From assembly GCA_001800355.1 (NCBI GenBank), contig MGVF01000038.1, forward strand, positions 1-42,591: 42,591 bases of DNA, read 5' to 3'. The notes below the pieces were generated by a model. That model did no database searches, was not told the DNA's origin, and worked only from the letters and a program-made list of their open reading frames with translations. The position numbers and the translations under genes are program-made. Below, one piece after another: positions 1 through 42,591 of the stretch (positions are counted from its first letter, which is position 1; every line of letters starts with the position of its first letter). This DNA comes from Elusimicrobia bacterium RIFOXYA2_FULL_50_26. GTDB taxonomy: Bacteria > Elusimicrobiota > Endomicrobiia > Endomicrobiales > XYA2-FULL-47-53.

Positions 1-2
1 TA

Positions 3-3000
3 TCCAATCCATTAATTGACAAGGCTGCGCTTGAGTTGGCAGTAACCGAAGCCGCGCGGCTCGCTTCAAAAATAAGAACGCTTCCCAACCAGTTGTTAAG
101 CGTCGAACTGGTGTATCAGTTGGTAAAAACCTTTTCAGTATGGGCTGGAAGAAATGATATGTTCGACAGTAACGGCTTAATATGGCGTATCGCAAGCAAT
201 ACGGGCGTGCAGGCCGTTATCGCTCAAAAAGAGAGCATATCACCCGAGGATCTCAGCCAGCTTTCCGACCATTTTCAGGAAATAATCAAAGGCCATGCCG
301 TGCGCCAGGACAGGTTAGCCGAAATCGCCAAAGGCAATGCTCTTATAAGCGCAATAGTAAATGTCCCGGGTGTGCGAGATTTTATAAAAGGCAGGGAAAG
401 CAATCCATATCCGCAGTACCAGGGTGGCGCGGTTGATGAAGCGATTCTTAATAAAGTTCTTGAATTGTACGATATTGGAAAGAATGTCATCGAAGCCGGA
501 ACGCTCAGAGATAACGTGTTCTTAATCAGGACTGACAAGGGTTCATTCGTTTTTAAAAAACCGCGCTATCGCAATAACGATGGCCTTGTTGGATATGAGG
601 CCTCTATTGTCGGCGCACTGGAAGGCGCAGGTATGCGGGCCAGCAGAATACTTCCCGCAAGATCCGGGAATTACACTTCTGAAATCGGGGGAGATAAATA
701 TGTGTTATATGAATATCTCCCGGGCAGAAGCCTTCATTGGGGCGAGGTTGACGGCGTTGATCTTGAGGCAAGTGCGGCAACACTTGCTAAAATTCACGAT
801 GTGCTTAAAGATTTTCATCCGGCTGGCCGGGAGTATCATCAAAATGAATTGCCGCCCGTTATCGGCATATTCAACATGAATGAACGCCTCGAAAAATTAG
901 AGAGATTGTTAATAGAGTTGCGGCGGCGCGGGCCGCCCTATTCAAATGTTGAGAAGCTTTGTTTTGACAACCTGCAAAATCTTCAACATAATATTGAAAC
1001 CATTCGCCGCAACATCACTCCCGCCGTGGTTGATCGCCTTCCGCAAACCATTATACACGGAGATTATCACCAGGATAATTTGGTATTTTATGCCAGAGGC
1101 CGCGCCAAACCCGCCGTCGTAGACTGGGAATATGCAAGAAAAGATGCCCGTGTGCGCGACCTGGCAAACGGTTGCATAACCGAAAGCCACACAGACGGCA
1201 CAAGCCTCGGCGCGGAAAAAATCCGTAAATTTATCGCCGCCTACCAGGCAAACACAAATACACCTCTTACGCCGGATGAATTATCAATACTGCCCGACAT
1301 ATACCGCCTCTGGTACCTGGAAATCATACTGCTGAACCTTGAAATGTATAATGACAATACGTTGTATCCCAACGCCCGAAGAGTCGTAACGGAACAGGTA
1401 GAAAATTTAAAACTCATTGATTCAATTGACTGGGGTAATATAGTGGAAGTCCCCGCCGCGTTAACCTTATCGCATACGTACACACTTGGTAGATTCATAT
1501 CAGGGAAAGTATTGAGATTCGCGCTTGGCAGTATTGGCTATCAGCCGGCGATAGTTACTGAGCAGAATGTTATGGATCGCTGGACGGAGCTTGTCGTGGC
1601 GCCGTTTATTGCGGTGTGGGACATAGTTGTTCACACATTGAAACTGATTATTGCTGCCGCGACGGGCAGTCTCAAGCCCGATGGGGATTACTACCGCATC
1701 GCCGGAGCCGGCATAATCTGGACGGCAACCTGGCTTGCCTGGCAGCTCACCGGCGACATCCCTATAACATACCTCGCCAACGCCTCAACCCACGCCATCT
1801 ACAACCTCTTCTTCGGCGCCGGCACAAAAGCCAACGCACCGCTGACGGTAAAAAAGGATGCTCGTGGAGAAATTTCTGGTAAATCTGGCACTGCCCTGAA
1901 CCCGGGAAAGCCTGGCGCCGGAGCCGTGGATATTGATTACGTAGACGAAATAACTAAGGCATTTCCCGGCGATATAACTATGGGTTTTGAATTGTACTTC
2001 CTGGTTTCTGATCAGCTCAAATTATCGCGGGGGAGTACAGTTAGTCCCGAACAGGCCGATTCCGTCCTTAATGAAATTAAGAAGGTGCTGCCCCCACATT
2101 GGGAGTTAGTGCCCGGCAAGGGGGCGTCCAATGGCATGAGTTATGAAATTAAGACTTGGCGCGATGCAGGCATACCTTACCAGAATTTGCCTTCCGATTG
2201 GCGCAATATCATACGAGGCATCCAGGATATTCAGAAGGCATTGCCCGGCGGCTTTTATGTTATACATATGCATACCGGCCAAATATCCAAAACAAAGGAT
2301 GAACGGCTAAATGTAAACTATTTTGAGTTGGCACGCATAGTAAAAGTATACGAGGCTATGTGGCGTGCTTTAGCCGGGCGCGGATACAGCAGGGCATTAT
2401 ACGAAGGGCCTGCGCGTGCGCAACAAAGTTTTGATTATTCGCCGCGTGCATTAGCTTTGCGCGGCAAAGTTGAAACGTTAGCCGACTCTGCTGTTCTTGA
2501 TGTTGCAGATTCGCGGGACCATGTAAAGATGATTCATGTTTGTGACGAACACCCGGATTCAATAGAAGTCAAGATAGTGGATGGGTTGTTAAATGAGTCA
2601 AGACTCCTGGACATTGGCCTGTTAATTCAAAATATCTGGTGGATATTTTCGCTGACTGAATTTATGACTAAAAAACAGGTAAATTATGATGAACAAGAAG
2701 AAATGCCGTTAGTCCTCCTTGGAAATCCCGTAGTTGCAGGCCAAAAACCCGGCCAGGCGCAAATAGATGGATTTATTGAACTATTCTATGCGAATGATCC
2801 TGTCGGGCGGGCTTTAGCTTATAAGCAATTCTCGACGCTTGGTAATGAGCCGGCGGGCATGGAAGAAAACGAGATTATTGCGCGCGAGCGCAGGATGGAG
2901 CATCTTTATGAATTAAGAGGGCTCGGGGAAATCTATAGATTGCACAAATTCCATGGGGGGCGGGATAAAAATATTGAAAGCGATTTGTTGAACCCGCCGG

Positions 3001-5150
3001 TATTGCGTAAAATGGCTGGAGACTTGATCAAAGGCGCAGAATATTTTGGCGAATACCCTGCTGCGGATACGCGGCAAATGAAACGGATATTCACACAAAA
3101 ACTAAGAAATGCAATCGCGCTGGAATTTGAACGAATAAAAAATGAAAAGGCTTTTGCTCCCGTTAATGCCATTGTAGACGAGTTGATGGCCGCTTATTCC
3201 GGTAAGTATTCCGCGGACATTCCGCGGACGAAGTTGTTTGACGGCATTTGCGCCGTATTCGGGGTAGATTTTAAGTCGGAAAAGGAGCGGGATGCCCTTG
3301 TGCCGCAATTGCTTGAAAAGTTTTCCAGATTGCCACCGCAAGAGAGAAAAAATGTAAAAACAACAATTATAGAAACTCTTCCGCAAACAACATGGCACGC
3401 ATCGGCAGCACACAGGTTTATGCCGCTGGCGTTGGCGGCTGGCAAGGGGTTCCGCAGGCCAAATGCGAATAAACTTGATACTGTTCTGCTGGCTTGGCAC
3501 TATGTTAAATCATCCGGCCTTGCCGGAGTTGTTGATAAGTTCGGTGCGGCGGTGGTTGATGATAACGGGCGGGAATATATCAATATGTATATAGTGAAAG
3601 AAATGCCGGAATCCGGCGGGGATTGGGATTGGAAAAATTTTGGGATAAACGTAAATGGCAAAACAGTATGGGTGGCTGTAAAGGATGGTGCGCTGGTATT
3701 CTTCGTTGACGGTGTGGATGGCGGAGATGCCATACATGCTGTCAATGAGGCGATAACAAACAAAGGGAATATTGCAGGCGGCAGGAGGTTGACCCGTAGG
3801 TTGAGAAGGCTTCTAAAATCAGCGAATGTGGATTTGAAAGCCGCCGGTTTTAATACCGGCTTGATTGTTGATCATGCCGCTTCCGGTAAAGAGATGCATT
3901 ATGGCAAGGACGGCAGCATGGTAGTCTCCGGCGGCGTGTTTGAAGAAATGCCGGGCATGAGACTGCGGGATTCGATATCCGTAAAACTTGGCGAACTCAT
4001 GGCGGTGAGAAATTCCGAGAGTTTTGTGATGGGGCGTTCCAACAGTTTATATTTAGACATTGATCGTAATAGCGGCAAAGAGGCTGTCAAAAAGAAGTTG
4101 ATTGAAAATATACGTGTCTCCGACAAAACAATGGGCGCAATGATAATAATAGATGATTTTGTCATAAATATGCTTGGCGAGGATGCGATCGGCAAAATGT
4201 CCGAACTTGCAAGAAAGAATGGTGTTGAAATTTGCGTCAATTGCGGGCAAGCCGCGGCGGATGGCGACCGCTACATAGAGATGGGATTTATATACTCTGA
4301 AAATGCCGGTAATAAATTCCTCATTCACACCCTGGACGATAAAATAGAAGAGTCGGACATAATAAGCGGGTATGAAACCATGGAGCAGTTGCGGAGTATG
4401 TACGGCAAATCCGGAAATATCAACAAAACCCTCAAATCCAGCGAACTTGCGCGGCTGATGAAAGGCGGAGAGAGGGATATGCTGGAGTTAATCGGCATAA
4501 CCGAATTTTTCAGGACTATGATTCTGAGTATGCACAGCGCGGATGTGATAGACCGCGAATACGTCCGAAACGTGGCGCACTCGTTTGCAAGAAACAGCCT
4601 CGCTGTGTCCGAAGCTGACCTCGATATCCTTGTGCAAGCGGCTTGCAAGGGCAATGCTTTCATGGCCATTAAAGATAAAAAGATAGGCTGTGCAAACACG
4701 TATTTGGAAAAGATGAAGCTTGACCTTGAAAAAGCGGGAAGAACGGACGAGATACCGGCATTATCCGAAGAGTTTTCAAAAGCCGTGATTGAGCGTATGC
4801 TTGCGCTAAATAAGCTTAAGAATGTTGAGCTTGCCGATTTCACCCATGAAAAGATTCTCGGCCAAAAATTGCTGCTGCAACGAAAATTTGGAACCGCGAC
4901 GGAAGGGGCGACGATAACCGCCGAATCATTTACCGAACAATACGGCAATTATACGCCCGCCCGATTTTACGGCCGTCTTAACTTGAAGATAAAAGAGTTA
5001 TGCAGCCGGCCGGAAAATGACGCCGCGGCCATAAATGCGCTTATAGAGCTTATTCCAAGCCTTGCCGAACGAAAAATGAAGCAGGAAAATATAAAGAAGG
5101 AACAAATGTTTAACGCCGATTCGGTGGGTGATACATTGAAAGCGGCATAA
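3..5150 (+). CDS. Giant multidomain protein, 3' part (APH-like kinase + amidoligase-like domain), partial at 5' edge
   Basis: The reading frame is open to the first base of the window, so the TTG at 36 is probably internal and the true start lies upstream; at least 1,715 residues are encoded here. Numbering from the TTG, residues about 155-400 form an aminoglycoside phosphotransferase/choline-kinase-like fold: HGDYHQDN near 342 is the catalytic-loop motif and VVDWEYA near 360 the metal-binding motif. Residues about 510-600 are hydrophobic and may form membrane segments. Residues about 635-870 (TMGFELYF, a Y-E-I-K strand, GGFYVIHMHTG, SIEVKIVDG) resemble the amidoligase branch of the glutamine-synthetase/COOH-NH2 ligase superfamily; this is a motif-level inference. 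The remaining 800 residues, rich in helices, match nothing I recognise. Very long fused ORFs of this kind are reported in Omnitrophota. Substrate and location are unknown. The final codon is followed by an AT-rich gap. Confidence 0.75.
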   Translation, partial: SNPLIDKAALELAVTEAARLASKIRTLPNQLLSVELVYQLVKTFSVWAGRNDMFDSNGLIWRIASNTGVQAVIAQKESISPEDLSQLSDHFQEIIKGHAVRQDRLAEIAKGNALISAIVNVPGVRDFIKGRESNPYPQYQGGAVDEAILNKVLELYDIGKNVIEAGTLRDNVFLIRTDKGSFVFKKPRYRNNDGLVGYEASIVGALEGAGMRASRILPARSGNYTSEIGGDKYVLYEYLPGRSLHWGEVDGVDLEASAATLAKIHDVLKDFHPAGREYHQNELPPVIGIFNMNERLEKLERLLIELRRRGPPYSNVEKLCFDNLQNLQHNIETIRRNITPAVVDRLPQTIIHGDYHQDNLVFYARGRAKPAVVDWEYARKDARVRDLANGCITESHTDGTSLGAEKIRKFIAAYQANTNTPLTPDELSILPDIYRLWYLEIILLNLEMYNDNTLYPNARRVVTEQVENLKLIDSIDWGNIVEVPAALTLSHTYTLGRFISGKVLRFALGSIGYQPAIVTEQNVMDRWTELVVAPFIAVWDIVVHTLKLIIAAATGSLKPDGDYYRIAGAGIIWTATWLAWQLTGDIPITYLANASTHAIYNLFFGAGTKANAPLTVKKDARGEISGKSGTALNPGKPGAGAVDIDYVDEITKAFPGDITMGFELYFLVSDQLKLSRGSTVSPEQADSVLNEIKKVLPPHWELVPGKGASNGMSYEIKTWRDAGIPYQNLPSDWRNIIRGIQDIQKALPGGFYVIHMHTGQISKTKDERLNVNYFELARIVKVYEAMWRALAGRGYSRALYEGPARAQQSFDYSPRALALRGKVETLADSAVLDVADSRDHVKMIHVCDEHPDSIEVKIVDGLLNESRLLDIGLLIQNIWWIFSLTEFMTKKQVNYDEQEEMPLVLLGNPVVAGQKPGQAQIDGFIELFYANDPVGRALAYKQFSTLGNEPAGMEENEIIARERRMEHLYELRGLGEIYRLHKFHGGRDKNIESDLLNPPVLRKMAGDLIKGAEYFGEYPAADTRQMKRIFTQKLRNAIALEFERIKNEKAFAPVNAIVDELMAAYSGKYSADIPRTKLFDGICAVFGVDFKSEKERDALVPQLLEKFSRLPPQERKNVKTTIIETLPQTTWHASAAHRFMPLALAAGKGFRRPNANKLDTVLLAWHYVKSSGLAGVVDKFGAAVVDDNGREYINMYIVKEMPESGGDWDWKNFGINVNGKTVWVAVKDGALVFFVDGVDGGDAIHAVNEAITNKGNIAGGRRLTRRLRRLLKSANVDLKAAGFNTGLIVDHAASGKEMHYGKDGSMVVSGGVFEEMPGMRLRDSISVKLGELMAVRNSESFVMGRSNSLYLDIDRNSGKEAVKKKLIENIRVSDKTMGAMIIIDDFVINMLGEDAIGKMSELARKNGVEICVNCGQAAADGDRYIEMGFIYSENAGNKFLIHTLDDKIEESDIISGYETMEQLRSMYGKSGNINKTLKSSELARLMKGGERDMLELIGITEFFRTMILSMHSADVIDREYVRNVAHSFARNSLAVSEADLDILVQAACKGNAFMAIKDKKIGCANTYLEKMKLDLEKAGRTDEIPALSEEFSKAVIERMLALNKLKNVELADFTHEKILGQKLLLQRKFGTATEGATITAESFTEQYGNYTPARFYGRLNLKIKELCSRPENDAAAINALIELIPSLAERKMKQENIKKEQMFNADSVGDTLKAA

Positions 5151-5216
5151 TCCCGGATTCGATATTGCATAGCATTTTAAGCTGATTTTGTGATTTATTT
5201 TGCTTAAAATATAGCA

Positions 5217-5245
5217 TTGACAACAATAAATTTATCTGCTATATA
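5217..5245 (+). promoter_or_regulatory. Sigma70-type promoter for the signalling operon
   Basis: TTGACA at 5217-5222 is a perfect -35 box. A 17-base spacer leads to TATATA at 5240-5245 within an AT-rich TATATATAGTAT stretch. It is the only good promoter-like pair between the giant gene and the kinase. Transcription would start near 5252, giving an approximately 310-base leader that includes the MITE. Seen by eye, with no score computed. Confidence 0.55.
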
Positions 5246-5272
5246 TAGTATACCTTTACGAAAGCATAACCA

Positions 5273-5405
5273 GTGTCTTTTTAGCGTTTAGAAGTTGTCG
5301 TCGTCATTGCGAGCCCAAAGGGCGCGGCAATCTCGCCTTTCATCAGGAGCAACGTCTAGATTGCTTCGCTGCGTTCTCAATGACCTCAAACTGCTAAATA
5401 GACAC
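5273..5405 (+). mobile_element. MITE copy 1 (133 bp, imperfect terminal inverted repeats)
   Basis: It starts GTGTCTTTTTAGC and ends GCTAAATAGACAC, and the inner TCATTGCGAG is mirrored by CTCAATGA. Flanks CATAACCA (5265-5272) and CATGACCA (5406-5413) match at 7 of 8 positions and look like an aged target-site duplication. The element has no ORF that could be a transposase. Related copies are at 23906-24039 (inverted) and 41524-41657. It lies between the promoter and the first gene of the kinase operon, so it is transcribed into the leader. Confidence 0.8.
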
Positions 5406-5440
5406 CATGACCACATAATGAAACATAAGCTCCGTTCATT

Positions 5441-5494
5441 TATCCCAATCAGATGCAGTTCCGTAAATCGGAGGCGGGCTGAAATACAGGGATA
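5441..5494 (+). ncRNA. Possible structured leader RNA upstream of the kinase
   Basis: TATCCC (5441-5446) can pair with GGGATA (5489-5494), closing a 42-base interior. Inside it, CAG/CTG (5456-5458 with 5479-5481) and TTCCG/CGGAG (5459-5463 with 5469-5473) can stack as a hairpin capped by TAAAT. A T-rich run follows at 5506-5515 and the kinase start 70 bases downstream. I do not recognise a known riboswitch class. Pairings were found by eye; their conservation is untested. Confidence 0.25.
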
Positions 5495-5563
5495 AAGCGA
5501 TGGGGTTTTTCTTTTCGTTCGCCGACGTTCGTTGTATAAATTTCCAGGGAGAAAATAACTGCG

Positions 5564-8500
5564 ATGTCAGAGAAAAAACCTAAAGAACAGATAATCTTCA
5601 ACGACCAGTACCTGGTTATCAAAAAAATAGGCCAGGGCGGTTTCGGCATTGTATGGGAAGCGTTCGATTTTAGCCTGAAGAATTTCGTGGTAATCAAGGA
5701 GTTGCTTGAAGATTTTGCCGAAACCAGATTTATAGAGATGTTTTACAAGGAAGCGCTGATCGCAAAGAACCTGATTCACGACAATATCGTGCGCGTCCAG
5801 CATTTCTGGAAGGGTGATAACGGGTCGTACTATATCGTAATGGATTACGTAGTGGGGCGCGACCTGGGACACCTGCTTAAAAAATGCGCCGAAAAACAAA
5901 TGAAATTGCCGTGGGAGCTGTCGGTTTTCATATGCGGTTCCATGCTAAAAGCGCTTGATTACGCCAATCGCCTTGCCAAGGACGTTACAACAGGCAAGCC
6001 CTACGGCATAGTTTACAGGGATGCTTCGCCCGGCAACGTAATGATATTTTTTGACGGCAACGTGAAGCTGAGCGATTTCGGCATTGCAAAGACAGCCGAG
6101 GAACTGGGACGCAAGAGCAAGCAACGTATAATAACCGGCAAGTATGCCTACATGTCGCCGGAACAGATTCACGGCGATTCCGACATTGATCACCGTTCGG
6201 ATATATATTCGGTCGGCATCGTGCTTTATGAGATGCTTTCCAATTTGCAGCTCTACAAGGGAACTTCGGACGCCATACACAAGCAGGTTACGGAAGGAAA
6301 AATAGATCTAAAGCCGCTTGAGGACATGCAGGTGCCGCATGAACTTATAGAGATCGCGCTTAAAGCCTTGGAAAAGGACAGGGAGAAACGTTACCAGACG
6401 GCCCTTGAAATGTTCCGCGATCTGCGCAGGCTGCTTAAATTCAAGGAAACAGAAGAGCTTTCCGCGGAACTTGCGGCATTTACAAGCAAGGTAATGGCCG
6501 AAGAGCTGGAAGGCGAAGATACGTTGCTTGACTGGGTACGCCAGATAAATCTTCAGGATGTCAAAAGCGATAAGGATGTAAAAAGGATTTACTGCAGGGA
6601 TTTTATCATGGGCGATCAGTCCGCCCCGGAACAACCGGCGCAGCCGCCGGTTACTTCTGGCGATGCGGAAGCGCCTAAGGATACTGTGTCGCTTGAGGTA
6701 AAGAGCAGTGATCCCGCTCCGGCGGCGCCGCCGGTAAAGGTACGTGTTCCCGAGCGGAAAAAAGCGCCGGCCCCGGCAGCGGTAGCGGAGCATAAGGTGG
6801 AAGAGCGCGGCAAAACGGTATTCGAAGAAGTAGGCGACTGGCTGGCAAAAAAGTTCAAGGTTTACAAAAAGCGGATGTTGCGCATTTCTATAGCTGTTGC
6901 GATTGCCGCCGTATTGTTTATGGCCGCCGATACGTTCATGCAGATTACGCCGCTGGGTAAAAATATTTACGCGCACCTTTACCCGCCCGACGTCGTTATA
7001 ACAACCGTGCCGGGTGGCGCCCGTGTTTCGTTGCAGACACGGGATGGCAAGTATATATTGTCAAATGCGGATTCCGTTTACCCTGTAGAATTAAGAAAGG
7101 TCATACCGCAAAGTTATGTGCTTACAGCTGAAAAGGAAGGCTATAAGCCTTTCGAGCGTGTCATAAAGATAGAAGAAAAAGGCGCCGGTTCCAAAACCGC
7201 GCAGCGCATAAATATTGTTTTTGAATTTGTTCTTAATATCAATTCAGATCCTTCCGGCGCGGATGTGTTTATTGACGGCAATAAGTTCGGCGTTACTCCA
7301 TGGAAAGGAGATTTAGTCGCGGGTGAACACACGGTAAAACTCATGTTGTCCGGTTATGAGAATCTCGGTTCAGAGGCAAAGGAATCTCACGAGGGCCAGT
7401 GCAGCCTTGATTTCACCCGTGCCACGGATAGTGAAATATTTTCAGGCATTGATAAAGTTTACTGGAAGTACGACATAACAAGCGAAAGCGGTGTCAAAAC
7501 ATTTAATCTTGCCGGCGCGCTTTTTAAACGTTACAACATCACTTCCTCGCCCAACGGGGCGTCGGTGTACGTAAATGACGAGCCGCAGCGGCGCGCCATG
7601 ACTCCCGCCGTAATTCCATTTAAAAACGGGGAATATTCGCTGCGCCTTACCGACGCTAACGGGAGATACGAAGAAACGAGAAGAACGCTGAAGGTTGACA
7701 AGGAATCCGACAACAAGGTTTTTGTCGTAATGAATCGGTGGCTTAAGGTAAAAGTCGGCATAAAGGATGAGCCTGGAAAGCCTGTCGGCGCCACGGTCAA
7801 GATAACCGGAACAGGCAATTCGTTTTCGGCCGAGAAGAAAATAACCAGTGATAAACCGGTGAGGTTTGCGTTGCCGCGGGGCAAATTCAAAATAGTTTTC
7901 GATGCGGGCAAGGAATATAAATTATTGACTTTTAAGAACTTTGAAATCGGCGAAACCGGCGAACTTGCCGGCCACATGGAATACAGCGATACAACGTTAA
8001 AAGTTATAGTGAAGGAAACGGCCACGCAAAAGCCTATAGGCGATGCCTACCTGTGGATGCGCGGTCAGATAGCAGGCAAAACAGACAGCAGCGGCTTCTG
8101 GGAAAATACTGTAATTTGTGGTACCGGGACCATACGCATAGTTGCCAAGGGTTACGCCGAGAAGACTCTTGATTATAATGTTATACCGGGCGCAAAGGAA
8201 GATAACTCACTTCTTGTTTCCCTTGATCCGGAACTCCCGGCGGCTTTGCCCAGGCCGTCATCGCCTGTGTCGTCAGGAAACGCTAATAATAAGCGCGATG
8301 AGGTTGTGGTGCCCGGTCGTGCCGGCGGCTCGATCAGATACATTGAAAACCCTGTAACGAATAAGCCCGTGATAAGCGATACTAACCCGGACAGGAGCCG
8401 CGTTGTAATTATCTGTCCGAATTGTAAAAAAGAATACCCTGCAGGTTCCAGGAAACTACGGTTTTGCATTAATTGCGGCAAACCTCTTAAATGGGAATGA
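5564..8500 (+). CDS. Transmembrane Ser/Thr protein kinase with PEGA repeats and C-terminal zinc ribbon
   Basis: Residues 10-290 are a Hanks-type kinase: glycine loop GQGGFG (23-28), ATP-anchoring lysine K45 in VVIKE, catalytic loop YRDASPGN (151-158) and DFG at 171-173, followed by SPEQ in the activation segment. The loop has Y for H and S for K compared with HRDxKPxN, but catalytic Asp and Asn are intact, so it should be active. A linker rich in Pro, Ala and charged residues leads to one membrane helix (about 439-460). Outside it are three PEGA-type repeats (about 476-545, 556-625, 655-720), then carboxypeptidase-regulatory-like beta domains and a C-terminal CPNC...CINC zinc ribbon (951-978). 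The kinase faces the cytoplasm and the repeats the periplasm, perhaps binding cell wall or envelope proteins. AGGGAG sits 12 bases before the ATG. It is the first gene of an eleven-gene run and pairs logically with the FHA and PP2C proteins downstream. Confidence 0.9.
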   Translation: MSEKKPKEQIIFNDQYLVIKKIGQGGFGIVWEAFDFSLKNFVVIKELLEDFAETRFIEMFYKEALIAKNLIHDNIVRVQHFWKGDNGSYYIVMDYVVGRDLGHLLKKCAEKQMKLPWELSVFICGSMLKALDYANRLAKDVTTGKPYGIVYRDASPGNVMIFFDGNVKLSDFGIAKTAEELGRKSKQRIITGKYAYMSPEQIHGDSDIDHRSDIYSVGIVLYEMLSNLQLYKGTSDAIHKQVTEGKIDLKPLEDMQVPHELIEIALKALEKDREKRYQTALEMFRDLRRLLKFKETEELSAELAAFTSKVMAEELEGEDTLLDWVRQINLQDVKSDKDVKRIYCRDFIMGDQSAPEQPAQPPVTSGDAEAPKDTVSLEVKSSDPAPAAPPVKVRVPERKKAPAPAAVAEHKVEERGKTVFEEVGDWLAKKFKVYKKRMLRISIAVAIAAVLFMAADTFMQITPLGKNIYAHLYPPDVVITTVPGGARVSLQTRDGKYILSNADSVYPVELRKVIPQSYVLTAEKEGYKPFERVIKIEEKGAGSKTAQRINIVFEFVLNINSDPSGADVFIDGNKFGVTPWKGDLVAGEHTVKLMLSGYENLGSEAKESHEGQCSLDFTRATDSEIFSGIDKVYWKYDITSESGVKTFNLAGALFKRYNITSSPNGASVYVNDEPQRRAMTPAVIPFKNGEYSLRLTDANGRYEETRRTLKVDKESDNKVFVVMNRWLKVKVGIKDEPGKPVGATVKITGTGNSFSAEKKITSDKPVRFALPRGKFKIVFDAGKEYKLLTFKNFEIGETGELAGHMEYSDTTLKVIVKETATQKPIGDAYLWMRGQIAGKTDSSGFWENTVICGTGTIRIVAKGYAEKTLDYNVIPGAKEDNSLLVSLDPELPAALPRPSSPVSSGNANNKRDEVVVPGRAGGSIRYIENPVTNKPVISDTNPDRSRVVIICPNCKKEYPAGSRKLRFCINCGKPLKWE

Positions 8501-8533
8501 TGCCGGTATTTTTCCAAGAAAAGGAACGTTCCT

Positions 8534-9739
8534 GTGAAAATGAACTCCATGGAAAATCTCTCAAAAATAGCAACGCTCCTGATAACCGTGATCATGATTC
8601 TAGTCCATGCTCAACAGTTACCCGCCGCATTTTCAAACACAATAACCTTCCAGGGTAAACTTACCGACGACTCAGGCAACGCCTTAAGCGGTAATTACGA
8701 TTTCACTTTCAAGATTTATTCCATTGTTACGGAAGGAACTTTGCTCTGGGAAGAGGATCACGATTCAATCGTGGTTGCAAACGGGCTTTATTCCGTGCTG
8801 CTGGGTGAGAATACGCCCCTGGGACTTGATTTTAACGCGGATTACTGGCTTGAAATAAATGTAAGTCCCGCGGGCGAAAATTCATTTGAAAGGTTATTGC
8901 CAAGGCACCGTTTGGCGATGGCTCCCTACTCCGCCAACTCAGCCCGGCTTGGCGGCCTGGGTTCGGACAGTTTTGTTAATTCCACAAATCCCTACTGGCT
9001 TGTTCTTACCACCGGCGGCGTTACCTCGCTTCATACCCACGATGCCGGTTCCGTAATAAATCATCTTGACAGCGGCGAATACTACAATGATGTAAAAGTA
9101 TCCAGCGCAATCTGTTCAGACAGGCTTTCCGGGTTCGCTTACAGCCATTTTGTTACCACTTCCACGACACAGGTAATAAACGGGGCCAAGACGTTTACAG
9201 GCAATATGAACGCGGCCGAAAATTTGAACATTGGCGGGCCGGGATACTCGGTTAATTTTTCCAGCAACGTTTCGGTAGGTGATTTGTTGCAAGCCGAGAC
9301 GGCAACTATAAACGAATTAAGCGTTAATTCCCTCAAAAAAGCGCCGGGCGTGGTTGTCCTTCTGTACTGTGATGAAACACAGGGTGTGGACGTCAATGAT
9401 ACAACATCCGAGACAAACAGCAAGGCGTACCTGCTTGCGGCCAATAACTATTCAAGGATTATAGTTGAAAGTGAAGTTTACACGTATAATCTGCGTAACG
9501 CCAATGATATTCCTGAAATAACAGTGTCGCTTCTGATTGGTTTTAATGAGAAGACTTTCACGTTTCGCAATATAGGCACAACCGATACGAACTCCGGGAG
9601 TAAGGTCAATAGTACGCTGAAATTCAGCGCAGTACAAAATAATGCGGCATGGATAGTGGTAAGCATTGACCCGGATACGGCGGATAACGATATCGGGGGG
9701 CGGGCATTAAGCTTAAGGGTGTACGGCGTATTACCCTGA
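8534..9739 (+). CDS. Secreted beta-rich surface protein (FQGKLTD family), long paralogue
   Basis: GTG start with AAGGAA about 8 bases upstream; an ATG at 8540 is an alternative. The N-terminus has a hydrophobic signal peptide ending near PAAFS. Residues about 35-140 hold a domain recognisable by TFQGKLTDDSGN, a LYSVLLG strand, YWLEINVSPAG and PRHRLAMAPYSA; it also forms most of the next gene product. A middle segment contains TTQVINGAKTFTG, a pattern like that in phage tail-fibre and other shaft proteins, then a beta-rich C-terminal half. Proteins of this style are common, and uncharacterised, in uncultured diderm phyla. It follows the kinase gene by 33 bases and is likely exported to the periplasm or surface. 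Function unknown. Confidence 0.8.
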   Translation: MKMNSMENLSKIATLLITVIMILVHAQQLPAAFSNTITFQGKLTDDSGNALSGNYDFTFKIYSIVTEGTLLWEEDHDSIVVANGLYSVLLGENTPLGLDFNADYWLEINVSPAGENSFERLLPRHRLAMAPYSANSARLGGLGSDSFVNSTNPYWLVLTTGGVTSLHTHDAGSVINHLDSGEYYNDVKVSSAICSDRLSGFAYSHFVTTSTTQVINGAKTFTGNMNAAENLNIGGPGYSVNFSSNVSVGDLLQAETATINELSVNSLKKAPGVVVLLYCDETQGVDVNDTTSETNSKAYLLAANNYSRIIVESEVYTYNLRNANDIPEITVSLLIGFNEKTFTFRNIGTTDTNSGSKVNSTLKFSAVQNNAAWIVVSIDPDTADNDIGGRALSLRVYGVLP

Positions 9740-9759
9740 TTTTTAGAGGATTCAATAAA

Positions 9760-10380
9760 ATGCGATTTATAAATAGTGGTTTTTTTGTTTTGTTTTTGAT
9801 CCTGTCGGTGTTAACGGCAGATATTTCAGGCGCGTTGCCCGGTGTTATCAGTTTCCAGGGGAAACTGACCGATGCCGACAATAACAGTGTCAACGGTTCA
9901 TATGATTTTAAATTCACATTGTACGATAATGCCACGTCAGATTCCGAAGTGTATAAGATCTGGACCGAGACGCAGTATGGAATAGCCGTTTCAAACGGGT
10001 TGTACAGCGTCGAGTTAGGCAGAGCCAACCCGGAACTTTCGGCAATAACATTCAACGCGCCTTACTGGCTCCAGGTAGAGGTTTCACCTGCCGGTTTGGG
10101 AAGTTACGAAACGTTTTCCCCGCGTCACCGGCTTACCGAGGCTCCCTACGCATTTAGAAGCGAATACGCCAACAATCTTGCTGCTTCAAGCGTCGTTATA
10201 AGCACTATAACCGCATCCAGCATTTCCGTTTCCAATACTTTTAAAATGCCCGTAGTAACCAATTTGCCGGCAACTCCGTCTTCCATAGGCATGTTATATT
10301 ACAGGACGTCAGACAACACTGTACACGTTTCAACTGGTACTGCGTTTAATGCCTGGCGGCAGCTTAACTGGCAGCCGTAA
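9760..10380 (+). CDS. Secreted beta-rich surface protein (FQGKLTD family), short paralogue
   Basis: ATG with AGAGGA about 9 bases upstream. It has a signal peptide, then the same domain as the preceding protein (SFQGKLTDADNN, GLYSVELG, YWLQVEVSPAG, PRHRLTEAPYAF). The shared block makes tandem duplication of an ancestral gene the simplest explanation. After about residue 145 it has only a Ser/Thr-rich stretch and a short end (GMLYYRTSDNTVHVSTG) resembling the trimming domain found in other surface or tail-like proteins. It starts 20 bases after its neighbour. Function unknown; the family resemblance is clear within this window. Confidence 0.8.
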   Translation: MRFINSGFFVLFLILSVLTADISGALPGVISFQGKLTDADNNSVNGSYDFKFTLYDNATSDSEVYKIWTETQYGIAVSNGLYSVELGRANPELSAITFNAPYWLQVEVSPAGLGSYETFSPRHRLTEAPYAFRSEYANNLAASSVVISTITASSISVSNTFKMPVVTNLPATPSSIGMLYYRTSDNTVHVSTGTAFNAWRQLNWQP

Positions 10381-10386
10381 TATAAA

Positions 10387-11613
10387 ATGAATTTATTAAA
10401 AAAGTGCGTATTATTTTTCCTTCTTACGGTCGCCGTCCCCGATGGTTGGGCGAACCTGTCCACGGGTACGAGTGTTTCTTCTTTTGATGTTTACAGTTGC
10501 GGGTTTAGCACAGCGTCTTCATCTTCTTACAGAAACTTCGGATTGGTCGGCCAGGCCGCCTGCGGAGCTTCCGCGAGTGCGAGTTATAAGAATTACGCGG
10601 GTTTTGTCCCTGCTTTCGTGCTTATACTGGACGTGGTTATATCGTTCATTGACGAGTCGCCCTCTTCCGGCGAATGGCAGCAAACCACCAATGTAACCTG
10701 CCATATAACGGTGGAGACATTAGAGGGTAATCCCGTTTCAGGAGTAAAATACCGCATTGCAAGCGAAGGCGCGGACGAAGCCGTATTTTCACCGTGGCGG
10801 AGCGATGCCGTTATCGAAACAACCTACAGCGGCAGCGAGGTGCGCTTCCAGGCGGCAATTCCAGGCGCGGCGCTGGACTCGTTTGCCGAGGGACAGGACA
10901 ATTTTATACAATGGCGCGCAAAAAATTCCGGCGGCGTGGAAGCGTTTTCCGGTAAATATCGCGTGCGCGTCATGGCAAACGATGCTCCTGAAATTGCCAT
11001 ACTGCAACCCGATGAGAAAAGCGGCGTCGCTTCCGACAGGCTTTTTGTTGAGGCGCAGTTGACGGATGCATGCTGGGGCATAGACGAGAATTCCGTTGAG
11101 CTTAAGCTGGATGATGCCAATAACTCTAATATCGCTCTTGTTACATCAGCCGCAAACCCGGGAATATATTCGGCGCCTTCCGGTAAGGTTTCCTATACTT
11201 ATGCCGGTGCGCCTCTTGCGCCGGGGGCTACTTATAAACTGACCGTTTCGGCAACTGACAAAAACGGCAAAAATAGCTCTTCGGTTCTTTCGTTTAAGTT
11301 GTTAGGGGGGGCGATCCCGGATATTGTGCCTTACCCTTCGCCGTTTGATCCAAAGAAGGAGAGCGTGGCCATACGTTATGTGTTGCGCAAGGATTCAGGA
11401 GTAAGCATTAACGTATACGATATGTCGGGCCGGCTTGTTAAAGAGGTCATTGATAACGAACCACGGAAGGCTGGAACGTGTGAGGATACGTGGACGGGAC
11501 GGAATTATGCCGGCGAAGGCCTGGCAAACGGCGTTTATTTCTGCGAGGTCGTGGCAACGGATGATGAAGGAGAACACCGCCGCTATTCTTCGCTGGCTAT
11601 TTTCGGAAAATAA
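10387..11613 (+). CDS. Secreted protein with FlgD-Ig-like C-terminal domain
   Basis: A signal peptide (about residues 1-22, ending at WANL) precedes a Ser-rich N-terminal segment, two Ig/cadherin-like beta regions (about 75-200 and 200-305) and a C-terminal domain of about 95 residues (PYPSPFDPKKESVAIRY, VYDMSGRLVKEV, GLANGVYFCEV). That end has the pattern of the FlgD-Ig/type-A sorting-like domains seen at the C-termini of many secreted proteins in FCB and candidate-phylum bacteria. It begins 6 bases after the previous gene and ends 1 base before the next, so translational coupling is likely. A role as a secreted or surface-anchored structural protein is inferred. Confidence 0.8.
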   Translation: MNLLKKCVLFFLLTVAVPDGWANLSTGTSVSSFDVYSCGFSTASSSSYRNFGLVGQAACGASASASYKNYAGFVPAFVLILDVVISFIDESPSSGEWQQTTNVTCHITVETLEGNPVSGVKYRIASEGADEAVFSPWRSDAVIETTYSGSEVRFQAAIPGAALDSFAEGQDNFIQWRAKNSGGVEAFSGKYRVRVMANDAPEIAILQPDEKSGVASDRLFVEAQLTDACWGIDENSVELKLDDANNSNIALVTSAANPGIYSAPSGKVSYTYAGAPLAPGATYKLTVSATDKNGKNSSSVLSFKLLGGAIPDIVPYPSPFDPKKESVAIRYVLRKDSGVSINVYDMSGRLVKEVIDNEPRKAGTCEDTWTGRNYAGEGLANGVYFCEVVATDDEGEHRRYSSLAIFGK

Positions 11614-11614
11614 C

Positions 11615-12664
11615 ATGCGCCATCTTATTATACCCGGCCTAATCAGCCTGCTTATGGTGTTGTGGTGTTGCCCTGCGTATGCCGAGGCAAACCCCGCCGC
11701 CTTTCTAAATACCGGCGTCGGTGTGCGCGCCATGGGCATGGGCGGCGCCTATACCTCGATAAGCGATGATCCATCGGCAATGTATTGGAACCCTGCCGGT
11801 GTGGCAAAAATTCAGCGGCTTGGCATAACTGTCATGGGGCAATCAATGGGCGCGGCGCGTTGGGATACGCTTTCCGATGTTACGCCGGTATACCAGTTTG
11901 TAGGTATTATTTTACCATTGCAGTCATTGAACTTTATTAATATACTTGGTGATGATAACGCGGTGGGTATCGGGTATATAAGTAATGCCCTTGGCGGGGT
12001 CCCGTATACTTTTCTGGACGATTCGGGTGTTATCGTGCGTGAAGAATTTGATGACAGGGAGTGTGCGTGGTTTTTATCGTACGGCTTTTCGCTTTTGGGT
12101 ATGGATTCGTTGTTGCTCGGCGGTACTTTAAAGTACATAACGCAGGAGTTTACGCGCATAGAAGGAGCCAGTGCCAGCGGTTATGATTTTGATGCAGGGA
12201 TGATTTATTCCCTGGACGAAGGCTTTAACGTGGGTGTTCTACTTCAGCGCGGGGCCGAGCTTCAATGGGCTAACGGCCACACGGATGCCGGGCCGTTTAC
12301 TACAAAATTAGGGGTTTCCAAAAAGTTTGTCTTACCCGAAAGCTTCTCCGTGCTTGGAAGCGCGGATATTGTCCAGCGGCAGACAACGCCCCTTTTTTCA
12401 CATTTTGGCGCGGAGCTTGGGTATGAGCAGGAGCATGGCGGGGAAATATTCAGCATGGAAGGTATTTTTCTTCGACTGGGGCTCGACGGCGTGGCGCTCG
12501 AAGACAGGTATGAATACCGTGATAAAATAAATAACAACGTCAATTTTACGGCCGGTATCGGCGTAAAGTTTTCGTACAGGAAATTCGGCATTCAACTTGA
12601 TTATGCCATGGGTTCATACCGTTTAGGAGACAAAAACAGGTTTTCGTTGAATATATATTTATAA
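11615..12664 (+). CDS. PorV/UPF0164-like outer-membrane beta-barrel protein
   Basis: An in-frame start at 11435 exists, but it overlaps the previous gene by 179 bases. I chose the ATG at 11615, one base after the upstream stop, because it gives a clean signal peptide (MRHLIIPGL...PAYAEA). The mature protein starts with the family signature GVGVRAMGMGGAYTSIS, then DDPSAMYWNPAG, typical of the PorV/UPF0164 branch of the FadL-like barrels, and continues with alternating amphipathic strands to a C-terminal strand ending in an aromatic-aliphatic YL. Length is 349 residues. Members such as PorV act in type IX secretion or outer-membrane shuttling in Bacteroidota; no other type IX gene is recognisable here, so the role is inferred. 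It is probably the outer-membrane partner of the neighbouring secreted proteins. Confidence 0.85.
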   Translation: MRHLIIPGLISLLMVLWCCPAYAEANPAAFLNTGVGVRAMGMGGAYTSISDDPSAMYWNPAGVAKIQRLGITVMGQSMGAARWDTLSDVTPVYQFVGIILPLQSLNFINILGDDNAVGIGYISNALGGVPYTFLDDSGVIVREEFDDRECAWFLSYGFSLLGMDSLLLGGTLKYITQEFTRIEGASASGYDFDAGMIYSLDEGFNVGVLLQRGAELQWANGHTDAGPFTTKLGVSKKFVLPESFSVLGSADIVQRQTTPLFSHFGAELGYEQEHGGEIFSMEGIFLRLGLDGVALEDRYEYRDKINNNVNFTAGIGVKFSYRKFGIQLDYAMGSYRLGDKNRFSLNIYL

Positions 12665-12676
12665 AGGATTGCAATC

Positions 12677-13666
12677 ATGAAAAAACATTGCCGTTACATT
12701 ACGCTGATCGTGAGTGTTGTGTTTTTCGCAGGGGCAGCCGCCAGGTGTTTTGCAGACAAGAAAGATGTTACCGACCCCGTGTTGAAGGAAATAATTTCAT
12801 CCTTCGGCGACCGGATGCCGAAATTTATTGACAAGCACGGTGCCGACATTTTTGTTGTTGACGGCACGGTAACGCGCGGCGCTTTAATGCAGGTGTTCTA
12901 TGAGTATGATAAATCGCTTAAAATCCCCAGGAAAGAAGCCGTTTCCAGGCAGGAATTAGACGAGATTAAAAGAAAATTGGCCATCCTGGAAAAGAATATC
13001 ATGGCGCCTCCTCCTTCGCTGGCGAAAAACGATATGATGCAATTAATAAACGAACTAATGCCGAATATGCCTGCGCTTCTGGATAACAGCCTTATGAATT
13101 CCAAGGTATTCGCCAGCCTCAGGGACCAGGTGCATTCCGCGAATTCCGCCGGAACAGCCACCTCCGCCGGCACTGTTGACACCCGCGAAATTGATGAGCT
13201 TGGCAACAGGATCGCGCTGCTTGAAAAAAAGTTGTTGAATGCGCCGGTTGCGGCTAAACACAACGCTTCATCTGATGATACCGCACGCTTACAACAGGCG
13301 GTTGCCGGCATGGACCAGAGGTTGAAAAAACTGGAGGGAAGGCCACAGGCAACGGCCAGCGGTGTTTCCGGGACGGATATAAATAAAATCATAGGGGAGT
13401 TGCGTCCGGAAATAGATGATATAGTGAACGAAAGCGTAAAGGATTCAAATGCGGATTCCAAAAGTTCCTCAAGAGAGATGCTGAAAAATATTGCAAAAAC
13501 GCGCAGCGATATCGCCAAAATCAACCGGCGGCTTGAAACGATTGAAACAAAATCCGGCGCCCAGGCCAGAAAGAACGGCGGAACAAGCTTGTCTTCGGCG
13601 GGATCTACATTGACCAAGGTAACACTGGGTCTTAGCATGGTCGCCGCGTTTTTTATCGCCCGGTAG
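12677..13666 (+). CDS. Exported coiled-coil protein of unknown function
   Basis: AAAGGA lies about 9 bases before the ATG. A signal peptide (residues 1-26, ending CFA) is followed by a short helical domain around DPVLKEIISSFGDRMPK, then three stretches with heptad-like Leu/Ile spacing (about 92-108, 167-180 and 205-222), separated by Ala/Ser/Thr-rich linkers, and another coiled-coil near 265-290. The last 18 residues (LTKVTLGLSMVAAFFIAR) are hydrophobic and may be a tail anchor. No enzymatic motif is visible. Coiled-coil and two hydrophobic ends suggest a periplasmic spacer or tether within the operon. The family is not recognised. Confidence 0.7.
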   Translation: MKKHCRYITLIVSVVFFAGAAARCFADKKDVTDPVLKEIISSFGDRMPKFIDKHGADIFVVDGTVTRGALMQVFYEYDKSLKIPRKEAVSRQELDEIKRKLAILEKNIMAPPPSLAKNDMMQLINELMPNMPALLDNSLMNSKVFASLRDQVHSANSAGTATSAGTVDTREIDELGNRIALLEKKLLNAPVAAKHNASSDDTARLQQAVAGMDQRLKKLEGRPQATASGVSGTDINKIIGELRPEIDDIVNESVKDSNADSKSSSREMLKNIAKTRSDIAKINRRLETIETKSGAQARKNGGTSLSSAGSTLTKVTLGLSMVAAFFIAR

Positions 13667-13694
13667 AAGCGACTAACCAACAGGAGAATTTGGT

Positions 13695-15956
13695 ATGCCA
13701 AAAGTTATACTGGAGAAAAAAGCGGAAGTTATGGCCGAATTCAATTTTTCCCGGAAGAAAGCCATCACCGTGGGAAGCGGCAAGGAAAACGACATAGTAA
13801 TAAAGGACAAAAGCGTTTCCGAACACCATTGCACTATTTCATATAAAGACGGCAAATATGAGCTAAAAGATAATAATACACTTTCCGGCACGCAGGTGGA
13901 TGGGCGTTCCGTAACTATTTATGAACTTCGCATGGGAAATCGGATAACGGTCGGGGGACATTCTGTTGTATTCAGGTCTATTCAATCGCGCAGGGCAAAA
14001 GCAGTCGCCCCAAAAGAAACCGACGATGATTCATTTTCCGGTGGCCCGGGCGAGGACAAGATGCTATTTCTTCTCGGCATATACGGAAAATTTGAAGGTA
14101 AGAAATACGAGATAAAAAACGGCGAGACCTTTATAGGGAGGGAAGAAGTAACCCCCAGGGGAATACCTAACGACATCGTCCTTACTGATGATATGACTGT
14201 TTCCAAGGGACACGCCAGGATAACGCGCGCCGGTGACAAGTGCATATTGACCGATACGGGAAGCACCGGTGGCGTAGGCATAAACGGCGCAAAGGTAGGC
14301 CAGCTGAATGACGTCGAGATTAAGCCCGGCGACGAGATAGCGATAGGAAGAACTATTTTTCGTTTTACAGGCGGCGATCCCGATTATTCAGCGCCTAAGC
14401 GTTACGGTGCGGCGTTTATGAAAATCCGCAGGGTTCTAAACGCAACGGTTATTTTGGCCGTGGTGCTGTCTTCCTTATTCTACCTGTTTAAAGGTTTCAA
14501 CGGTATTTCAATCATAAATAGTTCGCCGGAGAGGATTGTTATCCGTTTCGACGAGTCATGGCAGGCAAAGGGTAACACGTCTCATCCCGCGCCGGAAGTT
14601 TATGACATAACTTCTTCTCCCGCTCTTGGCGACATAAACAAAGATGGTGTCAATGATATAGTTTTCGTCAATGCGGCCGGCCAGTTATCCGCATATAACG
14701 GCAAAACGGGTACTACCCTCTGGAGTCCGGTGGAAGTGCAGGCGCCCGGGAAGGCCTCGCCCGTGCTTGCCGACATGAATAATGACGGTGTAACGGACGT
14801 AGTCGTGCTTTCCGGGACATCCATGATTTATGTTATAGACGGCCAGGCCGGGGTAGTAATACACAAGGATATGCTTGGCGGCACGATCAGCGATATGTCG
14901 CCCGCGGTGGCGGACATAAACCTCGACGGCAGGCGCGACATCGTGGCTTGCTCCGAAGAAGGAACGGTGTATTTTATTTATTCGCCGGGTTTTGAGCTGG
15001 CTGCGGAAAAGTTACTGGAAACCGTGGAGGGCCCGGTATATGCGTCGCCGGTTATTATAGCCACAAGAAAAATTTCTCCCCTGGTCGTGATAAGTTCATA
15101 TAACAGCAAGCTGTTCTTGTTCAGCGGCAGTTCGCGCGATAAGAAAACGATAGATCTGGTGGAAAGAACAGGCAAGGCGCACCTGATACAATCTTCACCC
15201 GGGTCGGGAGACTTGAACGGGGACGGTATACCGGAATTAATCGTGCAATCGAGCATACCGCAGTATATATCGGCGGTGGACATATCCGGTTTTGAAGTGA
15301 AATGGACTTATTTTGTGGATCCTGTGCCGCCTGCCGAGTTAAAACATAATTCGACGCCGCTTGTTTTTGACATGGACCGCGATGGCGGCGGCGATGTCCT
15401 GGCGCTTTCAGGCAATGGAACTGTATACGGCTTGAAAGGTAAAACGGGTTATCCCGCGGGCGAGTTGTTGTGGAAGTATACCTTTCCTTCGGCGAACAGG
15501 ATTATCTCATCTCCTGCGCTATTTGATTTTAATAAAGATGGCATGCAGGATGCCGTGTTCGGGGGAGAGGACGGAACTATCCATATCTTTGACGGTTTCG
15601 CGGGCAAACGTGAAACCGGCAGGATACTCGCCGCCGTTAAGGCAAGCAATGCTGCAATAACCTCATCCGTCGCCCTGGGTGATGCTGATGGGGACGGCAT
15701 GATGGAGGTGGTATATGGCGATATTGCCGATTCCTTGCAAGTGCTGCGCACGAACGCGAAGGTATTTAAAGCCAGGGTATATTGGCCCATGTTCCTCGGG
15801 GACGCGGCGCATGCCAGTTCTGGCAGCCCGGATCAGGCTGGCCCGTACATTATAATGGTAATGTCTTCGCTAGTGGCGTTGATCATCCTGGCATTGGTTG
15901 AAATAATGCTGAAGAAACGGCAACTGACTAAGAGGCCGCGCGTAGTTTATATTTAA
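13695..15956 (+). CDS. Two-FHA, two-transmembrane protein with periplasmic FG-GAP beta-propeller
   Basis: Residues about 15-95 and 140-220 are FHA domains, which bind phosphothreonine peptides: the first has VGSGKENDIVI and SEHH, the second IGRE, VSKGHARI and GVGING, the usual G-R, S-x-x-H and N-G positions. A membrane helix follows (about 249-268). The long outer part has seven Ca-binding FG-GAP/VCBS motifs of type DxNxDG (for example DINKDGVND, DMNNDGVTD, DLNGDGIPE, DADGDGMME) plus one degenerate repeat, predicting a seven- or eight-bladed beta-propeller. A second helix (about 717-740) returns the short basic tail to the cytoplasm. The kinase upstream and phosphatase downstream make it the likely phospho-reader, transmitting between cytoplasmic phosphorylation and a periplasmic ligand. 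AGGAGAA is 7 bases before the ATG. Confidence 0.9.
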   Translation: MPKVILEKKAEVMAEFNFSRKKAITVGSGKENDIVIKDKSVSEHHCTISYKDGKYELKDNNTLSGTQVDGRSVTIYELRMGNRITVGGHSVVFRSIQSRRAKAVAPKETDDDSFSGGPGEDKMLFLLGIYGKFEGKKYEIKNGETFIGREEVTPRGIPNDIVLTDDMTVSKGHARITRAGDKCILTDTGSTGGVGINGAKVGQLNDVEIKPGDEIAIGRTIFRFTGGDPDYSAPKRYGAAFMKIRRVLNATVILAVVLSSLFYLFKGFNGISIINSSPERIVIRFDESWQAKGNTSHPAPEVYDITSSPALGDINKDGVNDIVFVNAAGQLSAYNGKTGTTLWSPVEVQAPGKASPVLADMNNDGVTDVVVLSGTSMIYVIDGQAGVVIHKDMLGGTISDMSPAVADINLDGRRDIVACSEEGTVYFIYSPGFELAAEKLLETVEGPVYASPVIIATRKISPLVVISSYNSKLFLFSGSSRDKKTIDLVERTGKAHLIQSSPGSGDLNGDGIPELIVQSSIPQYISAVDISGFEVKWTYFVDPVPPAELKHNSTPLVFDMDRDGGGDVLALSGNGTVYGLKGKTGYPAGELLWKYTFPSANRIISSPALFDFNKDGMQDAVFGGEDGTIHIFDGFAGKRETGRILAAVKASNAAITSSVALGDADGDGMMEVVYGDIADSLQVLRTNAKVFKARVYWPMFLGDAAHASSGSPDQAGPYIIMVMSSLVALIILALVEIMLKKRQLTKRPRVVYI

Positions 15957-15983
15957 TTTTTCAAGTTGTTCAGGAGGAGAAGT

Positions 15984-17438
15984 GTGAAGGTTACGTATTT
16001 TGCAAAAACGGACGCCGGTAAAGTGCGAAGGGAAAACCAGGACAGCTATGCAATCCTGGAATCGGAAAATCTTTTCGCGGTTTACGACGGCATGGGCGGC
16101 GGGGCGGCGGGAGATTTTGCCAGCCGGTGCGCAGCCGATATTGTAATGGCGTCTTTATGCTCCCTTAAGAAAAAGGACGTGGCGGCTGTCGCCGGTGGTG
16201 GTTCTCCGGAGATCGGAGAGGACGCACAGCGCATTATCTCGGCGGTTCGCATGGCAAACCATGTTCTTTTTAAATTTTCTGAAGCATATACGCGCCTGGC
16301 GGGCATGGGGACTACGGCTGCAATTATAAAATACGATGCTGCTAACAGTGTTATGCACATATTTCATGTCGGAGACAGCCGTGTTTATCGTCTTCGCGGT
16401 GATGCTCTTGAGCTTCTAACCAAGGATCATTCCAAGGTTACCGAGCTTGTTGAGCAGGGCAAGATGCGGGAAGATGAAATAAATATGGTCGAAATACAGA
16501 GTATGATAACACGCGCCCTGGGCATTCAGCATACTGTTAAAATAGATTATCGCATGGAGTATATGAAACCGGGAGATCTGGTTTTGCTTTGCTCCGACGG
16601 CCTTTCCAGCGAAATTGATGATGCCGCCATAAGTAGAATAATGCTGGGCAACGGCGGAGACATCAGAAAGATTACGGAGCAACTGATAAACTCGGCGAAT
16701 GCCGCGGGCGGGAAAGATAATGATACCGTCATAACTCTGAAATTCAATGCAAGCCACGCATTTTTACCTTCCAGTAAGCCAGCCGGCTCCGGTTTCGGCG
16801 CCGTAATGACCGTGTCCGGTGAAACGCCACCGCAGCTTGCGGCGGAGCGGCACCTGGCAAATAGCATTATCGAAGCAGCCAGGATAAAGATACCGGTGTC
16901 AGCCATGGAAAAGAGTATATTCACCAATCCGCTCTATCTTGGCGCGGCCATAACTTTGCTTGTGATAGGTATTGCCGGCTCAGTAGCGCATTTTTCCATT
17001 AGCAAACCGGAAAGGGAGCTTACGGATCTGACGGGTAAAATTGCGGGGCTTCGCCTGGAAGTGCGGGCGCCGTCCGCAGACCAGATAGCGTTGTTTAAAA
17101 AAGCGGACGACAGGATTCAGAAAATGCAGCTATTGCAGGATTGGCACCTTGATACCGTTAATACGACCGTGCCTGTGAAGGGCGCCGAGCTGCGCATAAT
17201 GAAAAACGGCGTGGAAAAATTCAGCGCGGTTACTGCCGGCGTTCCGATTGATGTAAATCTTGACGGTGGCAATTACATTGTGGGGATAAAATATAAAAAC
17301 CACCGCATAATAAATCATAATCTTAACTTAAAAGAAACTATTCGCGTTCCGGTTGAGAAATCAGAGAATCTTCAACCGGTTACGATACTTTTGGTGCCGG
17401 ATAACATTATGTCAGCGCCCGATACCGGCAGGGAATAA
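15984..17438 (+). CDS. Membrane-anchored PP2C-family Ser/Thr phosphatase
   Basis: I prefer the GTG at 15984 to a TTG 18 bases upstream, because AGGAGGAGA (15972-15980) is spaced correctly for it. Residues about 1-245 carry the PP2C motifs in order: RRENQD, YDGMGG, GMGTTAA, VGDSRVY, LCSDGL and GGKDND, supplying the metal-binding Asp residues. A linker and a membrane helix (about 315-338) follow, then a 140-residue extracytoplasmic end with a PEGA-like beta pattern (GAELRIMKNG, LDGGNYIVGIKY). The enzyme removes phosphate from Ser/Thr in the cytoplasm and should counteract the kinase at 5564. It starts 27 bases after the FHA gene and ends 10 bases before the receiver gene. A membrane-anchored PP2C with its own outer domain suggests regulation from the periplasm. 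Confidence 0.92.
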   Translation: MKVTYFAKTDAGKVRRENQDSYAILESENLFAVYDGMGGGAAGDFASRCAADIVMASLCSLKKKDVAAVAGGGSPEIGEDAQRIISAVRMANHVLFKFSEAYTRLAGMGTTAAIIKYDAANSVMHIFHVGDSRVYRLRGDALELLTKDHSKVTELVEQGKMREDEINMVEIQSMITRALGIQHTVKIDYRMEYMKPGDLVLLCSDGLSSEIDDAAISRIMLGNGGDIRKITEQLINSANAAGGKDNDTVITLKFNASHAFLPSSKPAGSGFGAVMTVSGETPPQLAAERHLANSIIEAARIKIPVSAMEKSIFTNPLYLGAAITLLVIGIAGSVAHFSISKPERELTDLTGKIAGLRLEVRAPSADQIALFKKADDRIQKMQLLQDWHLDTVNTTVPVKGAELRIMKNGVEKFSAVTAGVPIDVNLDGGNYIVGIKYKNHRIINHNLNLKETIRVPVEKSENLQPVTILLVPDNIMSAPDTGRE

Positions 17439-17448
17439 GGAGGAGCAG

Positions 17449-18204
17449 GTGCCGGGAAAAAATAAAAAGATATTTATTGTAGAGGATAACAAGCCGTTTC
17501 TTGAAACCTTGAGCGATTTCCTTGTTTCCAAAGGATACGATGTGGAAAGTTTGGCGATCGGAAAGGGCGCTGCCGAGAAGATAAAGGCAACCGGTGCCGA
17601 CCTCGTGATGCTCGACATTGTGCTGCCGGATACGGACGGATTTCAGATATGCAGGGATATTAAAAGCGATCCGGTAACAGCGGCGGTCCCCATAATGCTC
17701 ATGACAGGTAATGAAACCATAGACATAGACAAGGGTTTTGCCCTCGGCGCAGACGAATGCATCTACAAGCCATTCAACCTGGAAGACGTTGCCTTGCGCA
17801 TTGCAAGGCTGCTGACGAGAAAGCAGAAGATATTCATCGTTGATGACGACCGCAAAATCGGTGATATGCTTACATTGATGCTTACAGAACAGAAATATGA
17901 CGTGGTTGTGTTTTACGAGGGGAAGGGCGTTGTGGAAACTGCTAAAAAGGAGCGTCCGGATCTTTTACTGCTGGACATAAATCTCGGTTTGCCGCCAGGG
18001 GGGATAGATATATGCGGGGAGTTGAAGGCTGATGCCCTGACCAGGACGATACCCATAATAATGTTTACCGCCAACGACGACGTGGAATCGGTGGAACGCA
18101 GTTTCGCATGTGGCGCCGATGATTATATATTCAAACCGTTCAAGGTGCCGGAACTGCTGCTCAAGGTAAGAAAGTACCTTACATATGTTAAGAACACGCA
18201 ATGA
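17449..18204 (+). CDS. Double receiver-domain response regulator (REC-REC)
   Basis: The GTG at 17449 has AAGGAGGAG a few bases upstream; a longer frame would overlap the phosphatase. The 251-residue protein is two complete CheY-like receiver domains. The first (3-122) has acidic pair E12/D13 and phospho-acceptor D56 in VMLDIVLPD. The second (125-245) has VDDD and D176 in LLLDINLG. Both keep the T/S and K (YKPF, FKPF) signature positions. No DNA-binding, cyclase or other output domain is present and no histidine kinase is in the window, so it may act by protein-protein contact or as a phosphorelay sink. Its place next to the phosphatase suggests cross-talk between Asp and Ser/Thr phosphorylation. 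Confidence 0.92.
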   Translation: MPGKNKKIFIVEDNKPFLETLSDFLVSKGYDVESLAIGKGAAEKIKATGADLVMLDIVLPDTDGFQICRDIKSDPVTAAVPIMLMTGNETIDIDKGFALGADECIYKPFNLEDVALRIARLLTRKQKIFIVDDDRKIGDMLTLMLTEQKYDVVVFYEGKGVVETAKKERPDLLLLDINLGLPPGGIDICGELKADALTRTIPIIMFTANDDVESVERSFACGADDYIFKPFKVPELLLKVRKYLTYVKNTQ

Positions 18205-18229
18205 TACGGTTCAAGCCGGAGGATAAATA

Positions 18230-20365
18230 ATGAATTTTGGCAGGAAACTGGTGCTTAGCTCGGCTGTTATAGCTTTTATTTTAGGACACCATGCAGCGCG
18301 TCCCTGCTATGCTTCTAATGTTACGGCCGCAGATTCGCTGCGTTTTGTGCCTGACCCACAGTCTGCCGCGATGGGGGAAAGCATTGTTTCTTTTTCAGGA
18401 TCGCCGGCCGTGATGATTGTCAACCCCGCAGCCATGGTTTATATTTACCAGCCTAAACTGTGTTTAAGCGACCTTATGTTGTGGGAAGGCTTGCGGTATA
18501 ATTTTGCCGGTTTCACCGTGCCCACCGGCATGGGAACCCTGGGTTGTTCGCTGTCGTACCTTTCATACGGAAAGATTCAGGGTTATGGTTATGACGGCGC
18601 TGAATACGACTTGCCTTCCACCTACGATGTGGCGGCTACCTTTGGTTATGCGCTGCCTCTGAAAGTTGACCTGCCGTTGCGCCGGGAGTACGGCAGCGTG
18701 GGCATTAACGTAAAATTTATCGTTAACAAACTGGCAAATTATTCCACGGAAGGCGTGGCATTTGATTTCGGAGGTATTTTCAAGGTGCCGTTCGTGGACG
18801 GATTAAATGCCGCGGTTGTTTATCGTAACGCGGGAACCTCGCTTAAATATACGAAAGATGCCAATGCATTGCCGGACCAGGCGCGGTTCGGTATCCGCTA
18901 TAACAGGCCGGCTTGGCGCAATCTTGCGCTGGTGGCCGATTTTAGCCAGGATATAAACAGCGCCATGCAGGTGTTTTCGGCCGGGGCCAGCATAATGCCT
19001 TTGTACGCCATTACGTTGCGCGGCGGGTGGATCGATGCGGAGAACTCCATCACATCAGGGGTTCGCTGGGGTATCGGTATGGATTTTGATATTTTCTCTT
19101 TAAACTATGCGATGTCGTCATTTAAAGATTTTACAATGTCCCACCAGGTTGGCGTAGATATTCCGCTGGGCAGCATTGCGCAGCCCAGGGCGGCCTACGA
19201 TCGTTACCTCGACGTTTATTTTCAGCGCGCAAAGGATAAATACGATGAGCGTGATTACATAGCGGCACGCCAGCAGATAGAGGAAATACTTTCAGTTTAT
19301 CCGGGACACAAGCAGTCCATCGCCTATCTTGAAAAGATAAGCGTGCAACTTGATAAAATAGACCAGCGGAAAAACTCCAAAATAGAGAAGCTATTGCGGG
19401 AATCGGAAAATGCCGTAATGCGAAACGATATAGAATACGCCAGGAAAAGTTTTAACAGAATTTTAAGAATAGATCCCGATAATGGCGCAGCGCTTGACGG
19501 GCTAAATAAAATCGAAAAAGTTACGGGCGAGGTGCGCGAACAGGATATGAAACAGTGGAAACAGGCGCTTCAATATTTGCATCAGGGCGAATACGTCATG
19601 GCCAAGCTGAATTTCGAGCAAATATACGCGGCTGATACTTCGCGTGACGACGCAAAGCGCATGGTGTTCGAAGCCGAGCAGCGCATAATAGAGATGAGCG
19701 CGGGCGAGATAAACAGGTTTTACAAGCGCGGCACCGCATTATTTAAGAAAGGAAAGTACAGCCAGGCTGTTCCATATTTTGAGGCCGTTACTGTCGCCAA
19801 CCCCAGTTTTATTGATGGGCAAAACTACCTTCTGAAATCCCGGCAGCGTATACGGGAAATAGAGCTGGGTGTTGAGAACAGGGAAACCAACCGTAAGCGC
19901 GAGACTGCCGAAAACGAAATAGCATCGGCTTTCAGCAACGCTTTAAGGCTTTATGACGGCGGCAATAATTATGAGGCGCTGGACGCATTCATGAAATGCC
20001 AGGAGATGGCGCTGCGCCATGATTTCAAGGAATACCTGGATCGCGTCAACAATTTTATCGCAACCATCCGCGCCAACATAGCCGAGCAGTACCTGCGCGC
20101 CGGCAAGAGCCTGGTTGACAGAAACGATGTCGAGAGCGGGCTTGAGGAGTACCGCAAGGGATTGATGTATGATCCCGGCAACGCGCAGGTGAAAGCCGAG
20201 TTTGATATTATTTCACGTTTGCTGACCAAACAATATTACGAGAAGGGAGCGGCGCTCTTTAAAAGCGGCGATGCCGTCGCGGCCAGGCAGATGTTCGAAA
20301 AATCGCTTTTTTATAATCCGGATAATGAAGAGGCGCGAAATGCCCTGGGAAAAATTTCGCGCTAA
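18230..20365 (+). CDS. PorV/UPF0164-like outer-membrane barrel fused to TPR repeats
   Basis: GGAGGA is 8 bases before the ATG. A signal peptide (1-28, ending CYA) is followed by a barrel-like region (about 30-325) with the same signatures as the protein at 11615: DPQSAAMGESIVSF and VNPAAMVYIY replace the glycine-rich and WNPAG motifs. From about 330 to 711 it turns into helical repeats with the TPR spacing (ARQQIEEILSVYPGHKQS, GEYVMAKLNFEQIYA, GKYSQAVPYFEAVTVANP, SGLEEYRKGLMYDPGNAQ). TPRs mediate protein-protein binding; here they would sit in the periplasm, beneath the membrane-embedded barrel. It may recruit the other operon products to the outer membrane. 711 residues is well above the barrel family's usual 330-400, because of the fusion. 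Confidence 0.85.
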   Translation: MNFGRKLVLSSAVIAFILGHHAARPCYASNVTAADSLRFVPDPQSAAMGESIVSFSGSPAVMIVNPAAMVYIYQPKLCLSDLMLWEGLRYNFAGFTVPTGMGTLGCSLSYLSYGKIQGYGYDGAEYDLPSTYDVAATFGYALPLKVDLPLRREYGSVGINVKFIVNKLANYSTEGVAFDFGGIFKVPFVDGLNAAVVYRNAGTSLKYTKDANALPDQARFGIRYNRPAWRNLALVADFSQDINSAMQVFSAGASIMPLYAITLRGGWIDAENSITSGVRWGIGMDFDIFSLNYAMSSFKDFTMSHQVGVDIPLGSIAQPRAAYDRYLDVYFQRAKDKYDERDYIAARQQIEEILSVYPGHKQSIAYLEKISVQLDKIDQRKNSKIEKLLRESENAVMRNDIEYARKSFNRILRIDPDNGAALDGLNKIEKVTGEVREQDMKQWKQALQYLHQGEYVMAKLNFEQIYAADTSRDDAKRMVFEAEQRIIEMSAGEINRFYKRGTALFKKGKYSQAVPYFEAVTVANPSFIDGQNYLLKSRQRIREIELGVENRETNRKRETAENEIASAFSNALRLYDGGNNYEALDAFMKCQEMALRHDFKEYLDRVNNFIATIRANIAEQYLRAGKSLVDRNDVESGLEEYRKGLMYDPGNAQVKAEFDIISRLLTKQYYEKGAALFKSGDAVAARQMFEKSLFYNPDNEEARNALGKISR

Positions 20366-20376
20366 CGGGAGATCGT

Positions 20377-20751
20377 ATGCGTTATAAAATTATAATCGCA
20401 AGGGCGTTGACGGCTCTGGCCGTAATGGGAAACATGGGTTTTGTGTCCGCGGATATAAAGGCTTATCCCGTCCCCTGGGTGCCTGAAGCGGGCAGGGAGG
20501 GTAAGATAGTATCGGGCAATTATACCGACGGCATAACATTTGCCGGCCTTCCATCGTCGGGTGATATATATATTTATAATATCAACGGCATGCTTGTCCG
20601 CCGCGTTACGTTTAGCGATCCTGTGGGTGGGCATCTGCGGCTTTACGGCGCAAATGACAGTAACGGCGGCTACATTTCAAGCGGCGTATACATATGGAAG
20701 GTCGTCGGTGACGGAATATCAAAAACAGGCAAATTGATAGTGGTGCGGTAA
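20377..20751 (+). CDS. Small secreted FlgD-Ig-like domain protein
   Basis: GGGAG is 7 bases before the ATG. A signal peptide (about 1-25, ending VSA) is followed by a single beta domain of about 98 residues with DIKAYPVPWVP, GDIYIYNINGMLVRRV and GVYIWKVVGDG, the same strand pattern as the C-terminal domain of the protein at 10387. A free-standing version of a domain that is normally a C-terminal tag is unusual. It may cap or compete for the same binding partner. It is the last gene in the operon-like run, 11 bases after the barrel-TPR gene. Confidence 0.75.
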   Translation: MRYKIIIARALTALAVMGNMGFVSADIKAYPVPWVPEAGREGKIVSGNYTDGITFAGLPSSGDIYIYNINGMLVRRVTFSDPVGGHLRLYGANDSNGGYISSGVYIWKVVGDGISKTGKLIVVR

Positions 20752-20872
20752 TTACAGCCGAAAATCTGTTGCCTTATAATCGTCCGGCTTTATGACACAG
20801 TCGTCTGGTCGGGCAATGACAAACCTCACTGTAAACCTGCTGAAAAACTCTCCCCTGTCGATTTATTTAATG

Positions 20873-20901
20873 TTGCTTTTTTCCCAAAATATACGTACAA
20901 T
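20873..20901 (+). promoter_or_regulatory. Probable sigma70-type promoter for the Mg transport pair
   Basis: TTGCTT at 20873-20878 and TACAAT at 20896-20901 are separated by 17 bases. The -10 box matches the consensus at 5 of 6 positions. It points to the PRC/MgtE-N/CBS gene, 463 bases downstream, across the nested repeats. Found by eye. Confidence 0.4.
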
Positions 20902-20914
20902 TAGTGAACAACTT

Positions 20915-21350
20915 ATGTTACGCAGCGTGTCATTGCGAGGAGCCTTGGCGACGAAGCAATCCCGTCGTTTTGATACGAAACAGCAAGATTGCTTCGCTTA
21001 CAGGCTGTGTCGCAATTACATTTTGCGTCAAAAATTCTTCTTGCCGTCATTCCGGCGAAAGTCGGAATCTAGATTTTCCGTCGAGGCTGGATGCCGGATT
21101 AACAGACTGTATCATAATTACGTTTTATAGTCAAAAGTTCCTGTTTTCGTCACTCCGGCGAAAGCCGGAGTCCAGATCTTCCGTCGAGACTGGATACCGG
21201 ATTAAGGCATTCCGGTATGACGGACGGAGCAAAATGTAATTACGACACAGCCTGTAAAGCTCTCCGGCATGACGGGTACGGCTAAAAGGCAATTATGACA
21301 CAGTCTGTTAGCTCGCAATGACGGCAACCTTGGCATTTCTTGCGTAACAT
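20915..21350. repeat. Nested inverted-repeat cluster
   Basis: The outermost arms are perfect 10-mers: ATGTTACGCA (20915-20924) and TGCGTAACAT (21341-21350). Inside are TCATTGCGAGGAGCC (20930-20944) against GCTCGCAATGA (21311-21321). Further in lie two direct copies of a unit starting ACAGGCTGTGTCGCAATTAC (21000) and ACAGACTGTATCATAATTAC (21102), each continuing into a TCCGGCGAAAG...GGATACCGGATTA block. Their inverted partners are AATGTAATTACGACACAGCC (21233) and CAATTATGACACAGTCTGT (21289). This looks like repeated insertion of one palindromic element into another. The TCATTGCGAG motif is shared with the MITEs at 5273, 23906 and 41524. Confidence 0.75.
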
Positions 21351-21363
21351 CAGCGAATAATAT

Positions 21364-22653
21364 ATGACAGATTTTCTCCAGGATAATTTCATTTTCATGT
21401 CGCAGATTGCCGGCTCGCCCGTCATAGATTTTAACAGCAATGAAAAAATCGGGTACGTTTCCGACGTGGCGGCGATGTTGCGCGATATGTATCCGCGCGT
21501 AAGCGGGCTTATCGTTCGCAAAAAAATGGCGCTGACCGTGTTTTATGTTCCATGGAAAAACGTCAGGAAAATTATGGCGGACAAGGCAATAATGATTGAG
21601 TACGATCCCGCCTCTGCCGCCGTTCCTTCGGAAAACGAGATAAAGTTGAAGGAGACTTTCTGGGATAAACAGGTTGTTGACGTGTCCGGCTCAAAGGTGG
21701 TGCGTGTCAACGACCTGCACTTTTTGAGGGAGGGTCCGAATTTCTGGCTGGTGCACATGGACATCGGTTTCAAGGGGCTTTTGCGCAGGCTCGGATGGCT
21801 GCGCCAGGCGGAACGCATTTTCCGCTGGCTGTTTTCCTTCGAATTAAAGGAACGCCTGATTTCCTGGAAATACATCCAGCCTATCTCGTCCGCCGGCGCC
21901 GGCGAGTCGTTGTTGCTCAAAGTGCCGCAGACGAAACTTTCCGAGCTTCACCCGGCAGATCTGGCGGAGATACTCGTTGACCTGGGAACCGACGAAAGGG
22001 TGGGTATTCTTAAATCTCTGGACACAGCTTCCGCGGCGCGGGCATTCAAGGAGCTCCCGCTTAAGGTGCGCATCCAGGCCGCCGAATCGTTCTCGAATGC
22101 GCAAATGTCCGGCATCATCAACGAGATGCCGGTTGACGAGGCCGTGGACTTGATAGGCAATTTTTCCCGCAAGCGCGCCAATGCCCTGTTTTTACTGATG
22201 CCCCAGGAGCGCGCGACGCAGATGAAAAAACTGTTAAGTTACTCCGAGCGGAGCGCCGGCAGCGTGATGAACACCGAGTATATCTCGGTGAAATCGTCCT
22301 CAAGCGTTAACGTTGTATGGGACCGCATACGTTCCGAAATTAAAAAGAAGGAATCAATATACTACATCTACGTGCTTGATGAAAACGACGCGCTGGTCGG
22401 CGTCGTAACCCTGCGCCAGTTGCTTACCGCGCCGCATGAAAAACTGGTGTCGGAAGTTATGCGCAAGCGCGTGTCCAAGGTGCGGGTTGACACCGACATA
22501 AAAGACGCAGCCCAGTTGTTCCTTAAATATGATTTTACCGTCATACCCGTCGTGGACAAGCAGAACAAGTTGCTCGGTACTATTACCATGAAGGACGCAT
22601 TCGAATCGGTCTATCCCGTCATAAGAGAAGAAGTCGAAGAGGCCACCAGTTGA
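21364..22653 (+). CDS. Cytosolic PRC-barrel / MgtE-N / CBS-pair protein, probable Mg2+ sensor subunit
   Basis: The 429-residue protein has two PRC-barrel-like segments (about 15-80 and 95-150; IAGSPVIDFNSNEKIGYVSD opens the first), an MgtE intracellular N domain (about 200-300, opening LHPADLAEILVDLG and ending SYSERSAGSVMNTEYISV) and a CBS pair (about 305-420). This is the cytoplasmic half of MgtE, where Mg2+ binding gates the channel, but the five-helix membrane part is absent. Its stop overlaps the TTG start of the NRAMP-like transporter by four bases, so the two are co-translated. It is best read as a regulatory subunit acting in trans on that transporter. No obvious ribosome binding site precedes the ATG. 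Confidence 0.85.
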   Translation: MTDFLQDNFIFMSQIAGSPVIDFNSNEKIGYVSDVAAMLRDMYPRVSGLIVRKKMALTVFYVPWKNVRKIMADKAIMIEYDPASAAVPSENEIKLKETFWDKQVVDVSGSKVVRVNDLHFLREGPNFWLVHMDIGFKGLLRRLGWLRQAERIFRWLFSFELKERLISWKYIQPISSAGAGESLLLKVPQTKLSELHPADLAEILVDLGTDERVGILKSLDTASAARAFKELPLKVRIQAAESFSNAQMSGIINEMPVDEAVDLIGNFSRKRANALFLLMPQERATQMKKLLSYSERSAGSVMNTEYISVKSSSSVNVVWDRIRSEIKKKESIYYIYVLDENDALVGVVTLRQLLTAPHEKLVSEVMRKRVSKVRVDTDIKDAAQLFLKYDFTVIPVVDKQNKLLGTITMKDAFESVYPVIREEVEEATS

Positions 22654-23903
22654 ACATTTTGCAACGTTTAAAAGAAAATCCCGCCCTTCGGAATATACTT
22701 GTATTCGTCAGCATACTCGGCCCGGGAATTATTACCGGAAGCGTTGATAACGATGCCGGCGGCATTACAACATATTCCGTGGCCGGCGCGCTCTACGGTT
22801 ACGGGCTTTTATGGACGCTTATCCCGTCGTTCATCGTGCTTGTGGTGGTGCAGGAAATGAATGCGCGCATGGGTATCGTTACCGGCAAAGGCCTGGCCGA
22901 CCTCATCCGCGAGAATTTCGGCGTCAGGATAACGTTTTACGTTTTCATGGGATTATTTATCGCCGATATCGGAAATACCGCCACGGAATTCGCCGGCGTA
23001 GCAGGCAGCATGATGGTTTTCGGAATCAGTAAATACATCGCCGTTCCGATTACCGCCATCGGCGTGTGGATGCTGGTTGTAAAAGGAACTTACAAAACCG
23101 CCGAACGCGTTTTTTTGATTTTCAGCATGTTCCTTTTGTCGTACGTGGTTTCGGCGGTTATGGCTAAGCCGGAATGGGGCAAGATAGGCACGGCCATAAT
23201 CCAGCCGCATCTTGAGATGGATACAGCATACTTGAGCATGGTCATCGGCATCGTCGGCACCACCATTGCGCCCTGGATGCAGTTTTATATGCAGTCCGCG
23301 GTTATCGAGAAGCGCATTAAAATCGAGGACTACAAATACACGCTGTGGGACGTTATCATAGGCTGCGTCGCCACGGTTGTCGTGGCGTTTTTTATCATAG
23401 TTGCCTGCGCCGCGACGCTTCACAAGAACGGTATCGTCATAACGGAGGCCAAGGACGCCGCCATGGCGCTGGGGCCGCTTGCCGGCGCTTTTTCGTCGCA
23501 CGTGTTCGCTTTCGGATTATTCGTCGCCTCCGTATTTTCCGCGGCCATACTGCCGCTTGCGAGCGCTTTCTATATCAGCGAAGCCTTCGGTTTCGAGGCC
23601 GGCATCAACAAGAAGTTCAGCGAGGCGCCCCAGTTTTACACACTGTTTACGCTTAGCATTTTGATAGGCGCGGGCATTATTCTCATACCCGGCGCTCCGC
23701 TGATACCAATTACGATCTGGTCGCAGGTGCTAAACGGCATTTTCCTGCCGGTTGTGCTTGTTTCCATGATTATTATGGTCAACAACCCGAAGATCATGGG
23801 TAAATACACAAATACCCGCCTGCAAAATTTAATCGGCTGGTCCACCATAATTATACTCATCGTGCTCACCGCGCTCCTTCTTGTCGCCCCGCTGCTAAAA
23901 TAA
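22650..23903 (+). CDS. NRAMP-family divalent metal transporter, probably Mg2+-type (NRMT-like)
   Basis: Starts at a TTG overlapping the upstream stop as TTGA. About eleven hydrophobic helices over 417 residues match NRAMP/SLC11. The unwound first helix reads GPGIITGSVDNDAGG (about 24-38), with D-A-G-G where Mn/Fe transporters have D-P-G-N. The sixth helix reads GTTIAPWMQFYMQS, with A207 at the position of the conserved metal-binding Met (the MPH motif becomes APW). NRAMP-related Mg2+ transporters lack that Met, which normally gives preference for transition metals. With the co-translated MgtE-N/CBS partner, Mg2+ uptake is the best inference; Mn2+ remains possible. A MITE is inserted two bases after its stop. 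Confidence 0.88.
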   Translation: MNILQRLKENPALRNILVFVSILGPGIITGSVDNDAGGITTYSVAGALYGYGLLWTLIPSFIVLVVVQEMNARMGIVTGKGLADLIRENFGVRITFYVFMGLFIADIGNTATEFAGVAGSMMVFGISKYIAVPITAIGVWMLVVKGTYKTAERVFLIFSMFLLSYVVSAVMAKPEWGKIGTAIIQPHLEMDTAYLSMVIGIVGTTIAPWMQFYMQSAVIEKRIKIEDYKYTLWDVIIGCVATVVVAFFIIVACAATLHKNGIVITEAKDAAMALGPLAGAFSSHVFAFGLFVASVFSAAILPLASAFYISEAFGFEAGINKKFSEAPQFYTLFTLSILIGAGIILIPGAPLIPITIWSQVLNGIFLPVVLVSMIIMVNNPKIMGKYTNTRLQNLIGWSTIIILIVLTALLLVAPLLK

Positions 23904-23905
23904 CA

Positions 23906-24039
23906 TGTCTCTTTAGCAGTTTGAGGTCATTGCGAGCGAGAGCGAAGCAATCTCGACGTTGCTTCTGATGAAAATTGAGATTGCCGCGCTCTTTGGGCTC
24001 GCAATGACGACGACAATCTTGAAAATGCTAAAGAGACAC
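23906..24039 (-). mobile_element. MITE copy 2 (134 bp, inverted relative to copies 1 and 3)
   Basis: It starts TGTCTCTTTAGC and ends GCTAAAGAGACAC. A perfect 9-base direct repeat AAAATAACA flanks it (23897-23905 and 24040-24048), a clear target-site duplication. The left copy of the duplication includes the stop codon of the NRAMP gene. The internal sequence is the reverse complement of the copy at 41524-41657 with few differences. It ends 11 bases before the tilS ATG, so any tilS promoter must lie within it or upstream of the transporter. Confidence 0.88.
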
Positions 24040-24050
24040 AAAATAACATT

Positions 24051-25025
24051 ATGGAAGCATGGGAATCATTTAAGAAAACCGTTGCAGGAAATAAGCTCAT
24101 CGAGCCGGGCGCCGGAGTCCTGGCTGCCGTTTCAGGCGGGCCGGATTCCATGTGCATGCTTCACATGCTCTGGCGGTTGAAAAAAACCGTGCCGTTCGAT
24201 TTGTATTGCGTCTCGATAGATCACGGCTTGCGCAACGTGGCGAAAAAAGAGGTTGCCGCCGTATCGCGCTGGTGTCAATCGCATGGCATAGCGTCCTTTG
24301 TGCGCCGTATCCCTGTTGCGTCGTATGCGCGGGAAAATAAGCTGTCCGTCGAAACTGCGGGGCGTATGCTTCGCTATGAAATTTTCAAAAGTGTCGCAAT
24401 GGAAACCGGTTGCGGCTCCGTTGCAACCGGACATACCGCAAACGATACCGCGGAAACCGCGCTTATGTGGATTATCCGCGGTGCCGGCACGGAAGGTCTT
24501 TCCGGCATTCCCATGGCCAGGCCGTTAACCGGCGACATAAATGTAATCCGCCCGCTGCATTCGATAACACGCGAAGAGATAATGCGTTATCTGCGGCGCC
24601 AGGGCATGCCCTATTTTACAGATGTTTCGAATAAGGCGATGGATTATACGCGTAACAGGATAAGGAGCAGACTGTTGCCGCTGCTTAAAACATTTAATCC
24701 CCGCATCGTGGAACATCTTTATAATTTAACGCAAATAATATCGCGCGAAAATGAATATTTGCAATCGGTTGTCTCCCGTGAAATAAGCAAATCGGCGCAT
24801 GTCGGCGGCTCTAGAATCACGCTTGCTTTAAAGCGTTTTATTGGATATAATAAGGTAATTCAAGCGCGTATTTTAAAAAATATCCTGCCCGAAAAACTTT
24901 CGTCATCGCAGATAGAACGGTTGCTTGACTGGGTCTCTTTATCCGACGAAAGAAAAATGATCTTTTCCCGCCGATGGAGCATAAATAAAAACCGGCATTC
25001 GCTCACATTCAGGAAGACGAAATAA
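24051..25025 (+). CDS. tilS: tRNA(Ile)-lysidine synthase
   Basis: Converts cytidine 34 of the CAU anticodon of tRNA(Ile2) to lysidine, using ATP and lysine, so that it reads AUA. The PP-loop motif VSGGPDS (27-33) is clear, followed by SIDHGLRN and ATGHTANDTAETALM, the family's nucleotide- and metal-binding segments, and YTRNRIRSRLLPLL. At 324 residues it is the short form, with the N-terminal catalytic domain and a small helical domain but no C-terminal TilS_C domain, as in Aquifex. The tilS-hpt-ftsH order is widely conserved. The ATG lies just after a MITE duplication, with no good ribosome binding site. Confidence 0.93.
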   Translation: MEAWESFKKTVAGNKLIEPGAGVLAAVSGGPDSMCMLHMLWRLKKTVPFDLYCVSIDHGLRNVAKKEVAAVSRWCQSHGIASFVRRIPVASYARENKLSVETAGRMLRYEIFKSVAMETGCGSVATGHTANDTAETALMWIIRGAGTEGLSGIPMARPLTGDINVIRPLHSITREEIMRYLRRQGMPYFTDVSNKAMDYTRNRIRSRLLPLLKTFNPRIVEHLYNLTQIISRENEYLQSVVSREISKSAHVGGSRITLALKRFIGYNKVIQARILKNILPEKLSSSQIERLLDWVSLSDERKMIFSRRWSINKNRHSLTFRKTK

Positions 25026-25041
25026 AAAGGTGGGTTCTTTA

Positions 25042-25587
25042 ATGGAAAAAGACATTGACAGGGTTCTGTTAAGTTCAGAACAGATCAATGAACGCGTGGC
25101 GGAGCTGGCCAGGGAAATCTCAGCCTGGTACGGTGAAAATGAAGTTGTTATTATCCCGGTATTGGAGGGCGGGGCGATGTTTTCAAAGGCATTATCGCAG
25201 TTGGTCAATATGCCCCATGCCATCTGCCCGATAAAGCTTTCGTCTTACCAGGGAGCAAGGTCAACAAAAACGGTCAAGCTGCTGGAAGAGCTTTCCATAA
25301 GCCTGGCCGGCAGGGACGTGTTGATCGTCGAAGATATTGTTGACACGGGTTACACCCTGAATTTTTTACAGTCGTATCTCCGTTCCCGCGGCGTGGCTTC
25401 GCTGCGAACATGCGTGCTGCTGGACAAGGTATCCGCGCGGGAGGTTCACGTGGATATTAATTACACGGGTTTTATAATACCGGACGAGTTCGTGGTAGGT
25501 TTCGGGCTTGACTACCGCCAGCGTTACCGCGAACTGCCGTTTGTAGGAATACTGAAGCGCGAAATATATGATTCAAGGAGTACTTAG
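25042..25587 (+). CDS. hpt: Hypoxanthine phosphoribosyltransferase
   Basis: Salvages hypoxanthine/guanine with PRPP to IMP/GMP. The ATG at 25042 gives 181 residues, the normal size, and AAAAGGTGGG lies about 8 bases before it; a GTG 12 bases upstream is less likely. The PRPP-binding motif VLIVEDIVDTGYTL and the C-terminal YRELPFVGIL are diagnostic, with PVLEGGAMF near the N-terminus and SSYQGARST in the flexible-loop region. It sits 16 bases after tilS and 2 bases before ftsH. Confidence 0.95.
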   Translation: MEKDIDRVLLSSEQINERVAELAREISAWYGENEVVIIPVLEGGAMFSKALSQLVNMPHAICPIKLSSYQGARSTKTVKLLEELSISLAGRDVLIVEDIVDTGYTLNFLQSYLRSRGVASLRTCVLLDKVSAREVHVDINYTGFIIPDEFVVGFGLDYRQRYRELPFVGILKREIYDSRST

Positions 25588-25589
25588 GC

Positions 25590-27446
25590 ATGAAGAATAA
25601 AAATATATGGGGTATCGTCGTGTGGGCGGCCGTGTTCATGCTGCTGTGGTATTTTATGCAGTCTGTGCGGCAGATCGGCGGGGAACAGGAACTGCCGTAT
25701 TCCGAGTTTAAACAGCACCTTCGCGCGGGCGAGATTATTAAAGTAACCGTGGCGCCCGAGATGATTCACGGCCAGTACCGCGGCCCTGACGGCAAAGCCA
25801 TCCAGTTTAAGACGGTACCTTTGCAGGATCCGAAACTTGTCGAAGAGCTGGAACAATACAAAGTATCCCAGTTTTCAGGCCATCTCGAGCGCGGGTGGCT
25901 GATGCCCCTTCTTCTAAACTGGGGGCCGATGATTCTCCTTATCGTGTTCTGGTTGTGGATGCTCAAAGGGATGCAGACCGGCGGCAAGCAGGTAATGTCG
26001 TTCGGAAGAAGCAAGGCCAAGCTGCAACCGGTAAAGAAGACGCGCATTACATTTTCCGACGTAGCCGGTTGCGAGGAAGCCAAGGAAGAATTGCAGGAGA
26101 TAGTTGAATTTTTGAAAGATCCGGCCAAATTCCAGAAACTGGGCGGCAAGATCCCGAAGGGTGTGCTGGTTTACGGCTCCCCCGGGACAGGCAAAACATT
26201 GCTTGCCAAGGCCGTCGCCGGAGAGGCCGGCGTCCCGTTCTTTTCTTCGAGCGGTTCGGAATTCGTGGAAATGTTTGTCGGCGTCGGCGCTTCGCGCGTA
26301 CGCGACTTGTTCGAGCAGGGCAGGCGCAGCGCGCCGTGCCTGTTGTTCATAGACGAGATTGACGCCGTTGGCAGGCACCGTTTCGCCGGAATAGGCGGCG
26401 GGCATGACGAGCGTGAGCAGACTTTAAACCAGCTTCTTGTCGAGATGGACGGCTTCGACACAAAAGAAGGCGTTATATTGATAGCCGCCACGAACCGCCC
26501 CGACGTGCTTGACCCCGCTCTTTTGCGCCCCGGCCGTTTTGACCGCCACATATCCGTCCCAACTCCCGACTTAAAGGGGCGTGAGGAAATATTAAGAGTT
26601 CATGCCCGCGGCATAAAGCTGGCGCAGTCGGTTGACCTGCGTATAATCGCGCGCCGCACGCCCGGTTTTGTGGGTGCGGACATAGCCAATCTTGTAAACG
26701 AGGCGGCGCTTCTTGCGGCGCGCAAAACCAGGGAGGCCGTGATTATGGATGACCTGGAAGAAGCCATAGACCGCGTAATCGCGGGACCGCAGAGAAAATC
26801 GCGCATGATTTCCGATCGTGAAAAAAAGATAATAGCCTACCACGAGGCAGGCCATACGCTTGTGGCGCGGTTTACCCCGGATACGGATCCGGTGCACAAG
26901 GTTTCCATTATACCGCGCGGGCCGGCGCTGGGGTATACTCTTCAATTGCCCATGGAAGACCGGTACCTTACCACCCGGCAGGAGATACTGGCGCGGCTTG
27001 ACGTTCTTCTCGGCGGCCGCGTCGCCGAGGAAATGGTGTTTAACGAGATAACCACCGGTTCGCAGAATGATTTATCGAAGGCCACCATGATGGCGCAGAA
27101 GATGGTTGTTGAGCTTGGCATGAGCGACCGCATAGGCCCGCTGTCTTTGCGCCGTCCCGAGGAAGAGGTTTTCCTGGGGCGCGACATTACGCGCGAGCCG
27201 CGCTATTCCGACAAGACATCCGAGATTATAGACGAAGAAGTCAAGCGCATCGTCGAAGAGGCCAGGGCGAGGGCGCACGGCCTTTTGGGCGAGCACATGA
27301 ACAAGCTAAAGGCGCTTGCCGAGAGGTTGTTCGAAAAGGAAATGCTGGACGCCGAAGAGGTTGACGCCCTGTTGAAAATAACTCCTCCCAACGGCGCGCC
27401 GCATTCGCCGGACGGAGCCGCTGATTCTTCTCAAGCTCATGGATAA
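25590..27446 (+). CDS. ftsH: ATP-dependent zinc metalloprotease FtsH
   Basis: Membrane-bound AAA+ protease that degrades misfolded and regulated membrane and cytosolic proteins as a hexamer. Two membrane helices (about 6-22 and 103-125) flank a short periplasmic domain. The AAA module has Walker A GSPGTGKT (196-203), Walker B LLFIDEID (about 250) and the second-region-of-homology [19 protein letters not shown]. The protease domain has H418-E-A-G-H422 and third zinc ligand D494. Its 618 residues fit the family. The 3' end overlaps folE by 8 bases. Confidence 0.97.
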
Positions 27447-27996
27447 GAAAAAACTGGAAAAAGCCGTGCGCCTTATGCTGGAAGCGATGGGGGAAAATCC
27501 CGCGCGCGAGGGGCTGTGCGCCACGCCGCGCCGGGTTGCGGATTTTTACGAGGAACAGCTTTCAGGCCATAATGTAAATCCCGAGGACATCCTGAAGGTA
27601 TATTACGAAAAAGAGGACCACGAGGAGATTGTGCTTGTAAAGGACATTCCTCTCTTCTCGCTATGCGAGCATCACCTTCTGCCGTTTTTCGGCAAGGCGC
27701 ATGTCGCTTACATACCGAAAAGCGACCGTATCCTCGGCATTTCAAAACTTGTGCGTGTCGTCGAACTTTTCTCGCACCGGCTCCAGTTGCAGGAGCGGCT
27801 TACAAAGCAGGTTGCCGACACGATTATGTCCGTCGCAAAACCGCACGGCGCCATGGTTGTGGTTGAATGCGAGCATCTCTGCATGACCATGCGTGGCGTT
27901 AAAAAGCAGGGCGCGAAAATGGTAACCTCGGCCATGCGCGGCATATTCCTGCGCGACGCCCGCACCCGCGCCGAAGCAATGTCATTAATAAAATAA
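27439..27996 (+). CDS. folE: GTP cyclohydrolase I
   Basis: Converts GTP to dihydroneopterin triphosphate, the first step of folate synthesis. The zinc ligands are visible in [12 protein letters not shown] and in [10 protein letters not shown], with the active-site region [20 protein letters not shown] between them. 185 residues is the usual size. The ATG lies inside the end of ftsH (8-base overlap), which suggests coupled translation. The folate gene folP follows after a repeat. Confidence 0.96.
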
Positions 27997-28021
27997 TGTT
28001 ACGCGTGTCTTTACATACACA

Positions 28022-28158
28022 TCCCCCTCACCCTACCCTCTCCCCGTCGGGGAGAGGATACAAAAGCCGCCGGTTTGCCTCTCCCCCCCGGCGAGAGGAT
28101 TAAGGTGTAAAGTTATTCTTTCCTCTCCCCGACGGGGAGAGGATTAAGGTGAGGGGGA
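28022..28158. repeat. GC-rich palindromic repeat, family 2, copy 1
   Basis: The left arm CCCCCTCACCCTACCCTCTC (from 28023) and right arm ending GATTAAGGTGAGGGGGA (28142-28158) are imperfect inverted complements, and each carries a small CTCTCCCCGTCGGGGAGAG palindrome. Between them is another palindromic unit, CTCTCCCCCCCGGCGAGAG, and the spacer TAAAGTTATTCTTTC seen in the copy at 32578. It fills most of the folE-folP gap. Long G/C stems suggest a folded RNA with possible terminator or mRNA-stabilising effect. Confidence 0.8.
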
Positions 28159-28183
28159 ATTAACATATTTTAATCTGACAAAT

Positions 28184-29410
28184 ATGGCGTGCCCCGCAAA
28201 AAATTTTATGAACGTTCGTGTTGCGCAGGTTTCAACGGTTAAGGATGCCGCCCGTCTTATTTCCGCCACAGGCGCGGATCCGTGTTCGGTTGCGGCCATG
28301 GCGTCCAAAGCTGTTGCGCGCGCGGTGTACATCGAATCCATAGATAACCGCGCGGCAAATATTATAAAGCAGGAAATGCTTTCGCTGGGCGGGGAAGCCG
28401 CTGTAAGTAAAGACGTCAGCGTTTTCAAAAAGGCTGTTTCCGATGTCGCCGTTTTCGGTACTCTCCGGCAACTGGGGCTTCTGACTGATAAACTTTCACG
28501 CCAGCCATTCGGGCTTAAACTCACGGCGGCGGCTGTTGTCCGCACTCTTTGTAATTACGAATCCGTTAACTTTTCTTTTTGCTGCGGCAGCAGAAAACTT
28601 GCGATGGGAAGCCGGCCGCTTGTGATGGGCATACTCAATGTAACGCCCGATTCTTTTTCTGATGGCGGAAAGTTTGACGATCCAAAGCGCGCCGTTGAAC
28701 ATGCTTTCTCCATGCTTGAGCAGGGCGCGGATTTCATTGACGTGGGCGGCGAGTCAACGCGCCCGGGCGCCCGGCCTGTTTCCCCGAAAGAGGAAATACG
28801 GCGAATAGTGCCGGTTATCTCGGCCATAACGCGCCGCGCGAAAGCGCTTGTTTCCGTGGATACGTACAAGCCGGATGTGGCGCGCGCCGCGCTTGACGCC
28901 GGCGCATGCATAGTCAACGATATTACGGGGCTTCGCCATGGTAACGGAGCTATGGCGCGGGTAGTTAATCGTTACAAGGCCGGAACAATCATAATGCACA
29001 TGCAGGGCACGCCGCGCACGATGCAGAAATCGCCGCATTACCGCGATGTGGCCGGAGACATCATAAAATTCCTAAACGAACGGATTGCGTTTGCCGGACA
29101 AAACGGGATAGGCGCCGAACAAATACTGGTTGACCCCGGCATCGGCTTCGGTAAAACGCTGGAACACAATTGCGCGATACTCAGGCGGCTGGCGGAATTC
29201 AAGGTTACGGGCAGGCCGATAGTCGTCGGAGCTTCCAGAAAATCGTTCCTGGGCGCGATTCTTGCAGGCGCGCCGGCGGATAAGCGCCGTGACGGCAGCA
29301 TAGCAAGCGCGCTTGCAGCCTATGCAGGCGGCGCGTGCGTTTTGCGTGTCCACGACGTTAAAGAAACCGTCCAGGCGCTGGCCGTCGCCGCTGCAATCTA
29401 CGCACATTGA
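28184..29410 (+). CDS. folP: Dihydropteroate synthase with N-terminal extension
   Basis: Condenses 6-hydroxymethyl-dihydropterin diphosphate with p-aminobenzoate. The C-terminal 270 residues carry all the motifs: GILNVTPDSFSDGGKF, IDVGGESTRPGA, VSVDTYKP, VNDITGL, MHMQGTP, DPGIGFGKT and GASRKSFLG. About 140 residues precede them; these include Ala-rich helices and FFC/NYESVNFSFCCG-like strands and resemble the extra N-terminal domain found in DHPS of some deep-branching bacteria, of unknown role. The start is uncertain: ATG at 28184 or 28208, neither with a clear ribosome binding site. It lies just after a palindromic repeat. Confidence 0.93.
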   Translation: MACPAKNFMNVRVAQVSTVKDAARLISATGADPCSVAAMASKAVARAVYIESIDNRAANIIKQEMLSLGGEAAVSKDVSVFKKAVSDVAVFGTLRQLGLLTDKLSRQPFGLKLTAAAVVRTLCNYESVNFSFCCGSRKLAMGSRPLVMGILNVTPDSFSDGGKFDDPKRAVEHAFSMLEQGADFIDVGGESTRPGARPVSPKEEIRRIVPVISAITRRAKALVSVDTYKPDVARAALDAGACIVNDITGLRHGNGAMARVVNRYKAGTIIMHMQGTPRTMQKSPHYRDVAGDIIKFLNERIAFAGQNGIGAEQILVDPGIGFGKTLEHNCAILRRLAEFKVTGRPIVVGASRKSFLGAILAGAPADKRRDGSIASALAAYAGGACVLRVHDVKETVQALAVAAAIYAH

Positions 29411-29441
29411 TAAACAGGTTTTCTAAACGGCCGTTATAATT

Positions 29442-30230
29442 ATGCAATTTATTTATTCACTCTGGTCTCATTACCTGGTTCATATCGTAGATATTTTTAT
29501 TGTATCGTATATCCTGTATCGTCTTATTCTTCTGGTAAAAGGAACGCGCGCGGTACAGATATTGCTTGGCATTTTAACCCTCGTGGCGCTCACCTTCCTG
29601 GCGCGCGAGGTTTTGCACCTGCGCACGTTAAGCTGGTTGCTTGAAAGATTCTGGCTGGCCGCGGTTATCATACTTGCGGTGGCGTTTCAGCCGGAGATAC
29701 GCTCCGCGCTTGCGCAACTGGGCAGCCACCGGTGGGGAAAAATACTTGTCCCGTCCGAGCTTGGATTCGTTGATGAAATAATAGAGGCGATTCGCCGGTT
29801 AAAGGAAGGCAAGATAGGCGCGCTTGTAGTGCTGGAGCAGGACACCGGCCTTCGCAGCCAGATAGAAACCGGCACCATCGTCAACGCCCAGGTTACCTGG
29901 GAGCTGCTGCTTTCAATATTTAATTCGCGTTCGCCGATACATGACGGCGCGGTCATAATCGAGAATGCCCGGCTTATCGCGGCCGGGTGCGTGCTGCCGT
30001 TAAGCCACGAGCAGGGCATATCCAAGGTGCTGGGTACGCGCCACCGCGCCGCGCTGGGCTTAAGTGAAATATCGGATGCCATTATAATCGTTGTTTCGGA
30101 GGAATCCGGCGCCGTAACACTGGCGCGTGAAGGCAGGCTTGAAACCGGCATTGATCCCGACGAATTGCGCCGCCGGCTTATGGATCTGTACCGCGAGCGC
30201 GGTGAAAACGCCATCCTGCGCCGGGTTTAG
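29442..30230 (+). CDS. cdaA: Diadenylate cyclase CdaA
   Basis: Makes the second messenger c-di-AMP from two ATP. Three N-terminal membrane helices (within residues 1-90) lead to the DisA_N catalytic domain: DGA (168-170, in SPIHDGAVII) and the RHR motif (GTRHRAALGLSE) are intact. The 262-residue length matches CdaA/DacA. The order cdaA - short anchor gene - glmM matches the cdaA-cdaR-glmM operon of Firmicutes and others, where CdaA activity is tuned by CdaR and GlmM. Confidence 0.96.
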   Translation: MQFIYSLWSHYLVHIVDIFIVSYILYRLILLVKGTRAVQILLGILTLVALTFLAREVLHLRTLSWLLERFWLAAVIILAVAFQPEIRSALAQLGSHRWGKILVPSELGFVDEIIEAIRRLKEGKIGALVVLEQDTGLRSQIETGTIVNAQVTWELLLSIFNSRSPIHDGAVIIENARLIAAGCVLPLSHEQGISKVLGTRHRAALGLSEISDAIIIVVSEESGAVTLAREGRLETGIDPDELRRRLMDLYRERGENAILRRV

Positions 30231-30252
30231 TTTTATTTGAAAAGGTTTTCAA

Positions 30253-30405
30253 ATGGAAAAAGAAAAAAGGGGAAGCATAGTCATAAATCACCAGCCGTTG
30301 TTAAAGCATTTAAATTTTTATAAAAATCTGAAGAATAACTGGCAGCAGAAGATCATCGCAGTGGCGCTTGCGCTTGCGTTATGGTTTTATTTGTACAAAC
30401 AATAA
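30253..30405 (+). CDS. 50-residue CdaR/YbbR-like membrane anchor protein
   Basis: A 50-residue ORF too short for most gene callers, with AAAAGG 8 bases before its ATG, 22 bases after cdaA and 4 bases before glmM. It has a basic start (MEKEKRG), then NLKNNWQQKIIAVALALALW plus FYLYK at the end: exactly the pattern of the CdaR (YbbR) N-terminus, where an N-N/x-W motif leads into the single membrane helix. The usual YbbR beta domains are absent, and the stop is immediate. Position and sequence support a genuine micro-protein anchor in the cdaR slot rather than noise. It may regulate CdaA in the membrane; that is inference. Confidence 0.75.
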   Translation: MEKEKRGSIVINHQPLLKHLNFYKNLKNNWQQKIIAVALALALWFYLYKQ

Positions 30406-30409
30406 TCCT

Positions 30410-31756
30410 ATGAAATTATTCGGTACTGACGGAATACGGGGCGTTGCGGGCAGCTACCCCCTCGATGATGCCACTATACTTGCAATCGGCGCCGCCGCGG
30501 CGGAAGTGCTGAAAGAAATTTCCCCGGACAGGGCTGTTATTATAGGGCGCGACACGCGCCAGTCCGGGGAGCATATTTCCGGGTTGTTGGAACGCGCATT
30601 CTCTTCGCGCGGAATCGCCGTTTGGGATGTCGGCGTTATACCCACGCCGGGGATCTCTCACCTTGTCAAACAGCAGCCCGTGCTTGCGGGCGTAGTAATA
30701 TCCGCGTCTCATAATCCATACCAGGATAACGGCATAAAATTTTTCGGCCATGACGGCACAAAGCTGTCCGATGCCGTGGAAAGCCGCATAGAGGCGCTAA
30801 TTGCCCTGATGAAGGCCGGTAAAGATCAGCCTTTGGCAGAAGCGGCGGGGGCTGATAAACCGGGCTTGCTTACGGACGGGTATTCCGATTTTCTTGCCCG
30901 TTCATTTACCGGCGGCACCATGGATGGCATTCGCCTTGTGCTTGATTGCGCTAACGGCGCGACTTGCGTGCTTGCGCCGGAAGTTTTCCGTTCGCTGGGC
31001 GCGCACGTTACGCTTATCAATGCCAGCCCGGACGGCAAAAATATCAACCGCGATAGCGGCTCGCTGCATCCCGGCGCGTTATCGAAAGCAACCCTGGCCG
31101 CGCGCGCGCATTGCGGCATTGCATTCGACGGCGACGGCGACAGGGTTATGTTCGTGGACGAAAAAGGCGTTGTGCGCGACGGCGATTATTTTCTTGCTAT
31201 CGCGGCGCTGCATTTGCGCGGCAGGCAGCGGCTTGTAAACAACACGCTGGTAACGACGGTCATGGCAAACCTGGGGCTTATGCGTTCCATGGAGCGTTAC
31301 GGTGTTTCCGTTCATACCACGCCGGTCGGCGACCGCTATGTTTACGAGGCAATGGTTTCATCCGGTTCCGTGCTGGGGGGCGAGCAGTCCGGCCACGTGA
31401 TCTTTAAAGAGTACCATTCCACGGGCGACGGCATATTAAGCGCGCTGCAAATGATTTCCATAATGAAAGAATCCGGCAAGCCCCTCTCGGAGCTTGCTTC
31501 CGTGATGGAAAAATACCCGCAGGTGCTTATAAACGCGCGGGTAGGCAAAAAGATACCTCTGGAATCCCTGCCGGAAACAGGCCGTTCCATAAGCGAGGCT
31601 CAAGGCACGCTTGAGGGCGACGGCAGGGTGCTTGTGCGCTACTCCGGCACCGAAAACCTTTTGCGGGTAATGATCGAAGGCCGCGACGAAAAAGTGATTA
31701 CAAAAATGGCGCACGTAATTTCGGAAACCGCCCAAAAAGAAATCGGCCATTTGTGA
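30410..31756 (+). CDS. glmM: Phosphoglucosamine mutase
   Basis: Interconverts glucosamine-6- and glucosamine-1-phosphate for peptidoglycan and LPS precursor synthesis. I start it at 30410 (MKLFGTDGIRG), the normal N-terminus, rather than at an in-frame ATG 42 bases upstream that runs into the preceding small gene. The phospho-serine is S100 in SASHNPYQDNG. The metal loop FDGDGDR and the sugar-binding GGEQSGH are present, as is RYSGTENLLRV near the end. 448 residues is typical. The upstream stop is 4 bases away, so translation is probably coupled. Confidence 0.97.
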   Translation: MKLFGTDGIRGVAGSYPLDDATILAIGAAAAEVLKEISPDRAVIIGRDTRQSGEHISGLLERAFSSRGIAVWDVGVIPTPGISHLVKQQPVLAGVVISASHNPYQDNGIKFFGHDGTKLSDAVESRIEALIALMKAGKDQPLAEAAGADKPGLLTDGYSDFLARSFTGGTMDGIRLVLDCANGATCVLAPEVFRSLGAHVTLINASPDGKNINRDSGSLHPGALSKATLAARAHCGIAFDGDGDRVMFVDEKGVVRDGDYFLAIAALHLRGRQRLVNNTLVTTVMANLGLMRSMERYGVSVHTTPVGDRYVYEAMVSSGSVLGGEQSGHVIFKEYHSTGDGILSALQMISIMKESGKPLSELASVMEKYPQVLINARVGKKIPLESLPETGRSISEAQGTLEGDGRVLVRYSGTENLLRVMIEGRDEKVITKMAHVISETAQKEIGHL

Positions 31757-31764
31757 GAATTTAT

Positions 31765-31828
31765 ATAGGGTAGAGGGTTAAGATTATTCCTTCCTCTCCC
31801 CGACGGGGAGAGGATTGAGGTGAGGGGG
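31765..31828. repeat. GC-rich palindromic repeat, family 2, copy 2 (left-truncated)
   Basis: TAGGGTAGAGGGTTAAGATTATTCCTTCCTCTC... then GACGGGGAGAGGATTGAGGTGAGGGGG, nearly identical to the second part of the copy at 32578-32754, but without the left CCCCTCACC arm. It fills the glmM-pdxJ gap. Confidence 0.75.
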
Positions 31829-31853
31829 TAACCCGACACGCGAGAACATATAT

Positions 31854-32606
31854 ATGGTTAAACTTGGTATAAACATTGATCATGTGGCCACGGTGCGCCA
31901 GGCGCGCGGCGGCCGGGAGCCGGACCCCGTAACCGCGGCGGCGATTTGCGAGCTTGCGGGCGCAGACGGGATTACCGTACACCTGCGCGAGGACCGGCGC
32001 CATATCCAGGACAGGGACGTCGAGTTGCTTCGCAAAACGGTAAAAACTAAATTGAATCTTGAGATGGCCGCGGCCGATGAAATAATAAAAATAGCGGTGC
32101 GCTTAAAACCGGACGACGTGTGCCTTGTGCCGGAGAAGCGGCGCGAGCTTACCACCGAGGGCGGGCTTGACGTTCACGGCCGGAAAGCGCAGTTGGCAAA
32201 AGTAGTGGCTACGCTCAAGAAAGCGGGCATTTGTGTCAGTCTTTTCATAGACCCCGTTGCGGGCCAGGTGCGCGCCGCGGCCGAAATTAATGCCGATTGC
32301 GTTGAGCTTCATACAGGCGCGTACGCGCATGAGTTCGACCGCCGCATGAGGCGGCCTGTAAAGAGTGGTTTCATTGAGCTTGAACGTATCAGGGAATCGG
32401 CGGCGATGGCGCTGGATCTGGGACTTACCGTCAACGCAGGCCACGGCCTTGATTATAGCAACGTGTACCCGGTGGCCGCCATCGGCGGGATGAATGAATT
32501 AAATATCGGTTTTTCAATAATTGCGCGCGCAATGTTTACAGGCCTGGAAGAGGCGGTGCGCGAGATGAAAGTTTTATTACCCCCTCACCCCACCCTCTCC
32601 CCATAG
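31854..32606 (+). CDS. pdxJ: Pyridoxine 5'-phosphate synthase
   Basis: Condenses 1-deoxyxylulose 5-phosphate with 3-amino-2-oxopropyl phosphate in DXP-dependent vitamin B6 synthesis. The TIM-barrel motifs are clear: [17 protein letters not shown] at the start, [58 protein letters not shown] and [21 protein letters not shown]. The family normally ends within a few residues of VREMKxLL; here the last residues (LPPHPTLSP) and the stop codon come from a family-2 palindromic repeat. Activity is probably unaffected, because the end is outside the barrel. The start has no strong ribosome binding site. Confidence 0.95.
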
Positions 32607-32754
32607 GGTAGAGGGCCAAGATTATTCTTTCCTCTCCCCACGGCGAGAGGATTGAGGTCTAAAGTTATTCCTTCCTCTCCCCACGGCGAGAGGATTGAGG
32701 TCTAAAGTTATTCCTTCCTCTCCCCGACGGGGAGAGGATTGAGGTGAGGGGGAG
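32578..32754. repeat. GC-rich palindromic repeat, family 2, copy 3, with three 43-bp tandem units
   Basis: Starts CCCCCTCACCCCACCCTCTC and ends AGAGGATTGAGGTGAGGGGG, inverted complements of each other. Between them are three 43-base tandem units starting at 32618, 32661 and 32704 (AAAGTTATTCCTTCCTCTCC, then a CGGCGAGAGG or CGACGGGGAGAGG palindrome, then ATTGAGGT). The left arm overlaps the 3' end of pdxJ and supplies its last codons and stop. The copy fills most of the pdxJ-glmS gap. Confidence 0.85.
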
Positions 32755-32802
32755 GACAGATATGAACGGAAAGTCAATGAATCATAAGGAAGGGGGAAAT
32801 TT

Positions 32803-34632
32803 ATGTGTGGAATTGTAGGTTATATCGGCTCTAAACCGGCCGGAGACATTATTATTGACGGGTTGCGCAGGCTTGAGTATCGCGGCTATGATTCCGCCGG
32901 CATCGCGGTATTGCAGGATCGCGCTATTGAGCTTCGTCGCAGTGTCGGGAAATTGAGCGCTCTTGTCAAGGCGCTTGAGAGTAACGCGGTGCGCGGCACC
33001 GTCGGGATTGGCCATACGCGGTGGGCGACTCACGGCAGGCCATGCGAAGAAAACGCCCATCCACATACGGACTGCACGGGAAAGATAGTGGTAGTTCATA
33101 ACGGGATTATAGAAAATTACCTGGAGCTTAAAAAACAATTACAGCAGTCCGGCCACGTATTTAAGTCGGAGACCGACACCGAGGTTATTGCGCATCTCGT
33201 GGAGGCGCGTTTCAATGGAGATCTCCTGCAGGCTGTGCAAGGCGCGCTTGCTCAGGTGCGAGGCGCATATGCCCTCGGTGTAATAGCCGCCGACGAGCCG
33301 GGGCGTATAATCGTGGCGCGCAGGGACGCGCCGCTTATAATCGGGCTTGGCGAAGGCGAGAATTTCCTTGCGTCCGACATACCCGCCCTTCTTCCTTACA
33401 CGCGGCGCATGGTGTTCCTGGAGGAGGGCGACCTTGCGGCCATCAGCGCCGATAAGGTGGTCATATATAACAGCGGCGGTGAAACCGTGGTGCGCAAGGA
33501 ACATTCCATAGCATGGGATGCGGTTCAGGCCGAAAAAGGCGGCTACAAGCATTTCATGTTAAAGGAAATATTCGAGCAGCCCCAGGCCATACAGGATACG
33601 TTCCGCGGCCGGCTCTCGCCGGAAGACGGCGCGATAAATCTTGACGGCGCCACCCTGCCCGCGGAAGCCGTGCGCCAGCTTTCAAAAATATATATAGTTG
33701 CCTGCGGCACGTCTTATCATGCCGGTCTGGTCGGTAAATTTTTGTTCGAAAATCTTGCGCGGATACCGGTGGAGGTGGACATAGCTTCGGAATTTCGTTA
33801 CCGTTCGCCTGTGCTCGACAAGAACGCCGTCGCTATCGTAATCTCCCAGTCCGGCGAAACGGCGGATACGCTGGCGGCGCTGCGCCTGTCAAAACAAGGC
33901 AAATGCCCTGTAATCGCGGTCTGCAATGCAATCGGTTCCACGGTGAGCCGCGAGGCGGATGCAACCTTGTATACGCGCTGCGGCCCGGAAATAGGCGTTG
34001 CCTCGACCAAGGCTTTCACCGGACAGTTAACCGCGCTATATCTTCTTGCTTTCGACTGGGCTGGCAAGCGCGGCACTCTTACCGGGGATACGCTGCTGCG
34101 GCTTATCCGCGAACTCTGGGAAGTTCCCGGCAAGGTGAGCGAAGCGCTAAAGTCCAGTGATACGATGCGTTCCCTGGCAAAAGAGTTTTCACAGGCCAGG
34201 GACTTTCTTTATCTCGGGCGCAATATAAATTATCCCGTTGCGCTGGAAGGCGCTCTTAAGCTGAAAGAAATATCTTACATACACGCCGAGGGGTATCCCG
34301 CGGGCGAGATGAAACACGGGCCTATCGCGTTGATAGACGAAGACATGCCGGTCATGGTGGTTGCGACGGCCGGCAAGGTTTACGAAAAGATCCTGGGCAA
34401 TATAGAAGAAGCACAGGCGCGCGGAGGCACTATTATCGCGGTTGCGACGGAAGGCGATGAAGCGATAAAAAGCAAAACGAGCCATCACGTGTTCGTGCCG
34501 CACGTGGACGAGCTTTTCTCGCCGATAATAAACGTTGTCCCGTTGCAATTATTTTCTTATCACATGGCCGTGCAGCGCGGTTGCGACGTTGACCAGCCGC
34601 GCAACCTGGCAAAATCGGTTACGGTCGAGTAA
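32803..34632 (+). CDS. glmS: Glutamine-fructose-6-phosphate aminotransferase
   Basis: Makes glucosamine-6-phosphate from fructose-6-phosphate and glutamine, feeding GlmM. The N-terminal Ntn-amidotransferase domain begins MCGIVGYIG, with Cys2 as nucleophile once Met is removed, and has GHTRWATHG and HNGIIENY. Two SIS isomerase domains follow (CGTSYHAG, ISQSGETADTLAALR, TKAFTGQLTALYLL), then GAMK-like EGYPAGEMKHGPIALID and the C-terminal DQPRNLAKSVTVE. 609 residues is normal. GGAAGGGGG lies 5 bases before the ATG. No glmS ribozyme was recognised in the repeat-filled upstream gap. Confidence 0.98.
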   Translation: MCGIVGYIGSKPAGDIIIDGLRRLEYRGYDSAGIAVLQDRAIELRRSVGKLSALVKALESNAVRGTVGIGHTRWATHGRPCEENAHPHTDCTGKIVVVHNGIIENYLELKKQLQQSGHVFKSETDTEVIAHLVEARFNGDLLQAVQGALAQVRGAYALGVIAADEPGRIIVARRDAPLIIGLGEGENFLASDIPALLPYTRRMVFLEEGDLAAISADKVVIYNSGGETVVRKEHSIAWDAVQAEKGGYKHFMLKEIFEQPQAIQDTFRGRLSPEDGAINLDGATLPAEAVRQLSKIYIVACGTSYHAGLVGKFLFENLARIPVEVDIASEFRYRSPVLDKNAVAIVISQSGETADTLAALRLSKQGKCPVIAVCNAIGSTVSREADATLYTRCGPEIGVASTKAFTGQLTALYLLAFDWAGKRGTLTGDTLLRLIRELWEVPGKVSEALKSSDTMRSLAKEFSQARDFLYLGRNINYPVALEGALKLKEISYIHAEGYPAGEMKHGPIALIDEDMPVMVVATAGKVYEKILGNIEEAQARGGTIIAVATEGDEAIKSKTSHHVFVPHVDELFSPIINVVPLQLFSYHMAVQRGCDVDQPRNLAKSVTVE

Positions 34633-34645
34633 AATTTAAAACATG

Positions 34646-34846
34646 TTTTCCTCTCCCCCGCGGCTTGCGATTATACATAAGTTCCTTCTCCCCGCCGGGG
34701 AGAAGGCCAGGATGAGGGGGAAGTCGTCGGAAACAGAACATTTGGTTCCCCCTCACCTTGATCCTCTCCCCGAAGGGGAGAGGAAACGAGTCACCGACGA
34801 TAATCTCAGACTTATGTATAATGACAAGCCCTGCGGGGAGAGAAAA
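34646..34846. repeat. Nested palindromic repeat between glmS and acpS
   Basis: The outer arms are imperfect inverted complements about 36 bases long: the left starts TTTTCCTCTCCCCCGCGGCT (34646) and the right ends CCTGCGGGGAGAGAAAA (34846), with ATTATACATAAG mirrored by CTTATGTATAAT. Inside lie family-2 pieces: TTCTCCCCGCCGGGGAGAAG (34686) and CCCCCTCACCTTGATCCTCT (34748), each with its own short palindrome. It resembles a family-2 element inserted into another inverted repeat. ORFs across it are artefacts. Confidence 0.75.
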
Positions 34847-34877
34847 TTGCGGGTAATGTGCGGGGCAGGGTTTTAAT

Positions 34878-35207
34878 ATGAAAATTGGCGTTGACATTGT
34901 CGAAGTGGGACGTTTGAAAAAGCTTGCGAAAAACAGGCGGTTTCTCGCGAAGGTTTATACGCCGGAAGAAATCGCCTATTGCCGCGCCAGAAAAAATTGC
35001 GCACAGCATTTTGCGGTACGGTTTGCCGCCAAGGAAGCCGTCTGGAAAGCTCTCGGTAAAAACGGCACGGCCCTGAAGGACATAGGAGTCGTAAACATGC
35101 CGGGAGGCAAGCCGCAGATATTAATCCGGGGCCGGCGCCGGAAAGGCATTGACGTGTCGCTATCGCATACCGAAAACTACGCGGTAGCCGTTGCGCTGAT
35201 ATTATGA
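34878..35207 (+). CDS. acpS: Holo-[acyl-carrier-protein] synthase
   Basis: Transfers 4'-phosphopantetheine from CoA to acyl carrier protein. It has the GVDIVEVGRL start, with Mg-binding Asp in the family motif, RFAAKEAVWKAL (the second Mg-binding Glu and catalytic-region helix), and SLSHTENYAVAVALIL at the end. At 109 residues it is slightly shorter than the usual 115-130. The stop overlaps the nnrD start as ATGA. A GGG-rich stretch about 8 bases before ATG may serve as ribosome binding site. Confidence 0.94.
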   Translation: MKIGVDIVEVGRLKKLAKNRRFLAKVYTPEEIAYCRARKNCAQHFAVRFAAKEAVWKALGKNGTALKDIGVVNMPGGKPQILIRGRRRKGIDVSLSHTENYAVAVALIL

Positions 35208-36127
35208 AAACCACACGACTGACTGGTGCGCATGTCCATTCATTGATACTGCCGCGCAGGAAAGATTCCAATAAAGGCGACTACGGGCGCGTGCTCATTA
35301 TTGCCGGTTCAAAAGGAATGACCGGGGCCGCGGTGTTATGCGCCGCAGGCGCGTTGCGTTCAGGGGCGGGGCTTGTAACAGTTGCAGTGCCTCAAAGCGT
35401 GCAGGCAGTGGTTGCCGCGCAGCTGCATCCCGAGGCGATGATACTCGGGCTTGCCGAAACGAAGAGCGGGATGATAAGCCCCGCGGCGCTTGCCGATATT
35501 TTCAGGTGTATAGACGAAAAACAAATAACCGCGGTTGTCGTGGGACCCGGTATAGGGTTGTACCGCGAGATGACCGGTTTGATCAAAGACATATTGCAGA
35601 ATATTACTCTGCCCGTGGTTCTGGATGCCGATGCGATAAATGCGTTCAGCCGCCTGCGCGAAAACCATGGGTTCGCCATCCCGGCGCTTAAAGGAACTGC
35701 CGCCCAGGTAATTGTTACGCCGCATCCCGGCGAGATGAGCCGGCTTACCGGTATCTCCGTTGATGTGATTCAAAGCGACCGCCCTGCCGTGGCGCGCAGG
35801 TTTGCCGTCGAAAACGGTATAGTGTGTGTTTTAAAAGGGTATCGCACGGTTGTTGCCGATGGCGGCAGAATATTGATTAACTCTACCGGGAATCCCGGCA
35901 TGGCCACCGGCGGCGCGGGCGACGTTCTTGCAGGCGTAATAGGCGGTTTGATCGCGCAGGTCAAGGAGCCGTGCCTGTTTAATGCCGCCGCTGCGGGGGT
36001 TTACGTCCACGGTCTGGCCGGAGATAAGGCGGCAAATTGCAGGGGGCAAAGAGGGCTTCTTGCGGGCGATATTGCAGAAAATCTTCCGTATGTGCTAAAA
36101 GAGGTTTCATCCCATGCGGCCAAATAG
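35204..36127 (+). CDS. nnrD: ADP-dependent NAD(P)H-hydrate dehydratase
   Basis: Repairs damaged (hydrated) NADH and NADPH with ADP or ATP. Ribokinase-like YjeF-C fold: KGDYGRVLIIAGSKGMTGAA (phosphate-binding), VVLDADAINA, VIVTPHPGEMSRL and NPGMATGGAGDVLAGVIGG are all present. This is only the dehydratase half; the epimerase NnrE (YjeF-N), often fused to it, is not in this window. The adjacent acpS-nnrD pairing occurs in other bacteria. It overlaps the next gene by 14 bases if that starts at 36114. Confidence 0.95.
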   Translation: MKTTRLTGAHVHSLILPRRKDSNKGDYGRVLIIAGSKGMTGAAVLCAAGALRSGAGLVTVAVPQSVQAVVAAQLHPEAMILGLAETKSGMISPAALADIFRCIDEKQITAVVVGPGIGLYREMTGLIKDILQNITLPVVLDADAINAFSRLRENHGFAIPALKGTAAQVIVTPHPGEMSRLTGISVDVIQSDRPAVARRFAVENGIVCVLKGYRTVVADGGRILINSTGNPGMATGGAGDVLAGVIGGLIAQVKEPCLFNAAAAGVYVHGLAGDKAANCRGQRGLLAGDIAENLPYVLKEVSSHAAK

Positions 36128-38033
36128 CATGAATAAATTTTTTTTAATGCTTCCTATTTGTGTTATCTCGCCGGCTCTATCTTCCCTGGCGGCCGATGCG
36201 CCGCTTGTTCTGTTCTCAGACATGCCCGACGCTCCTGTCAGCGGCTGGGAGGCAAGCGCCACAAAAGGCGCGGCCGTTTCAATATGGGGAAGAAATTTTG
36301 GCTCGGCCAGAGGATCCTCGTATGTAACGGTGGGCGGCGTAGCTCTAATGAACGGCAGCGATTACGCTGAATGGGGGGCGACCGCGAACCCGGATGTCAG
36401 GCTCGGGATGCAAAGGATAACTTTCTTTCTTAATTCGTCGATGATAACGGGCGGCGCATACCCCAATACCTCTATCACGGTTACGGTTAATGGTGTGCCT
36501 TCCAATCAGTTAAAGTTCCATACAAGGGCGCTGGCTTCAAGCAAGATATATTTTTTCGATAATACCAATGGCAATGATTCATCGTACGATGGATTGTATT
36601 CCGCTGTTGCCGGGGCGGGCAACGGGCCTAAGAAGACCCCCGGCTGGTTTCGTGCAAATGCCGCGGCCGGCGATATTGCTTATTTCAGAGGAACAAGCGT
36701 TTATGAGACTGTCGACAACGACGGATTATACGCAAGGGCGCATATGCAGATGCGCGGCAACAGGTTCGAAAACGGGATCGAAGGGCGTTCCGTAAGCGTG
36801 GTATCATACCCGGGAGAAGTTGCCGAATGGTATGCCCCGAACACAGGTACTCCGGATGCGGCAGATAATTTTTCCAAGAACGTGGAAATGCAGTGGTCGG
36901 ATATAAGCTATTGGAATTTCTCAAAATTGAAATGGTATTTTTATGATTTCGGTTGGACCATGAGCATGGATTCAAGCGCGAATAACGTCAGGTTCGCCGG
37001 CATGGACGTTTCCAGTTACGGCGAATGGCAGGCGCAGGGCTGGAACATGTGCGCCGGCGGCGGCAACACCGGCACGGGCGGCAAAACGTCCGGCCATTTG
37101 TACTGGCTTGGCAACTGGGTGCATGATTTGGGTCCCGGGTCGGCTCCCAGCCATTACCGTCATTATCCGATTTATCTTAACGGTTACGGCATTACCGATT
37201 ACGTTTACTATGGCTACAACGAATTCGGCCCGTTGCCGAACACCATGATTGACGCTGAACACGGCGGCAGCAGGGCATTCGATATTTACGGGCATACCGC
37301 GGCCGATACCATAGACCACGTGTATATTTTCAATAATTACGCGCACCACATGACGAGGCAGCCCATGGCCATCGGTAACGGCGACGGTTCGCCGAATTTT
37401 CTAAGAAACGTTTATTTTTATAACAATATCATCGGGCCGCAAGACAGCGCCACGAACGAAAATACGATGTCCGTCGGCGCGGGAGTAACCGATCAAATGC
37501 TTGCCAACCTGAAATTTTACAATAATACGTTCGATTCCCGCGACGAGACGTGCGAGTTTATGTGGGACCAGTGCGATCCGGCGCTTGCGTTTAAAAATAA
37601 TATCGTCGTAGCCAATCTCTCGGGTTCTTCGGATCATTCCGTAACGCTTTATAACTTTTACGGCTGCCCTGCGGATACGGCAGTCAGGCTTGTTGGCAGC
37701 AACAATCTCTGGTACGGCAACTTGATTCACGACGGTATCCATGGCGGCAACCCGTGGAATGAAACGTCCACGCTGACTAATAATGATCCCCGTTTTGTAG
37801 TCGCGGCTCCGGAGAATGCCGCCGGTTACAGGTTGCAGGAAACAAGCCCGTGCAGGAATGCGGGCGTAGATTTGTCTTCTGAAATAGCCGAAGAATCAAT
37901 TGCAGGCGTCTACCGGGTCGGGGTTAACAGGGATTTCTACGGCGTACTGCGCGGAAGTCCGCCGCATATTGGCGCATTTGACGAGACTGACACGGTGGCT
38001 CCCACGGCGCCTGGCGGGGTAACGGTGCGTTAA
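36114..38033 (+). CDS. Secreted IPT/TIG and parallel beta-helix protein
   Basis: Two in-frame starts are possible, 36114 and 36129. AGAGG upstream favours the first; both yield a signal peptide ending near LSSLAADA. Residues about 25-145 form an IPT/TIG Ig-like domain (KGAAVSIWGRNFGSARGSSY, VTVNGVPSNQLKF). The rest has the repeating Asn/Tyr-rich strands of a right-handed beta-helix (VYIFNNYAHHMTRQ, NVYFYNNIIGPQ, LKFYNNTFDSRDE, NLWYGN), as in pectate lyase-like or polysaccharide-binding proteins, ending PPHIGAFDE. The last residues (DTVAPTAPGGVTVR) look like the beginning of a fibronectin type III domain that stops at once. Catalytic residues were not identified. Probably an extracellular glycan-active or adhesive protein. 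Confidence 0.75.
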   Translation: MRPNSMNKFFLMLPICVISPALSSLAADAPLVLFSDMPDAPVSGWEASATKGAAVSIWGRNFGSARGSSYVTVGGVALMNGSDYAEWGATANPDVRLGMQRITFFLNSSMITGGAYPNTSITVTVNGVPSNQLKFHTRALASSKIYFFDNTNGNDSSYDGLYSAVAGAGNGPKKTPGWFRANAAAGDIAYFRGTSVYETVDNDGLYARAHMQMRGNRFENGIEGRSVSVVSYPGEVAEWYAPNTGTPDAADNFSKNVEMQWSDISYWNFSKLKWYFYDFGWTMSMDSSANNVRFAGMDVSSYGEWQAQGWNMCAGGGNTGTGGKTSGHLYWLGNWVHDLGPGSAPSHYRHYPIYLNGYGITDYVYYGYNEFGPLPNTMIDAEHGGSRAFDIYGHTAADTIDHVYIFNNYAHHMTRQPMAIGNGDGSPNFLRNVYFYNNIIGPQDSATNENTMSVGAGVTDQMLANLKFYNNTFDSRDETCEFMWDQCDPALAFKNNIVVANLSGSSDHSVTLYNFYGCPADTAVRLVGSNNLWYGNLIHDGIHGGNPWNETSTLTNNDPRFVVAAPENAAGYRLQETSPCRNAGVDLSSEIAEESIAGVYRVGVNRDFYGVLRGSPPHIGAFDETDTVAPTAPGGVTVR

Positions 38034-38036
38034 TTT

Positions 38037-39200
38037 ATGGATAAAAAAATGGAACTTAAACTTATTGAATTGCGGCGCGATATTCACCGGCATCCGGAGC
38101 TTGGCAACAAGGAGTTTCGTACCACGTCCGTGATTGAAAAGTTTCTCTCGCAGGCAGGGATCGTTACGCGTCGTCCGTCAAAAACCGGAGTGGTGGCGCT
38201 TATCTCAGGCACAAAAGAAGGTGCCGGTTCATCCCGTGTTATGGCATTACGCGCCGATATTGACGCATTGCCGATAGCTGAAAAAACAAACAAGCCTTAC
38301 AGCTCGCGCACGGCGGGCGTAATGCATGCCTGTGGCCATGACGCCAATACTGCCATGGTTGCCGGCGCGGCGCTCTTGCTGGCGCGCCGGAGAAATGAGT
38401 TTGCAGGCACGGTGAAATGTATTTTCCAGCCGAACGAGGAAGCGGCCGGCGGGGCGCTGGGCATGATTCGCGCGGGCGTGTTAAAGAATCCCGTGCCGGA
38501 CTGTATAGTGGGCATCCACGTAAATCCGTGGCTTAAAACCGGAACCCTCGGCGTAAAAGCCGGCGCGATGATGGCGGCGGTTGACCGTTTTACCATAAAG
38601 ATTGCCGGCGCGCGCAGCCACGGCGCTTATCCGCACCTGGGGAAAGATTCCATAGTGATCGCGGCGCAGGTTATACAATCGTTGCAGTCCGTGGTTGCCA
38701 GGCAGATTGACCCGGTTGATCCGGCGGTAGTTACCGTCGGGACCATACAGGGCGGGGAAGCGTTCAATGTTCTGGCCGGCAGTGTTACAATAACCGGAAC
38801 GGTGCGCGCGCTTAATAATAAAATGCGCCGCGACATCGAGCGCATAATGCGCCGGCACGTGGCGATGATTGTAAAGGCTTACGGCGCAGGTTACAGCTTC
38901 GAGTATGAGTCGCTGGGGCGCCCGCTTGAGAACTCGGCAAAAGTTCTTTCACTGTGCCGGCGCGCCGGCAGCGCAGCGCTGGGCAAAAAAAATATAGTGG
39001 AAATTGAAAAGCCGTCAATGGGCGGCGAGGATTTCTCGGAGTACCTCCGGTACGTGCCGGGGTGCTTCATATTCATGGGCGCGCGCCTTAGCGTGCCTCA
39101 TCCATGGCATAGTGAACTGTTCGACGTGGATGAACGCGCCCTCGCAAAAGGCGCCGCCGTTTTGGAAGAGATCGCCGTATCGTATTTACTCGGTAAATAG
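38037..39200 (+). CDS. M20-family amidohydrolase (N-acyl amino acid/hippurate hydrolase type)
   Basis: Zn-dependent peptidase/amidohydrolase. It carries IHRHPELGNKEFRT, ADIDALPI, MHACGHDANTAM (metal His and Asp), FQPNEEAAGGALGMI (catalytic Glu pair) and the dimerisation domain RSHGAYPHLGKDSIV, with GGEDFSEYL and HPWHSELF late. 387 residues fits the family. The substrate cannot be assigned. The family cleaves N-acyl (for example acetyl, indoleacetyl, hippuryl) amino acids in the cytoplasm. It begins three bases after the beta-helix gene. Confidence 0.93.
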   Translation: MDKKMELKLIELRRDIHRHPELGNKEFRTTSVIEKFLSQAGIVTRRPSKTGVVALISGTKEGAGSSRVMALRADIDALPIAEKTNKPYSSRTAGVMHACGHDANTAMVAGAALLLARRRNEFAGTVKCIFQPNEEAAGGALGMIRAGVLKNPVPDCIVGIHVNPWLKTGTLGVKAGAMMAAVDRFTIKIAGARSHGAYPHLGKDSIVIAAQVIQSLQSVVARQIDPVDPAVVTVGTIQGGEAFNVLAGSVTITGTVRALNNKMRRDIERIMRRHVAMIVKAYGAGYSFEYESLGRPLENSAKVLSLCRRAGSAALGKKNIVEIEKPSMGGEDFSEYLRYVPGCFIFMGARLSVPHPWHSELFDVDERALAKGAAVLEEIAVSYLLGK

Positions 39201-39208
39201 GAGGAATA

Positions 39209-39427
39209 ATGCTTGCTATTATTGTCGGCCTTGTGTTTATGGTTCTGGGGCTTCTCGGATTATTGGCCTGGTGGCCGGATTTTATCGCGGTATTCAAGGG
39301 GTTTGTGCCGATTATGATTATGATCGGCGGCTTGATAGCCGTGGTGGCCGGCGCGACCAGCGTGATGGATTCGATGGAACCAAAGGATGACAGCTCATCA
39401 AAACCGGAAGAAAAAAAGGAAGATTAA
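39209..39427 (+). CDS. Small two-helix membrane protein
   Basis: AGGAGG is 5 bases before the ATG. The 72 residues hold two hydrophobic helices (about 2-22 and 30-50) joined by WWPDFIAVFKG and end in an acidic/charged cytoplasmic tail (KDDSSSKPEEKKED). The family is unknown. It lies 8 bases after the amidohydrolase and 3 before thiL and appears part of the same operon. Confidence 0.75.
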   Translation: MLAIIVGLVFMVLGLLGLLAWWPDFIAVFKGFVPIMIMIGGLIAVVAGATSVMDSMEPKDDSSSKPEEKKED

Positions 39428-39430
39428 CGC

Positions 39431-40456
39431 TTGGAAGTCCGGGATATAGGCGAATTTAATTTAGTCGAGCGGATACTTAAGGCGATTACACCGGCCGCCG
39501 GTGTCGGCGGGCGGTGCGTTGAAAGGCGCGCGCGCCTCGTCGTCGGCCCGGGGGACGACGCTTTTGCCGCGGAAGTGTCGCCAGGTTTTGCGATTGTCGG
39601 GACAAAGGATTTGCTGGTTGAGGATATACATTTCCGCCGCGATTGGGCAAGCCCTGAAGAGATAGGATATAAATCAATGGCGGTGAACGCAAGCGACCTT
39701 GCGGCAATGGGCGGGTGTGCGCCGTTATACGCCCTGGTAGGGCTTGCGCTTCCCGCCGGTACGGACGTGGATTTTGTAAAAAGGTTGTACCGTGGCATGA
39801 ACCGTTGCTGCAAGCGTTACTGTTTTTCGCTTGCCGGCGGCGATACGGTATCGTCGTTACGCGGGATAATCATCTCCGTTACCATGCTTGGCGCGGCGAA
39901 AAAAAAATATATTTTGACGCGTTCCGGCGCGCGTCCCGGCGACCTGGTGGCGGTAACCGGCACATTCGGCGATTCCGGCGCCGGTTTGCATCTTCTGCAA
40001 AAAGGCGGCAAGGGCGATTCCCCGGACGGACGCTATCTTATCCGCAAACATCTTTTACCGGAGCCGCGGTTTGCCGAAGCGGCGGCGCTGGCGCGTTCGG
40101 GGGCGGCAACGGCTCTGATAGATTCTTCAGACGGTCTTGCGGCGTCCGTCGGCTTTATCGCACAGGCAAGCGGCGCCGGCGCGCGCATTGACCTTGATAA
40201 AATACCTCTCTCGCGCGCATGGCGGCGGGTTGCAGCCGATGGAAAAATCGCCCCGTACCGCATGGCGCTTGCCGGCGGCGAGGATTACGAGCTGGTTTGC
40301 ACCGTGCGCGCCGGCAAGTTCGGCCTTTTAAAAAAACGCATACCTTCCCTTACCGCCGTAGGCGTTATCGCCGGCGAAAAAAAGATAGAGTACTTCCTCA
40401 ATGGCAAAAAACAAAATATCGCCACAAAAGGGTTCGAACACTTCGGGCGCGGTTAA
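39431..40456 (+). CDS. thiL: Thiamine-monophosphate kinase
   Basis: Phosphorylates thiamine monophosphate to the diphosphate cofactor. TTG start with AAGGAAG about 7 bases upstream; the usual ThiL N-terminus GEFNLVERI follows. GPGDDAFAA, TKDLLVEDIHFRRDW, VNASDLAAMGG, SLAGGDTVSS, VTGTFGDSGAGL, DSSDGLAASVGFI and LAGGEDYELVCTV match the PurM-like ATP-binding family with its metal-binding Asp residues. 341 residues is typical. It overlaps tsaE by 56 bases. Confidence 0.96.
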   Translation: MEVRDIGEFNLVERILKAITPAAGVGGRCVERRARLVVGPGDDAFAAEVSPGFAIVGTKDLLVEDIHFRRDWASPEEIGYKSMAVNASDLAAMGGCAPLYALVGLALPAGTDVDFVKRLYRGMNRCCKRYCFSLAGGDTVSSLRGIIISVTMLGAAKKKYILTRSGARPGDLVAVTGTFGDSGAGLHLLQKGGKGDSPDGRYLIRKHLLPEPRFAEAAALARSGAATALIDSSDGLAASVGFIAQASGAGARIDLDKIPLSRAWRRVAADGKIAPYRMALAGGEDYELVCTVRAGKFGLLKKRIPSLTAVGVIAGEKKIEYFLNGKKQNIATKGFEHFGRG

Positions 40457-40871
40457 CCGGGGTATTGTTGTCTCCCGTTCCGCGGCGCAGACCCGCGCCC
40501 TTGGCAAAGCATTTGCCGGGCGGCTGAAAGCGGGCGATACCGTATTTATAGAAGGTGAAGTCGGCAGCGGCAAGACTACGCTTGTGCAGGGAATAGCCCG
40601 CGGCATGGGCGTCAGGGGCGCCGTGCGCAGTTCAAGTTTCATCCTTATTAACGAGTACCGCGCAAAAGAAAGCGTGCCATTGTTCCATGTTGATTTGTAC
40701 CGCCTGCACGGGGACGATATATCCATGCTCGGGCTTGACGATTACCGCTATGCGGCGGGCATTATGCTTATCGAGTGGCCGTGCCTTTTGCGCCGCGCCG
40801 GCCGCCGCCCATCCTGGGAAATACGCATGAAATGGAAAAGCGACAACGAGCGTGTCATTGAAATAAAATGA
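40401..40871 (+). CDS. tsaE: tRNA threonylcarbamoyladenosine biosynthesis ATPase TsaE
   Basis: ATPase that works with TsaB and TsaD in t6A37 modification of tRNAs. The P-loop is GEVGSGKTTL (52-61), with SSSFILINEYR and FHVDLYRL, and LIEWPCLL near the end. The ATG lies within the last 56 bases of thiL; no alternative ATG/GTG/TTG further downstream gives a full P-loop protein, so the overlap is likely real. The first 20 residues are probably a disordered leader. The stop overlaps tsaB as ATGA. Confidence 0.92.
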   Translation: MAKNKISPQKGSNTSGAVNRGIVVSRSAAQTRALGKAFAGRLKAGDTVFIEGEVGSGKTTLVQGIARGMGVRGAVRSSSFILINEYRAKESVPLFHVDLYRLHGDDISMLGLDDYRYAAGIMLIEWPCLLRRAGRRPSWEIRMKWKSDNERVIEIK

Positions 40872-41521
40872 AAATATTGGCGATTGAAACTTCGGGGACG
40901 TGTTTTAGCGTGGCGCTGGCGGAAAGAGGCGCCGTTATCGCCGAAACGTTTTGGCATGGCGGGTTGGCACATTCTGAAAAACTGCTTCCCCATGTTGAAT
41001 GGCTGCTGGGGCAGGCGCAATGGCAGCCCGGCGATATAGAAAAAATTGCAGTTTCCACGGGGCCTGGAAGTTTTACGGGAATACGCGTGGGCATGGTATG
41101 TGCGCGCACAATGTCCCAGGCTCTCGGGCTTCCTTTGGCAGGTGTTTCGACCCTGGAAATATTGGCGGCCGGGGCCGCGTGCGCCGGCGCTCTGGTATAT
41201 CCTGCCATAGACGCATTGCGCAATGAAGTGTTTGTCATGTCCAAAAGCGGGAAAATCGGCATTATAAGCGTTGAACAGTTGTGCGCAAGGCTTAAAAAAA
41301 GCGCGCGCCCCGTCCTCGTGGCCGGGACCGCCGCCATCGCGTATCATGATTTGCTCAAAAAAGAGCTTTCGGGAAAGCTTGTCGCGCCCGCGCCGCTTGC
41401 GCATTTTCCGCGAGCCGGCGTGCTTGCGCTGCTTGCAGGCAGCCGAGCCGGCGCAAATTTCTCGTCTGTAACGCCTGTTTATATTAGAAAATCGTGGGCC
41501 GAAGAAAAAAGAAAAAAATAA
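40868..41521 (+). CDS. tsaB: tRNA threonylcarbamoyladenosine biosynthesis protein TsaB
   Basis: A catalytically inactive ASKHA-fold partner of TsaD in t6A synthesis. It has LAIETSGTCFSVAL, GLAHSEKLLPHVEWLL, VSTGPGSFTGIRVGM and PAIDALRNEVFV, the characteristic TsaB segments. 217 residues is normal. It is translationally coupled to tsaE. A MITE follows 2 bases after the stop and may act as its transcript end. TsaD and TsaC are not in this window. Confidence 0.95.
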   Translation: MKILAIETSGTCFSVALAERGAVIAETFWHGGLAHSEKLLPHVEWLLGQAQWQPGDIEKIAVSTGPGSFTGIRVGMVCARTMSQALGLPLAGVSTLEILAAGAACAGALVYPAIDALRNEVFVMSKSGKIGIISVEQLCARLKKSARPVLVAGTAAIAYHDLLKKELSGKLVAPAPLAHFPRAGVLALLAGSRAGANFSSVTPVYIRKSWAEEKRKK

Positions 41522-41523
41522 AC

Positions 41524-41657
41524 CTGTTTCTTTAGCATTTTGAAGTTGTCGTCGTCATTGCGAGCCCAAAGGGCGCGGCAATCTCGCTTTTCATCAGAAG
41601 CAACTTCGAGATTGCTTCGCTTTCGCTCGCAATGACCTCAAAATGCTAAAGAGACAC
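41524..41657 (+). mobile_element. MITE copy 3 (134 bp)
   Basis: Starts CTGTTTCTTTAGC and ends GCTAAAGAGACAC. An 8-base direct repeat AAATAAAC (41516-41523 and 41658-41665) flanks it. It shares TTGTCGTCGTCATTGCGAGC and GCCCAAAGGGCGCGGCAATC with copy 1 and is the reverse complement of copy 2. The left duplication includes the tsaB stop. Confidence 0.88.
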
Positions 41658-41679
41658 AAATAAACTTACGGAGGCTGAC

Positions 41680-42468
41680 ATGGATTGGGGAATGAAGAAC
41701 CGTTTGTCTAAATTGATAGCAAAAGACGGCCATTGTTTTTTTATGCCGATTGACCATGGTTATTTCCAGGGGCCGACCAATTGCCTCGAAGAACCCGGCA
41801 AAACCATCGTTCCCCTGCTTAAATACTGCGATGCATTGTTCGCCACGCGCGGCGTTGTTCGTTCCTGCATAGACGCATCCGTTGATAAACCTGTTATCTT
41901 AAGGGTTTCCGGCGGCACGAGCATGGTTGGAAAAGATCTGGCGCACGAGGGCATCTCAACCTCTATCGAGGAGATTCTGCGCCTCAACGCGGCGGCCGTC
42001 GGCGTTTCCATTTTCGTAGGCAGCGACTACGAGCATGAGACGCTTATGAACCTCTCCGGCCTTGTCAACGAGTGCGAGCGCTACGGGATTCCAGTCATGG
42101 CCGTTACGGCCGTCGGAAAAGAGATCGGCAAAATGGAGCCGCGCTACCTTGCGCTTGCCTGCCGCATCGCGGCGGAGCTGGGGGCGCGTGTAGTTAAGAC
42201 CTATTGGTGCCAGAAGGATTTTGATAAGGTTGTGCGCGGCTGCCCCGTGCCGGTGGTTATGGCCGGCGGCCCTAAATGCGACACGGAAAAAGAGGTATTC
42301 GATTTTGTCTACGATGGTATGCAAAATGGCGCCATCGGCATAAATCTTGGCAGAAATATATGGCAGAATCCGCACCCCGTTGCCGTGGCCAAAGCCTTGT
42401 GGGCTATCGTACACGAAAAGAAATCATCCAAAGAAGCCTTTGAGATATTCAACGAGGCAAAAAAATAA
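41680..42468 (+). CDS. lsrF: LsrF-type class I aldolase (3-hydroxy-5-phosphonooxypentane-2,4-dione thiolase family)
   Basis: GGAGG is 7 bases before the ATG. Close to Escherichia LsrF throughout: DWGMKNRLSKL, MPIDHGYFQGPTNCLE, ATRGVVRSCID, GSDYEHE, VTAVGKEI, VVKTYWC with Schiff-base Lys173, PVVMAGGPK and NLGRNIWQ. In the AI-2 pathway LsrF cleaves phospho-AI-2 derivatives using CoA; related enzymes act as fructose-bisphosphate or other dihydroxyacetone-phosphate aldolases. No other lsr gene is recognised and the next gene is a zinc dehydrogenase, so sugar or sugar-acid breakdown is an alternative role. Confidence 0.88.
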   Translation: MDWGMKNRLSKLIAKDGHCFFMPIDHGYFQGPTNCLEEPGKTIVPLLKYCDALFATRGVVRSCIDASVDKPVILRVSGGTSMVGKDLAHEGISTSIEEILRLNAAAVGVSIFVGSDYEHETLMNLSGLVNECERYGIPVMAVTAVGKEIGKMEPRYLALACRIAAELGARVVKTYWCQKDFDKVVRGCPVPVVMAGGPKCDTEKEVFDFVYDGMQNGAIGINLGRNIWQNPHPVAVAKALWAIVHEKKSSKEAFEIFNEAKK

Positions 42469-42591
42469 TGAATATGCGCGTGGCGGTATATTACAAGAAT
42501 AGCGATGTGCGCGTCGAGGAGCGCCCCAGGCCTGTGGCAGGGCGGGGTGAGATTCTTGTTAAGGTTATGGCAAGCGGAATATGCGGCAGCG
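42468..42591 (+). CDS. Zinc-type alcohol/polyol dehydrogenase (MDR), 5' fragment
   Basis: The stop of the aldolase overlaps this ATG as TAATG; an ATG at 42474 is also in frame. The visible 41 residues (VAVYYKNSDVRVEE, GRGEILVKVMASGICGS) are the standard start of a medium-chain zinc dehydrogenase, the Cys of GICGS being the first catalytic zinc ligand. The gene continues past the window. Likely a sorbitol/threonine-dehydrogenase-like enzyme; substrate unknown. Confidence 0.85.
   Translation, partial: MNMRVAVYYKNSDVRVEERPRPVAGRGEILVKVMASGICGS

Follow-up and report, generated by a model that had tools for sequence, protein, structure and literature searches.

Introduction

Where cdaA, cdaR and glmM lie together, the diadenylate cyclase CdaA is followed by CdaR, a protein known as a transmembrane (TM) anchor carrying YbbR domains (PF07949). 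These external domains have been viewed as sensing a signal of unknown nature (PMC9259658), and the mode by which CdaR controls the c-di-AMP synthase has been described as unclear (PMC8573169). The interaction between the two proteins runs through their TM domains, and AlphaFold models of streptococcal CdaA-CdaR fusions suggest the first TM helix (TM1) of CdaA as the site (PMC10243994), while two-hybrid assays placed YbbR on the CdaA TM region (PMC6368335). Whether CdaR activates or represses is reported to vary with conditions and species (PMC8573169): co-overexpression of DacA and YbbR in Chlamydia trachomatis raised c-di-AMP 30- to 120-fold, with YbbR judged limiting (PMC12422730), and deletion of cdaR in Porphyromonas gingivalis also raised c-di-AMP (PMC9259658).

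Here, we describe the cdaR position of Elusimicrobiota, in which a single conserved membrane helix, some 30-50 residues long, is all that is left of CdaR (hereafter mini-CdaR).

Results

The cdaR position encodes a membrane anchor without YbbR domains

The window, i.e., the whole stretch of DNA analysed (42,591 nucleotides), comes from a contig of Elusimicrobia bacterium RIFOXYA2_FULL_50_26, whose genome assembly comprises 2.0 Mb in 138 contigs and is 92% complete. The locus begins with cdaA (29442..30230, + strand; TIGR00159 at E 5.8e-70, PF02457 and PF19293), the product of which has the CdaA_N TM domain, the DAC catalytic domain and the conserved DGA and GTRH motifs of CdaA. An ftsH gene lies upstream in the same direction, and downstream is glmM (30410..31756, + strand), encoding a phosphoglucosamine mutase with all four PGM_PMM domains (I-IV). 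Between cdaA and glmM lies a small open reading frame (30253..30405, + strand), which starts with ATG and encodes the 50-residue product MEKEKRGSIVINHQPLLKHLNFYKNLKNNWQQKIIAVALALALWFYLYKQ before its stop codon. The spacing is tight, with 22 nt between the cdaA stop (30230) and this ATG and 4 nt between the small frame and the glmM ATG (30410), and a Shine-Dalgarno-like AAGG (30242..30245, + strand) can be read 7 nt 5' of the start. A first-pass annotation of the window had described a 50-residue membrane anchor in the cdaR position with its own ribosome binding site and close spacing, all of which holds, the binding site as a putative one. It had also noted a typical NNW start; the N-W pair is present, but internally, at residues 29-30, and not at the N-terminus.

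The asparagine of this pair is part of a core motif, N29-x3-K33-x6-A40-x3-W44 (30337..30384, + strand), which marks the conserved face of the helix and recurs with the same spacing in other mini-CdaRs, full-length CdaR, natural CdaA fusions and the tails of a second CdaA class (see below). The membrane span is placed approximately at residues 34-48 (30352..30396, + strand) from the sequence, and the equivalent stretch of a natural fusion (L071) is predicted to be helical (residues 266-286). Only two residues follow the membrane-spanning part. At the other end, the window protein carries an N-terminal extension of 15-20 residues (30253-30298) that is absent from relatives. Initiation at an in-frame TTG (30298) would yield a 35-residue candidate version (30298..30405, + strand) of the length usual in relatives.

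No match to the YbbR model PF07949 was found at E 0.001 in the frame or elsewhere in its own genome, and the same model recovered five full-length CdaR proteins at E 1e-18 to 1e-34. The frame thus has the position downstream of cdaA and the homologous anchor of CdaR (see below) and lacks the YbbR domain, for which reason we call it a TM-only CdaR homolog. A Pfam match to NADH_dh_m_C1 (E 0.028, under the cut-off) was dismissed as a chance likeness between hydrophobic helices. The genome contains no match to the c-di-AMP riboswitch RF00379.

A selected gene throughout most of the phylum

In all 29 relatives from the same order that we first examined, cdaA is directly followed by a frame of ~32-46 codons with the motif NWQLKLLALxLAxxxW, or near variants of it, and a stop codon, a recurrence far beyond chance. 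When some 60 additional loci from the phylum were read, the same small frame (24-50 residues) turned up in most families, and a profile built from such frames scores the window's mini-CdaR at E 3e-15, with the window's own frame included in the profile. Among 95 distinct CdaA proteins forming one Elusimicrobiota clade, 84 are accompanied by a separate TM-only frame, three carry it as an in-frame C-terminal fusion and eight have none. Outside the phylum, 39 of 39 sampled CdaA genes precede a CdaR-type frame of 212-520 codons; no TM-only CdaR occurred among these sampled loci, which represent the nearest CdaA only. YbbR domains scored above the cut-off in just 5 of 341 genomes of the phylum. In four of these (G238, G247, G248 and G331) the domain sits inside a divergent class-II CdaA, and the fifth (G332) has no cdaA match. 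The anchor-only CdaR is therefore a conserved gene well beyond the window, a breadth that the original observation had understated.

At the codon level, the small frame is under purifying selection. Across 18 disjoint species pairs, dN/dS was 0.15 for mini-CdaR and 0.09 for cdaA, by simple Nei-Gojobori counts with Jukes-Cantor correction and with short cdaA overlaps kept in; 162 of 347 changes in the small frame were nonsynonymous, compared with 79% of sites (p about 1e-41 for the deficit).

These observations bear on the suggestion that the frame is a decay product, a remnant of full-length cdaR that a nonsense mutation or a sequencing error cut short and that was neutrally kept. Such an origin would explain why it is homologous to the N-terminal end of full-length CdaR and why YbbR domains are missing. 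Against this, its length and stop position are alike in dozens of genera, there is no space for a YbbR remnant with glmM beginning 4 nt on, and the frames belong to one clade with a single inferred reduction. Nor does a recent mutation (nonsense or frameshift) or an error in sequencing explain the stop, as relatives stop at the equivalent place: stop codons fall shortly beyond the helix in nearly all clade relatives examined, and none of these has a full-length cdaR reading past that point. Given the dN/dS value and the phylum-wide conservation, we regard the decay product as refuted and its residual probability as negligible. Between the two options left by the first-pass annotation, a minimal CdaA regulator or a retained decay product, the evidence favors an old, selected minimal CdaR.

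The frame could also be imagined as a leader or translational-coupling peptide that does no more than carry ribosomes from cdaA to glmM, so that its protein sequence would barely matter. Its close spacing and the ATGA-type overlaps with cdaA seen in many relatives would fit such a role. The downstream gene, however, varies: besides glmM, it can be pdxJ (G003, G295, G297-G299 and G222) or another gene, and the small frame is kept in these genera as well. Selection acts at the amino acid level on one helix face, and the peptide is retained even when fused to the C-terminus of CdaA, leaving a pure coupling function highly improbable.

Mini-CdaR shares a conserved helix face with full-length CdaR

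Homology to the CdaR anchor was assessed by searching the mini-CdaR profile against 41 cdaR-position frames, taken from loci of Nitrospirota, Bacillota, Myxococcota, Thermodesulfobacteriota and Oligoflexia/Bacteriovoracaceae, together with 2640 other frames. The profile matched the N-termini of the full-length CdaR proteins from these other phyla (best E 3e-10, most below 0.01). The decoy set also held genuine mini-CdaRs and four CdaR-like frames (L177, L182, L185 and L190), which matched, and all remaining decoys gave E values above 0.5. A search of the PDB with the same profile returned a single, spurious match to RNA polymerase, and no PDB entry was found in which the CdaR TM helix or the CdaA TM domain is resolved.

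Conservation along the helix follows a 100-degree periodicity both in mini-CdaRs (p 0.018) and in full-length CdaR (p 0.002). The conserved face of the former comprises N29, K33, position 37 (L/V), A40 and W44, and full-length CdaR uses the same positions plus 36. The pattern [NHD]-x3-[KR]-x6-[ASG]-x3-W is present in 76 of 82 mini-CdaRs, 33 of 41 full-length CdaRs, 15 of 18 class-II CdaA tails and all three fusions, compared with two spurious matches in the 2640 decoys (300,000 residues). In sequence terms, N-x3-K-x6-[AS]-x3-W is thus common to mini-CdaR and the N-terminal part of full-length CdaR, and conservation falls on the same side of the helix in both.

The N-terminal part of mini-CdaRs is positively charged (mean +3.6), and by the positive-inside rule the helix would be oriented N-in, C-out, matching CdaR. 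The two differ in what follows the helix: the tail beyond the conserved tryptophan has a median length of 6 residues (12 or fewer in 73 of 82 mini-CdaRs), a rule across most of the phylum. Tails this short rule out extracytoplasmic sensing of the YbbR type for most members.

Natural fusions and joint loss tie mini-CdaR to CdaA

In three genomes (G012, G032 and G042), mini-CdaR forms the C-terminus of CdaA within a single open frame. As in the streptococcal fusions, the CdaR TM segment is joined to the CdaA C-terminus, but the streptococcal proteins are described as large, i.e., with YbbR domains (PMC10243994), whereas Elusimicrobiota fuse the helix alone. An AlphaFold model of the G012 fusion as a monomer has a mean pLDDT of 84.5, and its mini-CdaR portion is modeled, with moderate confidence, as helices spanning residues 251-264 and 266-286 (block means 56-83).

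A second, divergent class of CdaA in the phylum, which we term class II, carries the same CdaR-like helix as a C-terminal TM tail. Its N-x3-K-x6-[AS]-x3-W helix terminates the protein in one family (f26) and is otherwise followed by ~100 residues resembling one YbbR domain; a model of one fusion of this type reached a lower confidence (74.6). The class occupies a separate, divergent branch and does not have glmM downstream, and at several loci the next gene is DHH-family phosphoesterase-like. Class-II loci comprise L077-L079, L083, L086, L090 and L092-L094 as well as L076, L080, L082, L084, L085, L088, L091 and L095.

Loss of the two genes is also coupled. In family f15 (G071-G160, membership inferred from list numbering), about 89 of 90 genomes lack both cdaA and mini-CdaR. 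The one f15 genome with cdaA, G140 (L219, L220), is also the only one with a mini-CdaR below E 0.001, which adjoins glmM at a contig end. In Endomicrobiellum-type genomes with broken cdaA, stop-interrupted in G039 and G041 and fragmentary in G043, the mini-CdaRs (L216, L217 and L218) are truncated before the conserved tryptophan. These three are reduced endosymbiont genomes, in which loss of c-di-AMP synthesis is apparently ongoing.

Small TM proteins are frequent regulators of transporters or proteases, and mini-CdaR might accordingly be a TM microprotein with another partner, such as FtsH or a transporter, that is merely co-transcribed with cdaA; the upstream ftsH gene, in the same direction, would suit this idea. 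Yet mini-CdaR tracks cdaA in presence and absence, occurs fused to CdaA and has the conserved face of CdaR, so that a different partner appears improbable.

The eight CdaA proteins without any mini-CdaR indicate that the helix is not strictly essential. In these mini-less lineages (L072-L074 and L101 in f10; L116 in f21; L081, L128 and L129 in f22), the gene after cdaA is gyrB-like, or glmM follows directly. Over eight conserved TM1 columns of CdaA, 36% of cells are changed in the eight proteins without mini-CdaR compared with 5% in those with it, a contrast that spans two loss events; in G232 and G301, both among the eight, TM1 is little altered. TM2-3 columns differ little (5% in both groups), and DAC domain columns are intermediate (18% compared with 4%). 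The relaxation of TM1 but not TM2-3 suggests TM1 of CdaA as the contact site of mini-CdaR.

A probable single reduction in Elusimicrobiota

In a tree of 160 CdaA proteins, calculated with a quick method and rooted at the midpoint, the 84 proteins with a separate mini-CdaR, the three fusions and the eight without form one group with a support of 99. The other side contains the CdaA proteins with full-length CdaR downstream and the class-II CdaA. The simplest reading of these sequences is one reduction of CdaR at the base of the Elusimicrobiota clade, followed by two losses (in f10 and in f21/f22) and two fusions (G032 with G042, and G012). Because the root of the CdaA tree is not fixed, the reverse order, in which the helix is ancestral and YbbR domains were gained later, is also possible.

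Discussion

We interpret mini-CdaR as a minimal CdaR that acts as a fourth TM helix, packs on TM1 of CdaA and supports assembly or activity of the cyclase, and assign this reading a probability of about 0.7. The encoded product would be CdaR's N-in/C-out membrane helix, with no YbbR domain attached. After insertion into the cytoplasmic membrane, the face formed by N29, K33, L/V37, A40 and W44 would pack against the first TM helix of CdaA, completing the cyclase membrane domain as its fourth helix. In this position, mini-CdaR may stabilize or orient CdaA such that the cytoplasmic DAC domains form the active assembly. With no extracytoplasmic domains, there would be no YbbR-style sensing of periplasmic ligands, and regulation would come instead from the stoichiometry or turnover of mini-CdaR and from GlmM.

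The direction of the effect on CdaA activity is uncertain, since activating as well as repressing effects of CdaR are on record (PMC8573169). Mini-CdaR could be a minimal CdaR that mainly inhibits or scaffolds, e.g., by limiting CdaA oligomerization or assisting GlmM, and would then not serve chiefly as a helix for activation or assembly. The repressor reports and the rise in c-di-AMP upon cdaR deletion in P. gingivalis (PMC9259658) speak for this, whereas the Chlamydia data favor activation (PMC12422730), and the sequence itself decides nothing between the two; we consider a mainly inhibitory or scaffolding role unlikely, if the most credible of the competing explanations. A supporting fourth helix is our preferred reading.

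More broadly, a phylum that retains a selected, sometimes CdaA-fused TM helix amounts to a natural experiment that parts the helix from the YbbR domains, and it speaks for the helix as the core of CdaR. This suggests that what CdaR cannot do without is the helix and not the external sensor domains it usually carries. On a stronger formulation, which we rate at even odds, the TM helix would be the essential and universal portion of CdaR, serving the CdaA cyclase as a fourth TM subunit, with YbbR domains dispensable and Elusimicrobiota following a helix-only rule, separate or fused. As a system of 30-50 residues that is readily mutated, mini-CdaR lends itself to study of the CdaA-CdaR interface, and N29, K33, A40 and W44 are named residues that could be tested in better-studied bacteria.

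In the open-access papers searched, we found no paper on Elusimicrobia and c-di-AMP, and no TM-only CdaR, fusion of such a helix to CdaA or mapping of the shared face, although a description elsewhere is possible. Within the literature searched, the phylum-wide TM-helix-only CdaR, the helix-only CdaA fusions and the shared conserved face are therefore new.

As a separate observation on the window, the intergenic palindrome CTCTCCCCGACGGGGAGAGG resembles a REP-type repeat, with 15 matches compared with none expected by chance; copies are located at 28037-28142, 31793-31813, 32594-32613, 32717-32737, 34685-34705 and 34763-34783.
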